From Acidobacteriota bacterium (GTDB lineage: Bacteria > Acidobacteriota > Terriglobia > Acidiferrales > UBA7541): a DNA stretch of 64,000 bases. Location: the NCBI GenBank assembly GCA_003224085.1, contig QHYK01000040.1, positions 62,001 to 126,000 of the forward strand. Direction: 5' to 3'. Each line of letters starts with the position of its first letter. Position 1 is the stretch's first letter. The notes beneath the pieces were generated by a model. It was not told the origin of the DNA, made no database searches, and worked only from the letters and a program-made list of their open reading frames with translations. Both the position numbers and the translations under genes were made by a program. Positions 1 through 64,000 of the stretch are shown one piece after another.

Positions 1-231
1 TAGGAATAGCAACTGTCCCGGCGCCATGCTCGAATTCAATCGAATGACCGCGCCCGACCCGTGGACCATCACTGTCTTTGTGGATTCGGAGAATGGCTCG
101 CGTTTATCGCTGCCTTCGATGGTGCGGGCCCCGTTCACCGTAATGGGAACTTCCAGTGCTACGGGCTGGGGCTTTGCTGTGGAATCGCCCGGCGGGCCCG
201 CGGTATCCGAATCCTTCGTCGTTGGAGGCAT
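1..231 (-). CDS. PilZ-like/hypothetical acidobacterial protein, C-terminus cut by window edge
   Basis: An open frame runs from an ATG at 231 leftwards through position 1 with no stop, so only the first 77 residues are visible. The words VNGAR, KREPFSEST, GAVIRL and PGQLLFL fit the start of a family I recall from Acidobacteria, usually annotated as PilZ-domain or hypothetical proteins. The first 25 residues are Pro/Thr-rich and look unstructured. The frame lies opposite a plus-strand open frame at 26-277 that has no recognisable product. The family call is from memory and the domain itself is not complete here. Confidence 0.6.
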   Translation of the reverse strand, partial: MPPTTKDSDTAGPPGDSTAKPQPVALEVPITVNGARTIEGSDKREPFSESTKTVMVHGSGAVIRLNSSMAPGQLLFL

Positions 232-420
232 GGCTTGCACACCCGTGAAGCGGAATTTTGCGGTTTGCCCCCTCTAAAAAAACACGTTTCCCGCGCGGGG
301 CTACCTTTTACATCTTCCTCTTCTGCGGAGAGCGCCAACCATAGTACGCGCGTACCACTTTTCGCTACGGAACACCTGTCCGCCTGTCCAGGCGCGTATT
401 CTGCGGACCGTCTTTTCTCG

Positions 421-861
421 TCACTCGCCTGTGCTCCCCAGCGGCGGCTTGCCTGCCGCGGAAAGCGGTGGTTTAAATCGCTCATCTACCTCCACCTGAT
501 AGCCGGTGACCAGCTTGTTCGTTTCATTGGCCATGCCGATCACCGCTTGCAGCTCCTGGAACATCGCATCCGTCATGCCTTTGCCAAATGCAGAAGCCGT
601 GTGCGAATAAATGCAGTAGGTGCAATTGTTCGTGACGCTCACCGCGATGTAGATCAATTCTTTCGTCAGCGGGTCCAGCGCGCCCGGCGCCATCACTTGC
701 TTGATGCTTTCCCACGTTCGTTTCAGCAGCGCCGGGTCATGCGCGATGGCTTTCCAGAAATTGTTGATCCAGTCCGTCTGGCGCGTGGCCATGATGTCGT
801 CGTAGATGGCCCGCACCTGCGGACTCGCCTCCCGGTATTCAATCAGCCCAAACGTAGACAC
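421..861 (-). CDS. Carboxymuconolactone decarboxylase (AhpD-like) family protein
   Basis: A 146-residue protein with the AhpD/CMD core: the helix KELIYIAVSVTNN leads into a C80-T-Y-C83 pair followed by H87, the arrangement used as a redox-active or proton-relay site in alkylhydroperoxidase-like proteins. The start is GTG at 861, supported by an AGGAG-type ribosome site about 10 bases upstream. No peroxiredoxin or reductase partner is adjacent, so the substrate is unknown; many CMD proteins of this size act in peroxide detoxification or aromatic metabolism. The C-terminal 20 residues (Pro/Gly-rich) are outside the domain. The fold call is firm; the reaction is not. Confidence 0.85.
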   Translation of the reverse strand: MSTFGLIEYREASPQVRAIYDDIMATRQTDWINNFWKAIAHDPALLKRTWESIKQVMAPGALDPLTKELIYIAVSVTNNCTYCIYSHTASAFGKGMTDAMFQELQAVIGMANETNKLVTGYQVEVDERFKPPLSAAGKPPLGSTGE

Positions 862-935
862 GGATTTCTTCTCCTCTTCTCTGCAACAAATCTCTTTGCC
901 GTTAACTGTTTAGTCTGAGCCCTTCGAACTTCCAT

Positions 936-964
936 GTCTCTCTGTGGTCTCTGCGTCTCTGTGG
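936..964 (-). repeat. Dispersed intergenic repeat, CACAGAGACGCAGAG type
   Basis: Read on the minus strand this stretch gives CCACAGAGACGCAGAGACC and continues with CACAGAGAGAC. A related stretch lies on the plus strand at 9304-9340 (GAGGACACAGAGGACGCAGAG). I know such purine-rich words as common intergenic repeats in acidobacterial and other soil genomes; no function is established. Confidence 0.5.
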
Positions 965-1088
965 CCCGCTGCTAAATTTTCCGGTCCTTTCGCGCCCAGG
1001 TCCCCGATATGTTTTGCCTGTCGCAAACCACAAAGTAGCAGATTCAGGGAGGGGCGCATAATCTCAATCGCGAAGCTTTACGCTGCTT

Positions 1089-1115
1089 GTCATTCCGAGC
1101 AAACCGAGGACCTCT
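1089..1115 (+). repeat. Dispersed intergenic repeat, TCATTCCGAGC type
   Basis: GTCATTCCGAGCAAACCGAG followed by GACCTCT. Diverged relatives lie at 6591-6618 (plus) and 13121-13154 (minus). All three are intergenic and share the pattern GTCATnCnGAGc...CGAGGA..CT. Confidence 0.5.
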
Positions 1116-1299
1116 GTACCATCACGCGTTCTTTGCGCGATGAATCGCGGCTTGATTTCTGCTCTCCACAGATCGTTGAAAAACTCTCCCCTTTCTATTT
1201 TCCTTTTTCTAATTTCCCCGAGGTTTTCCCGGACCGTACCCCTTCCAACCCAAATGCCATGCATGCAAGATTTGCGCCCCCTGCCGCGTTTCATTCTTC

Positions 1300-1329
1300 T
1301 TGACACTGGCCGCTGGGGCAGGTTACAAA
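1300..1329 (+). promoter_or_regulatory. Candidate sigma-70-type promoter for the first TonB-dependent receptor
   Basis: A perfect TTGACA at 1300-1305 is followed after 18 bases by TACAAA (four of six matches to TATAAT) at 1324-1329. It would leave a leader of about 265 bases before the ATG at 1600. The -10 match is modest, so this is a candidate only. Confidence 0.4.
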
Positions 1330-1502
1330 TTGTGCCAAGAAAAGCATTGGCGTTGTGGAAGGTGCAGAGATTCCTGAGGCGAGAAAGGGCGAGCTGGTCC
1401 GGGGGGCTTGTCCTGAAATGACGGATCTTGATCCCATAACCAATTGCAAATGGGTTCCCAGTCTAGTCTCCGAGTGGGCTTGATTCACCTATTTAGATTT
1501 TG

Positions 1503-1516
1503 CCCAGCATGCTGGG
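1503..1516. promoter_or_regulatory. Perfect 14-bp palindrome in the receptor leader
   Basis: CCCAGCATGCTGGG, perfectly self-complementary, about 85 bases before the receptor start codon and downstream of the candidate promoter. It could be an operator or form a short hairpin in the leader RNA. No second copy was noticed in the window. Confidence 0.35.
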
Positions 1517-1599
1517 GAGAGAAGCTGCTGTTTACCCTGAGCTTAGCGAGGGGTCGATAGTTCAAGTTCGGAATCTCGAAGAGGGGGGAATTTGAATTT

Positions 1600-4500
1600 A
1601 TGAAGCGCCTAGTCGTAGCAATTCTGATTGCATTCTCACTTGCAGTAGCGGCCAACGGCCAGACGTTCCGCGGCACCATCAACGGAACGGTGACCGACCC
1701 GTCCGGCGGCTCGGTTCCCAGCGCCACGGTAAAGGCCACGGAAACCGCCACAGGGATCGATCACACAACCACCACAACCAGTGATGGAGCCTTTGCTTTC
1801 CAGGATATCCCTCTTGGACTTTACAAAGTAACCGTGACGGCCACAGGGTTCCCCACGTATGCCGTGGACAAAGTCGAAGTCGTCGCGGGCCAGATCTACA
1901 CGTTACAGGTCAAGTTGACTCTGCAGCAGCAGGCCACCACCGTGGAAGTTTCCGCGGCAGCTCTCACCCTCGACACCACAACCCAAACGCAGACGATGAC
2001 CATTCCTGACGATGTGGTGCAGAACATTCCGCTCAACGGTCGCGACTTTACGCAAATGATCGCAGTCTCGCCGGGGTATGGGGGTTACTCCGTGGGGGGC
2101 TTTGGCTCACTCAACGGCACGCGCCCCAACCAGATGAACTGGCAGATAAACGGCGTGGATAACAACGATTTTTGGCACAACATTCCGGCCATCAATCAGG
2201 GTGGCGTCTCGGGCATTGCCGGCACGGTCCTGCCGATTGACGCGACAGTGGAATTCTCCGCGCAGACCTCCTCGGGTCCGGAGGGCGGACGCAACGCCGG
2301 CGGCACGGTAAACATCGTTCTCAAGTCGGGCACCAACGATCTCCATGGCTCCCTTTACTACTACAACCGCAACGAATACTTTGGTTCGCCCTCGCCTTTC
2401 TTCGTACCTTGTAAACTGGGTGCCGCCGCTTGTGCTGCGGCAGGCGAACTAACCAAAGCACCTAGAGAACGCAACGAAAACTACGGCTTCTCTGCTGGCG
2501 GTCCAATCATCAAGAACAAGACTTTTGCTTTTGTCAGTTATGAAAAGCAGGACTTTGTTTTTGGCCTCTCCGGCATAGCTACTGAACCCTCGGCAGCCTG
2601 GGTGGCTCAGGCGGGAGCTTTACTACAGGCCAATGGCGTATCTCAAATAAGTTCGGCCTCCTGCAACATTCTCGCCGGGCTTACTAGCCAGCTCCCACCC
2701 ACCATGATTCCGTCCACATGCACCAACGCAGCAGGCAAGGGCTTTTGGCCAACCTCGGGGAGCAACTCGATCTCGAATTTGCCCGCGACGACGCGTAATT
2801 TCTTCAGCCCAAGTTCCGAGTTTGGCTACAGTTACAACGGTGTAGCCCGGCTGGACCATCAGCTTTCTGACAAACATCACCTTTCTCTGCACGCCATCAT
2901 TGGTCAAGGGAACCAAGTGGCTCCCCTGGGTGGTAGCCCAGCGCTCGGAACGGCCAGTTCCAATTTGTCTTACTACTTCGAAGTTGCGCCTCTCCACGAC
3001 GGAAACTACGGCGCAGTCTTGAACTCCGTGTTGTCATCTAGGTGGACCAATCAGTTCCTTTTTGGCTCCAGCTACTTCAACCAGCTTTTCCACGACAACA
3101 ACAACAGCTTTGATACCAAAGCCCTCGGCCTGTTCCTCAGCCCGGACGCAACCAATCACGGGCAGCCCATTCTCGGAGCGCCAAACGTTAGGATATCGGG
3201 ATTTGAGCAAACTGGCCTGACTCCGCCCGAGGGCCGAAGTGACCTGACTTTGCATTTTACCGACATCGTTTCCTATAGCGTCGGGAAACATCAATTCCGC
3301 TACGGAGCCGAGTATCGCCACGGGAAGCTCAATGAGTTCTATCACCGCCGCGGAACTGGAAGATTTACCTTCGATGGAACGCAGGGAGGCTGGAGTAGCA
3401 GCTCGACTTGCACTGGGGCGACCGCAAATCCTCCTCTCTGTGCCTTGGCCGACTTTCTTGCTGGCGATGTGTCTACTTCTACCATCGCCGTGGGGAACCC
3501 AGAGCGCTTCGTGCACGTTAACGCGTTCAACGCCTACATTTCGGATTCCTTTCAAATCACCAAGAAGCTCAATGTTCAATACGGCGTACGCTACGAGTAT
3601 TTCGGGCCCATGCAGTCCGACAAAGGCGGCGACATCGCGAACTTTGTCCCGGGCACCGGATTCGTCCTTCAGAGCGGCAGCCATCCGCTCTTCAATCCCG
3701 GAAAGGACCATTTCGCTCCGCGTTTCGGCTTTGCCTATCAGCCGACCGCGAAGGGTGATCTGGTGGTCCGGGGTGGGTTGGGCGTCTTCTACGACCAGAT
3801 TAACCTAAATCCCTTCTTGGATTTCCGCCCGACCATCACCGCTTCGCAGGGGATTCAGGGCAACGCGTTTGGCTCTTCGCCCGTTTCTACCTACGGCCGG
3901 AGTGGTTACAATTGGGACGCCGCACAAGCTGGCGGAGCCTCGATCTTTCCTGGGGTGAAAGCCTGCACCGACCCGAATTGCTCTACCGGGCCGTTTGGCC
4001 TGAGTGCCTATTCTGTCAGTCCTAACTTCCGCGTCCCTTACTTCTATAACTACAACCTGCAAGTGGAAAAGGGTTTCGGCAACGCCGTGATCTGGCAAAT
4101 TGGCTATGTCGGGAGCGAGGGTCGAAAGCTGAATCTCGTGTCTAACATCAACCAGCCCCTCGTCGGCGGAGTACCGGTCCCCAATGTCAATATTCCAACT
4201 CCGTGCCCAGCCTGCCCTTACCCCAATTTCGGTAACATTCTCCAGCTCAACACCATCGGCACATCGAACTACAATTCCCTTCAGACCGTATTGAAGCTTA
4301 GAGGATGGCGTGGATTGAGCTCACAGGTCGCGTACACCTGGGCGCATGCTCTGGATGAGACCAGCTTTTACCGGGAGTTCGTTGTCGACAACAATTACAA
4401 CAGCAAAACCGATTACGGCAACGGTGACTATGATACCCGTCATCTCTTCACTATTGATTTCACCTATGACGTTCCCAAAGCACCGTGGGCCTCTTCGGGC

Positions 4501-5112
4501 TGGTCAAAGCGCGTCTTCAACGAATGGCAGATTAGCAGCGTGATGAACTTCCACACGGGGCAGCCTTATGACGGATTCATCTCGTATTTAAGCCTGGTTG
4601 GCAAGCCGTTCGCCAGCGCCAATAGTGTCACCATCGATCATAAGTTTGTGCCTGGCACTGGCACTCTGTGGGTCAACCCCACAGCCTTCTGCGATCCGAA
4701 TGCTGTCAATCCGGCAACGGGGCTAACAGATCCCCAGTGTCCAGGGGCGCCCTTCGGCAACGTTTCTCGAAACAAATACTATGGTCCCGGTTACGGAGAT
4801 GTGGACCTCTCGTTCATCAAGAACATCCCGATTAAGGAGCGCGTCAAACTCCAGCTCCGCGCGGACTTCTTTAACCTCCTTAACCGCATTAATCTGTCAG
4901 GTGGCTTCCCCGGAGGCGTGGCCGCAGGTGGAACCGCTTCCCCGAATGGTGACTTCTGCGCCATGGATTTCACCACGCACCGATGCTCGGCGAATTTCGG
5001 TTCAACCGGATTCGGTATGGTTACGGACACCATCGGTGACTTCAGCGGCGCCCCGGCCATCGGCCCCGGCGAAGCTCGCAACATCCAGCTGGTGGCCAAG
5101 TTCATCTTTTAA
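1600..5112 (+). CDS. TonB-dependent receptor, Oar-like, with N-terminal carboxypeptidase-regulatory-like domain
   Basis: A 1170-residue outer-membrane receptor. Residues 1-21 are a signal peptide ending ANGQ. Residues 24-115 form the beta-sandwich CarboxypepD_reg-like domain (GTINGTVTDPSGGSVPSATV). A plug region follows with the conserved word IPLNGRDF at about 143-150. The rest is a long beta-barrel with many aromatic, Asn-rich strands, ending RNIQLVAKFIF with the terminal Phe expected for Bam-dependent insertion. ATG at 1600 follows a GAGGGGGG ribosome site. Acidobacteria carry dozens of such receptors, and the substrate (usually presumed to be a glycan or peptide) cannot be read from sequence. 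It is a single-gene unit closed by the terminator at 5142-5170. Confidence 0.92.
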   Translation: MKRLVVAILIAFSLAVAANGQTFRGTINGTVTDPSGGSVPSATVKATETATGIDHTTTTTSDGAFAFQDIPLGLYKVTVTATGFPTYAVDKVEVVAGQIYTLQVKLTLQQQATTVEVSAAALTLDTTTQTQTMTIPDDVVQNIPLNGRDFTQMIAVSPGYGGYSVGGFGSLNGTRPNQMNWQINGVDNNDFWHNIPAINQGGVSGIAGTVLPIDATVEFSAQTSSGPEGGRNAGGTVNIVLKSGTNDLHGSLYYYNRNEYFGSPSPFFVPCKLGAAACAAAGELTKAPRERNENYGFSAGGPIIKNKTFAFVSYEKQDFVFGLSGIATEPSAAWVAQAGALLQANGVSQISSASCNILAGLTSQLPPTMIPSTCTNAAGKGFWPTSGSNSISNLPATTRNFFSPSSEFGYSYNGVARLDHQLSDKHHLSLHAIIGQGNQVAPLGGSPALGTASSNLSYYFEVAPLHDGNYGAVLNSVLSSRWTNQFLFGSSYFNQLFHDNNNSFDTKALGLFLSPDATNHGQPILGAPNVRISGFEQTGLTPPEGRSDLTLHFTDIVSYSVGKHQFRYGAEYRHGKLNEFYHRRGTGRFTFDGTQGGWSSSSTCTGATANPPLCALADFLAGDVSTSTIAVGNPERFVHVNAFNAYISDSFQITKKLNVQYGVRYEYFGPMQSDKGGDIANFVPGTGFVLQSGSHPLFNPGKDHFAPRFGFAYQPTAKGDLVVRGGLGVFYDQINLNPFLDFRPTITASQGIQGNAFGSSPVSTYGRSGYNWDAAQAGGASIFPGVKACTDPNCSTGPFGLSAYSVSPNFRVPYFYNYNLQVEKGFGNAVIWQIGYVGSEGRKLNLVSNINQPLVGGVPVPNVNIPTPCPACPYPNFGNILQLNTIGTSNYNSLQTVLKLRGWRGLSSQVAYTWAHALDETSFYREFVVDNNYNSKTDYGNGDYDTRHLFTIDFTYDVPKAPWASSGWSKRVFNEWQISSVMNFHTGQPYDGFISYLSLVGKPFASANSVTIDHKFVPGTGTLWVNPTAFCDPNAVNPATGLTDPQCPGAPFGNVSRNKYYGPGYGDVDLSFIKNIPIKERVKLQLRADFFNLLNRINLSGGFPGGVAAGGTASPNGDFCAMDFTTHRCSANFGSTGFGMVTDTIGDFSGAPAIGPGEARNIQLVAKFIF

Positions 5113-5141
5113 CCGCTACACAACAAGAAACCTTTAGCCAA

Positions 5142-5170
5142 GAAGGCCCCCGACATGGTCGGGGGCCTTC
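5142..5170 (+). terminator. Hairpin terminator of the first TonB-dependent receptor
   Basis: GAAGGCCCCCGAC and GTCGGGGGCCTTC form a perfect 13-bp stem around the 3-base loop ATG, 30 bases after the receptor stop codon. No clear T-tract follows (TGCTTG), so it may be only partly Rho-independent, but position and stability fit a terminator. Confidence 0.8.
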
Positions 5171-5207
5171 TGCTTGTACGCCGCGCATGGTCGGCAGCTA
5201 CGGGTGA

Positions 5208-5264
5208 AAGTCTTTAGAATGAACACTTGCGAGGTACATCGGAACTGTTCATTCTTAAAGACTT
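5208..5264. repeat. Near-perfect 18/19-bp inverted repeat (57-nt hairpin)
   Basis: The left arm AAGTCTTTAGAATGAACA (5208-5225) and right arm TGTTCATTCTTAAAGACTT (5246-5264) are complementary except for one extra base, around a 20-base loop. A third partial copy, CTTTAGAATCAAC, starts at 5279. It lies between the receptor terminator and the convergent yvcK gene. It could be a small structured RNA, a bidirectional terminator or a remnant mobile repeat. Confidence 0.7.
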
Positions 5265-5399
5265 ACGGAAATCTAAGCTCTTTAGAATCAACCCTTACGC
5301 AAAAGGGGGAGGGCAGGCACCTGATGCGAACCGGGCGAATCAAGAATCAGCTGGAAGCCCTCTAAGGTGGCTTCCTTAAATCATTACGTCCATAGTTCC

Positions 5400-6437
5400 T
5401 TACCTCGGTTTCTCTTGTGGGAGGAATTCTTCGAGGAGGAGCCGCGAGAGCCGTTGGGTGTTGTGCCGAAGAACGGTGTGTTCCTCGACCAGGTCATCGA
5501 GAATGACTCGGCAGCCAAGATTCTTGAGCTTGTCGAGGTCCACGGCCACCGGCGCAGCGCCTTCCGCGCGATACCGGCGCTCCACGGCCGGCGAAACCGC
5601 CTGCCGGTTGGCGACCACGCAGTCGATCTTCAACCGCGGCACGTGCTTCAGAATGGCGCAAACGTGGTCCGCCAGCCCGTAGCCGGTCGTTTCGCCCGGC
5701 TGCGTCATCAGGTTCGCGATGTACACGCGCGGCGCTTTCGACCGGGCGATAGCCGCGGAAATCTCCGGAATCAGGAGATTCGGCAGCACGCTGGTGTACA
5801 GCGAACCGGGGCCCATCAGAATCAAGTCGGCGTTGTCGATAGCTTCGATAGCGGCCGGCAACGGGCGCACGCGGCTTGGTGACAGGCTGAGCCCCCTAAT
5901 CCGTTCGCGGCTCGCGCTGATGCGCGTTTCTCCGTGCACCGCGCGGCCGTTTTCGAGGGTGGCGACCAGATGCACGTTCGAAAGCGTTGATGGAAAGATG
6001 CGGCCGCGAATCGCTAGCACTTTGCTGGTCACGCGAATGGCTTCGATGAAGTCCCCCGTGACGTGCGTCAGCGCCGCAAGGAACAGGTTTCCGAAATTGT
6101 GGCCCTTCAAACCGTGTCCCGCGTGGAACCGGTACTGAAACAGGCGGCCCATCAGCGCTTCGTCTTTGGAGAGCGCTACCATGCAGTTGCGAATGTCGCC
6201 CGGAGGAAGGATGCGATTTTCGCGGCGCAAACGCCCGGAGCTGCCGCCATCGTCCGTGACGGTCACAATGGCGGCAAGATCGGAGATGGGGCGTTCCGCG
6301 GTGGCAAGCTCGTCGGGGCGCCGCACCACGTGCTCTTTCAGCCCGCGCAGCAAAGTGGAGAGTCCGGTGCCGCCGCCCAAGGCGACAATGCGGAAACTGC
6401 GAGCAACGATTTGGGTTTTCGAGGCGCGTCTTTTCAT
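5400..6437 (-). CDS. yvcK: YvcK/CofD-like gluconeogenesis-factor family protein
   Basis: A 345-residue cytoplasmic protein of the YvcK branch of the CofD-like (2-phospho-L-lactate transferase-like) family. Visible signatures in order: GGGTG nucleotide loop at 21-25, TVTDDGGSSGRLR at about 59-71, PPGDIRN at 78-84, GHGLKGHNFGNL at about 107-118, and the mid-protein FPSTLSNVHLVATLENG. Known YvcK proteins bind UDP-sugars and link central carbon metabolism to cell-wall synthesis and shape; they are not thought to make a coenzyme F420 precursor. The length is normal for the family. Neighbours (TPR protein and MglA) do not add to the function. No obvious operon partner precedes it on the minus strand. 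Confidence 0.93.
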   Translation of the reverse strand: MKRRASKTQIVARSFRIVALGGGTGLSTLLRGLKEHVVRRPDELATAERPISDLAAIVTVTDDGGSSGRLRRENRILPPGDIRNCMVALSKDEALMGRLFQYRFHAGHGLKGHNFGNLFLAALTHVTGDFIEAIRVTSKVLAIRGRIFPSTLSNVHLVATLENGRAVHGETRISASRERIRGLSLSPSRVRPLPAAIEAIDNADLILMGPGSLYTSVLPNLLIPEISAAIARSKAPRVYIANLMTQPGETTGYGLADHVCAILKHVPRLKIDCVVANRQAVSPAVERRYRAEGAAPVAVDLDKLKNLGCRVILDDLVEEHTVLRHNTQRLSRLLLEEFLPQEKPR

Positions 6438-6590
6438 CTTCGGCTGAGAACGGAACGCCTTGCTTATTCTACAGGAAAGGATTCAACACCGAGGGCTCAG
6501 AAGAACTCATTCGGGAACGGCGAAGTCCCGTACTCATACCAAGAAAGTGCCATCGCAGGTTCGGCAAGCGCGGGCGCGGCGTGGGCAGTT

Positions 6591-6618
6591 GTCATGCTGA
6601 GCGAAGCGAAGTACTCTG
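6591..6618 (+). repeat. Dispersed intergenic repeat, TCATGCTGAGC type
   Basis: GTCATGCTGAGCGAAGCGAA followed by GTACTCTG, in the 249-base gap between yvcK and the TPR gene. It is a diverged relative of the words at 1089-1115 and 13121-13154. The gap otherwise shows no gene. Confidence 0.5.
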
Positions 6619-6686
6619 CGCCATCGAGCGGTTCTTGCGAGGACAAAGCTCTCTTCGTTTTTTGCGCTCGCCACTCGCCACTGTCT

Positions 6687-7322
6687 TTAACCGGCGAGGC
6701 CGTCCTTCTCCGGATAGAGCAATTCGGTGAAGCGCGGATCTTCCTGGAGAAAGGCGAAGTCTTCATCATTGCGTGCGTGATAGCGGTTTTCAGGGCGTAA
6801 TTGAATGGCGATTTTTAGATTCTCGAGCGCGGAGTCGGCTTCGCCGGTCAGGCAATCGAGCGCGGCGAGCGCATAATGAATGTGGTCGGCTTTCGGTGCG
6901 GCTTTGCGCGCTTTGTCGAGGCTTTCGCGGGCCTCGTCCCAGCGGCCGACGTTCATCATGGCCACGCCGCGCTGGTAGTGGTCTTCGGCGCTGCGCGGAT
7001 TCTGCTCCGCCGCAGGCTTCATGCGCTGCTCGACAATTTTCAGGTGCATGCGGGCGCGGTCGGCGAGTTCCTTGCTGGGGCCCTTCAGCACTTCTTCGAG
7101 TTCTTGCTTGGCGCGCGAGAACTTTTGCTGATGAAAGAGAGCCAAGGCTTCGTCGTAAAGTCTCAACTGCGCTTGCACGCGAGGATCGACCATTTCGACG
7201 CCGCCGCGTTGTGGTGGAGGAGGTGTTCCTAAGCTCTTCTTTTTCATTGCCTTAGAGGAACCGTGCCCAGCGCTCTGAGAGCGGCGGGCCGACCCTCCGG
7301 AGGCTTTTCGCACTTTTGCCAT
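6687..7322 (-). CDS. TPR-repeat protein, basic N-terminus
   Basis: About 211 residues from the ATG at 7322 (MAKVRK); an in-frame ATG at 7331 is possible but neither has a strong ribosome site. Residues 1-45 are rich in Lys, Arg, Ser and Gly and probably disordered. Helical repeats follow: YDEALALFHQQKFSRAKQEL, then AEDHYQRGVAMMNVGRWDEA and a third repeat near ALENLKIAIQLRPEN. The tail ends in ARNDEDFAFLQEDPRFTELL. There is no signal peptide, so it is cytoplasmic and probably a protein-protein adaptor. It is divergently arranged with the MglA-like GTPase gene, which raises the possibility of a functional link, but nothing in the sequence proves it. Confidence 0.8.
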   Translation of the reverse strand: MAKVRKASGGSARRSQSAGHGSSKAMKKKSLGTPPPPQRGGVEMVDPRVQAQLRLYDEALALFHQQKFSRAKQELEEVLKGPSKELADRARMHLKIVEQRMKPAAEQNPRSAEDHYQRGVAMMNVGRWDEARESLDKARKAAPKADHIHYALAALDCLTGEADSALENLKIAIQLRPENRYHARNDEDFAFLQEDPRFTELLYPEKDGLAG

Positions 7323-7587
7323 GTAACACATGCTAACAGAGGCACTTGCGTGCGTCAAACCAGGATTGTATTACTCACACGTAGATAACGCGGTGATTAA
7401 TCAATGGCAAGGTGTGATCTGGCGGCGGTTACCGAACGGGAGCATGCGCAAAAATAGGCCGTGGAGATTGCGGCCGAATCGCGGAAACTGGAACAAGCCA
7501 GTGCGTGTATGAAAACGCGCGGCAGGAACGCTGGCCCGCCTGCACCGCGTATGCTAAATTTGTGGCCGCATTCTGGTCGACGACAAA

Positions 7588-8175
7588 GTGCCTTTCATCA
7601 ATTTTCCTGCGCGCGAAATTAATTGCAAGCTGGTGTACTACGGCCCGGGTCTCGGCGGGAAAACCGCCAACCTGCAGTGGGTTTACGATCACACGGGGCA
7701 AAACCAGAAGGGCAAAATGGTGTCTTTGGCAACGGAGACCGACCGCACGCTGTTCTTCGATTTCCTTCCGCTGGACCTGGGGACGGTGCGCGGCTTCAAG
7801 ACGCGCTTCCATTTATATACCGTGCCCGGCCAGGTGTTCTATGAGGCCAGCCGCAAGCTGATCCTGAAAGGGGCGGACGGGGTGGTGTTCGTGGCGGATT
7901 CCCAAGAAGAGCGGCTGGACGCGAATTTCGAGACGATGGAAAACCTGCAGGAACACCTGAAAGAACACAACCTGAATTTTGCGACTATCCCCTACGTCCT
8001 GCAGTTGAACAAGCGCGATTTGCCCAACGCCATGCCCGTGCCGGAGCTGACCAAACAGCTTCGCAAAAAAGGCGAGCCGGTTCTGGAAGCCGTGGCGGTT
8101 CAAGGCACCGGCGTCTTCGAAACGCTAAAGGAAGTCGCTAAACTGGTCCTCGCCGAACTCAAAAAAGGCGGATAG
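7588..8175 (+). CDS. mglA: MglA-like small Ras-family GTPase
   Basis: A 195-residue cytoplasmic GTPase of the bacterial MglA family. The P-loop GPGLGGKT is at 19-26, the switch-II motif TVPGQ at 78-82 (in place of the DxxGQ of classical Ras, as usual in MglA), and the base-specificity motif NKRD at 141-144. The start is GTG at 7588 giving the canonical N-terminus [20 protein letters not shown]; there is no strong ribosome site. In Myxococcus MglA sets cell polarity for gliding and type IV pilus motility. In Acidobacteria it is widespread and its output is poorly known. No MglB (GAP, roadblock domain) gene is visible nearby. The TPR gene upstream is divergent. Confidence 0.93.
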
Positions 8176-8200
8176 TCATTTCACCGCGGCGCGAAATCGG

Positions 8201-8581
8201 TTAGTTCGTATCCCGAAACGTCACCTCAACCTTGACTCTTGTTTTGACTGGTTTTCCACTCTTGAGGGTGGCTGGTTTGAACTTCCATTTCTTTACTGCA
8301 ATGATTGCTTTGTCCGCAAAACCGCTGCCGGGGTCCTCGACGACGCGGATGTCACGCGGATCCGCATCGCCTTTCTCGGTTACCGTTATTTCTAGCCTCA
8401 CCGAGGCGGACTCAATTTTAGCCTTCCGCGCTTCAAGAGGGTAGTCGGGATTGGGACAATATTGGCAAGCGGGCCTAGAAGACAGATCCTTCTGATCAGA
8501 GGTTTGAGTTTTGGCAGTATCTTGCGCAATGACGGTCAGGGGCAGAAATGCGGCGAGAAGCAACATCAAACGAGGGATCAT
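8201..8581 (-). CDS. Secreted TonB C-terminal-domain protein
   Basis: A 126-residue protein with a signal peptide (about 1-19, ending VIAQ) followed by a short linker with the pair C-Q-Y-C and then a TonB-C-like domain from about residue 45 to the end (YPLEARKAKIESASVRLEIT, then WKFKPATLKSGKPVKTRVKV). It lacks the transmembrane anchor plus Pro-rich spacer of a true TonB. It is probably a free periplasmic TonB-C module of the type common in Acidobacteria, which may bind TonB-box peptides or act in envelope assembly. The CxxC pair before the domain could form a disulfide. It ends convergently with mglA, 25 bases apart. Confidence 0.82.
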   Translation of the reverse strand: MIPRLMLLLAAFLPLTVIAQDTAKTQTSDQKDLSSRPACQYCPNPDYPLEARKAKIESASVRLEITVTEKGDADPRDIRVVEDPGSGFADKAIIAVKKWKFKPATLKSGKPVKTRVKVEVTFRDTN

Positions 8582-8672
8582 GGCTACACCGGCTAACGAT
8601 CAAGGATTATCATGAAGAATTCGCAATGGTCAAGAAATTTCGAGCGCTAGTCGCTGCCAGCATTGGTTGCGA

Positions 8673-9011
8673 TCAGGCGAAGTTGGCGAGGGCGGCGGTC
8701 TCGCTTTCAAAGGTGGGGATGGCTTCGACGAGGCGAGTGACGGTGAGGGCGTCGCGGACGCGGCCGGGTCCGCAAACCAGACGAAGCACGCTGCCTTCGC
8801 GCGCGAGCTGAATGGAGATTCGAACAAGCGTGGAAAGGCCGGAGCTGTCAATCTGCGGAGTGCTGTTGAGCGCGACGATGACCTTGCGCATTCCTTTTTT
8901 GGTGACAGACTGCAACGCCGCGTAAAGCTGTTCGCTCGGTTCGCCAATGGTGAGCCTGCCATGCACCTCGAGAATGGCAACTGCGCCGGATTCGCGAACC
9001 TTAATCTCCAT
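8673..9011 (-). CDS. STAS-domain anti-sigma factor antagonist
   Basis: A 113-residue single STAS domain from MEIKVRESGAVAILEVHGRL to the C-terminus. The phosphorylation loop DSSG lies at 55-58, with Ser57 the expected target by homology to SpoIIAA/RsbV. An ATG at 9029 would add six residues; MEIK matches the usual start of the domain better, and neither has a clear ribosome site. Such proteins bind RsbW/SpoIIAB-type anti-sigma kinases when unphosphorylated. No kinase or phosphatase gene is adjacent, so the partner is elsewhere. It follows the TonB-C protein's upstream region on the same strand, with a 91-base gap. Confidence 0.85.
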   Translation of the reverse strand: MEIKVRESGAVAILEVHGRLTIGEPSEQLYAALQSVTKKGMRKVIVALNSTPQIDSSGLSTLVRISIQLAREGSVLRLVCGPGRVRDALTVTRLVEAIPTFESETAALANFA

Positions 9012-9246
9012 GGGTAGCCGTTCAATCATGTGAGTGGGCCCGGGCAAATTAATTTCAGTTGAACGAGTCCAGGCTTCGGCGAGAAGCCTCAACAAGACCC
9101 GCCACTACATCCCAACGAGCCGGGCCGCACGGCATTATACGCTGGCGGCGCGAAGAAGTGGTAAGTCGTAAGTAAAACAGTGACTCTTGATTGGTGACAA
9201 GTGGAAAGAGCGGATAAGAAAGTCCGCAGCAGAAAAAGGTGGAAGA

Positions 9247-9419
9247 GTTCAAGGTCCATGAGTCCAAAGAGAGAAGTCGAAGAGTCACCGGAAGAAAAGA
9301 TTTAACGCCGAGGACACAGAGGACGCAGAGTGCGCAGAGACGAAAAAATCGAAAAATGGAAAATAGAAAAGGGACAGAGAGGGGAAAAGTCGAAAAGTTC
9401 AAGGTTTATGAGTCAAAGA
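9247..9419 (+). repeat. Two-copy direct repeat in purine-rich spacer
   Basis: Copy one at 9247-9270 starts GTTCAAGGTCCATGAGTCC; copy two at 9397-9419 starts GTTCAAGGTTTATGAGTCA. The copies are about 150 bases apart with the CACAGAG-type repeat between them. Together they look like remnants of an expanding intergenic repeat, not of a gene. Confidence 0.5.
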
Positions 9420-9589
9420 AATCTTATGCGGCGTTTGACGTGGCGCTGCGGATGCGGCTTCGCCATGGGATGCGCGTGAAGGGCGCCGAACGCCACATAA
9501 TTCCAGTCAGAGGGTCTGGCTCGCCAGAGGTCTCGATTTGATCCGCAAATCTCCCCACTTGGTTCGCGAGTCGCCAAGCATGGAACCTG

Positions 9590-9619
9590 TTTGATGTTTC
9601 GCAAAGAAGGTACATCAAA
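9590..9619. promoter_or_regulatory. Inverted repeat upstream of the DUF4118 gene
   Basis: TTTGATGT (9590-9597) and ACATCAAA (9612-9619) are exact reverse complements 14 bases apart. They lie 22 bases before the chosen start of the membrane-protein gene, in an AT-rich stretch with TTATATTTATGG. It could be an operator or a weak hairpin. Confidence 0.35.
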
Positions 9620-9641
9620 TAAGTTATATTTATGGAAAACC

Positions 9642-9989
9642 ATGCCGAAGCTGTTTAAGTGTGCCTCCCGCGTCGCCCTCTGCGGAATGTTTGCCCTCAC
9701 CCTGTCGGTGTGGGTGCGTTCTTACCCCACAAAAAATAGTGTGCCTGCTCTTTTCTTGCTTGGCCTCGTTTTGGTGACGTACTGTTCCGGTCGAATCACA
9801 GGTTTGCTGACAGCTCTTGTTGGCGAGTTGATTTTCGCTACATTCCTATTCCCCCCATACGGAAGCCTTGCCATCGCGAAGGCTGAGGACCAAGTTGCGT
9901 TGGTAAGTTTTGCAGTAGCGTCCCTCGTCGTGGTGCGTGTTTCCCCTATTCCCCAAAAAGACCAGCCAGTAGTAGACCGCGATGGTTAG
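9642..9989 (+). CDS. Small DUF4118-like four-helix membrane protein
   Basis: About 115 residues from ATG 9642 (MPKLFKCASR). Hydrophobic stretches lie near residues 8-25, 33-48 (VPALFLLGLVLVTY), 50-66 (ITGLLTALVGELIFATF) and 83-97. The order and the words GRITGLLTALVGELIFA, FLFPPYGSLAIA and DQVALVSF match the DUF4118 transmembrane module found at the N-terminus of KdpD-like histidine kinases. Here it stands alone, with no kinase or HAMP part following. It may be a truncated sensor or a free-standing membrane module. Its stop lies three bases from the decayed transporter fragment, which suggests rearrangement in the area. Confidence 0.65.
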   Translation: MPKLFKCASRVALCGMFALTLSVWVRSYPTKNSVPALFLLGLVLVTYCSGRITGLLTALVGELIFATFLFPPYGSLAIAKAEDQVALVSFAVASLVVVRVSPIPQKDQPVVDRDG

Positions 9990-9992
9990 GTC

Positions 9993-10104
9993 CTACTTCC
10001 AAACAGAAACCACGATAGCACCAGTGACGATGAGTATCCCTCCAACCAGCACTGCGGGCGAGGGCTTCTGGTGGAAGAATACATAATTGGCGACCGCAAG
10101 GGCG
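9993..10104 (-). pseudogene. C-terminal fragment of a drug/metabolite-transporter-like (EamA-type) permease
   Basis: Read on the minus strand, the stretch gives a 35-residue tail that starts ALAVANYVFFHQKPSP, continues AVLVGGILIVTGAIVVS and ends W-K before a TAG at 9993-9995. A short loop followed by a last transmembrane helix resembles the end of DMT-superfamily transporters. No upstream part of such a gene is present. Instead the sequence joins the ADOP remnant at about 10105. The family match is from pattern recognition and is tentative. Confidence 0.45.
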
Positions 10105-10263
10105 GATGGCGGCGTAGCGGGCTTCTTCAAGGCTTATGCCGGCGTCCAGGTTTTCGGCGATTTGCTGTTCGGGATGGAATTGAATTTGGTCCGGTTGCAG
10201 AGAACTACGGTTGCGATGAAATAAGCTTTGCAACTTGAGCCAGAATCGGCGAGCTCACACCAT
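10105..10263 (-). pseudogene. Truncated ADOP permease N-terminus with a nonsense codon
   Basis: The first about 53 codons parallel those of the intact ADOP gene that lies just upstream on the same strand (13053 leftwards). Shared words are WLKLQSLFHRN (intact: WLRLQTLFRRN), QIQFHPEQQIAENLDAGIS and LEEARYAA. Codon 3 is TGA (10255-10257) where the intact gene has TGG. After EEARYAAI the similarity stops and the transporter-like fragment begins. It is a non-functional duplicate of the ADOP start. Confidence 0.75.
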
Positions 10264-10284
10264 GACATCACCTTCTACTTTCAC

Positions 10285-13053
10285 TTACTCATAGCGCAGC
10301 GCCACCAGGGGATCGACGCTGGCGGCGCGGCGGGCCGGAAGATAGCCGGCCAGCGCGGCAATCGTTAGCATTAACAGAGAGCACAGTAGGATCGTCGGCG
10401 GATCGGTTGCTTTCAAGCCGTAAAGATAGCTCGAAATCAAACGCGTGGCTGCAAGCGCGGCGGGAACACCGACACAAACACCCAGAGCGACCATGACGAG
10501 GACTTTCCGCAAAACCATTCTGAAGATATCCAGCCGCTCGGCGCCAAGTGCCCTGCGAATACCGATTTCTCCTGTTTGCCGCGTTACCATATATCCCACC
10601 AAGCCATACAAGCCGATGCAGGCAAGCAGAACGGCGAGACCGCCAAAAAAGCTGGAGAGTTGCGCGAAGAGCCGTTCCTGAACGAGGGTTTCGGCAATCT
10701 GTTCTGTTTGGGTTTTGACCTCGGAGAGCGGGAGGTTGCTGTCCAAGTCGCGCACGACACGACGCACCGATGCAACCAGCGACGGCGGATCCCCGGCAGT
10801 CCGCACTTCAAAATGAATACTGCCGAGCGGCACGGGCAATTGGCTGTACGGAAGATAGACGGTCGGGCGAGGCGCATTGCGCAGGCTGGCGTACTTGGCA
10901 TCCTGAACCAGGCCTGCAATTTCGTAGACTTCTTCAAATCGATTGAACCGGAACCGATGGCCAATGGGATTCTCGCCGTCGAGGAAGTGGTTCGCAAACG
11001 CTTCATTCACAACGGCGATGTTCGGAGAATTAGCGGTATCACGCCACTCGACGCCACGGCCCAAGAGCAGGCGAATTCCCATGGTCTCAAAAAAGGATGG
11101 CCCGACGTTGTTCCAGTCAACGCCCGAATCCTCTCCCGGGAGGGGCTTGCGACCCTCAACCGAAATTGGCCAATGACTCTGGCTGTTGGAAAGTAGCGTG
11201 TTCGTGGACATGGTCGCCGACATTGCTCCCGGCAGGGTCTGAAGCCGTTCGAGGAGCCGCCCATAGAAATCGATGAGCCGCTGCCCCTTGTAACCGTTCT
11301 GCGTAGGATCCACCGCAAACAGAAGCAATTGGCGTTGGTCGAAGCCGAGATTCTGATTTTGCAGATTTTGCAGCGTGCGCACGAAGAGGCCCGCGGCGAT
11401 CAAAAGCAGCAAGGACAAGGCGAGTTGGGAGACGACCAGCGTTTTGCCAAGTGCTAGCCGCGTTTTCTGCGTGACAAAAGCCATCGCGCTTGCGCCAATT
11501 TTTAGAGCCGGGGTGAGTTCGACGCGCGTTGTGCCTAGCACAGGCGCCAGACCAAACAGGAGTCCCGTCAAAACGGAAACGGCTGCAGTGAATACCAGCA
11601 CCTTGCTGTCCATTTGGGCTTCGAAGTTGAGCGGTTCTCCACCGCCGGACATCAACCGTAATAAAATGCGGCTTCCCCAGTTCGCGAAGAGTATGCCGAG
11701 CGCACCGCCGAAACCCGCCAGCAAGACGCTCTCGGTGAGCAGCTGACGTAGAAGGCGCGCTCGCGAGGCGCCCAACGAGAGGCGGACCGCCACTTCTTTT
11801 TGACGAGTGGCTGAGCGGCCAACAAGCAGCGTGGCCACGTTGGCGCATGCAATCAACAGGACGACAGCGACCACGGTCATAAGAATTTGGAGCGGTTTCG
11901 AAAACTCCGACCGCAAGAAAGAAAGGCCTTTACTCGCCGGCTGCAGATCGATACGAGGCGTAGTTTCCGGCCTCGCTGATGGGGCTGCGGCGGCGCTAAG
12001 ACTTTGTTGGAATAACTCCTCCAACTCGCTGCTCGCTTGTTGTTCCGTTAAGCCGGGCTTCAGCCGCGCCATCATCATCAGCCACCACCAGTCTCGCGAG
12101 GTGAAGGGAGAGCGATCGCCGGGCGTGGAACTCACGCCCCACGGCAGAAGCTTAGGGTCATCAACCAGAGCAAGCCATATGTCGATGGCGTTGCCAGGTT
12201 GAATCCCAAAGAATTCAGGCGGCGCAACTCCTACGATCATAAAGGGAACAGCGTTGATGGTGATATGTTTACCGATGGCTGCGGGACTGCTCGCGAATTG
12301 GCGCGACCAGTAACCGTAGCTGATGACAGCGACGCGGGGAGCGCCGGGTTTCTCGTCGTCGGTAGTGATTGGGCGGCCCAGAATCGGCGCGACACCCAAA
12401 CCGGAGAAATATTCGCCGGTTACGAGTTCTCCTTGAGCCAGGCTCGCCTGACCGTCGATGTTGATGTTCGCACGGCTGAAGGGAGTGAATCCGAAAATAC
12501 TGGAAAAGGTGTGGTTATGTGCACGAAATTCCTGAAAGCTTGGATAGGCGAATGAAGGGCAGCGCCAGCGCCCTTCGGCATCATTGTCGGAATGGCCGGT
12601 CAGACTTGTCATCATGGCCGGCCTCCTCTGAGATACCCAGTTGAGAAGTACGAGGCGCTCCGGGTCTCTGACCGGCAACATTCTCAACATCACCGCATCG
12701 ATAAGGCTGAAGATCGCCGTATTGGCGCCGATTCCCAGCGAAAGCGAGAGGACAACCGCAAGCGTGAAGCCGGGACTCCGGCTTAGTTGCCGGAGACCGT
12801 AGCGCAAATCTTGAGCGAATTGCTCCAGCCAAGTCCAGCCCCAGGTGTCGCGGGTTTGTTCCTTGAGGGAGGTGGGGTTGCCGAAAGTTCGCATCGCGGC
12901 GTAGCGGGCTTCTTCCGGGCTCATGCCTGCGGCGAGGTTTTCGCCGATTTGCTGGTCGAGATGGAATTGGATTTCGTTGTCCAATTGCTGAGCATTTTCG
13001 TTGCGACGGAACAAGGTTTGCAATCGAAGCCAGATTCGTTGAGCCCACACCAT
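10285..13053 (-). CDS. ADOP-type (acidobacterial duplicated orphan permease) MacB/FtsX-like ABC permease
   Basis: About 922 residues from ATG 13053 (MVWAQRIWLR), chosen because GGAAGGTG lies 8-10 bases upstream; the frame stays open a further 54 bases. Residues 10-95 are the ADOP N-terminal domain (NEIQFHLDQQIGENL, SPEEARYAA). Then come two copies of a MacB periplasmic core plus FtsX membrane domain. The first begins with SRSPGFTLAVVLSLSLGIGA. The FtsX part LQILMTVVAVVLLIACANVA closes the first half, and FFGGLAVLLACIGLYGLVGY the second. The C-terminus is PARRAASVDPLVALRYE. No ATPase gene is adjacent, as usual for this 'orphan' family. The PadR gene upstream is its standard partner and likely regulator. 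Substrate unknown; MacB relatives export peptides, macrolides or lipoproteins. Confidence 0.92.
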   Translation of the reverse strand: MVWAQRIWLRLQTLFRRNENAQQLDNEIQFHLDQQIGENLAAGMSPEEARYAAMRTFGNPTSLKEQTRDTWGWTWLEQFAQDLRYGLRQLSRSPGFTLAVVLSLSLGIGANTAIFSLIDAVMLRMLPVRDPERLVLLNWVSQRRPAMMTSLTGHSDNDAEGRWRCPSFAYPSFQEFRAHNHTFSSIFGFTPFSRANINIDGQASLAQGELVTGEYFSGLGVAPILGRPITTDDEKPGAPRVAVISYGYWSRQFASSPAAIGKHITINAVPFMIVGVAPPEFFGIQPGNAIDIWLALVDDPKLLPWGVSSTPGDRSPFTSRDWWWLMMMARLKPGLTEQQASSELEELFQQSLSAAAAPSARPETTPRIDLQPASKGLSFLRSEFSKPLQILMTVVAVVLLIACANVATLLVGRSATRQKEVAVRLSLGASRARLLRQLLTESVLLAGFGGALGILFANWGSRILLRLMSGGGEPLNFEAQMDSKVLVFTAAVSVLTGLLFGLAPVLGTTRVELTPALKIGASAMAFVTQKTRLALGKTLVVSQLALSLLLLIAAGLFVRTLQNLQNQNLGFDQRQLLLFAVDPTQNGYKGQRLIDFYGRLLERLQTLPGAMSATMSTNTLLSNSQSHWPISVEGRKPLPGEDSGVDWNNVGPSFFETMGIRLLLGRGVEWRDTANSPNIAVVNEAFANHFLDGENPIGHRFRFNRFEEVYEIAGLVQDAKYASLRNAPRPTVYLPYSQLPVPLGSIHFEVRTAGDPPSLVASVRRVVRDLDSNLPLSEVKTQTEQIAETLVQERLFAQLSSFFGGLAVLLACIGLYGLVGYMVTRQTGEIGIRRALGAERLDIFRMVLRKVLVMVALGVCVGVPAALAATRLISSYLYGLKATDPPTILLCSLLMLTIAALAGYLPARRAASVDPLVALRYE

Positions 13054-13120
13054 GACACAGCACCTTCCGAGGTCAATCCGGGCACGGCGAACAATGCCCT
13101 GCTCCAAGACTAAGGAAGAC

Positions 13121-13154
13121 CGGATTCCTCGTCGCTGCGCTCCTCGGAATGACC
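13121..13154 (-). repeat. Dispersed intergenic repeat, TCATTCCGAGG type
   Basis: On the minus strand it reads GGTCATTCCGAGGAGCGCAG then CGACGAGGAATCCG. It lies between the PadR gene and the ADOP start. It is the clearest of three related intergenic words in the window (others at 1089-1115 and 6591-6618). Confidence 0.55.
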
Positions 13155-13178
13155 TGGTCTTCTAATCTCCTTAACAAG

Positions 13179-13508
13179 CTACGTCGTTTCGACAACCAAG
13201 TTGATTGCGGTCGACAAGCGGCTCCAGTTGGCGGCTTCCTTTTCAAGCTGAGCGCGCCCGGCAGCGGTCAGCGAATAAAACTTGGCCTTACGGCCGGTCT
13301 CGGTTTCCTTCCATTTGGCTTTGATCCAGGCTTTTTGTTCCAGGCGGTGCAGAGCCGGGTAAAGCGAGCCCTGCTGGACTTGCAGCACTTCCTTTGAAAT
13401 TTGTTGAATGCGCTTAGCGATGGCCCAACCGTGTTTGGGTTCGAGCGCAATGGTTTTGAGAATCAAGAGATCCAAAGTTCCTTGGACGAGGTCGTTCGGT
13501 TTTCCCAT
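13179..13508 (-). CDS. PadR-family transcriptional regulator
   Basis: A 109-residue winged-helix regulator. The start MGKPNDLVQGTLDLLILKTI, the recognition-helix segment LQVQQGSLYPALHRLEQKAW and the wing TETGRKAKFYSLTAAGRAQL are typical of PadR proteins. A C-terminal helix (EKEAANWSRLSTAINLV) gives the dimer contact. The gene lies directly upstream of the ADOP permease gene on the same strand, the usual pairing in Acidobacteria. A perfect 12-bp inverted repeat starts 5 bases upstream of its ATG, so it very probably represses itself and, through co-transcription, the permease. Confidence 0.93.
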   Translation of the reverse strand: MGKPNDLVQGTLDLLILKTIALEPKHGWAIAKRIQQISKEVLQVQQGSLYPALHRLEQKAWIKAKWKETETGRKAKFYSLTAAGRAQLEKEAANWSRLSTAINLVVETT

Positions 13509-13512
13509 ACTA

Positions 13513-13544
13513 TGACTATCTACACCAAGAATTGTAGATAGTCA
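13513..13544. promoter_or_regulatory. Perfect inverted-repeat operator of the PadR gene
   Basis: TGACTATCTACA (13513-13524) and TGTAGATAGTCA (13533-13544) are exact reverse complements separated by 8 bases. The site abuts the PadR start codon (ATG at 13508) and would cover its ribosome site or promoter. The position strongly suggests autoregulation; which ligand relieves it cannot be read. Confidence 0.8.
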
Positions 13545-13642
13545 AGGGATGCGGCTGGGATGCGACGTTGCCGGGCTTCGGTCGACTCGGCTTGGGAATA
13601 GACCCTTGCACTGCGGACCGCCGAGCCCCCACAAGAAAACGC

Positions 13643-13684
13643 TTGACATGTGCTATTGTGTTATAGTCTACTACAACAGTATAG
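13643..13684 (+). promoter_or_regulatory. -35 box and imperfect palindrome (probable GntR/YtrA operator) for the ABC operon
   Basis: TTGACA stands at 13643-13648. It is followed by an imperfect palindrome at 13653-13684: CTATTGTGTTATAGT, two bases, then ACTACAACAGTATAG, matching at 12 of 15 positions. A TATAGT at 13662-13667 is only 13 bases from TTGACA; no well-spaced -10 is clear. The palindrome lies ahead of an operon that contains a YtrA-type GntR gene, whose relatives bind such sites to repress their own ABC operon. Confidence 0.55.
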
Positions 13685-13789
13685 GACAGGGATGTCCCTT
13701 TGGAGATGACCCTCAGGTTTCGTGCCGCGGAACCGAGTACCTCCAAAGAACGCCCTTACCCGAAGGAGAAGGCATAAGGAGAAAGAAAT

Positions 13790-14350
13790 ATGAAATCCAC
13801 TCGTTTGGTGTCACCCATTATTCTAATGTTGCTCGCTACTGTAGTTTTCGCGCAGTCTGAAGGGCATAAGGCCCCGTCCGAAGCGGAAAAGTCATTCACA
13901 CTGTTGAAGACGCTCGCTGGTACGTGGCAAGCCACGGTGACCACGGAACCGCCCGTACCCGAGATGGGGAACGGGGCCACGGCAGAGGTCTCGCTTCGGG
14001 TGGCTTCACGGGGGAACTCCCTGGTGCACGAAATGTACGAGCCGGGAAAGGCAAACGATCCGGCTCGCTACGACCATCCCATCACGATGCTCTATGTGGA
14101 TGCGGACCGGCTCAACCTCGTCCACTATTGCGATGCGGGAAACCGGCCGCACATGGTCGCCAGGGCGTCGGCCGACGGGAAGACCGTGGAATTCGATTTT
14201 GTCGACCTTTCGGGCGGCAATGAGCACGGACACATGGATCATGCCGTGTTCACGATCATCGACGCGAATCACCACACAGAAGATTGGGCGTATATGATGC
14301 CAGGCGACAAGCCCCTCCGCGCGCACATGGACCTGAAGCGGGGACAGTGA
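13790..14350 (+). CDS. Secreted DUF1579-like protein of unknown function
   Basis: A 186-residue protein with a signal peptide (1-22, ending VVFAQ) and one compact domain. The words LLKTLAGTWQATV, SLVHEMYE, MLYVDADRLNLVHYC and a His-rich NEHGHMDHAVF resemble the lipocalin-like DUF1579 family. It is the first gene after the palindromic operator and 37 bases before the GntR gene, so it is probably part of the same transcript. It might serve as an extracytoplasmic ligand-binding partner of the ABC transporter, but that is inference. ATG 13790 has an AAGGAGAAAG ribosome site. Confidence 0.7.
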   Translation: MKSTRLVSPIILMLLATVVFAQSEGHKAPSEAEKSFTLLKTLAGTWQATVTTEPPVPEMGNGATAEVSLRVASRGNSLVHEMYEPGKANDPARYDHPITMLYVDADRLNLVHYCDAGNRPHMVARASADGKTVEFDFVDLSGGNEHGHMDHAVFTIIDANHHTEDWAYMMPGDKPLRAHMDLKRGQ

Positions 14351-14387
14351 AGGGAGCCATCTCCGATAAGGCGATCTGGGAACCAGG

Positions 14388-14816
14388 ATGGACCGTGAGT
14401 GGAATGACAACCAGCCGATTTACCGCCAACTGCGGGACCGCGTCGTCGCGATGATCCTCGACGGAGTCCTGAAGGAAGGCGATCCGCTACCGTCGGTGCG
14501 GAACGTGGCAGCCGAGTACCGGGTCAATCCGCTCACGGTTCTGAAGGGCTATCAGCAATTGGTGGACGAGGGGCTGGTCGAGTCGCGTCGCGGGCGCGGG
14601 ATGTTTATTAACGAGGGCGCGCGCAAGCTGTTGCTCGAAGGCGAGCGGCGGAAGTTCCTGAGCGAGGAGTGGCCGAGGATTTCCGCGACGATCGAGCGGC
14701 TCGGGCTGAAAGCGGAAGAACTGCTCGACGGCGCCAACAAGCAGCAGAAGAAGGACTCCGCGAAGCCGAAGCCCAACGAATCGAAGACGCCCGAGTCCGG
14801 CAAGGAGGACCGCTGA
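14388..14816 (+). CDS. GntR-family regulator, YtrA subfamily
   Basis: A 142-residue protein. The winged helix-turn-helix occupies residues 8-75: QPIYRQLRDRVVAMILDGVL, DPLPSVRNVAAEYRVNPLTV and LVDEGLVESRRGRGMFI. The effector domain is reduced to a short helical tail, which defines the YtrA subfamily. The C-terminus is Lys/Pro-rich. YtrA proteins repress ABC-transporter operons that include their own gene. The ATPase gene follows 4 bases after its stop, and the palindrome at 13653-13684 is the likely binding site. Confidence 0.92.
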   Translation: MDREWNDNQPIYRQLRDRVVAMILDGVLKEGDPLPSVRNVAAEYRVNPLTVLKGYQQLVDEGLVESRRGRGMFINEGARKLLLEGERRKFLSEEWPRISATIERLGLKAEELLDGANKQQKKDSAKPKPNESKTPESGKEDR

Positions 14817-14820
14817 AGCC

Positions 14821-15696
14821 ATGGCTTGCATAGAAGCTCGTGGCCTGCGCAAGGCCTTCGGCACAACCATCGCACTGGACGGTGTGGACCTTGGCGTGGA
14901 AGAGGGGCGCATTCTCGGGCTGATTGGTCCGAACGGCGCCGGCAAGACCACCGCGCTCAACGCCATTCTCGGACTTATCCCTTATCAGGGGGAACTGCGG
15001 GTGCTAGGACGCGACCCGTGGACCGAGCGCGACCGCCTGATGCGGGATGTCTGTTTCATTTCGGACGTCGCGGTGCTGCCGCGCTGGGCGCGGGTTTCGC
15101 AACTGCTCGAATACGTAACGGGAGTGCATCCGCGCTTCGACCGCGGGAAGGCGGAAGGTTTTCTGGCGAAGACGAAAATCCGGCCCCGGAGCAAAGTGCG
15201 TGAATTGTCGAAGGGCATGGTGACGCAGCTGCACCTTGCTCTGGTAATGGCGATCGACGCGCGATTGCTGGTGCTGGACGAGCCGACGCTGGGACTCGAC
15301 ATCCTTTTTCGGAAGCAGTTCTACGATTCCTTGCTGAATGACTACTTCGATCGTAACCGCACCATCGTCGTGGCGACTCATCAGGTGGATGAGATTCAGC
15401 ACGTGCTCACTGACGTGATGTTCATCGACGGCGGCCGCATCATTTTCAATCACAGCCTGGAGGAAGTGGAGTCGCGCTATCTGGAAGTGTCGGTCCATCC
15501 CGACAAGTTCGTCGCCGCACGAGCGCTGAGGCCGATCCAGGAACGGCAGGGGTTCGGGCGCAGCATTTTTCTTTTCGAGGGCGTGGATCGAGCGCAATTG
15601 GCGGCCCTGGGTGAAATGCGCCCGCCGAGCATCGCGGACTTGTTTGTTGCGGTGATGGGCAATCAGTCCGAGAAGGCAGAAGGAGCGGCGCAATGA
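14821..15696 (+). CDS. ABC transporter ATP-binding protein (YtrB-like)
   Basis: A 291-residue ATPase. Walker A GPNGAGKT is at 36-43, the signature region reads ELSKGM at about 128-133 (LSGGQ equivalent, degenerate as often in YtrB-type proteins), Walker B LLVLDEP at 149-155, and the switch His is H187 in VVATHQVDEI. The C-terminal 80 residues form an extra domain without a recognised ligand. It pairs with the permease whose gene overlaps it by four bases. The transported substrate is unknown; related systems respond to cell-wall-active compounds. Confidence 0.92.
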   Translation: MACIEARGLRKAFGTTIALDGVDLGVEEGRILGLIGPNGAGKTTALNAILGLIPYQGELRVLGRDPWTERDRLMRDVCFISDVAVLPRWARVSQLLEYVTGVHPRFDRGKAEGFLAKTKIRPRSKVRELSKGMVTQLHLALVMAIDARLLVLDEPTLGLDILFRKQFYDSLLNDYFDRNRTIVVATHQVDEIQHVLTDVMFIDGGRIIFNHSLEEVESRYLEVSVHPDKFVAARALRPIQERQGFGRSIFLFEGVDRAQLAALGEMRPPSIADLFVAVMGNQSEKAEGAAQ

Positions 15697-16622
15697 ACAC
15701 GCCAGCGAACTCGACGCCTGAGGCTTATTCGGCCTCTAAGGTGATTGCGCCGGCGGCCATTTCCGGCGCGCAGCGCCTGTACTGGTCGCTACGCCGGGAA
15801 TTATGGGAGAGCAGTCCGATCTATATCGCCCCGCTGGCAGCCGGCGGGGTCGCGATAGCCGGTTTCTTGCTCACCTTGATTCATTTTCCAGAGAGGATGC
15901 GCGCTGTTTTCGCGCTTGGGGGTGCCAAGCAGCGCGATGCGATCCTTCAGCCGTACGATGCGGCGGCGGCCCTGCTGATGGGGACTTTCCTGCTGGTGGC
16001 GCTGTTCTACTGCGTCGAAACGCTGCAGCGAGAGCGGCGTGATCGCAGCATCCTGTTCTGGAAGTCGCTGCCGGTTTCCGATCTCACCACGGTGGTCGCG
16101 AAAGCGAGCATCCCTTTCCTGGTGCTCCCGCTGTTCAGTTGCGCCGTCGCCTTTGTCACGCAGTTCCTCATGCTGCTGGTGAGCAGCGCGGTGTTGGCCG
16201 CGAGCGGATTGAGTGTCGCAAACTACTGGGTGCAAGTGTCTTTATTCCAGGCGTCCCTGCTGCTGCTCTACCACGTAATGACCGTGCATGTCTTGGGGAG
16301 CGCGCCCATCTATGGATGGTTGCTGTTGGTTTCTGCCTGGGCGCGCCGCGCGGCCTTTCTGTGGGCCGTGTTGCCGCCGCTGGCGATAGGCATCCTCGAG
16401 AAGCTGCTGTTCAACACCTCGTATTTCGCAGCCTTCCTGGGGCGATTGTTCACCGGCGGCACAGAAGGAAGCTACGCACCGGGCACGATGCCAATGGATC
16501 CGGGCACGCACCTCACGCCCACCAGGTTCCTGAGCGCTCCGGGTCTGTGGATCGGGTTCGCGGTGACCGCCGCATTCCTGGCGGCCGCGGTCCGGCTGCG
16601 GCGCCATCGAGAACCAATCTGA
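15693..16622 (+). CDS. ABC-2-type membrane permease of the YtrA/YtrB-like system
   Basis: A 309-residue integral membrane protein, ATG overlapping the stop of the ATPase gene. About six hydrophobic segments are visible: near 48-65 (YIAPLAAGGVAIAGFLLTL), 95-110, 145-175, 185-205, 215-235 and 280-300. The loop ETLQRERRDRSILFWKSLPV, with Arg/Lys-rich residues after the second helix, is typical of ABC-2 permeases that contact the ATPase. A long periplasmic loop rich in Gly/Thr (TGGTEGSYAPGTMPMD) precedes the last helix. It is the membrane half of the transporter encoded with the GntR regulator. Confidence 0.85.
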   Translation: MNTPANSTPEAYSASKVIAPAAISGAQRLYWSLRRELWESSPIYIAPLAAGGVAIAGFLLTLIHFPERMRAVFALGGAKQRDAILQPYDAAAALLMGTFLLVALFYCVETLQRERRDRSILFWKSLPVSDLTTVVAKASIPFLVLPLFSCAVAFVTQFLMLLVSSAVLAASGLSVANYWVQVSLFQASLLLLYHVMTVHVLGSAPIYGWLLLVSAWARRAAFLWAVLPPLAIGILEKLLFNTSYFAAFLGRLFTGGTEGSYAPGTMPMDPGTHLTPTRFLSAPGLWIGFAVTAAFLAAAVRLRRHREPI

Positions 16623-16683
16623 TTCGGATGCAGACAGCGATTCCATTTGCGGCGGAAAAAGAAACGAATGGGGAGTAGCTGAA

Positions 16684-17271
16684 TTGACCGATACCAGGGC
16701 AAGAACATCGTCCCGTCCGCGGGCCAGAATGGCGGGCGTCGTTTATTTGCTCGCCATTTTGGCGGGCGTATTTTCTGCCTTCATTTCGGGCGGGCTCCTG
16801 GCTTATGCCGACGCCGCCAACCTTGTCGCGAGCGCATGCTATGGGGCCGTGACACTGCTTTTCTATGGTTTGTTCAAGCCTGTAGACGCAAGCCTCTCTC
16901 TGATTGCTGCCGTTTTCAGTCTCGCGGGGTGCGTTCTTTCGGCTCTTGGCCTCTTTCATGTCGTCCCTTTGCCGATCAGCTCGGTCAATCCATTGGCGTT
17001 GTTCGGAGTCTATTGCGTTCTGATTGGCTATCTGATTTTCCGTTCGACTTTCCTGCCGCGAATTCTGGGTGGGCTGATGGCCATGGGAGGTTTGGGTTGG
17101 CTGACTTTTGTGTCTTCGACCCTTGCCAACTCTCTGACGCCCTACAATCTGGCGCCGGGCATTCTCGGCGAAGGCGCCCTGACCGTGTGGCTCCTCGTCA
17201 AAGGCGTGAACGGGGAGCGATGGCAGGAGCAAGCCCACGCCGTGTGCGGCTCAAGGAGTGCGAGGAAATGA
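16684..17271 (+). CDS. DUF4386-family membrane protein
   Basis: A 195-residue protein with about five to six hydrophobic helices, opening RMAGVVYLLAILAGVFSAFI, which matches the DUF4386 family. The start is TTG at 16684, preferred because GGGGAG lies 8-10 bases upstream; an ATG at 16729 would drop 15 residues. Function unknown. It follows the ABC permease by 61 bases and its stop overlaps the next start (ATGA at 17268-17271), so it is translationally coupled to the DUF2306 protein. Confidence 0.8.
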   Translation: MTDTRARTSSRPRARMAGVVYLLAILAGVFSAFISGGLLAYADAANLVASACYGAVTLLFYGLFKPVDASLSLIAAVFSLAGCVLSALGLFHVVPLPISSVNPLALFGVYCVLIGYLIFRSTFLPRILGGLMAMGGLGWLTFVSSTLANSLTPYNLAPGILGEGALTVWLLVKGVNGERWQEQAHAVCGSRSARK

Positions 17272-18014
17272 ATCTCTCACCGGTTTTGTTTATTCACATT
17301 TGTGCGGGGACCTTGGGACTGTTCTCCGGCGCCGCCGCTTTGACTTTCCGCAAAGGCTCGCGATGGCATGTCTTGGCGGGGAAGGTTTTTGTTGCATCCA
17401 TGCTGGTCATGGCGGCAGCCGCGGCCTACCTGGGGATTACCAGGCACCAGCCCGGCAATGTTGGCGGCGGCCTTTTTACTTTCTATTTGATCCTGACGGC
17501 GTGGCTCACCGCCCGGCGGGCCGACGGTGAAACCAGCAAGCTCGATTGGACCGCGCTTCTAATTCCTTTGGTGCTCGGTATCCTTACCTGGTTTTCCGGT
17601 GTGGAAAAGCTACCGAGCCCGGAGCCGCCGAAAGACGGAGTTCCCGGCGGAATGAACTTGTTCATGGGTACGGTGATGCTGCTCGCCGCCGCGGGGGATA
17701 TTCGTATGCTCGTGCGCCGAGGTGTTTTGGGAGCAAAGCGCATCCGCCGCCATCTGTGGCGCATGTGCTTTGGGCTGTTTATCGCCACAGGATCCTTTTT
17801 CCTGGGACCGGAGAACCGTCCGCGGAGACTCCTTGCAGCAGTGGGCCTCCGGCAGCCAATATTCCGGGATTTATTCCGCCAGGAGATCCTTATTTCCCTG
17901 GCCGTGCTACCACTGCTCTTGCTGATCTTCTGGCTTATCCGCGTGCGCGTCACAAAGGCGTGCAGGCAAATGTCAGTGGCAAGCAGCGGCGATCGTCGCT
18001 CGTTGCCGACTTAG
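17268..18014 (+). CDS. DUF2306-family membrane protein
   Basis: A 248-residue membrane protein beginning MNLSPVLFIHICAGTLGLFS, with the family word FRKGSRWHVLAGKVFV after the first helix, and further helices near 45-60, 68-85, 97-112, 128-145, 168-182 and 212-230. DUF2306 proteins have conserved His residues in the first helices (H10 and H34 here) and are suspected haem or quinone-associated membrane proteins, but no role is proven. The start overlaps the DUF4386 stop. Residues 185-210 are more hydrophilic and Arg-rich than I expect for the family and may be locally diverged. Confidence 0.8.
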   Translation: MNLSPVLFIHICAGTLGLFSGAAALTFRKGSRWHVLAGKVFVASMLVMAAAAAYLGITRHQPGNVGGGLFTFYLILTAWLTARRADGETSKLDWTALLIPLVLGILTWFSGVEKLPSPEPPKDGVPGGMNLFMGTVMLLAAAGDIRMLVRRGVLGAKRIRRHLWRMCFGLFIATGSFFLGPENRPRRLLAAVGLRQPIFRDLFRQEILISLAVLPLLLLIFWLIRVRVTKACRQMSVASSGDRRSLPT

Positions 18015-18041
18015 CCGGCAACTCGTGTTTCTCTGATTCTA

Positions 18042-18079
18042 GTCTTCACAATATTTGCAGCCCTCGTTCGTCTTCACAA
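18042..18079 (+). repeat. 10-bp direct repeat upstream of the ECF sigma gene
   Basis: GTCTTCACAA occurs at 18042-18051 and again at 18070-18079, 28 bases apart, ending 34 bases before the chosen sigma-factor start. Position and spacing make it a candidate regulatory element, but chance duplication is possible. Confidence 0.3.
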
Positions 18080-18113
18080 GTAGATGGACTATGCGCTGAC
18101 AAGACCGTGGCCG

Positions 18114-18674
18114 ATGGCAGAGCAAGACCAGCGGATCTCCGAGGTGGTGAAGCGGGAACAGGCCCGTTTGCGCAACTTCATTCGCCGGCGCGTACCCGAC
18201 CCGCGCGACGCCGAGGACATCCTGCAGGATGTGTTCTACAAGCTGGTGGAGGCCAATCGGCTGCTGATGCCGATCGAGCACGTGACCGGCTGGCTGTTTC
18301 GCGTGGCGCGGAACCGCATCACGGATCTGTTCCGCAAAAAGAAGCCGGATTTTTTGGGCGATGCGAGAGTCGAAAACGAAGATGGCGAGTTGCTCGAGAT
18401 CGAGGACCTGCTGCCATCGCCCGATGCGGGGCCCGAAGCGCTCTACTTCCGCAACGTGCTTCTGGACGAACTGGAACTTGCGGTGGACGGATTGCCGGGC
18501 GAGCAGCGAGAAGTATTCATCGGGCACGAACTGGAAGGGCGCAGCTTCAAGGAGATGGCGGCGGAGACGGGCGTGAGCGTGAACACGCTGCTCTCGCGCA
18601 AGCGTTATGCCCTGCTGCATCTGCGCGAGCGGCTGCGAAGCATCTACGACGAATTTATGAGTGGGAGGGACTGA
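18114..18674 (+). CDS. RNA polymerase sigma factor, ECF/sigma-70 family
   Basis: About 186 residues from ATG 18114 (MAEQDQR); an in-frame ATG at 18084 would add ten residues. Region 2 is seen in QARLRNFIRRRVPDPRDAED, ILQDVFYKLVEAN and WLFRVARNRITDLFRKKKPD. Region 4 is seen in LPGEQREVFIGHELEGRSFK, EMAAETGVSVNTLLSRKRYA and LLHLRERL. There is no C-terminal extension. The next gene starts four bases after the stop and encodes a small membrane protein that could be its anti-sigma partner, though it has no zinc-binding anti-sigma motif. Neighbouring genes do not reveal its regulon. Confidence 0.9.
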   Translation: MAEQDQRISEVVKREQARLRNFIRRRVPDPRDAEDILQDVFYKLVEANRLLMPIEHVTGWLFRVARNRITDLFRKKKPDFLGDARVENEDGELLEIEDLLPSPDAGPEALYFRNVLLDELELAVDGLPGEQREVFIGHELEGRSFKEMAAETGVSVNTLLSRKRYALLHLRERLRSIYDEFMSGRD

Positions 18675-18678
18675 ACAC

Positions 18679-19053
18679 ATGAGGAAGAAATGGATTTGGA
18701 TAGCTCCGCTGGCGATCCTCGGAATGATCCTATTCACTTACATGGGCGGCGAGCTGGTGATGCATCTATGGAATTGGCTGCTGCCACCGCTGTTCGGCTG
18801 GCGCCTAATTACCTTCTGGCAGGCGCTCGGACTGTTGCTGCTCTGCCGGATCCTGTTCGGGGGCTGGGGCGGTTCCGGGGGCGGAAAAGGGCGCCTGCGT
18901 CATCGCCTGAGAGAACGCATGGCGGAAAGAATGGGGGAGCGCATGAGGGAACGGTGGGAAAAGATGACGCCGGAGGAACGCGGGAAATTCCGCCAAGGCC
19001 TTGGTGGCTGCTGGGACCGCGAGGCGCCGCGCGAAGCGAAGCCGACGGCGTGA
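18679..19053 (+). CDS. Small membrane protein with charged cytoplasmic tail, ECF sigma partner
   Basis: A 124-residue protein. ATG 18679 follows GGGAGGGA and lies four bases after the sigma stop, so the two are co-translated. Two hydrophobic helices (about 6-25 and 43-62, with LLPPLFGWRLITFWQALGLL) are followed by Gly-rich residues and a highly charged Arg/Glu/Met-rich tail (RERMAERMGERMRERWEKM) that should form a long amphipathic helix. I know such proteins as regular neighbours of this sigma type in Acidobacteria. Membrane tethering of the sigma factor through the charged tail is plausible but unproven. Confidence 0.75.
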   Translation: MRKKWIWIAPLAILGMILFTYMGGELVMHLWNWLLPPLFGWRLITFWQALGLLLLCRILFGGWGGSGGGKGRLRHRLRERMAERMGERMRERWEKMTPEERGKFRQGLGGCWDREAPREAKPTA

Positions 19054-19240
19054 GCGCAGGGCGGGCTGGTTCATGGGACAGAATCGGATCAAAGGTCACG
19101 CTCGCGGAAAAGTGATCATAACTTTATAAGCTAGAAGGCACTTTCAAGGAGTTGATACACGCCGCGCCGGCTGGCCACCGCATCAGAAAAATCAATCGAG
19201 ACCATGAAAATTTCAGACTGCGCCGTACGGGCGAGATGCG

Positions 19241-19246
19241 TATAAT
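19241..19246 (+). promoter_or_regulatory. Consensus -10 box upstream of the ammonium transporter
   Basis: A perfect TATAAT 58 bases before the chosen amtB start. The region 17 bases further upstream (CTGCGC at 19218-19223) is a poor -35. No sigma-54 type GG-N10-GC element was found in the 250-base gap, so nitrogen control would have to act otherwise. Confidence 0.35.
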
Positions 19247-19303
19247 CCTGTGCGAGAAAGTGTCGCAGCCCCCGGCAGTGAATCCAGCGGAGCGGACAAC
19301 CGT

Positions 19304-20803
19304 ATGAAGTGCGCAGGGTGTCGGTGTAGTGTCAGTCTCATGGTTGTTCTTGGGACCATCCTGCTCGCCACGGTTTCGTTGGGGGCCGGATCGCTGGCAG
19401 CGGAACAAACACCCACCGCGAACGCCACGACTTCCCTGCTTTCCCGCAAAGTCTCCCCGACCGCCACCGTTCTTCTAGAGACTCCAGAGCCTGCACAGAA
19501 AGTAAGCGAAAAACTGGCACAACTCGACCAGCGCATTGCCGCCGCGCAATCTTCCGCTGACAATGCGTGGATGCTGGTCAGCGCGGCGCTGGTGTTGATG
19601 ATGACCGGGCCGGGATTGGCGCTTTTCTACGGCGGGCTGGTGCGGCAGAAAAATACGCTGGCGATCATGATGCAGAGTTTCGCGCTGATGGCTCTGATTA
19701 CGGTGATGTGGGCGCTGGTGGGCTATAGCTTATGCTTTGGCGGGAATGGTCCGGTGATTGGCGGATTTGAACACGCGTTTTTGCGCGGCGTGGGCGCCGA
19801 GCCGAATCCGGATTACGCGGGAACGATTCCGCAGATGACCTTCATGGTGTACCAGTTGATGTTCGCAGTGATTACGCCAGCGTTGATAACCGGCGCGACT
19901 GCGGAGCGGATGAAGTTCAGCGGAACCGTATTGTTCATGGCGCTGTGGTTCCTGGTGGTGTACGCGCCGCTGGCGCACATGGTGTGGGGCAAGGGCGGCT
20001 TGCTGAACGCTTCGCTCGGCGGAAAATTCCCAACCCTGGATTTTGCCGGCGGCACAGTAGTACACATTTCTTCGGGCGTTTCCGCGCTGGTGTGCGCGTT
20101 GTACATGGGAAAGCGTGTGGGCTATCCGAAGCAGCCGATGCCCCCGCACAACCTGGTCCTGAGTTTTATTGGCGCGTGCTTGTTGTGGGTGGGCTGGTTC
20201 GGATTCAACGCCGGCAGCGCGCTGGCGGCGGGCTCGCTGGCCTCGAGCGCGTTCGTGGCCACGCATTTTGGTGCGGCCGCAGCGGCGTTCGGCTGGAGCG
20301 CAGCGGAATGGATCAAAAACGGCCGGGCGAGCGCTCTGGGCGCAATTTCGGGCGCCGTGGCCGGGCTGGTAGCCATTACGCCCGCGGCCGGATTTGTGGG
20401 GCCGATGCCGGCGCTCGTCATTGGCGCGGTGGCCGGAGTGGTGTGCTTCGGCATGGTGACCAAAGTGAAGGCCGCATTCGGGTATGACGACGCACTCGAC
20501 GCGTTTGGTGTACATGGCGCGGGCGGAACGATTGGCGCGCTCCTCACCGGCGTGTTTGCGCAGCAAATTGTGAATCCCATTTTTGGCGCTGGGAAAGCCG
20601 TTGGCGGTCTTGACGGCCACTGGGGCCAGGTGGGCAACCAGTTGGTGGGCGTGCTGATCGCGTGGGCGTTCGCGCTGGCGGGAACAATTGTTCTGCTCAA
20701 GATAGTGGATTTGCTGACCGGCATACGAGTACCGGAAGAGCACGAACTGGAAGGATTGGACATTACGCAGCACGGCGAAGAGGCTTATAACCTTGAGACC
20801 TAA
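19304..20803 (+). CDS. amtB: Ammonium transporter Amt/AmtB
   Basis: About 499 residues from ATG 19304 (MKCAGCR). An N-terminal signal sequence and a roughly 70-residue periplasmic extension precede the eleven-helix Amt core, which begins NAWMLVSAALVLMMTGPGLA. Conserved words are LFYGGLVRQKN, VVHISSGVSALV (with one pore His), WVGWFGFNAGSALAA and AFGVHGAGGTIGALLTGVFA (second pore His). The tail ends EEHELEGLDITQHGEEAYNL, the usual cytoplasmic PII-binding segment. It is the first gene of amtB-glnB-glnD and imports ammonium when nitrogen is short. Confidence 0.96.
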   Translation: MKCAGCRCSVSLMVVLGTILLATVSLGAGSLAAEQTPTANATTSLLSRKVSPTATVLLETPEPAQKVSEKLAQLDQRIAAAQSSADNAWMLVSAALVLMMTGPGLALFYGGLVRQKNTLAIMMQSFALMALITVMWALVGYSLCFGGNGPVIGGFEHAFLRGVGAEPNPDYAGTIPQMTFMVYQLMFAVITPALITGATAERMKFSGTVLFMALWFLVVYAPLAHMVWGKGGLLNASLGGKFPTLDFAGGTVVHISSGVSALVCALYMGKRVGYPKQPMPPHNLVLSFIGACLLWVGWFGFNAGSALAAGSLASSAFVATHFGAAAAAFGWSAAEWIKNGRASALGAISGAVAGLVAITPAAGFVGPMPALVIGAVAGVVCFGMVTKVKAAFGYDDALDAFGVHGAGGTIGALLTGVFAQQIVNPIFGAGKAVGGLDGHWGQVGNQLVGVLIAWAFALAGTIVLLKIVDLLTGIRVPEEHELEGLDITQHGEEAYNLET

Positions 20804-21190
<387 letters not shown>

Positions 21191-21271
21191 GGAATTGTTG
21201 CCAGGCCCCGGGCAGCGAGCTACCTGACCGCCCGACCTGGATTCAATGCAGGCGTCCCGCCCTCTAAGAAC

Positions 21272-23863
21272 ATGAGAGAGTCTCCTACGCCGTTGTCCGT
21301 GCTCGGTCCACAGGCCGAAGCGGAACGGCAAAAAATCCGGCAACAGTTTGAAGCGGGTACCAGTGCGCGAGAAACGCTGCTAGCCCTCTGCGACCTTGCG
21401 GACCATCACGTCCGCCAGATTTTTGACGAGGTCCTGCGGGTGCAAGACCGCGAACCGGAGGGACTTTGCCTGCTGGCACTAGGCGGCTACGGCCGGCGGA
21501 TGCTCTTTCCTTATTCCGACCTCGACATTCTTTTCCTGTTTGGCAGCGAGCGGACGGAGCAGGAATTCCGACCTCTCATTTCCGAATTCTCCCGAACCTT
21601 GTGGGACCTGGGATTCCGCGTCAGCTCGGCAGGCAGAACGCTCGAAGAGTGCAAGCGCATTGAAGAAGACAATGCCGAATTTCACCTGGCGTTGCTGGAC
21701 CGCCGTTTCCTGGCGGGCGATTCCACTCTTTTTGAAAAACTCGACGAAAAAGTGCTTCCCGGCTCCGAGAAGCAGGCGCGGCCCTTCCTCCTGGCACAAT
21801 TGCACAAGCTAACCCGGGACCGCTTGACGCGCTATGGCAACACGATTTTTCACCTTGAGCCCAATGTAAAAGATTCGCCCGGGGGAATGCGGGACTATCA
21901 GGCGATCATTTGGTTGCGTCAGCTCTCGGAAGAGAAAAAAGGAATTCGAAATATCACCGCGGCGGAGGAAGAGCTCTGCGCTTCCGCGGTGGACTTTCTG
22001 AGCGCGACGCGATGCTTTCTGCACTACAGCAACGGGCGCAACGACAACACCCTGACCTACGAGCTGCAGGAAGCGGCCGCCGCGCGCGCCTTGGGGATCG
22101 GCGATGGTGTTGCCCGGACGGCTGCGGATTGGATGCGGCAGTATTTTCGCCAGGCGCGAACGTTGAACCGGCACCTGCTGCGTTATCTGGAACAGAAAGC
22201 GCCCGTGCCGTTGACGCTGCGGCAGCGCCTCTTCAGCGCTGCCCGGGTTTCGAAGTACGACGCCGGGGATAGCAAATACTTCCACATACGCGACGGGCTG
22301 CTGGAAGTAACCGACCTCTCCGCTCTTTCCGACCGCACGGTTACCTATTCGCTTTTTGCCGAAGCCGCGGGCACCGGCACGCCGCTGAGCCGAGAAGCGG
22401 AACGCAGTATCGGCTACGTTCTCATTCATCCAGAACTGCCGCCGAAGAACACGGAGATGTGCTGGGAAAAGCTGCGCGAAATCCTGGGTTCGGATTATCC
22501 CGGATTGGCGTTGCGGCCGATGCAGCGGCTGGGGCTGTTGACGGAAATCCTTCCGGAATTTGGGCTGATCGATTCGCTGGTGGTGCGCGACTTCTATCAC
22601 CGCTATACCGTGGACGAGCATACGTTGCGCACCATCGAGCATTTGCAGGAACTGGCGGATCCCCCGGATGAACGTGGAGCGCATTTCATACAGCTCTGGA
22701 AGACCGTGGATCGTCGCGACCTGCTGATTCTCGCCCTGTTGCTGCATGATGTCGGCAAAGGCATGCCGGTCGGGAACCATGTCACGGGGAGCCTTGCGGC
22801 GCTCGACAGCGCGGCCAAGCGTTTAAGGCTTTCGCCCGAGGAAAAGGCAGAAATTCGGTCGCTCATCGAACATCATCTGGAGATGTCCGCCACGGTGCAG
22901 CGCCGCGACATTTTCGATCCCGCCACGGTCGCCGGATTCGCCGAGTCCGTCACTAACCTGGAGCGCCTTCAGAGATTGTGTTTGCTCACGTACGCCGACA
23001 TTCATGCGGTCAATCCGGAAGCGTTGACGCCATGGAAAGCGGAAATGCTCTGGCAGTTGTTTGTGGCGACTTCGAATTACTTCAGCCGGACGCTGGACCG
23101 CGACCGGCTGCATGCGCACGACGAAGTTTCGCTGCTGGGGCGGATTAAAGCTTGCGCCGGGGATGGCGCTTCGAACGAAGAAATCGAGCGTTTTCTGGAT
23201 GGTTTCCCGCGTCGCTATCTTGCCGCGCACTCGCCGCAAGAAATTGCCGCACACTTCAGTCTGTACCGCAAACTCAGCGAGGAGCCGGTCCAGACGCAAG
23301 TGACCCCGACGCAACATGGCTTTGCCTTGACGCTGCTTACACCGGACCGGCCGGTACTGTTTGCGACCATCTCCGGAGTGCTGGCGGGCTGGGGCATGAA
23401 CATCAATAAAGCCGACGCGTTTGCGAACGCCGCGGGGATCATCTTAGATACTTTTTACTTCACGGATTTGCACCGCACTCTCGAACTGAATCCAAGCGAA
23501 ATCGCGCGTTTCCGGAAGTGTCTCGAGGATGTGCTGAACGGGAAGTCGGCTCTGGAACCGCTGTTGAAGGGCCGGGTGATTCGCGGGCGCACGCCGAAGG
23601 TCACGGTTCCAACGCATATCAACTTCGATGATTCTTCTTCCGCTCATTGCACGCTGCTCGAAATCGTTACGCAGGATCATCCCGGCCTTTTGTATGAGAT
23701 GGGTTCGGCGCTGGCGCGGCAGGGATGCAACATCGAAGTCGCACTGATCGATACGGAAGGCCACAAGGCCATTGATGTGTTCTACCTCACGGCGCAAGGA
23801 AAGAAACTAACCCCGCAAAAGCAGGAACTGCTTCGCGAAGTGCTTCAGGGAACCCTAGGTTAA
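21272..23863 (+). CDS. glnD: [Protein-PII] uridylyltransferase/uridylyl-removing enzyme
   Basis: An 863-residue bifunctional enzyme of normal length. Nucleotidyltransferase domain: GGYGR at 71-75 and the metal-binding pair in YSDLDILFLFG (D83, D85). HD hydrolase domain: LLLHDVGKG with H492-D493. Two C-terminal ACT domains sense glutamine: the first around 683-760 (LTPDRPVLFATISGVLAGWG), the second around 790-860 (VTQDHPGLLYEMGSALARQG). It uridylylates Tyr51 of the adjacent PII when glutamine is low and removes UMP when it is high. It lies 81 bases after glnB, forming a complete nitrogen-sensing operon. Confidence 0.96.
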   Translation: MRESPTPLSVLGPQAEAERQKIRQQFEAGTSARETLLALCDLADHHVRQIFDEVLRVQDREPEGLCLLALGGYGRRMLFPYSDLDILFLFGSERTEQEFRPLISEFSRTLWDLGFRVSSAGRTLEECKRIEEDNAEFHLALLDRRFLAGDSTLFEKLDEKVLPGSEKQARPFLLAQLHKLTRDRLTRYGNTIFHLEPNVKDSPGGMRDYQAIIWLRQLSEEKKGIRNITAAEEELCASAVDFLSATRCFLHYSNGRNDNTLTYELQEAAAARALGIGDGVARTAADWMRQYFRQARTLNRHLLRYLEQKAPVPLTLRQRLFSAARVSKYDAGDSKYFHIRDGLLEVTDLSALSDRTVTYSLFAEAAGTGTPLSREAERSIGYVLIHPELPPKNTEMCWEKLREILGSDYPGLALRPMQRLGLLTEILPEFGLIDSLVVRDFYHRYTVDEHTLRTIEHLQELADPPDERGAHFIQLWKTVDRRDLLILALLLHDVGKGMPVGNHVTGSLAALDSAAKRLRLSPEEKAEIRSLIEHHLEMSATVQRRDIFDPATVAGFAESVTNLERLQRLCLLTYADIHAVNPEALTPWKAEMLWQLFVATSNYFSRTLDRDRLHAHDEVSLLGRIKACAGDGASNEEIERFLDGFPRRYLAAHSPQEIAAHFSLYRKLSEEPVQTQVTPTQHGFALTLLTPDRPVLFATISGVLAGWGMNINKADAFANAAGIILDTFYFTDLHRTLELNPSEIARFRKCLEDVLNGKSALEPLLKGRVIRGRTPKVTVPTHINFDDSSSAHCTLLEIVTQDHPGLLYEMGSALARQGCNIEVALIDTEGHKAIDVFYLTAQGKKLTPQKQELLREVLQGTLG

Positions 23864-24351
23864 GCTTCTTCCACAAAATGTATTTGGAAATCCTCGGGAA
23901 GCTGCGATCGACAAGGATCCGGTCGGCGCGATCGCTGGCAAACGCATCGCATCTCTGCTGGTGAGCCCAACTGCATGAAGCGTTGAGGAGTTTCCTGGCA
24001 ATGCCAACTCCGCGAACCTCAGCCAGGACGTAAAGCCCTTCCACCTATCCGACGCGCTTTCCTTCGAGGCCAGCTAAATCCGCACGAATCGAGAGCTCTT
24101 CCAAGCCGACCATTCCGTTGCCTGGAGTCTAGCGCCACAAGCGCAGCGGCCAGAATTCCGGGAGAGTTCCAACCGCGAAAACAGCAAGCGATTTCGGGTC
24201 CGTGGTCCGCTCATCTGTCCGGCCAAAGCCGGCAGCCAAGCTTTTCCTAGATCGGAGCATCGGCGCGGGCGGCATGGCGAAGGCGTACCTGAACGTCTTC
24301 GACTTTGGAATGCTTCCCAGGGTGTAGCGATTGAGTGCCCAACGTCTTCAT
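23860..24351 (-). pseudogene. Decayed AAC(6')-like GNAT acetyltransferase
   Basis: On the minus strand from ATG 24351, translated fragments read VRLRHAARADAPI, stop, EKLGCRLWPDR, stop, ADHGPEIACCFRGWN and LVALDSRQRNG, then after a one-base frame change VGLEELSIRADLAGLEGKRV, stop, and VEGLYVLAEVRGVGIARKLL with AHQQRCDAFASDR. This order matches AAC(6')-type GNAT enzymes, including the acetyl-CoA loop RGVGIA (usually RrqGiA). Stops are TAG 24247-24249, TGA 24211-24213 and TAG 24045-24047. The start overlaps the ubiX stop (ATGA), so it was once co-transcribed with ubiX. The 3' end touches the glnD stop. Confidence 0.75.
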
Positions 24352-24950
24352 TTCTTGGGTTTGCCTTCGATGCCTGTCCAGCGCTTGACCAAACCAGCGT
24401 CGATTCCAAACAGATCAAGTACCCTCCCAATGGTAGTGTTCACCATCTCCTCGATGGTACGCGGGCGGCCGTAGAACGTGGGCGTCGGCGGGAAGACAAT
24501 GACGCCTAACTGCGAAGCTTCATACAGCAGCTTGCAGTGTCCGGTGTGCAGGGGCGCTTCCCGCGGCATGGCCACGAGCCGCCGCCGCTCTTTGAGCGTG
24601 ACGTCCGCGGCGCGCACTAGCAAGTTATCAGCAAGAGAATGAGTGATAGCCGAGAGAGTTCGGATCGAGCAGGGGGCAACGATCATACCCTCCGTTCGAA
24701 ACGAGCCGCTGGCGATGCTTGCCGAGATGTTCATCACGTTGTGGACGATATCGGCAAGCGCCTCAACGTCTTTCACGCGCCAATCCGTTTCGACGGAAAT
24801 GTTCAGCTTAGCCGCATCCGTCAAAATCAGGTGAACTTCGTGCGTGCCGAGTTTGCGGAGGACTTCAAGCAGGCGGATTCCGTAAGGCAGCCCGCTTGAT
24901 CCGGAAAGGCCGACGATGAGACGCGGCTTCTGGCTGGTACTCATGCGCAT
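24348..24950 (-). CDS. ubiX: UbiX-family flavin prenyltransferase
   Basis: A 200-residue flavoprotein. The FMN-binding start GLSGSSGLPYGIRLLEVLRK, the central MIVAPCSIRTLSAITHSLAD and NLLVRAADVTLKERRRLVAM, and the late PREAPLHTGHCKLLYEAS are diagnostic. UbiX makes prenylated FMN, the cofactor of UbiD decarboxylases in ubiquinone synthesis and aromatic-acid decarboxylation. No ubiD gene lies nearby. ATG 24950 or 24944 can start it. Its stop overlaps the start of the acetyltransferase pseudogene. The highly charged pre-helix with DWRVKDVEALADIVHNVMN matches the Pad1/UbiX type. Confidence 0.93.
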   Translation of the reverse strand: MRMSTSQKPRLIVGLSGSSGLPYGIRLLEVLRKLGTHEVHLILTDAAKLNISVETDWRVKDVEALADIVHNVMNISASIASGSFRTEGMIVAPCSIRTLSAITHSLADNLLVRAADVTLKERRRLVAMPREAPLHTGHCKLLYEASQLGVIVFPPTPTFYGRPRTIEEMVNTTIGRVLDLFGIDAGLVKRWTGIEGKPKK

Positions 24951-25088
24951 GACTTCTATGACAAATTTTGCGTCCCGAAATGAAGAGATCTATGCCCTGC
25001 GTTGGGCCGAAACGAGAGCAGTTATCCTATCACTGATGGGTGAACAAGTTGCTTTAACAACAGCTGAATGAGCTGAATGCGGCGATGG

Positions 25089-25136
25089 ATTCAAGAATTC
25101 AAGAATTCAAGAATTCAAGAATTCAAGAATTCAAGA
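25089..25136 (+). repeat. Six tandem copies of an 8-bp repeat (ATTCAAGA)
   Basis: Six exact head-to-tail copies of ATTCAAGA occupy 25089-25136 and end 16 bases before the stop of the methyltransferase-like gene on the other strand. Each junction makes an EcoRI-type GAATTC. Such perfect short arrays arise by slippage and may vary in copy number between strains. Confidence 0.9.
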
Positions 25137-25151
25137 TTCTCTTACCGAAAG

Positions 25152-26558
25152 TCATTTGCGGCGGTAGACCACAATATCATCGCCGTAGGCTCCACTGGGC
25201 GTGAAGGGCGTAGTTCGCCGGCCGAGGTACTCAAGATCGCTGGTGTGTTGCGAAGCAAGAACATTATTCGCCATGAAAATGCCGTGGTGATTCATCATGC
25301 GGGCAATGTTGGCCATAGCTAGCGCCTGCTGAAACCGGTCGTAATACACAAGTACGTTGGTGGCCACCACCAAGTCGAAACCGGCGCTTGTAGGCAAGTC
25401 CAAAGTTTGCGCCACGATATTTACGTCGTAGACCTGCATACGGGCCGCATAGCGAGGACGTATGGCCACGGCGCGAACCACGACTCCGCCAAGAGTGGCC
25501 GGGACCGACAAAGGCTTCGCCGGAGAGCCCAGAATTTCACCAAAGCCTTTCCAGTACGCGATAGCTTCGGGGCTCCATTCCGCCCGAGTGTCGCGCGGAA
25601 GCTGAACGGTATAGACCTGACCGGCGCGTCCTCTCTCTCTAAGCTTCTGAACATGGGCGACTACCGCCGAATTCAGATCCAGGCAAACGACCTGCAGGTC
25701 TTCCGCTTTTCCAAGGCCGAGTCGCGCTACGGTTTCGAGCACGGCGAAAGGCTGGAGCGTCTGCAAGGGATAAAAATCGTAGCCATCACGCTTGTCGGTG
25801 AAATCGAGACCTGGCCCGATGACTGCAATGCGGCGCATGCTGCCGGTCGTGAGTGCGCCTTTCTGTAGCATCGCGCGCAGCGTCTGTTCGAGAGCAAGAT
25901 TCGGCAGTAGTGAAGTGTCTACCGACAGGCCCCGGGTCTTGAAAAGTGTTCCGCGCGCGAGGTAAACCGCGGAAGGATCGGTGTCGTTTGCTGCGTCCTG
26001 CAGTCTGTTTTGATACCCGGCCTGCTCCGCGATGAAGCGCCGCAGGTTCTCGGTGAAATACGGTTCTTCCGTGTTTCTTCGAATCCCCTTGCGCGCCAAA
26101 AACTCTCGAACGAAGCGAACGCGCTCGTTGTTGGTGTCAGAGGACAGAGCCACCGCCAAAGCATGAATGCGGGCAATGACCGCGGGAACCAGCTCTCCGG
26201 CTTCGGATGTTGCCCGCTCGACGCTTTCCACGCGAGGTAGCGAAGTAAACGACGTGCCGTAGAGAACCAGATTGCTGACCGAATCTTCGATGCCGCGGTC
26301 AATGCGGCCGCGTACTTCGGCGTCGCGTGCGCTGATCCAGGTGTCCCACTCGGCACTCTCTTGGATGGCACTGCCGGGAAGTCCGGAAGCGGCGTTGAGC
26401 CTGAGCGTTTCCTGAACTTCTGCAAACCCAAGATAACGGACAGGGTTTTGTCCAGCGATGTTCGCCCAGGAGGAAAAAGTGAGAGACGCCATGCATGCCG
26501 TGCGCCAAAAATAAGAACGCGCACACGAAGAAGACAGCGTGCGGAACCTGACCATCAT
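25152..26558 (-). CDS. Predicted secreted or membrane-anchored protein with SAM-methyltransferase-like C-terminus
   Basis: A 468-residue protein with a poorly defined N-terminus (hydrophobic stretch around 20-35, SYFWRTACMASLTFSSWAN), so a signal sequence is possible. The middle has charged helices. Residues about 255-310 contain RIAVIGPGLDFTDKRDGYDF, like a glycine-rich SAM motif, and LQVVCLDLNSAVVAHV, like the acidic loop that binds the ribose. Near 415 lies FDLVVATNVLVYYDRFQQAL, the CheR-like motif after the fifth strand. A class I methyltransferase fold is therefore likely, substrate unknown. It ends IVVYRRK. I do not recognise a named family. Confidence 0.6.
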   Translation of the reverse strand: MMVRFRTLSSSCARSYFWRTACMASLTFSSWANIAGQNPVRYLGFAEVQETLRLNAASGLPGSAIQESAEWDTWISARDAEVRGRIDRGIEDSVSNLVLYGTSFTSLPRVESVERATSEAGELVPAVIARIHALAVALSSDTNNERVRFVREFLARKGIRRNTEEPYFTENLRRFIAEQAGYQNRLQDAANDTDPSAVYLARGTLFKTRGLSVDTSLLPNLALEQTLRAMLQKGALTTGSMRRIAVIGPGLDFTDKRDGYDFYPLQTLQPFAVLETVARLGLGKAEDLQVVCLDLNSAVVAHVQKLRERGRAGQVYTVQLPRDTRAEWSPEAIAYWKGFGEILGSPAKPLSVPATLGGVVVRAVAIRPRYAARMQVYDVNIVAQTLDLPTSAGFDLVVATNVLVYYDRFQQALAMANIARMMNHHGIFMANNVLASQHTSDLEYLGRRTTPFTPSGAYGDDIVVYRRK

Positions 26559-26610
26559 TGACCCCGCATCCTAGCTCAGGAGCGGTGAAGGTGGAAAGAG
26601 CAAACCTTGG

Positions 26611-28248
26611 TTAGCGCCGGGCGGAGACTGCTTCCTGAATGCGCCGAAGCTCCGGCAAATCCTTGTCGGCCTTGCTCCAGAACTTCTCGGCGGCCGCAAA
26701 TTGTTCGCGCGCCTGAGCGGCGTGGCCCGCGTGCTCCGCGGCGAGACCAAGCGCAAAATACCCTCCCGCGTAAGTCTGGTCATGCTGAATCATGGCCCGC
26801 GCGATAGACTCCGACAGATTCCAGTCGTCATACTGACGTGCGGTTTTTGCCAAGGCTTCCAGTTCAAACCTCGCCGCGCTCCATGCATCCGGGCCTGGAC
26901 GCGCCAAAATCATTTTTACGACGTCTTGCAGCAGCGCTTCGCCTTCTGGGGTTTTCTTGTCGCGAAGCAGGAATTCGGCGCGCAGCGTGTTTGGGAACGG
27001 CGAGGTTGCAACCAGCTTCACTGGAACTTGCTCTGTTTCCCGCTCGGCGAGATTCAATTCGTCCTGAGCGTCATCGCCCCTGTCGAGCGCCAGCAGGGCC
27101 TGCCCCGCCAGCGCGTGCCCTGCAAGCCGCGGCAGGGGCCACTCGCTTTTCGTCAACTCCTGAGAGGCCTTGAGAGCTTCTTCATGGCGGCCGCGCGCCA
27201 GCAGGAATTCCGGCCACGCCTTGCGATTAAACTCCAAGAAATCCGTATACGCAGGAACCGCGAAGGCCTCGCGAAACGCGGCTTCGGCCGCTTTCATTTG
27301 TCCTAACGACTGGTAGCTCATGGCCAGCAATTGCAAGTTGTGAGCATGGTGCCAGTCATAGCGGGAAGGAATATTTTCGGTGCGGTAGTATTCCTGTTCG
27401 AGCGCTTTGGTCTTGAGAAATTCCGCAATGGCTTCCTCGGTGCGCCCCAGCCGCATCAATTCGTGCCCATGCATGTGGTGCGCGTGGGGAATCGCCGGAG
27501 CCATGCGCAAATAAATGGCCGTTTCGTCGAGCGCTTCCTTGCTCCGCCCAAGGTTTTCCAACGTATGAGCGTAGTAGTGATGCGCCGCAAAATTGTCCGG
27601 GGCCAGCGCGAGTGCGGTTCGATAGAACGCAATCGTATCCGCGCCGCCTACTTGCCCATGCGTCAACGGCGAGCCCTCATCGGCAAGGCCGCGTTGAATC
27701 CATAACCAAGGATCGTTGGGATTCAGCTTCAGAGCGCTGCTAATCGCTTGACGATAGGCGACATACTTGTCCGAATCCCCGTTGCTTTCCAGATAGTCGA
27801 GTTCTCGGCCGCGAATCTCCAACCACATTTGCTCGCGCTTATTGAGTTTCGGCGCCAGCTCCAGCGCTCTTTGAAAGGCGGCACGGGCGGTGGCCGGGTC
27901 ATGCATGCCGATATAAGCGTCGGTCAGGCCAAGAAAAGCCATGGCCAGATTGGGATCCAGACGCAACGCCTGGTGAAAAGAGCGAATCGCCTCAATCCAA
28001 ACGTAGGAATGCACGTAAGCCAGCCCTTGATCGTAGAAAGCCTGCGCTTCTTGCAACGAAGTGCTGACTTTTTCGGTCAAAGCTCCGATTCCGGTTCGCA
28101 GCGCCACCGGCCGTTCCAGAATTTCGCGGGGTACGGGGCCGCCTCCTTGATGCCCCTGGTGACCCGCCTGCGGCGCGGACAGCGCTCGAACAGCAGCGCC
28201 GGCAAATAACAAAACTGTGGCAACACCGAATTTGCTCAATCCACGCAC
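26611..28248 (-). CDS. Large TPR protein with N-terminal signal sequence
   Basis: About 545 residues from GTG 28248, chosen because GGGAGAGAGAAAGA precedes it; the frame is open from a TTG at 28281. A signal peptide (VATVLLFAGAAVRALSAPQA) is followed by a His/Gly-rich linker (GHQGHQGG). Then come at least eight helix pairs of the TPR type: QGLAYVHSYVWIEAIRSFHQ, AMAFLGLTDAYIG, FAAHHYYAHTLENLGRSKEA, HAHHMHGHELMRLGRTEEAI and YFALGLAAEHAGHAAQAREQ among them. It is periplasmic or outer-membrane associated. The His-rich segments could bind metal. The molybdoenzyme gene is just upstream on the same strand with a 60-base gap, so they may share a transcript. Confidence 0.8.
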   Translation of the reverse strand: MRGLSKFGVATVLLFAGAAVRALSAPQAGHQGHQGGGPVPREILERPVALRTGIGALTEKVSTSLQEAQAFYDQGLAYVHSYVWIEAIRSFHQALRLDPNLAMAFLGLTDAYIGMHDPATARAAFQRALELAPKLNKREQMWLEIRGRELDYLESNGDSDKYVAYRQAISSALKLNPNDPWLWIQRGLADEGSPLTHGQVGGADTIAFYRTALALAPDNFAAHHYYAHTLENLGRSKEALDETAIYLRMAPAIPHAHHMHGHELMRLGRTEEAIAEFLKTKALEQEYYRTENIPSRYDWHHAHNLQLLAMSYQSLGQMKAAEAAFREAFAVPAYTDFLEFNRKAWPEFLLARGRHEEALKASQELTKSEWPLPRLAGHALAGQALLALDRGDDAQDELNLAERETEQVPVKLVATSPFPNTLRAEFLLRDKKTPEGEALLQDVVKMILARPGPDAWSAARFELEALAKTARQYDDWNLSESIARAMIQHDQTYAGGYFALGLAAEHAGHAAQAREQFAAAEKFWSKADKDLPELRRIQEAVSARR

Positions 28249-28308
28249 TCTTTCTCTCTCCCGGTCAACAATCTCCGGCAATTCTTCGCTCGCAACAAAG
28301 ATAAGTCG

Positions 28309-29535
28309 TCAGACTTCCGTGATCTCGACGCTTCGAACATAGTATCCCGAATCCAGGCGGCGTGCCTCGACCGCTGGCTCCTTCACCCACAAACGAATCG
28401 CGTAGATTCCCGGCGCCTGGGGGGACCAGTTGTGAGTCCAGAATGTCCAGGGATCATTTTTTACTTGATGGAAGTTGTCGACTGGCACGTAATCTTCTTC
28501 CGGATTGAAACGAATCTCGAGCGCTTTCACCGGCTCGGACCCTCCCCACGCGATTCCCACAACCAGATATTGGATTTTGCCCGCAACGCTCCATTTCTCG
28601 ATGCGAATGGGCATGGCTGCTTGTTCGATCACCGCCGGTTGAAAATCCCTTGCGAGCGCTGGCACGCCTTTCTGCATCGTTCGCGCGGCGTACTCCTGCA
28701 TCTGCGAGGTTGCTTCCACGTCTTCTCGAACGAAGTTGATTTCATTCACCCACTTGATGCAGGTGCAGCCGTACCAGCCAGGAATGACCAGGCGCACCGG
28801 CGCGCCATGATCTTTCGTTAGGGGCTGGCCGTTCAGCTCGGTCGCCAGAAATGCTCCCGACTTTTCCAGCTGGTCGCGGGTAAATACCCAACTTGCCCCC
28901 GGGATGGAGGTTCGGGACTCTCTTGCATAACGATCGAACCCTGAGATCAGGATGCGCGGAGCACCAGACTTTACTTTGGCGTTGTCCAACGCTTCCGAGA
29001 CCAGAACTCCCGCCCACTCTCCCACGCTGAGCAACCCAAAACGCGCCAAGCGCACATTTCCCGCGCACTCCATTAAGTGAGCGCCCATGGGTTTGGCCAT
29101 CTTTCGAAGCGCTTCGATTTCCAGACGGATCGGCTGCTCGACCAGGCCTCCAATCTTCAGTTGCCACGTGGCCGGATCAGGAAGCAGCTCCGACGCTCGG
29201 GTGCGAACGTAAAAATTCTTCACCGGCGTGATCGGACTCTGCGCCTCGACGCTGCTGAGGTCCGAATTCAGCCGCCCGTCCAGTTCGGAGCCCTGCAAAG
29301 TGTTAAGCGGCGCAGAACTTTCATGGATAAAGTCCAGTGTTCCCAGGAGCGGGCCGTTGGCAAAAGGATCTTTTTGTTGAGCCCGGAGGAAACTCAGCAA
29401 GGCAATGCCGCGAGAATCGAAAAAAAAGGCGCTTCCCGAGAGCAAAGTCCGCCTTAGGAGCGACCGTCGGGTTAGGTAAGTTTTTGTTGAATGAAGCATT
29501 CCCGGCAAGCTGGACGCCTGGCTTATCCTCCGCAT
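28309..29535 (-). CDS. Sulfite-oxidase-fold molybdopterin-dependent oxidoreductase
   Basis: A 408-residue protein (396 if translation starts at ATG 29499, MLHSTKTY). A Tat-like signal RRSLLRRTLLSGSAFFF precedes the sulfite-oxidase Mo-cofactor domain: NFYVRTRASELLPDPATWQL, then HLMECAGNVR with the Mo-ligand Cys157, WAGVLVSEAL, and GAPVRLVIPGWYGCTCIKWV. The C-terminal Ig-like Mo-co dimerisation domain is seen in WSVAGKIQYLVVGIAWGGSE and FWTHNWSPQAPGIYAIRLWV. This is the MsrP/YedY-to-sulfite-oxidase superfamily, exported folded through Tat. The donor or acceptor (sulfite, Met sulfoxide or other) cannot be told, and no haem protein is adjacent. Confidence 0.9.
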   Translation of the reverse strand: MRRISQASSLPGMLHSTKTYLTRRSLLRRTLLSGSAFFFDSRGIALLSFLRAQQKDPFANGPLLGTLDFIHESSAPLNTLQGSELDGRLNSDLSSVEAQSPITPVKNFYVRTRASELLPDPATWQLKIGGLVEQPIRLEIEALRKMAKPMGAHLMECAGNVRLARFGLLSVGEWAGVLVSEALDNAKVKSGAPRILISGFDRYARESRTSIPGASWVFTRDQLEKSGAFLATELNGQPLTKDHGAPVRLVIPGWYGCTCIKWVNEINFVREDVEATSQMQEYAARTMQKGVPALARDFQPAVIEQAAMPIRIEKWSVAGKIQYLVVGIAWGGSEPVKALEIRFNPEEDYVPVDNFHQVKNDPWTFWTHNWSPQAPGIYAIRLWVKEPAVEARRLDSGYYVRSVEITEV

Positions 29536-29676
29536 GGCCCACTCATTTTTCGTGAAGAGCCATTCTACACGGCCTCCGAAGTAGATTCCGAGGTTCCCAA
29601 CGTGCTTGTTCGAATCATGAATCGTTGCTTCAGTGCTTCATATCACGCCAATTCCCGCATGGCATCACAATAAAGT

Positions 29677-29699
29677 GGTCGCGCTTCACAAGCGCAACC
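29677..29699. repeat. Short hairpin (GCGCTT/AAGCGC stem)
   Basis: GGTCGCGCTT and AAGCGCAACC pair over nine of ten positions around the 3-base loop CAC. It lies between the divergent starts, about 100 bases upstream of the receptor promoter. Role unknown. Confidence 0.45.
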
Positions 29700-29794
29700 A
29701 AGTTATGGAAGTTTTAGAACTCGAGTCCTGTGTTTTACATAACCCGTGTCCTCAAGAATCTAAAGCCCTTCTCGCTCGCACATCAAGTTTGCGC

Positions 29795-29823
29795 TTGACA
29801 TCCCTGCCAATTAGTAATTGAAT
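29795..29823 (+). promoter_or_regulatory. Candidate promoter of the second TonB-dependent receptor
   Basis: TTGACA at 29795-29800, a 17-base spacer, and TTGAAT at 29818-29823 (four of six). The bases after the -35, TCCC, are shared with the promoter of the third receptor at 47780. The leader would be about 130 bases. Confidence 0.5.
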
Positions 29824-29962
29824 TGCCTACATTTATACGGTGTTGCGCGGCTTTGCGTGTGGTGCAGGGTTGGTGGTGGTGATTCGGGGTTCTTGGCAAA
29901 AACTTAAGTGTAAATTTGTCTCTGAGGCTTTGGCCGAGAAGGCTTTGGACAGGGGAGAGAGT

Positions 29963-32900
29963 ATGAGACTGCGTACTTTCGCAATGCTGGCTGCTGCTCT
30001 CTTGGTTCTCGCGAGTGGCGGAGCGGTTTGGTCACAAACCGTGCAGGGCGTCATCACCGGCACCGTGACGGATCCGACCGGCGCTGTGGTGCCAAACGCC
30101 ACGGTGACCATCACCAACGTGGGCACGAATATTCCTCAGACCACGACCACCGGTAGCGACGGTTCCTACCGCTTTCCGCTCGTGCCGCCAGGGACGTATA
30201 CGGTCGAGATCAAGGCGGGCAACTTCGCCACGGTCAGGGTATCGGGAATCGTGGTCGAAGCCAGCCAAGTCATTCCGCTGAGTCGGCAGCTCGAATTAGC
30301 CAAGGCCCAGCAAGTCATCGAAGTGACCGAGCAGGCGCCTCTGGTCCAGACTGCGACTTCCGACCTCTCGGTCCAGATCAACCGCACCGCAATCGAGAAT
30401 GCGCCGTTAGCGGATCGCGACGTTTTCGGGTCGCTCCCGTTCATGGCTCCGCAAGTGGCGCCGGGGATGGATATGAGGCCGAGTTCTGGCGGGGCACGAG
30501 AATCGGGTACCTCGTATCTGCTCAACGGCGGGGATGACAATGATAACTTTGACGAGGGATTAAGCAATATCAATCCACCCCTGGAATCCGTACAAGATTT
30601 TTCTATCATCACGAACAGTATGAGCGCACAGTACGGTCGCGGTGGAGGTGCCGTCGTCAGCGTGAACCAAGTGACGGGCAGCAACAAGTTTCACGGTGTG
30701 CTGTTCGAGCAGAACCGGAACGCCACGCTAAATGCCAATGACTACTTTTATGACCGGCAATTGAACGATAACAGGGCCCTGCCCGCGGTCGCGCAAGCGC
30801 CCTTTCCAAGTAGACCGAAGTACATCAAAAACCAGTTTGGCGGAGAAGTAGAGGGACCGATTAAGAAGGATAAGACGTTTTTCTCGTTTGCCTATGACCG
30901 GTACAAATTGCTTGCTTCTATTACTGCTGCTAACACTTTCGTCCCCACCACGGCAGCCCGGGACTATCTCCTTGCGCATGCAAATGGGAACGGCTCGGGC
31001 AGCGCGTCCATCACCCAGCAGGTCCTTTCGGCGTTCCCGCCGGTCACTTCCAATGCACCCTGCCCCAACGTCGACACCGTAGACCAGCAGAATCCTAATG
31101 GTACTTTCACCGGGACTGGCACCGCCTCGGATGGCTTACCCGGTTACTGGGATAATGGACTTCCGAATCCGGTGGGTTGTCTTTCCTTCTCTGACCCCCA
31201 AACGAACACGCAGGACACGTACTATGGGCGAGTGGACCATAATTTCAGTTCGAAGGACCGGCTCAGCTTCGTGGCCAACATTTCCCGATTTACTCATGTG
31301 GATCAGTTCGGTGGAGGTCCGCTCACAACAAAAGGACCAATCCCCTTTACGAACACTCTTCACTCTCACAACCTGTCGCTCAGTGAGACCCACGCGTTCA
31401 ACCCGCGTGTTCTGAACGAGGTGAACATCTCGCATAACCGTTTTTTTAACCCACAGATTGAAGGCGACGGAAGGGATACGATTCCGAACATCATTATCGA
31501 TAATCAGACGGGGGGCTGCCTAGGTTACGACCTCGGAGGGCCATTTGAAGGGGGCCAGGTAGTCGCATTTACCCAGGATCGCTGGGGACTTGTGGACAAT
31601 TTGACCTGGACCGTCGGCCGCCACAACCTGAAGATGGGCTTCGGCGCAAACTACGGAGTCCTCTACCGCAACTGGGATCTGGGAAACCCAGGACAGTACG
31701 AATTCGGAGAGCTTAGTGCCATAAATGTGGGAGGAGCCGCGGACGGGCCGGCAGGTCCCGGCTGCCCGGCGGGTGGACTCATCCTGCCTTCATGCGATCC
31801 GGGTAGCAACAGCACTGCCACGCAAAACATATCTGTGTTGCAATCCAATGGGACGATCGCGAATGTCGTGTCCGAGACCAACTCGAATTTCACGACGGAT
31901 TACCCCTATTTCATGGAAACGGCGATCGATCCGGCAACCGGGGCCCACGCAAACGCCTATCGGCATTATACCAGCCACGATTACTATACGTTCTTACAGG
32001 ACGACTGGAAGGTCACTCCTCGGCTGACATTGAACCTTGGGCTTCGATGGGAGCGTTTTGGCGCGCCAAGCGAGGTTCACGGCATCCTGGCGCAATTCAC
32101 AAACTTTAACTGCAATCCGGCAGTTGCAAGCTGCGTTGCCGGGTTGGTGACAGGTCCGGCTGGGCAGATGTGGCCCACTCGAAACCGCGATTTCGGACCA
32201 CGCGTAGGATTTGCATGGGATATCTTCGGCAATGGAAGGATGGCCGTCAGGGGCGGCTACGGAATCTACTATGACCGCATCTTCGACAACATCTGGTCCA
32301 ACGGCGCGTGGAACCCGCCTTTCTACGGTCTAGCTGACTTCGAAAACGACCTAGGCGATGCCATCAGCTATGCCAACCCTGCATCTATTGGTCCGGGCTA
32401 CGACCCGAGCATTCCCGGCTGCCAGATCCCGAACGCCAAAAACGCCAACTGCGCCGGGCACCGCGTCTCTGTCCGTACCATGGATGTGAACATGAAGGAT
32501 GCCTCTACGCAAAACTACTACTTTGGTGTGGAGCACCAATTCTTGAACAACTTCTTGTTGCGGGTGAATTACCAGGGGTCCATGGGCCGGCATTTGCCCA
32601 TGCTCGAGAACTACAACCGCGTGGATGGAATCGGGTACGGCGTGGCGTCTCGGACCAGTTTGACCCCCGTGCGTCCGAACCCTCTTTATACCGGCTTCAA
32701 CTACCGGTCGGATAGCGTTAGCTCCAACTACAACTCTCTCGTTGCGGAAGTGCAGAAGCGCTTCAGCGGCGGCTTGCAGTTCCAAGCGGGATACACCTTC
32801 TCAAAATTGCTGGACGTCAACTCCGAACTTTTCGCGGGCTGCACGGCGACTAGCTTGACTGGGAATACGGCGCCTTATTATTACATCTCGAATACATTGC

Positions 32901-33751
32901 CGCGCCTTTCCTATGGTCGAGCCGGGTTTGACCATCGCCATGCCTTCAAGTTCAACGTGACCTACGACCTGCCTTTTATGAAAAGCGAAAAGGGCTTCGT
33001 AGGACATGCGATTGGCGGGTGGCAGATTGGGAGTCTTTTCCAGTTCTACTCCGGCCACCCCATCGATGTCACTACTGCCCGAACACGAGTTGCAGCGAGA
33101 ACTCGCGTGCCTGCAGGTGGGATAGAACCGAATGGTTCAATTTGCACTCCTACGGCGCCCGCGACGAGTTGTAACGCACTGCTTCTGGACCAGAATGGCG
33201 TTCCCTTTGACATTGGCGGAGATTACAACTTGGATGGTGTCCTTAACGACCACCCCAATTTTGTTGGGTCCAGTCTCGGCTCGGTCTACAGCGGGGGTAG
33301 TCCGGCGGACGGGATCTTTACTGACAACCACCGGCTCGCATGCGGTGAGGCGGGCCTCCCAACAGGCATTCCTGTCAGCAATCTGACCGGCGGTAGCTGC
33401 CCTCCAGGAGGAGTTGGAACAAACTCGCTCTTTGCCAACCCAGCATATCTAAGTGGGGCTACGCCGTATATGCGCTTTGGAAATCTCGGCCGTGACGTTT
33501 TCGTCGGCCCGCGATTTAACCAGCTAGACGTATCTCTCAGCAAGAACTTCAAGCTGACGGAGGCCATGAAACTCCGTTTCCAAGCCAACGCCCAGAACGT
33601 TCTCAATCATCCCAGTTTTGACTGCATTAATTCGAGCCTGAACAGCGCCACCTTCGGCAAAGCGCTGTGTCTGGCGCAAAACACCGGCGGAAGCGTGCTC
33701 GGGGCCCCAACTTCGCGCATCATGTCGCTTGCTTTGCGGTTCTCGTTCTAA
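29963..33751 (+). CDS. TonB-dependent receptor, Oar-like
   Basis: About 1262 residues from ATG 29963 (MRLRTFAMLAAALLVLASGG), chosen because AGGGGAGAGA precedes it and a clean signal peptide ending VWSQ follows; the frame is open further upstream. Residues 27-120 are the carboxypeptidase-regulatory-like domain (GVITGTVTDPTGAVVPNATV). A plug follows with APLADRDVFGSLPFMAPQVA. The barrel is rich in Tyr, Asn and Gly and ends RIMSLALRFSF with terminal Phe. TonB-energised uptake across the outer membrane is the family role; the substrate is not evident. Single-gene unit ending at the terminator 33849-33881. Confidence 0.92.
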   Translation: MRLRTFAMLAAALLVLASGGAVWSQTVQGVITGTVTDPTGAVVPNATVTITNVGTNIPQTTTTGSDGSYRFPLVPPGTYTVEIKAGNFATVRVSGIVVEASQVIPLSRQLELAKAQQVIEVTEQAPLVQTATSDLSVQINRTAIENAPLADRDVFGSLPFMAPQVAPGMDMRPSSGGARESGTSYLLNGGDDNDNFDEGLSNINPPLESVQDFSIITNSMSAQYGRGGGAVVSVNQVTGSNKFHGVLFEQNRNATLNANDYFYDRQLNDNRALPAVAQAPFPSRPKYIKNQFGGEVEGPIKKDKTFFSFAYDRYKLLASITAANTFVPTTAARDYLLAHANGNGSGSASITQQVLSAFPPVTSNAPCPNVDTVDQQNPNGTFTGTGTASDGLPGYWDNGLPNPVGCLSFSDPQTNTQDTYYGRVDHNFSSKDRLSFVANISRFTHVDQFGGGPLTTKGPIPFTNTLHSHNLSLSETHAFNPRVLNEVNISHNRFFNPQIEGDGRDTIPNIIIDNQTGGCLGYDLGGPFEGGQVVAFTQDRWGLVDNLTWTVGRHNLKMGFGANYGVLYRNWDLGNPGQYEFGELSAINVGGAADGPAGPGCPAGGLILPSCDPGSNSTATQNISVLQSNGTIANVVSETNSNFTTDYPYFMETAIDPATGAHANAYRHYTSHDYYTFLQDDWKVTPRLTLNLGLRWERFGAPSEVHGILAQFTNFNCNPAVASCVAGLVTGPAGQMWPTRNRDFGPRVGFAWDIFGNGRMAVRGGYGIYYDRIFDNIWSNGAWNPPFYGLADFENDLGDAISYANPASIGPGYDPSIPGCQIPNAKNANCAGHRVSVRTMDVNMKDASTQNYYFGVEHQFLNNFLLRVNYQGSMGRHLPMLENYNRVDGIGYGVASRTSLTPVRPNPLYTGFNYRSDSVSSNYNSLVAEVQKRFSGGLQFQAGYTFSKLLDVNSELFAGCTATSLTGNTAPYYYISNTLPRLSYGRAGFDHRHAFKFNVTYDLPFMKSEKGFVGHAIGGWQIGSLFQFYSGHPIDVTTARTRVAARTRVPAGGIEPNGSICTPTAPATSCNALLLDQNGVPFDIGGDYNLDGVLNDHPNFVGSSLGSVYSGGSPADGIFTDNHRLACGEAGLPTGIPVSNLTGGSCPPGGVGTNSLFANPAYLSGATPYMRFGNLGRDVFVGPRFNQLDVSLSKNFKLTEAMKLRFQANAQNVLNHPSFDCINSSLNSATFGKALCLAQNTGGSVLGAPTSRIMSLALRFSF

Positions 33752-33848
33752 GCCTCCCCGCGCCCGGCGGCTTGCCCCGCCTGCCCCGATCAACCGGGGA
33801 TTCGGTCGGGACACCGGGCTTACCAATCTTGAGGTAACTGTAGAGGAA

Positions 33849-33881
33849 GGGCGGAGAGAGAATCTCCGCCCCTGCGTTTTT
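33849..33881 (+). terminator. Rho-independent terminator of the second receptor
   Basis: GGGCGGAGA (33849-33857) and TCTCCGCCC (33863-33871) form a perfect 9-bp stem around GAGAA, followed by CTGCG and a run of five T. It is 98 bases after the receptor stop. Confidence 0.85.
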
Positions 33882-34025
33882 CACGGCCGCGTCATCAAGC
33901 TGACACTTTCAAGTAGTTGCTCGCGCCTCGCCGTGCAGTGGTCCGCAATGGGCCCGCTTGTTGTTTAGAAGGCCCTGGCGAGAATGCAGAACATCAAGGT
34001 TCAGGCTTTCTGGAGATGCAACCCG

Positions 34026-35825
34026 TCAATTCGGCAGGTCGCCCGCCCGAATGAGAATGGACCCATCCAGTTCTGTGTCACCGGCAAGATATCTACGCCG
34101 CACCTCTTGCTCGATGGGCTGGCGGTTCGCTCGGAAAACTTCGAGTCTGTCTTTGCCATCTCCATGAAAGTGATTGTCCAGAGCTTCCCCGGTGATAAGG
34201 CACCGCACCACCGCTTCGCCATCTTGCCCGTAGAAAAGGACCATGTCTCGCCCGAGAACCAAACTCTCCATGGGCGCGGGAAATGTCACGTCGTGGCGCT
34301 CCAGGCGCCATTCCACGCGGCGGACGAGGAAGGTTGTGAACGGATGGATGTCCATCTCGATGCTGGCGCGGTCCAGCGCGTTCAGATAAGCCTTGCGATC
34401 CACAACGCGAATCACGGTCCAAGGAAAGCCGCCCGAAGCCAGCATGACATTCATCAGAAAGCGCGCCATGCGGCCGTTCCCGTCGGGGTACGGGTGAACA
34501 TAACCGAAAAGCCAGTGTCCCAACACTGCGCGCACCGAAGGCTCGGGCTCCTTCTCCAGAACGTCGAAGAACTCAGGCATGGCATCCCGCACCGCCTCCC
34601 ACCGCGGCGGAACGTAGCGCGACCCGCGCAGAAACACGGGTACGTTCCTGTATCCGGCCAATGCTCCCGGTTCCAGCAAGCCGGCGGAAACACAGGGCTG
34701 GAACAGTTCGCGATACCAGTCGTTGTGCGCAGCGCGCGCAAGCGTGGCCGGGTTCTCACCGGCGATCACTTTCTCTACTTCTTTTTTCACGCGCTGAAAT
34801 GCTTGCCAGTATCCCCGCGCCGCTAGGGCGTCGCGATTTCTGCGATCACCGGGGTCATTCTGCGGGTCCCAACCGCCCTGCCGCACTCTCTCAACCAGGG
34901 CGGGCGTGACGGAGTAGCCTTCGATGGACAACGAGTGGTAGGCGTCGGTGCGATAAATTTCGTCGACGAAGCGAAGATACGCTTCCTTGTCTGTCGGAAG
35001 TCCCGGCGCTTTCGGGAACGCCGCCAGGACCTTTCCGCGCATCGATTCCCAAAGCATCTCGACGCGGCTCACGATTGGAGCAGTGGGACGGCTCGGCTTG
35101 TGGAATATCTGTCCGGCTTCAAAGGGACTGCTCTCTCGCACATCGTATCCGGCGCCCTTCATCGCGCGGAGAATCTCCTCCGCGAGTTCGCCGCGTCCGG
35201 TTTGGCGGAAGGCTTTGGCGAGATAACCGGCTTTCGCGGAATGCCCCCCGTTCAGGAGAAGCCGAAGCAGGTCGGAGGCGTCACCGAGGCTTGCCATCAC
35301 GACTTGCGCCTCAAGAGGATACATCTGAAAAAATGATTCCGGCACGCGTACCAACGCCGCCGCGGGCGTAAACAGGCGCAATCCCTCCCTCACCGTGAGA
35401 ACCCCGGGCTGGGGCATCTCCGCAACTTTCAGGTCGTAAAGGGTTGTGCCGAACAGAAGCTGGATATCGTTGTTCGTTGCTTTCGGACTGTGCACAACCA
35501 GTTGATCCGGGATCACCGTTCTCTCGCCATGCAAGAAGAGCGATTGCTCGGGCGACAGATGCCATTGATCGCCAAAGCGCTCATCGCAGTAGCGCGCGCA
35601 GAATTCCCAGAACGAGGCATGCCAAGGCGTGCTCTCGCCAGCCTGTGCGTCAGGGCTTGAAGAAATCAGCCAGCCCTTCATGACTTCTTGCAGGAAGCCG
35701 TTCTCTACCAGGCGCTCGCGATGGACTCGGCTCAGGTCCTCGGAACGGAACACCCGCCGGTTGCCCTGCTGAAGCGCCTTGAGTTCGTCCAGGGATTCAG
35801 CCAGTTTTTCGTTTGGCGTAGGCAT
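34026..35825 (-). CDS. Fic-domain protein (class II, self-inhibited) with N-terminal DNA-binding-like domain
   Basis: A 599-residue protein. The Fic active site HPYPDGNGR is at 444-452, with catalytic His444 and the phosphate-binding GNGR loop. The inhibitory-helix motif S298-LSIE-G303 fits (S/T)xxxE(G/N), with Glu302 blocking ATP as in class II Fic enzymes. Fic proteins transfer AMP (AMPylation) or related groups to Ser/Thr/Tyr of target proteins. Residues 20-60 (RRVFRSEDLSRVHRERLVEN, then GFLQEVMKGWLI) resemble the winged-helix of AbiEi-type antitoxins, followed by about 200 residues of unassigned domain. A strong AGGAGG ribosome site precedes ATG 35825. Its promoter lies inside a 24-bp repeat array (35864-36007), so autoregulation by the N-terminal domain is plausible. 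Confidence 0.9.
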   Translation of the reverse strand: MPTPNEKLAESLDELKALQQGNRRVFRSEDLSRVHRERLVENGFLQEVMKGWLISSSPDAQAGESTPWHASFWEFCARYCDERFGDQWHLSPEQSLFLHGERTVIPDQLVVHSPKATNNDIQLLFGTTLYDLKVAEMPQPGVLTVREGLRLFTPAAALVRVPESFFQMYPLEAQVVMASLGDASDLLRLLLNGGHSAKAGYLAKAFRQTGRGELAEEILRAMKGAGYDVRESSPFEAGQIFHKPSRPTAPIVSRVEMLWESMRGKVLAAFPKAPGLPTDKEAYLRFVDEIYRTDAYHSLSIEGYSVTPALVERVRQGGWDPQNDPGDRRNRDALAARGYWQAFQRVKKEVEKVIAGENPATLARAAHNDWYRELFQPCVSAGLLEPGALAGYRNVPVFLRGSRYVPPRWEAVRDAMPEFFDVLEKEPEPSVRAVLGHWLFGYVHPYPDGNGRMARFLMNVMLASGGFPWTVIRVVDRKAYLNALDRASIEMDIHPFTTFLVRRVEWRLERHDVTFPAPMESLVLGRDMVLFYGQDGEAVVRCLITGEALDNHFHGDGKDRLEVFRANRQPIEQEVRRRYLAGDTELDGSILIRAGDLPN

Positions 35826-35863
35826 GGCGCCTCCTATCCCGGAGCAGAGGATTACAAATTTAT

Positions 35864-36007
35864 TTACAAATCTATTCTGGTGAGGAAATACAAGTATATG
35901 ATGCTGTTCGGATACAAGTCAATAGTGCTGTGTAAATACAAGTATATTGTGGCGCATTTATACAAGTAAATTGTGCCGCATAAACGCAAGTATATAATGC
36001 AGGTACA
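35864..36007. promoter_or_regulatory. Array of six phased 24-bp repeats containing the fic promoter
   Basis: Six units of exactly 24 bases begin at 35864, 35888, 35912, 35936, 35960 and 35984. Units 2-5 each start ATACAAGT, unit 6 ACGCAAGT, and the most diverged unit 1 TTACAAAT. The next eight bases are mostly near ATATTGTG (units 2-6), and the last eight vary. The core ATAC-AA-GTAT is itself palindromic. On the minus strand, TTGACT (35917-35922) and TATACT (35893-35898) with an 18-base spacer make a good promoter for fic inside the array. No spacers of CRISPR type are present. Confidence 0.85.
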
Positions 36008-36509
36008 TGCTAAAGTATTTTTTTTCTATCAGTTGGTGGCGACGATTCCGGGCTTCATGCAAACCGATTATTCGAGATGGCACTCTGGGGTTCAGTGAGT
36101 TGGGCGTCTTCTTTTCTAATCTCTCCCGCGACTCAACCCTTGCCTCTACAAAAATTGGCCATTGTGTAAAAACTGACTCGGGTCGCACCACTCTTATTCC
36201 TGCCTCTTTAGTTCCAGCTGTTTTTTTTACAATCTGTCGAGCCAAGGCGACTTCAAGAACCATGGAGCGGTGTTGTGCGGAGGGACTCGAAATGGCGCGG
36301 AGCGCCAATGCCATGTCGCGGGCGTCCTCCAAGGATCCAGAAGTTGGCAGGAGGCCGGGATTGTAGGCGCTTACAAAGTGTTGAGTTTTTTTTGGTGCCG
36401 GGGGTGCCAGGGATCCCGCGAGGAGCGCCTTTCGGGCTTTTCAGAAGGCCTGGATCTGCAAGCCCTTGCAAAGCGGAAGGTCCCGCTTCGCTCCGCCAGG
36501 AGAAATTCC
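36008..36509. other. Low-GC spacer without supported gene
   Basis: Between the repeat array and the lacI-type promoter. GC is visibly lower than average in 36008-36260 and runs of T occur (eight-base run near 36220 and again near 36390). A 124-codon minus-strand frame (35958-36332) overlaps the array and has no recognisable family; I do not call it. The patch looks foreign or eroded. Confidence 0.5.
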
Positions 36510-36539
36510 TTGCTCGTTTTGTTCTTGTAAGCCTAAAGT
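36510..36539 (+). promoter_or_regulatory. Candidate promoter of the LacI-family gene
   Basis: TTGCTC at 36510-36515, an 18-base spacer, and TAAAGT at 36534-36539. The same -10 word TAAAGT occurs at 41088-41093 ahead of the VWFA operon. The LacI-type operator begins 11 bases downstream. Confidence 0.45.
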
Positions 36540-36549
36540 AAATGCGGAT

Positions 36550-36563
36550 CGGAATCGTTTACG
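36550..36563. promoter_or_regulatory. LacI-type operator upstream of the LacI-family gene
   Basis: CGGAATCGTTTACG. It differs at one base from the reverse complement of the site at 47817-47830 and at three from that at 41098-41111. It has the central CG of LacI-family operators. Its place 11 bases after the -10 and 105 bases before the ATG fits autorepression. Confidence 0.7.
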
Positions 36564-36667
36564 GAGCCCTTGCAGGCAACCACAGGCTCACTCGGTAAAA
36601 CGTGGATGCAGGTTCGGTGTGGGTAAGCCCGCACCTTTGGCCCCTAAGTTGATTCCTCAGCGAAACG

Positions 36668-37786
36668 ATGAGCACCAGCCGCCGTGTCACACTTTTCGAC
36701 ATAGCCGACGCCCTCGGGATATCTACCGGCACGGTGCACCGGGCGTTGCACGACCATCCCGGCGTAAACCCCATGACCCGGATGCGTGTTCTGCAAGTGT
36801 CGAAGAACATGGGTTATCGCCCTAACGTAGCGGCCCGCCTCCTTTCGCAAAACAAGCAGTTCCGGGTTTCCGTCAACACCCTGAAGGGAACCACCTCGTT
36901 CTGGGACGAAGTCCGCGGGGGAATTCTAGAAGAAGCCCAGGCCCGCGGAACGCACGAGGCGGACATTGAATTCCGCACCTTCCCAGGTCTGGGGGAAGGC
37001 GAGGAAGAAGCCTTTGAGGCCACAATTGCTGCGGAGTCGGATGGAATTATCCTGTTCCCCAGTCGTCCGGGGAGCATGCGCACCTGGATGCGGCGGGCAT
37101 CGCGATCAAAAATTCCCATCGTTTGCGTCTCGACTGACGCGCCGCACTCCAATCGGCTCGCCGCTGTTTCCGTGGACACGATGGCGAGCGGCTCTCTAGC
37201 AGCTGACCTGATGGGAAGATTCCTGAATCGCAGGGGCAAAGTCGCGGTTACTCTGAGCGTGTTGGCGATTTCCGAGCACGCGGAAAAGTTGACTGCTTTT
37301 GAGAAGACTGTGCGGACCTTGCATCCCGAGATAACTCTTCTTGATCCGATCGAGGATCATGACGTCGAATCAGAGGCCTACGACAAGTGCCGGGAGCTAT
37401 TTGCCGCACATCCCGACTTGGCGGGAATCTATGTGACCACCGAGGCCTCGATGCCCGTTATTCAGGCTGCCAAGGACGCTCAGCTCCTGGAGCGTCTTAC
37501 CATCATCGCTACAGATCTGTTTCCCGCGCTCATCGAACAAATTCGCGCCGGCAAAGTGAGCGCCACGATCTACCAGCGTCCCCGCACCCAGGGCAGGCTG
37601 GCGTTTCGAGTTCTGCAAGAATTCCTGGTCAATGGCCGGTATCCCGCCTTGCCTGTCAAACTTGCTCCGCACTTGGTCATGGCCGGCAATCTTGATTTCT
37701 TTCTTGAGAAGCAGGCTTCCGACAGCTCAAACGTGAGCGCCGCAAGCGACTTGCCTTCCGACCTTACCTACAACAACGACGACTAA
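36668..37786 (+). CDS. LacI-family transcriptional regulator
   Basis: A 372-residue repressor. Helix-turn-helix at 7-30 (VTLFDIADALGISTGTVHRA), hinge helix near 52-62 (YRPNVAARLLSQN) carrying the minor-groove Leu typical of the family, and a periplasmic-binding-like effector domain from about 64 to 345 (FWDEVRGGILEEAQARG, DGIILFPSRPGSM, GIYVTTEASMPVIQAAKDAQ and GKVSATIYQRPRTQG). It is slightly longer than LacI. Effectors in this family are mostly sugars. It heads a block of CRTAC1/TPR/receptor genes, and three matching palindromes in the block (36550, 41098, 47817) are its likely targets. Confidence 0.93.
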   Translation: MSTSRRVTLFDIADALGISTGTVHRALHDHPGVNPMTRMRVLQVSKNMGYRPNVAARLLSQNKQFRVSVNTLKGTTSFWDEVRGGILEEAQARGTHEADIEFRTFPGLGEGEEEAFEATIAAESDGIILFPSRPGSMRTWMRRASRSKIPIVCVSTDAPHSNRLAAVSVDTMASGSLAADLMGRFLNRRGKVAVTLSVLAISEHAEKLTAFEKTVRTLHPEITLLDPIEDHDVESEAYDKCRELFAAHPDLAGIYVTTEASMPVIQAAKDAQLLERLTIIATDLFPALIEQIRAGKVSATIYQRPRTQGRLAFRVLQEFLVNGRYPALPVKLAPHLVMAGNLDFFLEKQASDSSNVSAASDLPSDLTYNNDD

Positions 37787-37883
37787 AGCGCTTTTCCTGC
37801 GCCATGCATCTCCTGTTCCAAGATTCTCGTGGCGAAATAACTCGCGGCTAGTCGGCGATCTGGCGGTGGAGTGTCGGGAAACG

Positions 37884-39557
37884 TTACGGCTCCACAATAC
37901 GATGGAACCGATTCGCGGACAGATCTCTCAGCACTTGGCGTGTGCCGCTCGGCCAGCGCACTTCGAGCTGCTTTACCGTCTTGCATGGGCCCAGACCGAA
38001 GTGCGGGCGCGGGTCGCGAGAAGCTCCGTAGCCCGCACTGGTCGAAACAATATCGTACTGGCTGTTGCCGTCCTCGGTCGTTACCTTCAGTTGGGCTCCG
38101 ATTCCCATGCGGTTGGTCTTGGTGCCTGTCAATTGAAAGGCCACCCAGTTATTGGGGTTCGACGTCACATTGCGGAGAATCCTTGCTTTTCCATTCAAAA
38201 CGGTAACCACGACGTCCATCTGGCCATCGTTGAAAAGATCACCAATCACTGCGCCGCGATACGGTTCGGCGACCTGCGCGTCGGGACCTGCTTGCGCGGT
38301 CACATCGGCAAAGGTCATCTTGCCCAGATTGCGGAAGATTGAGTTGGGCTCGGCGTAGGTGCGGTTGGAAAACTCAGCGACGTTGTCAAGCACGTTGCCG
38401 CGAGCTACGAACAGGTCTTTCAGGCCATCGTTATCAAAATCAGCCACACCGTTGGACCAGCCGGACATTTCTAAGGTAGGCCGTGCCAGCCCACTGCGGC
38501 CTGTGACATCAATAAAGATGCCCTTGCCACGATTACGAAAGAGGGGAAAGGTTTCCAGTTCCGTGGCGGTGTGCCAAATGTCAGGCAGGCCGTCATTGTC
38601 CAGATCGCGGAACTCGGCTCCCATCCCTGAGACGGCCTTGCCGTTTTCGGAATAAGCTACACCGACATCCATCGCCACCTCTTCAAAAGTTTTTCCCTTG
38701 AGGTTGTGGAAGAGCGCGTTCGGCATGTTGTCGTTGGCCACGAAAATGTCAACGAAGCCGTCGCCGTCGTAATCATTGAAACCGACTCCCATTCCCTTGC
38801 CAAATTTCTTGGAGATGCCGGTCTCGTCGGAAACGTCGGTGAAGGCGCCATCCCCGTTATTGCGATACAACGTGGACGGGAGTGGCTCGTAAAACTTAGG
38901 GTGGCAGTAGGCGCGCAAGCGACCCCCGCTTAGACATACGGGGTCCTTGTTGACTTCCCAGCGGCAGTAGTTCGAGACGAACAGATCCAGCTTGCCATCG
39001 TTGTTGTAGTCCAACCAGCCGGCAGCCGCGCTCCACATCTTCTGGCCTTTGAAAGTCGGTGAGCCAACCCCAGCTTTGTCCGTCACATCGGTGAAAGTGC
39101 CGTCGCCATTATTTCGATACAGATGATTCTTCGTCACGCTGGCTACATAAATGTCCTGCCAGCCGTCGTTGTCGAAATCGCCGATGGCGACTCCCATGTC
39201 GTAGCCATCGCCGGCAAGTCCGGCCTTCTCCGTGACGTCGGTGAATGTTCCGTCATGGTCGTTGTGGAACAAGCGATTGTAGTACTTCGGGGATTCTTTC
39301 TTTAGGGAAGGAATTGCCGCCCCGTTAATGAAGAAGATGTCCAGGTATCCATCGTTGTCGTAATCGATTAGACCAACGCCCGAGATCATCGTTTCCGGCT
39401 GGTTCTTGTTTGGAGTTGGACTGCTGTCGGCTACAAAATCCACGCCCGACCGGCTGGTGATGTCTTCAAAACGGATGCTACCGCCGCGGTCCGTTTGAAC
39501 CGCCATCGTTACTACGAGCGCAGAAATCACCGCCAGGGCAAGGGAGAACCGAAACAT
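37884..39557 (-). CDS. CRTAC1-family protein (FG-GAP repeats plus ASPIC/UnbV domain)
   Basis: A 557-residue exported protein with an N-terminal hydrophobic signal (FSLALAVISALVVTMAV). It then has about seven FG-GAP/VCBS repeats with calcium-binding loops of the form D-x-D-N-D-G (DYDNDGYLDIFFINGA, DFDNDGWQDIYVASV, DYDGDGFVDIFVAND, DLDNDGLPDIWHT, DFDNDGLKDLFVARG). The C-terminus is an ASPIC/UnbV domain (FGLGPCKTVKQLEVRWPSGT). The fold is a beta-propeller like integrin alpha subunits, located outside the cell or in the outer membrane. The TPR gene at 39612 is 54 bases upstream on the same strand and presumably co-transcribed. Molecular role unknown. Confidence 0.9.
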   Translation of the reverse strand: MFRFSLALAVISALVVTMAVQTDRGGSIRFEDITSRSGVDFVADSSPTPNKNQPETMISGVGLIDYDNDGYLDIFFINGAAIPSLKKESPKYYNRLFHNDHDGTFTDVTEKAGLAGDGYDMGVAIGDFDNDGWQDIYVASVTKNHLYRNNGDGTFTDVTDKAGVGSPTFKGQKMWSAAAGWLDYNNDGKLDLFVSNYCRWEVNKDPVCLSGGRLRAYCHPKFYEPLPSTLYRNNGDGAFTDVSDETGISKKFGKGMGVGFNDYDGDGFVDIFVANDNMPNALFHNLKGKTFEEVAMDVGVAYSENGKAVSGMGAEFRDLDNDGLPDIWHTATELETFPLFRNRGKGIFIDVTGRSGLARPTLEMSGWSNGVADFDNDGLKDLFVARGNVLDNVAEFSNRTYAEPNSIFRNLGKMTFADVTAQAGPDAQVAEPYRGAVIGDLFNDGQMDVVVTVLNGKARILRNVTSNPNNWVAFQLTGTKTNRMGIGAQLKVTTEDGNSQYDIVSTSAGYGASRDPRPHFGLGPCKTVKQLEVRWPSGTRQVLRDLSANRFHRIVEP

Positions 39558-39611
39558 TGCTGGAATTCAGTCTAGCACAGCAAGACTACCATCGAGCCCG
39601 TCTGCTCTCGA

Positions 39612-40877
39612 CTATCGATCCGCCGCGTCCACCAACGCTTTCAGGCGTTCGAACTCTGCTCGCTCATGCGCAGCCTCGTGGTTCCGTCCTGCCTCGGACA
39701 ATGCTTGGGAAAACGCGAAGTGGGCGTCGGGGCTACCAGGCGCAAGCTTAACTGCCGTGCGCAGCTCGTCGAGAGCACGATCATTTTTTCCGACGGCCAG
39801 CCATAGCCTGCCGCATGCTACATGCGCCACAAAGTTCCCCGGCGCCAGCGCGACCGCCTCTCTGGCATACTTCAGGCCCTGTTCGTATTCGGCGGTGCGC
39901 AGGAATTCCAGAGCGAGCTGGATCCGCGCCGCGTAGTGAGAGGGAGAGATTTCGATTTCCCGGCGGAATTCGTCAATGGCGAGCGGGGGGTGCTCCTTAA
40001 GGAGAAACACACCGTACAGGTAGTGCACGCCCGGTTCGGAGGGGTAGAGGGCCAGCAATTGTTTGAACTCTGTTTCGGCGGCCACGCGGTCCTGCAAGGC
40101 GATCAACGCCTGAGCGCGGCCCGCTTGGCGAACAAGTGGTATTTGTGCTGCCGTGAGGCTGGGAGGGAGTTTCGGGATACGCAGCCCGGCGATTCCAAAA
40201 GCGTCAAGCAGTTGGAGATCCGCGAACACCGCATCTTTGGGAGCTTCTGAGTGCTCGGCGGCGATCTCGTTGGCGGCTAAGGTCAAGCGCTGGAGCGCGA
40301 CTTCGGGCTTGCCCAGCAGAGCGTTCAAGACGCCATCGTGAAATAACACAGCCGTGTTGAAAGCTTGGTCGGTCCCTAAACCTAGCTCTCTGCCTCGTTC
40401 TAGCGCTCGAAGTGCTTTAACGTAATGCTTTAATTGAAATTCGCTTAGGCCGAGCATGCCGAACCCGGGACCCGGCTGCCTCCGTTCGACCGTGACGAAG
40501 TGCGCGAAGGCATCGCGGGCCTCCGCAAAACGTCGGGCATCGAAAAAGAGCGTTCCGAGATGCCACCAGCCCTCCGACCATTTAGGCTGGAGCGTGGTAG
40601 CACGCCTATACAGCTGGATGGCCTCCGGGACACGGTCGGCATCCATTGCCGCCCGGGCGCGCTCCGCCAGCTTCTCAAACGACTCAGGATTCGCATTTCC
40701 CTCTGCCCGCTGGTTATCGGTTGTTCCGGGGAGGCCGGGAAGATAAGCGAGGCGTTCCCCTCGCTCCGCGGTCAAGTGTGGTAATGCGGCATTTAAAGGA
40801 AGCGGCATCCCGCGCGTCGCGGGCCCGTAAAACGCAAAGATGAGAACGAAGACTACTCTTTGATTCGCGATCTTCAT
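39612..40877 (-). CDS. Exported TPR protein
   Basis: A 421-residue protein with a signal peptide (VVFVLIFAFYGPATRG) and TPR units from about residue 65: FEKLAERARAAMDADRVPEA, WSEGWWHLGTLFFDARRFAE, GPGFGMLGLSEFQLKHYVKA, GVHYLYGVFLLKEHPPLAID, and FVAHVACGRLWLAVGKNDRA. It is a paralogue of the TPR protein at 46470 (shared GWW-LG, PG-G-LGL-EF and YLYG/YFYG words in the same order). Divergent from the VWFA operon across a 249-base gap that contains a LacI-type operator. First gene of a two-gene unit with the CRTAC1 protein. Confidence 0.88.
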   Translation of the reverse strand: MKIANQRVVFVLIFAFYGPATRGMPLPLNAALPHLTAERGERLAYLPGLPGTTDNQRAEGNANPESFEKLAERARAAMDADRVPEAIQLYRRATTLQPKWSEGWWHLGTLFFDARRFAEARDAFAHFVTVERRQPGPGFGMLGLSEFQLKHYVKALRALERGRELGLGTDQAFNTAVLFHDGVLNALLGKPEVALQRLTLAANEIAAEHSEAPKDAVFADLQLLDAFGIAGLRIPKLPPSLTAAQIPLVRQAGRAQALIALQDRVAAETEFKQLLALYPSEPGVHYLYGVFLLKEHPPLAIDEFRREIEISPSHYAARIQLALEFLRTAEYEQGLKYAREAVALAPGNFVAHVACGRLWLAVGKNDRALDELRTAVKLAPGSPDAHFAFSQALSEAGRNHEAAHERAEFERLKALVDAADR

Positions 40878-41079
40878 TTTCGCAGACTGTCCGGCCTTCG
40901 TTGGGCCTTTACCCGGAACAGGACCTCTGTTCTAACATCCAACAATCGGCGAGCTACTTCAAGACGGCTCTGAAGAGACTGACAAAGAGCAACTATTTGC
41001 CTGGAAGCAACTCAACTGGAGAACTGGTGGGGGAAGAAATCCCTGGAAAAGTTGGAAAATCGTTCTTGCGGGTATTACA

Positions 41080-41091
41080 TTTAGCGCTAAA
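41080..41091. promoter_or_regulatory. Perfect 12-bp palindrome TTTAGCGCTAAA
   Basis: A perfect palindrome with AGCGCT core, a shape also used by LacI-family repressors. It overlaps the candidate -10 (TAAAGT, 41088-41093) of the VWFA operon and lies 7 bases before the second operator at 41098. It might be a secondary site. Confidence 0.45.
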
Positions 41092-41097
41092 GTAGTC

Positions 41098-41111
41098 CGT
41101 AAACGTTCACG
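41098..41111. promoter_or_regulatory. LacI-type operator upstream of the VWFA/CRTAC1/TPR operon
   Basis: CGTAAACGTTCACG, palindromic except for one base pair, with central CG. It is 5 bases downstream of the TAAAGT -10 candidate and 16 bases before the ATG at 41127. It could also affect the divergent TPR/CRTAC1 unit starting at 40877. Confidence 0.65.
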
Positions 41112-41126
41112 CGGGAGGTCCAAGCC

Positions 41127-43283
41127 ATGAACCAGCGGCTCATCCTTCTTCTCGGCGCATCTCTGTTCGGTGCATTCAGCTTGGCGGCCCAGCAGCAGTC
41201 CGAGCAAAACACGTCGGCACAGGCTGCCCCTCCCACCATGCGTTCGACTGCGCAGGAAGTAGTGCTCGATATGGTCTTCCGCGACAAGAAGGGCAAAACG
41301 ATTCATGATATTCGACCAGAGGAAATCCATGTCTTGGAAGACGGTGTCGAGCAAAAGGTGACGTCCTTCCGGCTCGTGGAGGGCAAGACTGCCGAGTTAT
41401 CGATTGCGCCCAAATCATCGGAAAGCGGGTCACTGGCATTGGACCCGATGCGAGAGGTGCGGCTGGTCACGCTGGTCTTCGAGAACATGGACCAAGAGGG
41501 GAAGCGATTCTTTCGGCAGTCGCTAAAGGATATTCTCGACATGTCGCCGGAGCAGAACCTGTACTTCTCGATCCTGACTGTGGACCACGGGTTGCACGTC
41601 ATTCAACCTCTCACCTCCGATCACGCCGCGTTGCTGAGGAGTTGGGATCGCTCGATGATGTGGTCGTTTACGCAGTACGAGAACCAATCCGCTGAAGTGA
41701 AACAGGAACTCAAGCAGGTTCTGGCCGGGGACGAGCCCCAGCTGCAAAGCAGCCCGTCCGGGGGCGCAAGCCAGGCCCAGGTTCAGAGTGTGGTCAACTA
41801 TCGGATGGCCAAGATGCAGTACGATATGCTTCAGGAAGCCGAGGGTGCTGACCGCGCTTACAACGCCCGCGCGACGATAGACGGACTGCTGGCGCTAGTC
41901 CGGGCACAGTCGGAGCTGCCGGGCCGCAAAGCGGTGTTGTATTTCAACCCCTGGTTGTTCATACCGGAGGCCGTCCAAGAGCAATACAACAACTTGGTCA
42001 GCATCGCCAACCGCGGTAATGTCAGTTTCTATACGGTCGATCCGAAGGGGTTGGTTACTTGGAGTCAGAACAACAACGGCCGCGAATGGCTGAGCGGGGC
42101 TGCCGCGGAAACCCGATCGCAGCAAATGAGAGGAGGGGTCGGGGAGGTGTCGACCGGGCAGGCCCGTGCTGCAGAGACGGCTGAAGGCGCGCTGCGCGCC
42201 AATCCGCTGCTCTGGCTGCGCGACCTGGCACAGCAGACAGGCGGTGCGACCATCGCCGAAACCAACGACTATAGAGCGCCGCTCAGAACAGCCATGGAAG
42301 AAGTGCGCACCTACTACGAGGCTTCTTACGCCCCGCATATTGCGGCTTATGACGGTAAGTTCCGCAAAATTGCCGTCCGCGTGGATCGTCCAGATGTCGT
42401 TGTCCACGCTCGCAGCGGCTACTTTGCTCTTCCACAGGTCAAGGGCGGAAAACCGTTGTTCGCCTACGAGATGCCGCTGCTGAATGCCTTGAATACCTCG
42501 TCGGTCCCTGCCGAGGTTACCTTTCAAGTCGCGGCAGAGCGGTTCAATGATCGCGGACCGAAAGTCGAGTACATGGTGACGCTGGAGGCCCCCCTCAGGG
42601 GATTCACTTTCCTATCGCAGCCCGATCAAAAGAACAGCGCGGTCGACGCAGCGCTGCTCGCTATCTTGAAGAATTCCAACGGTGAAATCGTTGAGAAGTT
42701 TAGCAAGGACTTCGCTGTGCAGGTCGCCCTCGATAAGGTGAATGCATACAAGGAAGGCAACCTGGTTCAAACCTTCCGAGCCGAGTTACCTCCCGGTGCG
42801 TACACCTTGGAAGCAGTGGTCATGGACCGCTACGACAACAAGACGGGAGTGGAGAAAACCTCGCTCACCGTCCCGGAACCCTCCAGCAAGCTGTCTATGA
42901 GTGACGTGGTCGTAGTGCGTCGCACCGAAGCGCTAAAAGACAGTCAGATCCTTGATGCTTTTTATTTTCCTGGAGGCAAAGTCGTACCCTCCCTCTCTCG
43001 CACGCTCAAGGGTGGTCCGGGCAATGTCTTGCCTTTCTACTTTGCTGTGTATCCGGACCGCGCCGTCAAGGACGCTCCTAAGCTCACCATGTCCTTCTAC
43101 AAAGATGGACAGTATCTCGGTGCGGCGGAAGCGCCGCTGCCGGATGCGCAACGAGACGGCCGAATTCCCTACATCGCAAACTTGCCCGCGGATAAGTTCA
43201 CGCCAGGCGCATATGAGATCCACGTCGACGTCACCCAAGGTAGCTCCAGGGCGGAGCAGAAGGTGGCGTTTCAGGTGGATTAA
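41127..43283 (+). CDS. VWFA-related acidobacterial-domain protein, exported
   Basis: A 718-residue protein with a signal peptide (LILLLGASLFGAFSLAAQ). The N-terminal part VLDMVFRDKKGKTIHDIRPE with EIHVLEDGVEQKVTSFRLVE is the hallmark opening of the 'VWFA-related acidobacterial domain' (TIGR03436 type). A von Willebrand A-like fold follows (LVTLVFENMDQEGKRFFRQS, LPGRKAVLYFNPWLFIPEAV, and NRGNVSFYTVDPKGL). The classic DxSxS metal site is not conserved: the position reads ENMDQEG. The C-terminal half consists of beta-rich domains. ATG 41127 has GGGAGG upstream. It opens an operon with CRTAC1 and two TPR genes, behind the LacI-type operator. Confidence 0.88.
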   Translation: MNQRLILLLGASLFGAFSLAAQQQSEQNTSAQAAPPTMRSTAQEVVLDMVFRDKKGKTIHDIRPEEIHVLEDGVEQKVTSFRLVEGKTAELSIAPKSSESGSLALDPMREVRLVTLVFENMDQEGKRFFRQSLKDILDMSPEQNLYFSILTVDHGLHVIQPLTSDHAALLRSWDRSMMWSFTQYENQSAEVKQELKQVLAGDEPQLQSSPSGGASQAQVQSVVNYRMAKMQYDMLQEAEGADRAYNARATIDGLLALVRAQSELPGRKAVLYFNPWLFIPEAVQEQYNNLVSIANRGNVSFYTVDPKGLVTWSQNNNGREWLSGAAAETRSQQMRGGVGEVSTGQARAAETAEGALRANPLLWLRDLAQQTGGATIAETNDYRAPLRTAMEEVRTYYEASYAPHIAAYDGKFRKIAVRVDRPDVVVHARSGYFALPQVKGGKPLFAYEMPLLNALNTSSVPAEVTFQVAAERFNDRGPKVEYMVTLEAPLRGFTFLSQPDQKNSAVDAALLAILKNSNGEIVEKFSKDFAVQVALDKVNAYKEGNLVQTFRAELPPGAYTLEAVVMDRYDNKTGVEKTSLTVPEPSSKLSMSDVVVVRRTEALKDSQILDAFYFPGGKVVPSLSRTLKGGPGNVLPFYFAVYPDRAVKDAPKLTMSFYKDGQYLGAAEAPLPDAQRDGRIPYIANLPADKFTPGAYEIHVDVTQGSSRAEQKVAFQVD

Positions 43284-43381
43284 TGCGCCCTAAGTGAAGC
43301 GTGCGGGCTCTTATCACGCCTCGGTTGCAAAGAATACGCAGTGGCGGTCCTCGCCGGGGATTGTCGTGCAAGGGACCGGCA

Positions 43382-45205
43382 ATGGCGCGGATGAAGACGG
43401 GCAGCCCGCGGATAAATTTCCGGGGAGAATGCGTGCAAAATACTATCTCTCGCCGCAGATTTGCGCAGCTGGGGATGGGTGCTGCCTGGTGTCTCAGTGC
43501 GGAGTCGCTCCCGGCGCAAGGGTTATCCACACACAGCGCTAAACCATTGCCGAGACCGACTCCCTCGGGTCGTCCTTTCAATGCTCGTTTCCTAGATATC
43601 GGGCACCGCGCGGGTCTCGGTGCGCCGGTCATCTACGGTGGGGTCGAAGGAAAGAAATATATCGTCGAGGCGACCGGTTGCGGCTGCGCATTCATTGATT
43701 ACGACAACGACGGGTGGATGGACATTTTCATTTTGTCGGGCACGCGTCTTGAAGGTGCGCCCGAGGGCACCACCAATCGTCTTTACAAAAACAATCGCGA
43801 TGGCACTTTTACCGACGTTACGGAAAAGGCAGGATTGCACTCGGTTGGTTGGGCTTGCGGGGTTTGCGTCGGTGATTATAACAACGACGGCTTTGACGAC
43901 ATTTTCTGCGCCCGCTTTGGGCACAACATTCTCTATCGCAATAATGGCGATGGCACCTTCACGGACGTGACCAAGGAGGCTGGGCTTCGGAGCGAGGACC
44001 AGCACTGGGGCGCCGGCTGCAGCTTCCTGGACTACGATCGCGATGGGCACCTCGACCTGTTTGTCTCCAACTACGTGCGGTTTTCTTTTGACCAAGCCCC
44101 GATCCCGGGGCAAAACAGCAGCTGCATCTGGCTGGGGATTCCTGTTGCGTGCGGGCCGCGCGGATGGCCCACCGGCAGACATTGGCTCTATCGAAACAAC
44201 GGCGACGGCACGTTCACTGACGTGAGTGAGCGCGCAGGCATAGCGCGAGCGAGTTCGAGTTACGGGATGACCGTTGCGGCAACGGATTTTGACGAAGATG
44301 GCTGGCCTGACATCTACGTCGCCTGTGACGCCACTCCGAGCCTGCTTTTCATGAACAACCACGATGGAACCTTTCGCGAAGAGGGCGTCCTGCGAGGGGT
44401 CGCTCTGAACGACGATGGCATGGCACAGGCGGGTATGGGCGTCGGAGTCGGCGATTATAATTTGGACGGCCACCTCGATATCTTCAAAACCCACTTCGCC
44501 GATGACCGGAACATTCTCTATCGCAACGATGGAAAGGCGTACTTTTTTGACGCCACCGCATCCTCGCGGCTGGGAGTCGAGACCCGTTACGTGTGCTGGG
44601 GCGCTGGGATTGTTGATCTGGACAACGACGGTTATCCGGATCTGTTCATGACCACGGGTCACGTTGACCCGAAGATTGAAAAAAAACTTCCGCGATATCC
44701 CAGCAAGACTCCGCGCGCGGTTTTCCGAAACTTGGGACAGGGCGTTTTTGAAGAGCTCGTCGAACAAGCAGGTCCTGGCATTCGAGCCCCGCATTGCAGC
44801 CGCGGCTGCGCGTTTGGAGATTTCGATAACGATGGCGACATTGACATGGTCATCGTCAACCTGAACGAACCACCGTCGCTTTTACGAAACGACCTCGCCG
44901 GCAAGGCGAACTGGATTAAGGTTAAGCTCGAAGGCACACAATCCAATCGCAGTGCCATAGGAGCTCGCGCCCTGGCACGTTACGGCGGGAAGACGCAAGC
45001 ACAAGCGGTGCTCAGTCAGTCTAGCTTTTTTTCCTGTAATGACCCTCGCTTGCATTTCGGATTAGGGACGTCAGTCGCAGCAGATCTCGAGATATTTTGG
45101 CCGAGCGGACTGTGTGAAACCTATAAAGGCATGCAGGCTAATCGACTACTCACAATTCGCGAAGGAGTAGGCGTGGTGCCCAATCGTGGTTGGTCTAAAT
45201 GGTGA
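43382..45205 (+). CDS. CRTAC1-family protein with Tat signal
   Basis: About 607 residues from ATG 43382 (MARMKTG); the frame is open from a GTG at 43301. The Tat signal ISRRRFAQLGMGAAWCLSAE directs export in folded form. FG-GAP loops follow (DYDNDGWMDIFILSGTR, DYNNDGFDDIFCARFG, DYDRDGHLDLFVSNYV, DFDEDGWPDIYVACD, DYNLDGHLDIFKTHF, DLDNDGYPDLFMTTG, DFDNDGDIDMVIVNL) and an ASPIC/UnbV end (HFGLGTSVAADLEIFWPSGL). It is closest to the CRTAC1 protein at 52898 (shared VIYG, GCG.AFIDYDNDGW and LSGTR words). Second gene of the VWFA operon; its stop overlaps the open frame of the next gene. Confidence 0.9.
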   Translation: MARMKTGSPRINFRGECVQNTISRRRFAQLGMGAAWCLSAESLPAQGLSTHSAKPLPRPTPSGRPFNARFLDIGHRAGLGAPVIYGGVEGKKYIVEATGCGCAFIDYDNDGWMDIFILSGTRLEGAPEGTTNRLYKNNRDGTFTDVTEKAGLHSVGWACGVCVGDYNNDGFDDIFCARFGHNILYRNNGDGTFTDVTKEAGLRSEDQHWGAGCSFLDYDRDGHLDLFVSNYVRFSFDQAPIPGQNSSCIWLGIPVACGPRGWPTGRHWLYRNNGDGTFTDVSERAGIARASSSYGMTVAATDFDEDGWPDIYVACDATPSLLFMNNHDGTFREEGVLRGVALNDDGMAQAGMGVGVGDYNLDGHLDIFKTHFADDRNILYRNDGKAYFFDATASSRLGVETRYVCWGAGIVDLDNDGYPDLFMTTGHVDPKIEKKLPRYPSKTPRAVFRNLGQGVFEELVEQAGPGIRAPHCSRGCAFGDFDNDGDIDMVIVNLNEPPSLLRNDLAGKANWIKVKLEGTQSNRSAIGARALARYGGKTQAQAVLSQSSFFSCNDPRLHFGLGTSVAADLEIFWPSGLCETYKGMQANRLLTIREGVGVVPNRGWSKW

Positions 45206-45288
45206 AGGAAAATATCGCCGGATTCCTTGCGAGGCGACCGCTTATGCAAACTACGTGGAGACGCGGGCCGCGCGATGAAGGAATGGAA

Positions 45289-46482
45289 ATGAAGGGCATT
45301 GGGCTATACCGCACTTATACTGCCTCAGGGGCGATAGCGATGTGGTGGTGGATGACGCTGTGCTTGCTCTGCGCAGGCTTCGTGTCAGCACAAGATGAGT
45401 CCGCGGAGCAGACACTGAGACGGGCGGTAGAGCTGCACCAGTCGGGTCACTACGTCGAGGCGATCAGCGAGTATCAGTCCTATTTGAAAGCCCATCCGGA
45501 AGCCGTGATGGTCCGCTCGAATTTGGGTGCGGCGTTGGCTCACGAAGGCCGTTACTCCGAAGCGATTCAGGAATACACACAGGCACTCACGGCACAGCCA
45601 ACCAATTACGGAATCCGCTTTAACCTAGCCCTCGCTTACTACAAGATGAGCGAGATCGAACAAGCCGTCAAGGAATTCGAAGCGGTTTACGCAATTCAGC
45701 CCGTCGACGCCCCCGATCGCCGGCGGCTCTTGCTGTTGTTATCGGAATGTTACCTTCGCCGTGGCCAAGATACGAAAGTGATCTCCCTGCTCGACCCTCT
45801 GTCCGCCAGCGATCCAAACGACCTCGCTCTCGCTTACCTGTTGGGCACCGCCCTGCTGCACCAGGGTCAGGACGAGCGCGGCGCGCTTATGATCGAGCGC
45901 ATCCTGCGAAACGGCGACACCGCCGAGGCGCACATGCTGATGGCTTTCACTCGCATGAAAGCGAACGACAAGAAGGGTGCTACAGAGGAAGTGGACCGCG
46001 CTCTCGCTCTGAATCCAAAGCTGCCGGAGGCATATAGCCTGCGCGGGAGACTGGCTTATCTCGCGGCTGACCTGGATGGAGCCGAAGCGGCGTTCCGCAA
46101 GGCTCTGGCTCTGGATCCGACCGCCTTTGAGCCGCTTCTCTGGCTGGGAACGCTGCTCCGGGAGGAAAGCAAGCTGCCCGAAGCGCGCTCCCGCTTGGAG
46201 CAAGCCAATCAGTTGCGGCCGCAGGAAATCCGCGTCCGCTATCAGCTCGCTCTCTTGCGTTCGGCCGAAGGAGACGACCAGCGCGCAGCGGCGCTGTTGG
46301 AGGCACTCATCAAGGACGCTCCGGAGTACACCGAGGCGCATCGCAGTCTATCGACGATTTACTTTCGTCTGGGACGTGCGGCAGAGGGCCGGCAAGAACG
46401 GAAAATCGCAGAAGAGATGGACGCCGCGATTCAAGCTCGGGATCAGGAGCGTGGAAGGAGGCTGCGGAAGTGCGACCAATAG
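45289..46482 (+). CDS. Exported TPR protein
   Basis: About 397 residues from ATG 45289 (MKGIGLYRTY), preferred because AAGGA lies six bases upstream. The frame is open from 45199, overlapping the CRTAC1 stop, and an ATG at 45340 would begin right at the signal core WWWMTLCLLCAGFVSAQ. TPR units run from about residue 30 to 380: AVELHQSGHYVEAISEYQSY, VRSNLGAALAHEGRYSEAIQ, AYLLGTALLHQGQDERGALM, AYSLRGRLAYLAADLDGAEA and AHRSLSTIYFRLGRAAEGRQ. Its stop lies within the start of the next TPR gene (13-base overlap). Confidence 0.87.
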   Translation: MKGIGLYRTYTASGAIAMWWWMTLCLLCAGFVSAQDESAEQTLRRAVELHQSGHYVEAISEYQSYLKAHPEAVMVRSNLGAALAHEGRYSEAIQEYTQALTAQPTNYGIRFNLALAYYKMSEIEQAVKEFEAVYAIQPVDAPDRRRLLLLLSECYLRRGQDTKVISLLDPLSASDPNDLALAYLLGTALLHQGQDERGALMIERILRNGDTAEAHMLMAFTRMKANDKKGATEEVDRALALNPKLPEAYSLRGRLAYLAADLDGAEAAFRKALALDPTAFEPLLWLGTLLREESKLPEARSRLEQANQLRPQEIRVRYQLALLRSAEGDDQRAAALLEALIKDAPEYTEAHRSLSTIYFRLGRAAEGRQERKIAEEMDAAIQARDQERGRRLRKCDQ

Positions 46483-47567
46483 GCCTTCTCCTGTTGCTCG
46501 CAGCGGCATCCGCTGCACAAAGCCCGCCTCAGACCTTCGATGAACTTTCCGCCAGAGCGCAACAAGCCTACGAGGCCAATCATCCCGAACAGGCCGCCGA
46601 CCTTTACGGACGCGCGGTCAGGCTGCGTCCCGATTGGGCCCAGGGCTGGTGGGGGCTCGGAATGATCGAATACGAGCGCGACCGATATCCCGAGTGCCGC
46701 GACGCGTTGACGCGCATGGTGGCACTGGATGCCTCGGCGGCACCGGGTTGGGCGCTTCTAGGGTTGTGCGAGTTTCGCACCAAGCAATACGACGCTTCTT
46801 TCCAGCATCTGAAAAAAGCGCACATGTTAGTGCCGGTAACGCAGCCCGGCGGACAATTGCTGGATATGGCCGACTATCATTTAGCTTTGCTGCTGACTCA
46901 GCAAGGCGCATTCGAAGTGGCGCAAGAACTTCTGATGCATGTTGCGCGCAAGGTTCACACTAATCCTGACATGATGTTTGCCGCCGGCTTGCCATCGCTT
47001 CGCATGCCCATCCTCCCTTCAGATGTTGCGGCGGACCAGCGGGACGTTGTGAGCATGGCGGGCAAAGCCTTCTGGGATCTGGCTACTCAGCAACCTGAGG
47101 TAGCGGAAGCGGACTTCACCGCCCTTGTCTCCAAGTACCCGAAGTTCCCTAACGTCCGCTATTTTTATGGCACATACTTGGCGGCCCGTCATCCGGAACT
47201 GTGCGCGTCCGAGTTCCTTCAGGAGTTGAAGATCACTCCGGATAGCGTGCCGGCTCGAGTTCAGTTAACGCTGCGGTACATTCTTGACGGCAAGCTGGAC
47301 GTGGCTCTGAAATTAGCTCGTGAGGCGGTGGCGCTGAGTCCTGATTCTGTGGGAGCCCAGTTGGCGCTCGCGAAGACGCTGCGAAGCCAAGGTGACGATC
47401 ACGGTGCTCTTGCAGCTTACCTTGCGGCGGAGCGGCTCGATCCGGTCAGTCCTGCTATTCGCCTGTATCTTGTGAACGCTTACCGCTCCCTCGACCGTCT
47501 TGAAGATATGCGCAAGGAAATGGCCGAGTACGATCGCCTTAAGGCCGAGCAGGCGAACTGGCCCTAA
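46470..47567 (+). CDS. Exported TPR protein, paralogue of the 39612 gene product
   Basis: A 365-residue protein starting at GTG 46470 within the end of the preceding gene. Signal peptide RPIGLLLLLAAASAAQ. TPR units include YEANHPEQAADLYGRAVRLR, WWGLGMIEYERDRYPECRDA, WALLGLCEFRTKQYDASFQH and LALAKTLRSQGDDHGALAAY. The middle word PNVRYFYGTYLAARHPELCA parallels PGVHYLYGVFLLKEHPPLAI in the 39612 gene product, so the two arose by duplication. Last gene of the VWFA operon; the third TonB-dependent receptor follows after 350 bases with its own promoter. Confidence 0.87.
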   Translation: MRPIGLLLLLAAASAAQSPPQTFDELSARAQQAYEANHPEQAADLYGRAVRLRPDWAQGWWGLGMIEYERDRYPECRDALTRMVALDASAAPGWALLGLCEFRTKQYDASFQHLKKAHMLVPVTQPGGQLLDMADYHLALLLTQQGAFEVAQELLMHVARKVHTNPDMMFAAGLPSLRMPILPSDVAADQRDVVSMAGKAFWDLATQQPEVAEADFTALVSKYPKFPNVRYFYGTYLAARHPELCASEFLQELKITPDSVPARVQLTLRYILDGKLDVALKLAREAVALSPDSVGAQLALAKTLRSQGDDHGALAAYLAAERLDPVSPAIRLYLVNAYRSLDRLEDMRKEMAEYDRLKAEQANWP

Positions 47568-47779
47568 ACTCCCTCGTAAGTGTCAGTCTGGACGGCCTTT
47601 AGCACACTTTCGGAAACCCAAGTCGCAAAGTCATGGAGTCTGCCGCGTCTCTCGGTTCAAGAGAAGATTTCCCGCGCTCGCCTAATTGCTGACTTCCCTC
47701 CCTGCGGCTTTCTTGAATCTCGATGACACGGAAACAAGCTAGAAAATCGATATGCAGCATAAAAAAGACAAAAAAATAC

Positions 47780-47808
47780 TTGACATCCCCAAAGCGGAGA
47801 AGTAAAAA
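47780..47808 (+). promoter_or_regulatory. Promoter of the third TonB-dependent receptor
   Basis: TTGACA at 47780-47785, a 17-base spacer, and TAAAAA at 47803-47808 (four of six). An A-rich tract (47759-47777) upstream could act as an UP element. The operator begins 9 bases after the -10. Confidence 0.65.
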
Positions 47809-47816
47809 CGCAGCAA

Positions 47817-47830
47817 CGTAAACGATTACG
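47817..47830. promoter_or_regulatory. LacI-type operator upstream of the third TonB-dependent receptor
   Basis: CGTAAACGATTACG. Five outer bases on each side are perfectly complementary around a CG centre. It covers the expected transcription start of the receptor gene. The matching sites are at 36550 and 41098. Confidence 0.7.
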
Positions 47831-47917
47831 GTGGCGCTTTCCTTCCCCGGGAGAGCGCTGCGCTGGGTTCAGGGTACCGTGGTGGTTCTGAGGTTCAGTT
47901 AAGCTGGGGTGACATCG

Positions 47918-50900
47918 ATGACTCGCATCGCACGATTCTCCATTTCCAATATCGATTTTCTGCGTAAAAGTTCGATGGTGGCTGTGTGGTTCTTGGCCAC
48001 CGCCCTTTTCACTTTTGCCTTCCTGTGTCAACCGCCGGCGCAGGCGCAGACCACCAGTGCGACGCTGACCGGGACTGTGTTTGACGCTTCAGGTGCGGTC
48101 GTTCCCGATGCTACGGTGACCCTGAAAAACGAAGCGAGCGGCGATCTGCGGACCACGAAGAGCAACGCAGAAGGTTACTTTACTTTCGCGGCCGTACCGC
48201 CCGCCACTTACACGATTGTCGTCGAAAAGGAGAATTTTAAGACCTGGCAGGCGAAGTCCATTGTTCTCAACTCCGACGACAAGCGGAACGTGACGGGAAT
48301 CAAACTGGAACCTGGCATGGCCAAGGAGACTGTGGTTGTCGAAGGCGCTGACGTCCAGATCACTCCGACAGAGTCCGGCGAGAAATCCACCCTCATCAAC
48401 GAGCACATCCTGCAGAATGTCGCCATTGTGGGCCAGAATGCCGCCGAATTTATCAAGATCATGCCTGGCATGGCATTTACAGGCTCGGTGTCGAATCAAA
48501 GTTCTTACGCAGCTCAGGATGAACGCACCGACACGGGTCCCGTTGGGAGCTTCTCGGCCAACGGCACCCGCACCGGCGCTCTCGATATCACTTCGGACGG
48601 CGCCCACATCATTGACCCCGGCTGCAACTGCGGCCAGGCCATGAACACCAATGCGGACATGACCGCGGAACTGAAAGTCATGACCTCGAACTTCGGCGCG
48701 GATGAGGCCAAGGGACCAGTCGTCATCAGCGCCATCGGCAAGTCGGGTGGCCAGCAGTTCCACGGCGAGGCTTACGTTTATGGCCGCAGTTGGCATCTCA
48801 ATGCCAACGACCCGCAAAACAAGGATGCTGGATTTGCGCGTCCCGAATCAAAGTACTTCTACCCTGGCTTCAATATTGGCGGCCCGCTCATCATCCCGGG
48901 CACGAACTTTAACCACAATCGCGACAAAGTGTTCTTTTTCTTCGGAACCGAGTACTACAAGCAGAACGTGGATAACGGCGTGTACCACGCGGTGGTTCCG
49001 ACTGCAGCAATGCGGCAGGGTAACTTCGCTGAGCTCAAAGCGAACCCGCCCAACGGTCTTGGATGCCCTTACTACACGCAAAATGCTACTCAAACGGACT
49101 GGATTCAGCACACCGAGAACTGTTATATCAGGTCCTTCAACGGATACGCCGTCACTGGGATACCGGGCGGCCCCAGCTTCCAAACGATAACCCTTCCAAC
49201 ACCGGGCGACCCAAAGAACCCGACAAAAAACTACACAACGGGCGTAATTATTCCAGGCGCCGCCGACCCGAACGGCAGTATTTTGGCGAATATCTACCCC
49301 GTGCCCAACGAGGATCCAACCAAACTGCAGGGCTTTAACTACGCGAATGGCGAAACGCGGTACTCGAACATGTTGCAGTTCCGCGGGCGCGTGGACTACA
49401 ACATAAGTCAATCAACGAAGCTATACGTATCGTACAATCATCAGCACGATAACGCTTTAAACAGCCTTGACGTTCTCTGGGGCCCGGGTGGCACGAATAG
49501 CTGGGCTGCGCCTACGACGCCCTATCCGACGCCTATCGTCGAATCCTCGCAATCCGATGTTGTCACTGCGAATTTGACCAGGGTCATCAACCCCAGTCTT
49601 ACGAACGAAGTGATTTTTAGCTACACCTACCTGAACCTCCCCAACAGTTTTAAGGATCCGGCCAAGGTGCAACGGGGCTCCCTGGGCCTCAACTACAAGC
49701 TGCTCTTCACCCATCCGAATCAGCAAAACCTGATCTTCCCCGAGATGACGGGCTGGGGCGACGGCATCTCCAACATGCTCAATACGGGATTCGAGCTGAA
49801 CGGCACCGTTTATGCCAAGAAGACTCTGCCGTCTGTGGCGGACAACTTGATCAAGGTCTGGAGAACTCACACCACGAAATTCGGATTCTACTGGGAGCGC
49901 ACCTGGAACGAGCAGCCCGGCAATGGGTCCGTCAACGGTTCGATTGCTTTCGCCAGTTGGGCCGGCGGTTCCTCGGGCAATGCGTACGCAGATATGCTCA
50001 TTGGCCAGACCGCTCAGTACTCAGAACTGAATTTCGACGTGGTTCCCGCCTTCCGCTACATCACGGCCGATTTTTACGCAACCGATTCCTGGAAGATCTC
50101 GCGCCGCTTCACTCTCGATTACGGCATGCGATTCTCCCATCTAGGCCCTTGGGTGGATACCACGGGATACGGCTTCGCGGCTTGGAACCCAAGCCTCTAC
50201 AGTGCGGACCAGGGCGGTTCCGTCGGTGGGGCGCTCTTCCCCGGCATCGAATGGAACAAAGCGAACTCTTCGACGCCGCTCTCGGGTTCGGGTAGTCGAC
50301 TATTTTTCTATAATCCGCGCGTAGGCTTTGCGTGGGACCTCTTTGGCACGGGCCGGACGGTGTTGCGCGGCGGCTACGGGATGTACCACTTCCATGACGA
50401 GCAGAACGTCCAAAATGGTGCTTACGGTATTGTCAGGGGATCTTTCGCATCTCCAACGTTGAACAACCAGACTATCGCCTCGCTCGGTCCCAGCCTCGCT
50501 TCTGTAAAGATACCAAGTGGAGTCACAGCCTTGGATCCCAAAGATGACCAGGAGCCGCGAACGCAAAGCTACAGCTTCACCGTGGCCGAGCGAACGCCGT
50601 GGAAGAGCGTGTTGGAAGTCGCATACGTTGGTAGCAAGTCGGATTACCTAAGCAATTACAACAACAACTTCGACCAAATCAACGATATCGGTATCGGAAC
50701 GATGTTTAATGCCAATACCTGTCCCGACTCGTCAAAACCGCCGAACTACAATCAGCCATGTGGCTGGAAGACCGGCGGCTACGACTCAACAGCGGTAGCT
50801 CATGCCCGCCCACTCTGGGCTGGTCCTTGCACCATCGGCACCGGCACCGCCGCAAACCCCAACCCCAATTGCCTCGGCACCCTGAAAATTATTGACCACA

Positions 50901-51724
50901 AGATGTATTCCAACTACAACAGCCTTCAGGTGACTTGGAACAAGCAGGCGGGGCATTTAACCTTCCTGACAAACTACACTTTCGGCAAGGCGCTCGGTAT
51001 TCGCTCCGAGAATGGTGACGGCAATCAAGGAGCCGATCCCACCGTACTTAGGAGCAACTACGGAACGCTGCCCAACAATCGCACGCACATCTTCAACCTT
51101 GCCTACGTCTATGAATTCCCGACAGTACACAATGCCAACCGGTTCGTGAAAGGAGCAGCGAACGGCTGGCAAATCTCAGGCATTACGCAATACCAGACCG
51201 GCGCCGACCTGCAAGCCGCTGTCGCCGCGAATGGGAATTTTAACTACTCGGGCTATATCCCAGCGGGCACAACATTTATGGGTCAGACACTCACCTCCGC
51301 GGTCCAGGCGAGCAATCAGAATGTCCTTGGCACCACGGATATCCAGCTGATGCCTGCGCTGACTTGCGATCCGCGACAGGGGCTCAGGGCTAACCAGTAC
51401 ATCAACGGGGCCTGTTTCTCATCGCTTGTTACGCCGGGCAAGCAGGGCAACATTATCTTCCCGACCTTGACCGGTCCCGGATTCTTCAACACCGACATGT
51501 CGCTGTTCAAAAATTTCACTTTTGGGCAATCCGAGAACAGAAAGCTCCAGTTCCGCTTCTCGGGTTACAACTTCGTGAACCATCCGAATCGTACGTTCAT
51601 TTCAAACGATTCCGCCTTGAATCTTACTTTCAACTCAGCTGGTGTCCTGAACCCGAACTTCGGCTACGCCACAAACACGATTGGCCATCGCATTATCCAG
51701 GGAATGGTCAAATTCTCCTGGTAG
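47918..51724 (+). CDS. TonB-dependent receptor, Oar-like
   Basis: About 1268 residues from ATG 47918 (MTRIARFSIS). A long signal region ends in WFLATALFTFAFLCQPPAQA, so an ATG at 47975 is an alternative start. The carboxypeptidase-regulatory-like domain spans about 45-135 (TLTGTVFDASGAVVPDATVT). The plug contains NVAIVGQNAAEFIKIMPGMA and MTSNFGADEAKGPVVISAIG. The barrel ends HRIIQGMVKFSW, with Trp in place of the usual terminal Phe. The upstream LacI-type operator ties it to the regulator at 36668 and to the CRTAC1/TPR modules, which suggests that it imports a ligand those surface proteins handle. Confidence 0.92.
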   Translation: MTRIARFSISNIDFLRKSSMVAVWFLATALFTFAFLCQPPAQAQTTSATLTGTVFDASGAVVPDATVTLKNEASGDLRTTKSNAEGYFTFAAVPPATYTIVVEKENFKTWQAKSIVLNSDDKRNVTGIKLEPGMAKETVVVEGADVQITPTESGEKSTLINEHILQNVAIVGQNAAEFIKIMPGMAFTGSVSNQSSYAAQDERTDTGPVGSFSANGTRTGALDITSDGAHIIDPGCNCGQAMNTNADMTAELKVMTSNFGADEAKGPVVISAIGKSGGQQFHGEAYVYGRSWHLNANDPQNKDAGFARPESKYFYPGFNIGGPLIIPGTNFNHNRDKVFFFFGTEYYKQNVDNGVYHAVVPTAAMRQGNFAELKANPPNGLGCPYYTQNATQTDWIQHTENCYIRSFNGYAVTGIPGGPSFQTITLPTPGDPKNPTKNYTTGVIIPGAADPNGSILANIYPVPNEDPTKLQGFNYANGETRYSNMLQFRGRVDYNISQSTKLYVSYNHQHDNALNSLDVLWGPGGTNSWAAPTTPYPTPIVESSQSDVVTANLTRVINPSLTNEVIFSYTYLNLPNSFKDPAKVQRGSLGLNYKLLFTHPNQQNLIFPEMTGWGDGISNMLNTGFELNGTVYAKKTLPSVADNLIKVWRTHTTKFGFYWERTWNEQPGNGSVNGSIAFASWAGGSSGNAYADMLIGQTAQYSELNFDVVPAFRYITADFYATDSWKISRRFTLDYGMRFSHLGPWVDTTGYGFAAWNPSLYSADQGGSVGGALFPGIEWNKANSSTPLSGSGSRLFFYNPRVGFAWDLFGTGRTVLRGGYGMYHFHDEQNVQNGAYGIVRGSFASPTLNNQTIASLGPSLASVKIPSGVTALDPKDDQEPRTQSYSFTVAERTPWKSVLEVAYVGSKSDYLSNYNNNFDQINDIGIGTMFNANTCPDSSKPPNYNQPCGWKTGGYDSTAVAHARPLWAGPCTIGTGTAANPNPNCLGTLKIIDHKMYSNYNSLQVTWNKQAGHLTFLTNYTFGKALGIRSENGDGNQGADPTVLRSNYGTLPNNRTHIFNLAYVYEFPTVHNANRFVKGAANGWQISGITQYQTGADLQAAVAANGNFNYSGYIPAGTTFMGQTLTSAVQASNQNVLGTTDIQLMPALTCDPRQGLRANQYINGACFSSLVTPGKQGNIIFPTLTGPGFFNTDMSLFKNFTFGQSENRKLQFRFSGYNFVNHPNRTFISNDSALNLTFNSAGVLNPNFGYATNTIGHRIIQGMVKFSW

Positions 51725-51848
51725 ACAGAGCTACAGGTTCAGTTCTGTCGAGGATGATCAACAAAAGGGCGCCATAAGCCGTCCTTTCTTTTGGAGTAGG
51801 CAGTCGTTTCCCCTTACGACGAACTGTTCTGGCGCGTCGCATCGCTGC

Positions 51849-52901
51849 TTATTCTTTCTTCCTTGTGCGAAGCTTTTCCAGCACGGTGGCGGTCTGCGTA
51901 TCGGCCGGATTGAGGCGGTGGGCGTGTTCCAGCACGGGCAACGCCGCCTCGTCTTCACCCAACATGTAGAGCGTCGCGCCCAAAAGCACTACCGAACCGT
52001 AGAATTCCGGACGCAACGCCACCGCTTTCTCCAGGGGAGGGCGCGCTTCTTCGTATCGACTCAAGCGGAAGTAGCTGACTCCCAGGTTGTGCCAAGCTTC
52101 GAATGAGTTCGGATCGAGCTGCACCGCCCGCTTCAGGGGATCGAGTGCCTCCGCAAACGCGTGCGCATCGCCGAACAACTGCCCCAGCAAGGTGAGCTTG
52201 TCCGCGTCGTTGGGGTCGTAAATGCGATGGCAGACCTCACGTGCGGTGGCCAGTGGCTCGGTCTCGAGTGCGCTGGTGCACTCGCGCACGTCCTTTTCTG
52301 TATTCTTGTGTTCATCGCGCAGCTGGCTGTAGAGGCCGTACTCGCGGCCTGCTTCCTGTTCGCGCCCGGCGCTCGAGTAGGCCCGCGCCAGCCGGTAATG
52401 GACGCGATAGTCGCGCGGCAAGAGCTTGGCTGCGCGCTCGAGACACTTGGTTCCTGCGTCCACGTCGCCAGAGGAAATGTACGCCAGTCCGAGATGGAAG
52501 GCCGTGTCTGGAAACGGCGGGTCTTCGGCCACCGAACCAAGCCTCTTGATGGCAGACGTATAATCGTTGGACAGCAGGTCGAGCCGCCCGAGGTAGTATG
52601 TGACGTAGCGCGATTCGCCGGTCAGCTTGCGCACCTGCTCGAACTGGCGGCGTGCTTCGTCATCGCGGCCAAGTGACATGAGGCAGACTGCGAACTCGAA
52701 GTGTACCTTCGGAGCCGCCGCATTCAGCGCCAGCGCTTGTTCGAATTCTCTTGCTGCCGCCTCGAACAACTGCTCCTGCATGAGTTGTACACCCCGGCTC
52801 AAGTGGGCCTCGCCGCCGGATTGCTGAACCTGCGGCGGAGGAACCTGCGCCTGGGACATTCCTGCCGCGATCGCCAATAACGCTGCCGCGATCCGTATCA
52901 C
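51849..52901 (-). CDS. Exported TPR protein
   Basis: A 350-residue protein with a signal peptide (IAAALLAIAAGMSQAQ). TPR units: RGVQLMQEQLFEAAAREFEQ, FAVCLMSLGRDDEARRQFEQ, FHLGLAYISSGDVDAGTKCL, YRLARAYSSAGREQEAGREY, WHNLGVSYFRLSRYEEARPP and LLGATLYMLGEDEAALPVLE. Its start overlaps the stop of the CRTAC1 gene by four bases (ATGA), so the pair is translationally coupled. It is convergent with the third receptor gene, 124 bases away, with no strong terminator between them. Confidence 0.88.
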   Translation of the reverse strand: MIRIAAALLAIAAGMSQAQVPPPQVQQSGGEAHLSRGVQLMQEQLFEAAAREFEQALALNAAAPKVHFEFAVCLMSLGRDDEARRQFEQVRKLTGESRYVTYYLGRLDLLSNDYTSAIKRLGSVAEDPPFPDTAFHLGLAYISSGDVDAGTKCLERAAKLLPRDYRVHYRLARAYSSAGREQEAGREYGLYSQLRDEHKNTEKDVRECTSALETEPLATAREVCHRIYDPNDADKLTLLGQLFGDAHAFAEALDPLKRAVQLDPNSFEAWHNLGVSYFRLSRYEEARPPLEKAVALRPEFYGSVVLLGATLYMLGEDEAALPVLEHAHRLNPADTQTATVLEKLRTRKKE

Positions 52902-54658
52902 GAGCCAAATCGCTCCCGCTCGACCACTCCAACGCCCTCCTTCACCGTGACGAGCTGGTTGGCGCGGAGGCCTTTCACCGATTCGTGGGCGCCGCTGGGC
53001 CAGGCGATTTCCAGGTCTGCCATGGCGGCCGTTCCCAGACCGAAGTGCAAGCGCCGGTCCCCGCAGGAGAGATATCCGGATGACGCCAGCACCGCCTGCG
53101 CCTGCCGGCGTTCGCCGTACACGGCTGTGACCACAGAACCGACAGCGCTGGTGTTCGAGCGCGTTCCTACGAGCTTCACCTTCAGCCAGCGCCCCCCGCC
53201 ACGGACATCGTTGCGCAGCAGCGATGGAGGTTCATTGATGTTCATGATCAGAATGTCGAGGTCGCCATCGTTGTCAAAGTCGCCGCAAGCCACGCCGCGG
53301 CTGGAATGGGCTTCAGCGATCGCCGGACCGGCAGTGTCTAGAAGCTCTTCGAATCGGCCGCCGCCCAGGTTGCGGAACAGCACCCGCGGGGTCTTGTGCG
53401 GAAACTCGGGATGCTTCTGCTCCACCTCGGGGAAGGTGCTTCCGGTTACCCAGAACAGGTCCGGCAGGCCGTCATTGTCCAGATCGGCGATGCCGTCGCC
53501 CCAACCGACGTACCGCGTCTCGACACCCAAGCCGGAGCGCAGCGTCACATCCTCGAACACGAGATGGCCCGTATTGCGGTACAGAGCCACCGTGTCTTCG
53601 GCAAAATGGGTCTTCAGCGCGTCCAGCCGGCCGTCGGTATCAAAATCGCCGATGGCGACGCCCATGCCAGCCTGCTCGTTACCGTCCTCGTTCACGGCCA
53701 AGCCCGATAGTAGCCCCTGTTCCGCAAAAGTGCCGTCTCCACGGTTGTGGAATAGCAGGCTGGGGGTCGAGTCGCAAGCCACATAGATATCCTGCCAGCC
53801 GTCGCCGTCCAAATCCGCCGCCACCGCGGTAAGCCCGAACCCCGGCTTCACCGCACCTATGCCGGAGGGCGCGGTGACGTCCGTAAAAGTCCCGTCTCCG
53901 TTATTGTGGTAGAGCATCGGGCGTTCGGGAATAAGTCCGCGCGGGCCGCAATTCACTGGGACGCCTTTGAAGCTACAGTTTGGATTCTTACCCGTGGGTG
54001 GGATTTTGTCGAAGTCGAAAACCAAATAGTTGGAGACGAACAAATCCAAGCGGCCGTCGCGATCGTAGTCCACCCATGTGCAACCACTGCCCCAGCGCTT
54101 GCCGGGATGCAACAAACCCGCCACCTCCGTCACATCAGTGAAAGTGCCGTCGCCGTTGTTGCGGTACAGGATGTTCTGAGGCCAGGCGGTGATAAAGAGG
54201 TCCTCGAAACTGTCATTGTTATAGTCGCCGACAGTCACGCCGCATGCCCAGCCCTGACGCACCAGCCTCGCTTTGGTGGTCACGTCGGTGAAAGTACCGT
54301 CGCGGTTATTCTTGTAAAGCCGGTTGGTTGCTCCTTCGACGGGTCCTTCCCGGCGCGTCCCCGATAGCAGAAAAATGTCCAGCCAGCCGTCGTTGTCATA
54401 GTCGAGGAAAGCGACCCCGCAGCCCATCGATTCCAGGATGTAATCCATGCGGTCCGGGGGACCGTAGATAACCGGAGCGCGCAGACCTGCATGGGCGGCA
54501 ACGTCTGTGAAGTGCGCAGGAAAAGGCAAACCCGACGGTTTACCGCGGGGTTGCGGCCGGACCCCGCGCGAAGCCATGCCCCCCGACTGCTGGGCCCGGG
54601 ATACGCGTACTTCTGCAGCTCCGGCAGCGAGGATGGCAAGGAATTCACGGCGAGTCAT
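52898..54658 (-). CDS. CRTAC1-family protein with Tat-like signal
   Basis: A 586-residue protein. The start MTRREFLAILAAGAAEVRVS is a Tat-type signal. FG-GAP loops: DYDNDGWLDIFLLSGTR, DYNNDSFEDLFITAW, DYDRDGRLDLFVSNYL, DLDGDGWQDIYVACD, DFDTDGRLDALKTHF, DLDNDGLPDLFWVTG and DFDNDGDLDILIMNI. The ASPIC/UnbV end is HFGLGTAAMADLEIAWPSGA. It is the nearest relative of the 43382 protein in the window, repeat for repeat. Coupled to the TPR gene at 51849. No LacI-type palindrome was found in the 80 bases upstream, so this third module may be regulated differently. Confidence 0.9.
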   Translation of the reverse strand: MTRREFLAILAAGAAEVRVSRAQQSGGMASRGVRPQPRGKPSGLPFPAHFTDVAAHAGLRAPVIYGPPDRMDYILESMGCGVAFLDYDNDGWLDIFLLSGTRREGPVEGATNRLYKNNRDGTFTDVTTKARLVRQGWACGVTVGDYNNDSFEDLFITAWPQNILYRNNGDGTFTDVTEVAGLLHPGKRWGSGCTWVDYDRDGRLDLFVSNYLVFDFDKIPPTGKNPNCSFKGVPVNCGPRGLIPERPMLYHNNGDGTFTDVTAPSGIGAVKPGFGLTAVAADLDGDGWQDIYVACDSTPSLLFHNRGDGTFAEQGLLSGLAVNEDGNEQAGMGVAIGDFDTDGRLDALKTHFAEDTVALYRNTGHLVFEDVTLRSGLGVETRYVGWGDGIADLDNDGLPDLFWVTGSTFPEVEQKHPEFPHKTPRVLFRNLGGGRFEELLDTAGPAIAEAHSSRGVACGDFDNDGDLDILIMNINEPPSLLRNDVRGGGRWLKVKLVGTRSNTSAVGSVVTAVYGERRQAQAVLASSGYLSCGDRRLHFGLGTAAMADLEIAWPSGAHESVKGLRANQLVTVKEGVGVVERERFGS

Positions 54659-54738
54659 ACCGGGCTACTTATACCCCAGTCGAACGTACTGCCACAATCT
54701 GAATGGCCTTCGTCATCGCGAGACAGAGTTGGCCGCTT

Positions 54739-55044
54739 TTAGTTTAGACACTTCGAACGAGTGCTTATGGACCGGTAGGCGCCGATCAGACACTTAGGAC
54801 CGGACAAGGAGCGTCGGACTACGGCGTAGCTAAGATCCCGCAAGCGGCCCAGCATGCCGGACTGCGGACTCCTTCCCACCAGCACATGGGCCTGCAATCT
54901 GCGCGCCTGCTCGACTAGCATGTCCTTTGTGGGGCCAATGGCGATGCTGACGCGAGCGTGCGAGCCAACCACGCTTTGCAACTCTTCGATGCGTCGGCTG
55001 GCTGCTTCTCTTTTTTCGGATTGAAGACGCTCCTCCAATTCCAA
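54739..55044 (-). pseudogene. Universal stress protein C-terminal half, N-terminus missing
   Basis: About 101 residues from a TTG at 55044; the frame is open only back to the stop of the thioesterase gene (TAA 55063-55065). RIEELQSVVGSHARVSIAIG, PTKDMLVEQARRLQAHVLVG and RSPQSGMLGRLRDLSYAVVR correspond to the second half of a UspA domain, including a degenerate ATP-loop (usually G-x2-G-x9-G-S/T). The first strands and helix are absent. It is most likely a truncated remnant, though a small translated product coupled to the thioesterase cannot be excluded. Confidence 0.6.
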
Positions 55045-55062
55045 TTGCGCCGGCCCATTGGC

Positions 55063-55506
55063 TTAACGTCCCTTTGCGTCCTCTCCTTTCAATGCCAGAC
55101 AGGTCGACGCTGCCTTAGCCACTAGCCGACCACACTCGTCTGTTACTTCGCACTCGACGTAACCCAGACTCCGTCCGCGCCTCACAACTTTGCCCTCGGC
55201 TTTGAGACGGGCCTCCCAAACAGGCCGAAAGAAATTAATTTTCAATTCCACGGTTGTAAATGTCTCGCCCGGCGCGAGTGTGCTCGCGAAGGCCATGCCC
55301 ATCGCAGCGTCCGCAATATCGCAAAGAATTCCTCCGTGGAGCGTACCCATAGGGTTTGCGTGCTGAGGTCCCGCGGCCAGCGTGACCGACGCGCGCCCGT
55401 CAGCGATCTGTTTGGCTTCAAACCCGATCAGACGCGCCACCGGGACGTCATTTGCTTTCGCTCTCGTCTTATACCCCGCTTCTACAGGAGACTCCGGAGT
55501 GCTCAT
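55063..55506 (-). CDS. PaaI-like hotdog-fold thioesterase
   Basis: A 147-residue protein with the single hotdog domain: PMGTLHGGILCDIADAAMGM holds the HGG loop and the helix with the catalytic Asp, followed by TTVELKINFFRPVWEARLKA and the strand GYVECEVTDECGRLVAKA. It should hydrolyse an acyl-CoA thioester, possibly an aromatic or medium-chain one. The ATG overlaps the TetR stop (ATGA at 55503-55506), so TetR and thioesterase form a coupled pair, which suggests control by the regulator. Confidence 0.9.
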   Translation of the reverse strand: MSTPESPVEAGYKTRAKANDVPVARLIGFEAKQIADGRASVTLAAGPQHANPMGTLHGGILCDIADAAMGMAFASTLAPGETFTTVELKINFFRPVWEARLKAEGKVVRRGRSLGYVECEVTDECGRLVAKAASTCLALKGEDAKGR

Positions 55507-56129
55507 GACTTTTCCGCCCTTCTCTTCGATTCCTTCGCGCGAACTTTGGTTTCGAGATACTCTTCAAGATGATGGCAGGCCGAATTGCGCGGGTCGTCCT
55601 TGCGCTGGAGACGGCTCACCATTAGGCTCCCCTCCAGCGTGCTTACGATTAAAGTCGCCAATTCCGAGGCGTCAACATCCCCGGGAATTTCACCTCGTCG
55701 CTGTCCTTCTTCGATAATGGTTTGAAGTCGTTCAAGCCAGGAGCTGAGAGCTCTCCGGGCTTTCTCCCGTAACTGCGGATTCCCATCGTCGGAATCCACA
55801 CCTGTATTCAGTAGTGGACATCCTCCAGCCACAAGCCCGGCCCGCCGATCCCGAAAGTTCCGCACGATCTGCTTCAAACGGTTGACGCTGTCGGAGATTC
55901 CCTCCGTGGCTTCGAAACGCGTGTCCATCGCCAACTTCCACGCGTGGTCGAAAGCCTCCGCGGCAAGTTGTTGCTTGCTTTCGAAATGCCGGTAGATTCC
56001 GCCCTTTTCCAGACCGGTGGCCTTCATCAGGTCGGATAGGGCAGCTCGCTCATAACCTCGCTGATTGAAGATGGGCGCCGCCTTGCGGATGATTTCCTGC
56101 CGCGTCTGTTCCCCTTTCCTCATTTTCAC
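55503..56129 (-). CDS. TetR/AcrR-family transcriptional regulator
   Basis: A 208-residue repressor. The N-terminal helix-turn-helix (RQEIIRKAAPIFNQRGYERA, LSDLMKATGLEKGGIYRHFE, SKQQLAAEAFDHAW) occupies about 9-60. The C-terminal ligand domain includes FRDRRAGLVAGGCPLLNTGV and SELATLIVSTLEGSLMVSRL, which place it with TetR proteins of the YxaF/LmrA-like group. ATG at 56129, second ATG at 56123. It is the first gene of the pair with the thioesterase; no clear palindrome was seen in the 30 bases between it and the DUF4159 gene end. Confidence 0.92.
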   Translation of the reverse strand: MKMRKGEQTRQEIIRKAAPIFNQRGYERAALSDLMKATGLEKGGIYRHFESKQQLAAEAFDHAWKLAMDTRFEATEGISDSVNRLKQIVRNFRDRRAGLVAGGCPLLNTGVDSDDGNPQLREKARRALSSWLERLQTIIEEGQRRGEIPGDVDASELATLIVSTLEGSLMVSRLQRKDDPRNSACHHLEEYLETKVRAKESKRRAEKS

Positions 56130-56161
56130 TCTCCGCGGAAAATACCATGAGACCGATCAGG

Positions 56162-57025
56162 TCAGTGGGTCATGGCGTAGAGAAGGTAATTGATCCCGAC
56201 GCGGAAGCCGAGATCGGAGTAACGCTGGGGATAGGCGGGGTGATTCGCCCATTCCCAGGAATCTCCGATATCGGAGTTGAAACAGATGGCGACCATGATG
56301 CGACCCTTGTCATCATAGATCGCACGCCAGTGAGCGCCCTTGCCATCGCCCGGCCCTTGCGGATAATCCGGAACTTTGTAGCCGAGCCGCAAATGCGCGG
56401 CCCCGGGGATTTGATATCGCTCGTCGAGATCGTAGAGGGTGTGGAAGATTGGATCGTCATCCGGGATATCAACGATGGGGCGATCGGGAAAAACCATACG
56501 GATGCGCTTTTCGAACATTTGCCACTCGTAGGCGCCGTGAAAATCGTCGGCCATGAGGAAGCCGCCGCGTAAGAGGTAATCGCGCAGGATGTCGGCGTGA
56601 TGTTGAGTGATCCCCCACTCACCGACCTGGACGGCATAAAGCCAGGGCCAGTTGTAGACCTCCTCGCCATCGTCGAGATTCACGTCCTGTTCCACGGATC
56701 GCGCGTCGATGCGAGTGAGTCGCCGGACAGCCGCGGCAAAATTGCGGTCAGCGGGCGGTCCATCCTGGGTCCACAGCGACAAGCCTTGACGCCAATCGCC
56801 ATCGAAACGCCCACGGTAACCGTCATTGGGGCCGGGCGGGTACATGAGGCGAGCGAAAGCCCATTCACCCGAACGCTGCCAGTCTGGCGGCAGGGGAGTC
56901 GATTCGCCGTATTCGACAGAAGGGTATTCGCGGAAAGGACGTTGGGCAAACATCACGCGAACAAAGGCGAAAGCGCAACAAAAGGGGAAAACAATTTTCA
57001 GCAACTCTCGATAGGACTCCTTCAT
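56162..57025 (-). CDS. DUF4159-domain exported protein
   Basis: A 287-residue protein with a hydrophobic N-terminus (IVFPFCCAFAFVRVMFAQ) and a DUF4159 domain from about residue 55 to the end: WAFARLMYPPGPNDGYRGRF, DRNFAAAVRRLTRIDARSVE, DYLLRGGFLMADDFHGAYEW, HTLYDLDERYQIPGAAHLRL and MVAICFNSDIGDSWEWANHP. The domain has a class-I glutamine-amidotransferase-like fold by family knowledge and a conserved DDFHG motif. It is a paralogue of the protein at 58770. It follows the multicopper oxidase gene on the same strand after a 145-base gap. Confidence 0.88.
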   Translation of the reverse strand: MKESYRELLKIVFPFCCAFAFVRVMFAQRPFREYPSVEYGESTPLPPDWQRSGEWAFARLMYPPGPNDGYRGRFDGDWRQGLSLWTQDGPPADRNFAAAVRRLTRIDARSVEQDVNLDDGEEVYNWPWLYAVQVGEWGITQHHADILRDYLLRGGFLMADDFHGAYEWQMFEKRIRMVFPDRPIVDIPDDDPIFHTLYDLDERYQIPGAAHLRLGYKVPDYPQGPGDGKGAHWRAIYDDKGRIMVAICFNSDIGDSWEWANHPAYPQRYSDLGFRVGINYLLYAMTH

Positions 57026-57170
57026 GCGAGTTTCCCTTCTGTCTTGCCACTCGCGCGTTGCCCACCGGGCGAATCTCTATTGTAATGAGATGCCGGTGAA
57101 TTGGCTTAGCGGTGTTCTATCCGCCAGGTGACACTCGTCCATCGCGAACCTGATGAAGCGATCAAGCGCC

Positions 57171-58616
57171 TCAGCCATAGCGAAAGAGAGCCTTAAAACC
57201 GTAGTCCATGTGCTGTTGGATGTGGCAGTGAAAAAGCGCCAGTCCCGGCTGATCGGCAGTGAAATCAACCATAACCCGGCCAAAATATGGGACTACAACG
57301 GTATCTTTGATAATGCCTGCGGTCTTCTTGCCGTTGATCTCTGCCAACTCCCAAAGGTGGCGATGGAAGTGCATGGGGTGAGCATCGTCGGTGCGGTTGC
57401 GCATAACGAGGCGGTAGCGCGTGCCCTGTTCGAGCACGAATTCGCGTTCATGGGGGTAAGGCTTGCCATTGACGAGCCAAAGATTGAACTTGCCAACCGC
57501 GCCGGGCATCTTCTCGAAAATCAGTTCAATGGTCTTCTGCGGAGCGAGCGAGGAGGAGTTGGCGGTTCCGAAGATTGTATAGTCCCAAGGCGCTAGAGGC
57601 GGATCGATCCATTGCGGCTGACGGTGCTGGCCAGCGTATTCCACGATCACGCCGAGGCCCGATTCGCGGATGGCCTTCTCTGTTGAGCCGAGGATCCAAA
57701 CTCCCGGATTGTTCATCTCGACGACCACATCGATGCGCTCACCTCCACCGACAAAGATCGAATCGAGTGTCTGCGGAGTCGGCACCGGGTTGCCATCGAG
57801 TGCGATGACCTTCATCTTGTGACCCGCGAGCGCAACCCGGCGGTTTTCGATGGCGCTGGCGTTCAGGAAGTGAATGAGCAGCCGTTGACCCTCACGAACA
57901 CGGATCGGGTCGCCGGCCCCAAGCGCCTTGTCGTTGATCGAGTAGGTGTTCGAGCCGACCTCGAGGCCATCCGGGTCGCTGTTCAGCGTGGCTGGCTTTT
58001 CGGGCAACGGGCCATGATGGGTGTCATCGTCCTCATCGTCCATGGTCGTTGTAAAGAAGGGCTCCCAATCGCGCAGGGCGAGGAAGAGTTCCTGGTCGTA
58101 CCGGCCCGGGTTGTTGCCGTCCTCGACGTAGACGAAGCCGAACTGGCCCGTGTACGCGCCCTTGTGCAAGTCATCCATGGCCATGGCATGCGAGTGATAC
58201 CACCGGCTTCCGGCTGGACCAGGTGTGAGTTCGAACTGCCGGCGTCCACGCGGCGGTACGACCGGCGAGCCCTCTTCCTGGGTGCCGTCGACCTCGGGTG
58301 GGATGAGCATGCCATGCCAATGAACAAGCTCCGGTGTATCCGTGTCGTTGACAACGTCAATCCTCACCCGTCTCCCGGCCCGCATGCGAAGCAGGGGGCC
58401 GGGTGCGGCACCGTTATACCCGATGGTGGAGAGAATATGTGAGCGGTCGAGTTCCACCGTGACGGGCGCAATGCGCAGCAGGTAATCGGGGTTGTCTTCG
58501 GGGGGATGGCCTGTGGACAACCGCCGGGTGCCGGCCCATTCGGCGATCGGCAGCCGCGGCACTGCGGCGTGAGCCAGAGCCATGCTGCCGAGTTGGAGGA
58601 GACCGCGCCTATCCAA
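57171..58616 (-). CDS. Multicopper oxidase, Tat-exported
   Basis: A 481-residue three-cupredoxin oxidase. Tat-like start DRRGLLQLGSMALAHAAVP (initiation at TTG 58616). Copper ligands in the four usual blocks: H99-W-H101-G, H141-S-H143, the block HPMHFHRHLWEL near 415-426, and H463-C464-H465 with H469. The axial position after the Cys-His block is Met470 (HIQQHM), as in high-potential type-1 copper sites. The insert TTTMDDEDDDTHHGPLPEKP is acidic and His-rich and could bind metal. It probably oxidises phenols or metal ions in the periplasm, or belongs to the copper-tolerance group; the substrate is open. Divergent from the second DUF4159 gene. Confidence 0.92.
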   Translation of the reverse strand: MDRRGLLQLGSMALAHAAVPRLPIAEWAGTRRLSTGHPPEDNPDYLLRIAPVTVELDRSHILSTIGYNGAAPGPLLRMRAGRRVRIDVVNDTDTPELVHWHGMLIPPEVDGTQEEGSPVVPPRGRRQFELTPGPAGSRWYHSHAMAMDDLHKGAYTGQFGFVYVEDGNNPGRYDQELFLALRDWEPFFTTTMDDEDDDTHHGPLPEKPATLNSDPDGLEVGSNTYSINDKALGAGDPIRVREGQRLLIHFLNASAIENRRVALAGHKMKVIALDGNPVPTPQTLDSIFVGGGERIDVVVEMNNPGVWILGSTEKAIRESGLGVIVEYAGQHRQPQWIDPPLAPWDYTIFGTANSSSLAPQKTIELIFEKMPGAVGKFNLWLVNGKPYPHEREFVLEQGTRYRLVMRNRTDDAHPMHFHRHLWELAEINGKKTAGIIKDTVVVPYFGRVMVDFTADQPGLALFHCHIQQHMDYGFKALFRYG

Positions 58617-58769
58617 AGTAATGCCGCTCCCTGCAAATCGCGACCTGCCTCGATCGTCTCACGCGGAGCGCGGGCCGGACAAGCCAGGCGGAGGCCGGGC
58701 TAACTGCAACCAAGTGAGCACTTTCGCCGTCTAAATGATTCTCGCGCATTCCCCTTCGCGCGCTTCACT

Positions 58770-59564
58770 ATGAAGTGCACGCACATCGCATTGGCGATTC
58801 TGGCAGCCTCGGCCGGGTGCGCGGCGTTGTGGGCACAGCGGACGGGGGATTTCGGCTTCGGAAATGACGACTCCCCGACCAACGTCAAGGCGGAGTTCTA
58901 CTGGTCGCGCCTGGCCTATTCCACGAACATAGCGAGTAATTTCGGTGGTTACGGCCACCGGTGGCGGAGTTCGTGGTCGCGCGACTATCCCAAAGCGGAC
59001 CGGCAGTTTCTAATCGCCATGCACCGGTTGACGCGCATCGACGGGCGGCCAACCGAGCAGGTGGTTACCCTCGATTCCGACGAGATCTTCAACTATCCCT
59101 GGATTTACGCGGTTCAGGTGGAGAGCTGGACATTCAGCGAGAAGGAAGCCAAACGACTGCGCGAGTACCTGCTCAAGGGTGGGTTCCTGATGGTGGATGA
59201 CTTCCATGGTACGGAGGACTGGGAGAACTTCATGAACGGAATGCGTCTGGTGCTGCCTGACGCTGAGGTCGAGGACCTGCAGAGCGGCGATGAGATCTTC
59301 CACACGCTCTACGACATCGACGACAAAATGCAGATACCCGGCGAGCAATATGTTTGGACCGGCCGGACGTATGAGAAGGACGGTTATCAGCCCAAATGGC
59401 GGGCCATCCGCGATAGCAAGGGCCGAATTATCGTCGCTATCTGCCACAATATGCACCTCGGCGATGCGTGGGAGTGGGCCGATGATCCCAATTACCCGGA
59501 AACATTTGCGTCCATGGCCTTTCGCGTGGGGCTAGACTACATCCTGTATGGGATGACTCATTAG
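58770..59564 (+). CDS. DUF4159-domain exported protein
   Basis: A 264-residue protein with a signal peptide (IALAILAASAGCAALWAQ; a Cys at 17 might make it a lipoprotein). DUF4159 domain: EFYWSRLAYSTNIASNFGGY, QFLIAMHRLTRIDGRPTEQV, YLLKGGFLMVDDFHGTEDWE, HTLYDIDDKMQIPGEQYVWT and IVAICHNMHLGDAWEWADDP. The order and words match the 56162 protein along the whole length. DUF4159 genes usually sit beside MoxR/DUF58/VWA membrane clusters in Acidobacteria; here a VWA protein gene follows after 100 bases, which fits. Confidence 0.88.
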   Translation: MKCTHIALAILAASAGCAALWAQRTGDFGFGNDDSPTNVKAEFYWSRLAYSTNIASNFGGYGHRWRSSWSRDYPKADRQFLIAMHRLTRIDGRPTEQVVTLDSDEIFNYPWIYAVQVESWTFSEKEAKRLREYLLKGGFLMVDDFHGTEDWENFMNGMRLVLPDAEVEDLQSGDEIFHTLYDIDDKMQIPGEQYVWTGRTYEKDGYQPKWRAIRDSKGRIIVAICHNMHLGDAWEWADDPNYPETFASMAFRVGLDYILYGMTH

Positions 59565-59664
59565 GAGTGGTACGGCGCGATTCGTTTTGCCGGGAGCGGA
59601 TGGAGTGACAGATCGACGGCCAAGCGCTGGATTCTTGCTGTAGTACTAAGGACGCGAAGGGTGC

Positions 59665-61947
59665 ATGTTTCAGTTTCTGTTCAAATACCCGAGCGCGGTA
59701 TTCCGGAAAGGGCAATTCGTGCTGCTAGGGAAGTTGCCTGGGTGGCTGCTGGTCGTGGCCATGGTCGCAGCCGCTATTGGGCTTGCCCTGCTGATTCGTT
59801 GGAAACTCCGGAACGCTGCGCCTGAGGTGCGAAATTGGCGAGCCTGGGTGATTTGGGGAATACAGTCTGCATTGGTAGCTCTGGTCCTGTTTTTGTTGTG
59901 GCAACCCGCAATCCTTGTGGCCGAGCTCAGCTCACAGCAGAACATTATTGCCGTTGTCGTGGACGATTCGCGGAGCATGAGCATTGCGGATAGCGAGGGA
60001 AAGACACGAGAGGCGGCAGCCGTGGCGGCGCTCGAGGGAGGTGTTCTCACAGGCCTGCGGCAACGTTTTCAAACGCGGCTCTACCGGCTCGGCCTTGAAT
60101 TGACGCCCGCGGACGGGCCGCGAGAGATTATGCCTGTAGCGCCGGCCACGCGCATTGGCGACAATCTGAAGCGGCTCGCCACAGAAACGTCGGACTTGCC
60201 CGTCGGAGCGATCGTGCTGCTCAGCGATGGCGGCCAGAATGGCGCAGGAGGCGGCTGGGGGATCAGCCGCGATGTTCTTCAAGCGCTACGTAATCGGCGG
60301 CTCCCGGTGCACACCGTGGGATTTGGAAAGGAGGAGAGCGCGCATGATGTGGAGATCGAAGACGTGAGCATCGCCGCGAGCGCGATCGCGGAGGGCAGGA
60401 TTTCGGCGACGGTCAGCCTGACACAGCGAGGATACGCAGGTAAGAAGGCGAAACTCGCGGTTCGCGATGGGGCTAAACAGATCGCCGGCCGTGAGATCAC
60501 CTTGGCGGCCGATGGGCGCATGCAAGCCGAACCTGTTTTCTTCCCTGCTGGTGCCGCGGGCGCAAAAAGCTTGACCTTTAGCATGGAGACGCTGTCTGGC
60601 GAAGAAAACCTCGCGAACAATACAATGACGCGCCCCATTCTTGTGAGCGACGCGAAGCGAAGGATTTTGTATGTCGAGGGTGAGCCGCGTTGGGAATACA
60701 AATTCATACGACGAGCCGAAGCGGAAGATCCCACGGTGCAGCTCGTGTCCATGCTACGCACCAGCGAAAACAAGATCTATCGGCAGGGGATCAGCGATTC
60801 GAGCGAGCTAGCCAGCGGGTTTCCGGCCCGGCCCGAGAACCTGTTTGGCTATGCGGGCATCATCATCGGATCGGTTGACGCCGATTATTTCACACCGCTT
60901 CAGCAGGAGCTGCTTCGTGAGTATGTCGACCGCCGCGGCGGGGGGATCCTGTTTCTGGGAGGCCGGTTCTCGTTGAGCGACGGCGGATGGGGGGCCTCGA
61001 GCCTAAACGATCTGCTACCGACCATTCTTCCGCAAGGAAGAGGCAACTTTCACCGCAACGCGGCGACGGTCGAGTTGACGACGCAGGGTCTGAACTCGCC
61101 CATTACCCAATTACTTGATGATCCGGCGAAGAATGCGCAGCGCTGGAAGAAGCTGACCTATCTTGCAGACTATGAAGATGCCGGTGCGCCGAAACCTGGA
61201 GCAACCGTGCTTGCCGACCTGCACGCGGGCCGGCAGAAACTGCCGCTGCTGATTACCGAGAGCTACGGCCACGGCCGCACGGCGATTCTGGCAACGGGCG
61301 GCACATGGCGCTGGCAGATGAGCGAGGCTCTCGGCGACCCATCGCACGATCTGTTCTGGCGGCAGTTGTTGCGCTGGCTGGTGGCCGAGTCGCCGGGTCC
61401 GGTTGTCGCTTCGATGCCGGAGCGGCTGCTGATGGATGAAGGGCGGGTATCGTTGCAGGCACAAGTGCGCGACAAGCAGTTTCAGCCGGCCACCAATGCG
61501 CATGTCACGGCGCACATTGTCGGACCGCAAGAGACCGATGCCTTCATTGATCTGACGCCCTCGGGAAGCACCCCCGGGCTGTATGAAACCGCATGGACTG
61601 CGGAGAAGGCGGGTACCTATCTCGCCGAAGTCACAGCGGAATCTGCGGGCGGTCGACCACAGGAACTCGGTCGCGACGTGGTGACGTTCCAGCGCGAAGA
61701 CGGGGTGGCGGAGAACTTTCACACGGAGCAGAATCGGCGTCTGTTGGAGCAACTTGCGTCCGACACGGGCGGACGATACTGGACGCCGTCCGAGCTGAAG
61801 AACCTGCCCGGAGACGTGTCGTACTCGGAGGCCGGGATTTCCGTTCGCAATACCAAAGAGCTGTGGAATATGCCGGTGCTTTTTCTGCTCCTGCTCGGCT
61901 TGCCGATCACGGAGTGGTTGTTGCGTCGGAAGTGGGGCGTGATATGA
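59665..61947 (+). CDS. Membrane-anchored VWA / glutamine-amidotransferase-like protein
   Basis: A 760-residue protein. Two N-terminal transmembrane helices (29-46 and 61-80) are followed by a von Willebrand A domain whose metal site reads VVVDDSRSMS near 97-106 (DxSxS intact). Then come beta-sandwich domains (residues about 230-330) and a class-I amidotransferase-like domain near 350-600 (ILYVEGEPRWEYKFIRRAEA, GILFLGGRFSLSDGGWG, YGHGRTAILATGGTWRWQMS). A last transmembrane helix (about 735-755) precedes RRKWGVI. The architecture is that of the large membrane protein found with DUF58/BatA-type genes. Its stop overlaps the caspase-like gene (ATGA 61944-61947). Confidence 0.88.
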   Translation: MFQFLFKYPSAVFRKGQFVLLGKLPGWLLVVAMVAAAIGLALLIRWKLRNAAPEVRNWRAWVIWGIQSALVALVLFLLWQPAILVAELSSQQNIIAVVVDDSRSMSIADSEGKTREAAAVAALEGGVLTGLRQRFQTRLYRLGLELTPADGPREIMPVAPATRIGDNLKRLATETSDLPVGAIVLLSDGGQNGAGGGWGISRDVLQALRNRRLPVHTVGFGKEESAHDVEIEDVSIAASAIAEGRISATVSLTQRGYAGKKAKLAVRDGAKQIAGREITLAADGRMQAEPVFFPAGAAGAKSLTFSMETLSGEENLANNTMTRPILVSDAKRRILYVEGEPRWEYKFIRRAEAEDPTVQLVSMLRTSENKIYRQGISDSSELASGFPARPENLFGYAGIIIGSVDADYFTPLQQELLREYVDRRGGGILFLGGRFSLSDGGWGASSLNDLLPTILPQGRGNFHRNAATVELTTQGLNSPITQLLDDPAKNAQRWKKLTYLADYEDAGAPKPGATVLADLHAGRQKLPLLITESYGHGRTAILATGGTWRWQMSEALGDPSHDLFWRQLLRWLVAESPGPVVASMPERLLMDEGRVSLQAQVRDKQFQPATNAHVTAHIVGPQETDAFIDLTPSGSTPGLYETAWTAEKAGTYLAEVTAESAGGRPQELGRDVVTFQREDGVAENFHTEQNRRLLEQLASDTGGRYWTPSELKNLPGDVSYSEAGISVRNTKELWNMPVLFLLLLGLPITEWLLRRKWGVI

Positions 61948-62873
61948 AGCGCGCGCTGCTAGTGCTGCTGCTCGCCGGTGCGACCGCGCTTCAGGCGCAT
62001 GGGGCAACGTATTACGTGGTGGTAGCAGGGCTAGGCGGCGAGCCGGATTACCAGCAGCGCTTTACGGCCGCGGCCAAAGATCTTTATCGGATCTTCACAG
62101 CGGCGGGACCGGCGGCGCACGTCTACCTGCTCGCTGGCGAGCAGGCTACTGGCGCGCATCTGGCCGAAACGATCGGCGAGGTGGCCCGCAGTGCCAAGAC
62201 GGACGACGACTTCGCACTCATCCTGATCGGCCACGGTTCCTTCGACGGTGTGGAGTACAAGTTCAATCTCGTCGGGCCGGATGTGACCGCAGGGGAGATC
62301 GCAAAGATGTGTGACCATGTCGCGGCAGGGCGGCAGCTGATCGTTGACACCACAAGTGCCAGCGGAGGCGCGGTGCAAATTCTCGGGCGGCCCGGGCGCG
62401 CGGTAATCGCGGCGACAAAATCGGGAACGGAGAAGAACGCGACGGTGTTCGCGCGGTATTGGGTGGAGGCGCTCGAAGATCCTGGCGCCGACACAGACAG
62501 GAGCGACTCCATCAGCGCTATGGAAGCCTTCCGCTACGCCACGAAGAAGACCGCTGCTTTTTACGATTCACAGAAACGACTCGCAACGGAACATGCCGTG
62601 TTTAACGATACCGGCCGAGGAGAAGCGGTGCGCGAAGCGGGAAACGGACAAGGTCTGCTGATGTCGAGTTTCACCTTGCTGCGTCTTGGCACGAGCCAGC
62701 AAGCGGGGAACGATCCAGCCAAACGCGCGCTGCTCGAGAAAAAAGATCAACTGGAGCAAAAGATTGACACGCTGAAGTACCAGAAAGCCGCAATGGATCC
62801 GCACGATTACAAGAAACAATTGACCGAGGCGTTGGTGGAACTCGCGAAAGTGCAGGAGCAACTGGATAAATGA
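61944..62873 (+). CDS. Caspase/legumain-fold exported protein with Ser in place of the catalytic Cys
   Basis: A 309-residue protein with a signal peptide (1-20, ending LQAHG). The core is a caspase-like Rossmann fold: TYYVVVAGLGGEPDYQQRF, the His block DFALILIGHGSFDG with H97-G98, and DTTSASGGAVQI at 135-146. Set against the C13/C14 consensus D-A-C-x-S-G, the Cys position is occupied by Ser138, so it is probably not a cysteine protease. AVIAATKSGTEKNATVFARY follows as in this family. The C-terminal 55 residues form a Lys/Glu/Gln-rich coiled coil. It overlaps both neighbours by four bases, in a strict operon with the VWA protein and a TPR/peptidase-like protein. Confidence 0.8.
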   Translation: MKRALLVLLLAGATALQAHGATYYVVVAGLGGEPDYQQRFTAAAKDLYRIFTAAGPAAHVYLLAGEQATGAHLAETIGEVARSAKTDDDFALILIGHGSFDGVEYKFNLVGPDVTAGEIAKMCDHVAAGRQLIVDTTSASGGAVQILGRPGRAVIAATKSGTEKNATVFARYWVEALEDPGADTDRSDSISAMEAFRYATKKTAAFYDSQKRLATEHAVFNDTGRGEAVREAGNGQGLLMSSFTLLRLGTSQQAGNDPAKRALLEKKDQLEQKIDTLKYQKAAMDPHDYKKQLTEALVELAKVQEQLDK

Positions 62874-64000
62874 GGTTCGCCGCGGTCATTCCGATTTTCG
62901 CGCTGGCATGGGCTGTATCCGTCCGTGCTGCGGCTCCAGCAGACTGCTGGGCGCTGCGCAAGCATGGACATTCGGCGGAGGCGAAGGGCTGCTTCGAGAC
63001 GCTGACACACAGCGGCGACGCCTACTTCCGCGCCGAAGGCTTCTGGGGGCTCGAGGAATGGGAGCGCGCGAATGAACAGTTCCGCGTGGTGACGCAGCCG
63101 GCGGGCAGCAAAGATCTGTACAAGGTGCGATGGGGAATGTTGTTGCACGAGCGCTTCAATGACAACGATGCCAGCGGGTTGTTCCGCGAAGCGCTCGAGA
63201 AGAACCCCTCGAGCGCCGAAGCTTATCTCGGGCTTGCAACGGTTTCCGCGGATGGTTTCGAAGGCCAGGCCGCCGAGTATCTGGCCAAGGCGATCGAGCT
63301 CGATCCGAAACTGGCTGAAGCGCACGAACTAATGGCTGACATCGCGCTGAGCAATGACGATACGGATGTTGCCGTGGCCGAAGCAGACAAGGCCATGGCG
63401 CTAGAAAACGACGCGGTGGACGCGATGGCGGTTCATGCGGCGATCGAACTGATCGCGAGCCGTTCTCCCGAAGCATGGTTCGCGAAGATTCGCGCAATTA
63501 ATCCGCACTACGGCGAGGCGTGCGCTCGGGTCGGGCGTCAACTCGAATTGCACTACCGGTATGAGGACGCAGTCACGTACTACCGCAAAGCGGTCGAGCT
63601 TGAGCCACGGCTGTGGGCCGCGCATTCCGCGCTCGGAATCGCTCTGATGCGATTGGGCATGGAAGACGAGCCGTTCCGGGAACTTGAGCTGTGCTACAAC
63701 AACGGATATCGCGATAAGGCAACCGTGAACAGCTTGCGGCTGCTGGACAGCTACAAGAACTTTGAAACGTTTCGCGACAGCACAACGATTCTGAAGCTGC
63801 ACAAAACCGAAGCGGCGCTGCTGCGCCCTTACCTGCAGGCAGAGCTGCGTACGATTCTCGCAACATATGAGAAGAAATACCGCACGAAGCTGCCCGGTCC
63901 GGTGCAGGTGGAAGTCTATCCGGATCATGAGGACTTTGCCGTACGCACGACGGGGATGCCAGGCCTGGGCGCGTTTGGCGTTACGTTTGGGCAGGTCGTG
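62870..64000 (+). CDS. TPR protein with peptidase-MA-like C-terminus, cut by window edge
   Basis: From ATG 62870 (overlapping the previous stop) the frame is open to the last base, 377 residues visible. Signal peptide FAAVIPIFALAWAVSVRAAA. TPR units: CWALRKHGHSAEAKGCFETL, AEAYLGLATVSADGFEGQAA, EAHELMADIALSNDDTDVAV, ACARVGRQLELHYRYEDAVT and WAAHSALGIALMRLGMEDEP. After residue 330 the words KLPGPVQVEVYPDHEDFAVR and TTGMPGLGAFGVTFGQVV are those that precede the HExxH zinc motif in peptidase-MA-like (gluzincin) proteins; the motif itself would lie beyond the edge. Third gene of the VWA operon. Confidence 0.82.
   Translation, partial: MRFAAVIPIFALAWAVSVRAAAPADCWALRKHGHSAEAKGCFETLTHSGDAYFRAEGFWGLEEWERANEQFRVVTQPAGSKDLYKVRWGMLLHERFNDNDASGLFREALEKNPSSAEAYLGLATVSADGFEGQAAEYLAKAIELDPKLAEAHELMADIALSNDDTDVAVAEADKAMALENDAVDAMAVHAAIELIASRSPEAWFAKIRAINPHYGEACARVGRQLELHYRYEDAVTYYRKAVELEPRLWAAHSALGIALMRLGMEDEPFRELELCYNNGYRDKATVNSLRLLDSYKNFETFRDSTTILKLHKTEAALLRPYLQAELRTILATYEKKYRTKLPGPVQVEVYPDHEDFAVRTTGMPGLGAFGVTFGQVV

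Follow-up and report, generated by a model that had tools for sequence, protein, structure and literature searches.

A phased 24-bp repeat array as the predicted private operator of a fic gene encoding a predicted AbiEi-like N-terminal module

We observe an array of six phased 24-bp direct repeats across the predicted promoter of a fic gene in the window (the whole 64,000-nucleotide stretch of acidobacteriotal DNA analyzed here). In our best reading the array serves this gene as a private operator, with the fic product as its putative repressor. From a phased array lying across the promoter, with a spacing that is kept in relatives, we conclude that the enzyme very probably represses its own gene by coating the array, and we consider with good confidence that it would do so with one protomer per unit, through its predicted AbiEi-like N-terminus.

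Over positions 35864-36007, identity at lag 24 is 0.65. At this lag the window averages 0.278 (sd 0.046) and elsewhere reaches 0.458 at most, and 5000 first-order Markov shuffles gave no more than 0.48 across lags 10-48, which bears out the grid of 35864 + 24n proposed in the preliminary description. The same 24-bp family was recovered by a general repeat search and by TRF alike. Five units are clear and the sixth (35864) is diverged, with an offset 12-bp half copy at 35852, and all are direct repeats, arranged head-to-tail on one strand. In the family register, which reads CA..AT..ACTTGtA on the gene strand, the array spans 35999-35856 (Table 1), and the AT-rich block just beyond it is partly common to ten aligned group 2-type copies. 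A palindrome within the unit, ATACAAGTAT, had been put forward as the recognition core; it is complete in two of the six window units and in just 14 of 142 CTTG-type family units, and the idea was rejected. Elsewhere in the window, six perfect copies of an 8-bp unit (ATTCAAGA) lie at 25089-25136 between two minus-strand reading frames, a run that could be a slippage site.

With respect to the promoter, the scan returned two promoter-like sites (0.5 expected), the stronger one matching exactly the claimed minus-strand arrangement of TTGACT, an 18-bp spacer and TATACT, a predicted sigma-70-like promoter, and the weaker one lying 48 bp further up. Since 24 bp is the sum of 6 and 18, the grid itself fixes the promoter spacing. 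The in-array promoter recurs in relatives, namely in ACTTG-type loci, where 18/27 loci have TTGACT in the third unit from the gene and 0/28 have it in the last unit, and TATACT occupies the second unit in 16/28, the fourth in 11/27 and the last in 5/28 (L009 and L017, with a decayed last unit, are scored one unit off in these counts). The -35 and -10 hexamers favor fixed units in these loci.

Table 1. Features of the fic locus in the window, with the array units numbered from its upper end
Feature	Position	Strand	Basis
Six 24-bp direct repeat units, family register	35856..35999	-	Repeat searches, lag identity, family alignment
Units 1-3	35999-35976, 35975-35952, 35951-35928	-	Family register
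Units 4-6 (last diverged)	35927-35904, 35903-35880, 35879-35856	-	Family register
AT-rich block just beyond array (AACTAATTGA...CTTAGC in relatives)	36009..36037	-	Alignment A5
-35-like hexamer TTGACT, third unit from gene	35917..35922	-	Promoter scan
-10-like hexamer TATACT, second unit from gene	35893..35898	-	Promoter scan; spacer 18 bp
fic gene, 599 aa (P0001)	34026..35825	-	Open reading frame, domain search
Predicted winged helix, residues 1-60	35646..35825	-	AlphaFold model, PDB matches
Nucleotidyltransferase-like domain as in AbiEi antitoxins (predicted), residues 61-240	35106..35645	-	AlphaFold model, PDB matches
Class II inhibitory-helix motif S298-L-S-I-E302-G303	34917..34934	-	Invariant in 19 sequences of alignment A2
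Fic domain with HPYPDGNGR	34440..34709	-	Pfam PF02661, E 7.8e-13
C-terminal DUF1488 extension	34053..34289	-	PF07369, E 1.5e-12

By its sequence, the C-terminal half of the protein is a class II Fic enzyme for which AMPylation is predicted. The motif HP[FYLIM]x[DEN]GNGR is found in 65 of 67 full-length homologs, the remaining two carrying the variants HAFPDGNGR and HPHVDGNGR, and the inhibitory motif (S/T)xxxE(G/N) is likewise found in 65 of 67, L063 and L079 having ER for EG. Both group 2 rows of alignment A2 have the DUF1488 extension, which the remaining 17 rows lack. A 58% identical stretch lies in another open frame, of 792 aa, in the same genome (L004, G000:C34:2242-2496), and the C-terminal tails of L010 and L020 are longer still than this extension.

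For the N-terminal 240 residues, structure prediction gives a fold resembling that of AbiEi-type antitoxins. AlphaFold gave a low-quality model of the full chain (pLDDT 63), and a model of residues 1-240 was used instead (pLDDT 91.8), in which a helix (4-18), a strand (25-27), a second helix (33-41) and two wing strands (45-49 and 52-55) are seen, with helix 33-41 as the likely recognition helix of the modeled fold. The best solved match in Foldseek is AbiEi 6y8q (E 2.1e-4, probability 1.00), a loose one with a TM of 0.38-0.45 and an rmsd of 9.3. VIA returned Rv2827c 1zel (Z 10.3 over 220 residues, rmsd 5.1) and AbiEi 6y8q (Z 8.9 over 177 residues, rmsd 5.1), with the next rows at 7.4 or below, and also matched the second N-terminal domain to nucleotidyltransferases. 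At the sequence level, residues 1-247 gave no significant family in Pfam, NCBIfam, PADLOC or PDB, other matches falling later in the chain. The weak matches here were to NCBIfam (E 0.17 and 0.24), to alphaREP in PDB (E 0.17 and 0.84) and, in a Pfam search with 16 members, to DUF7620 in one member (E 0.13) and to DUF3419 in one (E 0.3). The BFVD structure search gave nothing with E below 0.001.

The related-locus search from the window gene gave 20 loci. The N-terminal 285 residues were matched in 15 of 297 Acidobacteriota genomes (own genome included), in 14/398 genomes from the phylum to which the gammaproteobacterial L025 genome, G298, belongs (itself included), and in 4 of 198 genomes of the phylum of Phytoactinopolyspora L021, G297 (itself included), three of these four matches being remote. 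Furthermore, they were matched in 77 plasmid records and 3 viral contigs; phage records gave one match, in the Fic region only. Homologs are spread over Acidobacteriota, Pseudomonadota and Actinomycetota and also occur on plasmids (one in Bacteroides), with identity down to about 30%. The plasmid regions examined were 17 of 60 among the matches listed. On the Aminobacter plasmid pSR7 (L064), a second gene, of a different Fic family, lies directly upstream of the array-bearing one.

A period test over periods 15-40 covered 70 upstream stretches, the window copy included and L096 dropped (67 nt upstream); for remote homologs the start codons were set by script, and in L066 the aligned position holds no standard start codon. 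The best period was 24 in 63 stretches, 23 in 6 and 33 in 1, with z of at least 6 in 44/70 and at least 5 in 63/70. By comparison, none of 136 control stretches elsewhere in the same loci reached a z of 6 (maximum 5.71; period 23/24 in 10), and among 145 other gene starts one reached 6 (period 15) and seven reached 5, with period 23/24 in 25; period 24 is favored in coding DNA because it is a multiple of three. The array is absent from L063 by this test. At L007, a roughly 23-bp phased TTCCGGGATGATGCCGATC repeat breaks the array about 60-150 bp upstream of the fic ATG and leaves one 24-bp unit; this repeat may be one end of a mobile element that has inserted there. Since the period of 23 at L007 comes from a foreign repeat, the family array is counted in 68 of 70 upstream regions and not in 69. 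Two of the 68 are weak (the score of L039 is equalled by 15/60 shuffles and that of L103 by 5/60), and at L010, L020, L026, L074, L076 and L079 it is equalled by 1 or 2 of 60. The preliminary description had named the lack of a grid at homologous fic loci as its refutation and had regarded such an array as unusual for a Fic gene; the grid is kept, and the array is rather the rule in the Fic subfamily of the window gene.

Among 69 loci, the number of scored units is 1 in 5 loci, 2 in 10, 3 in 17, 4 in 20, 5 in 12, 6 in 4 and 7 in 1. In alignable copies the array length varies by 24 or 48 bp, i.e., by whole units, and in the group 2 arrays of L011, L014, L017 and L018 a spacing of 48 bp gives a better match than one of 24 bp. 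L021 and L026 each have an extra two-unit cluster farther upstream; it lies 138 bp from the main array in L021, off the grid, and 95 bp from it in L026, nearly on the grid, and looping is possible. Gains and losses of 24 or 48 bp are also what functionless tandem-repeat slippage would give, an explanation that we find hardly credible, given that one period is held across highly diverged sequences and phyla and that the promoter has a preferred placement.

On the gene strand the family unit reads CA..AT..aCTtg.a......C, and its core is variable: among 57 in-register loci we count ACTTG in 28, GCTTG in 6, GCTAA in 4, CCTAA in 3, GCGAA in 3 and others in 1-2 each. Units of Rhizobium and Sinorhizobium carry TAGTG, and those of Vibrio are a 23-bp CGTAACTAAGAGTAA unit. 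The covariation, Mantel and region tests left out 12 of the 69 phased loci, namely L007 and 11 of unsafe register (L072, L075, L077-L080, L101-L105), an exclusion that removes the most diverged units. In the remaining 57 loci, core similarity follows protein identity (rho 0.70), and the partial Mantel correlation with phylum held is 0.697 when two viral contigs are treated as a phylum of their own, 0.694 without these contigs and 0.528 when each 80% cluster contributes a single locus (38 representatives, all below 80% identity), with 0/2000 permutations as high in each case. Being of the same phylum added nothing to core similarity in the three Mantel runs (-0.12, -0.14 and 0.00). Among the 38 representatives, a core 4-mer is shared by 67/125 cross-phylum and 64/113 same-phylum pairs at 55-80% protein identity, and by 8/263 and 10/202 pairs, respectively, at 30-55%. 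As far as can be read from these sequences, the unit follows the Fic protein and not the host phylum, as expected of co-inheritance with a protein that reads its own units and not of a host regulator.

Protein-following letters do not by themselves name the reading domain. The winged helix is not enriched in protein-unit mutual information (25 of the top 200 pairs versus 23.9 expected), a signal that is dominated by deep phylogeny. Identity in residues 1-60 tracks the core at 0.58, in residues 61-240 at 0.69 and in the Fic part (286-500) at 0.67; once the Fic part is controlled for, 0.14 remains for residues 1-60 and 0.33 for residues 61-240 (56/1596 pairs were lost from these correlations to truncated proteins). 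The earlier suggestion that the protein's own N-terminal winged helix binds the array is therefore sustained in part: the predicted AbiEi-like fold and the protein-following units speak for it, and the covariation, which is not localized there, speaks against it. The same lack of localization would suit a separate, host-encoded regulator that binds the array while the Fic N-terminus serves otherwise, for example by neutralizing the Fic domain in the manner of an antitoxin, and an antitoxin role is indeed among those of the AbiEi fold (PMC7319586). We consider such a regulator quite unlikely, as across phyla the unit letters go with the Fic protein rather than with the host, no further array of the window unit type was found at another gene of the draft own genome, and plasmids of many hosts carry the gene together with its array.

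In the draft own genome, a two-unit pattern (at most 2 mismatches) gives nine matches, five at the window gene, three on contig C102 and one on contig C86, and the reversed-pattern control gives none. This unit type is found at no other gene of the draft genome, the pattern being blind to arrays with other cores. The C102 matches belong to a decayed second fic copy (L003, G000:C102:77536-78459) that has kept four mixed GCTTG/ACTTG units; its residues 1-54 are unmatched and the remainder is split over different frames. The C86 match is an orphan two-unit array that fits the pattern perfectly (L049, G000:C86:12280-12316, minus strand); no fic match was found on that contig, and the array is probably the relic of a lost cassette. 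When the window copy is set against group 2-type copies (13 comparisons), the stretch common to both stops 14-209 bp upstream of the ATG on one side and near the gene end on the other, which indicates that array and gene travel together.

Plasmid iterons are phased direct repeats too, and the preliminary description had named them as the other look-alike. Homologs are common on plasmids (77 records), and the plasmid copy L066 lies near repAB, as an iteron or a partition site might. We nevertheless regard such a role as very improbable, and the look-alike is unsupported: the window fic lies between genes for a TonB-type receptor and for a LacI regulator, with replication genes on neither flank, array-bearing homologs also occur in long genome-assembly contigs (e.g., L021, 775 kb), and the units follow the Fic protein. 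Apart from the own-genome pattern matches, all loci were found through fic, so the tie of the array to fic is partly by construction. No AbiEii toxin gene was recognized beside the window fic, and no gene is so named in 16 of the 17 plasmid regions (those annotated), hypothetical proteins there aside.

In the preferred reading, that of autorepression by the fic product, the N-terminal module of one protomer would read one 24-bp unit and neighboring protomers would sit side by side, perhaps with the filament-like cooperativity that the preliminary description suggests, so that units filled over the -35, the -10 and the start region would shut out RNA polymerase. Expression of the predicted AMPylating enzyme, already restrained by its inhibitory helix, would be held low and would rise only upon loss, dilution (e.g., on entry into a new cell) or removal of the protein, and gene and array would form a self-contained cassette. 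At 10.5 bp per turn, 24 bp is about 2.29 turns, which means that neighboring protomers would be rotated by about 103 degrees; by this arithmetic a protein coat would wind round the DNA and not line one face of it.

A further reading, which adds to autorepression and does not compete with it, is that the array is an assembly platform on which stacked Fic protomers form a helical polymer with AMPylation off (or on), occupancy controlling both activity and transcription. The strict 24-bp phase despite changing letters, the variation of arrays by whole units and the retention of the class II inhibitory motif are in line with it, whereas the existence of two-unit arrays and the position of the second clusters in L021 and L026 are not, and the reading depends on putative contacts between protomers; we judge it unlikely. 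The boldest form of the proposal, a mobile one-gene toxin-antitoxin-like cassette in which an AbiEi antitoxin-AMPylator fusion forms a helical polymer on its array, with occupancy setting repression and activity and with a drifting operator code that leaves the cassettes blind to one another, may be entertained and is doubtful.

If the array is an operator, a widespread Fic subfamily gains a visible and testable control element. Furthermore, nearly 70 natural protein-operator pairs of fixed geometry and drifting letters make a set for AbiEi-type DNA recognition, and the same pairs are useful for finding mutually blind repressor-operator pairs.

Among known systems, SoFic and FICD are class II Fic proteins that have in common with the window protein, by sequence, the Fic core and the SxxxE(G/N) motif; to our knowledge, neither has an AbiEi-like part or a 24-bp operator array. 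BldC is, unlike the window protein, a MerR-like developmental regulator that is not known to have an enzyme domain. It forms cooperative multimers on direct repeats, according to the available part of PMC5859096, and direct repeats are the feature that it has in common with the window array. CccR is a Fic protein that also has a DNA-binding domain and acts as repressor of its own gene (PMC9755527): both it and, by prediction, the window protein combine a class II Fic enzyme and an autorepressor in a single chain. In CccR the HTH is C-terminal and the site is a dimeric palindrome, AGATAATCAT-N26-ATGATAATCT (PMC9755527), whereas the window protein has a predicted N-terminal, AbiEi-like DNA-binding module and a phased direct-repeat array.

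The accessible passages of PMC11514479 treat AbiEi and SoFic as separate systems and give no fusion of the two, and among the matches listed from the open-licence PMC literature we found no published description of an AbiEi-like module fused to Fic, or of the array. The parts are already known, 23-bp repeats being the sites of AbiEi-type autorepression and CccR being an autorepressing Fic protein; apparently new, as not found in print, is the combination of an AbiEi-like module and a class II Fic in one chain, with direct-repeat arrays that are conserved over phyla.

The nearest relatives of the predicted N-terminal fold are AbiEi of the AbiE system (Streptococcus agalactiae, 6Y8Q) and Rv2827c (1ZEL), which, like the modeled window protein, have a winged helix and a second domain. 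Both are autorepressors on 23-bp promoter repeats, AbiEi binding two inverted repeats 3 bp apart and Rv2827c binding four repeats, and neither bound the other's site (PMC7319586). These operators, as described there, and the window array are alike in that units of about 23 bp and of 24 (23) bp, respectively, lie over the own (in the window, predicted) promoter; they differ in that AbiEi uses inverted repeats and the window array has direct repeats at a gapless 24 (23)-bp pitch. Unlike in AbiE, no AbiEii gene is recognized adjacent to the window fic; the predicted AbiEi-like part is fused to Fic, and two toxin worlds, AbiE and Fic, would be joined within one chain.
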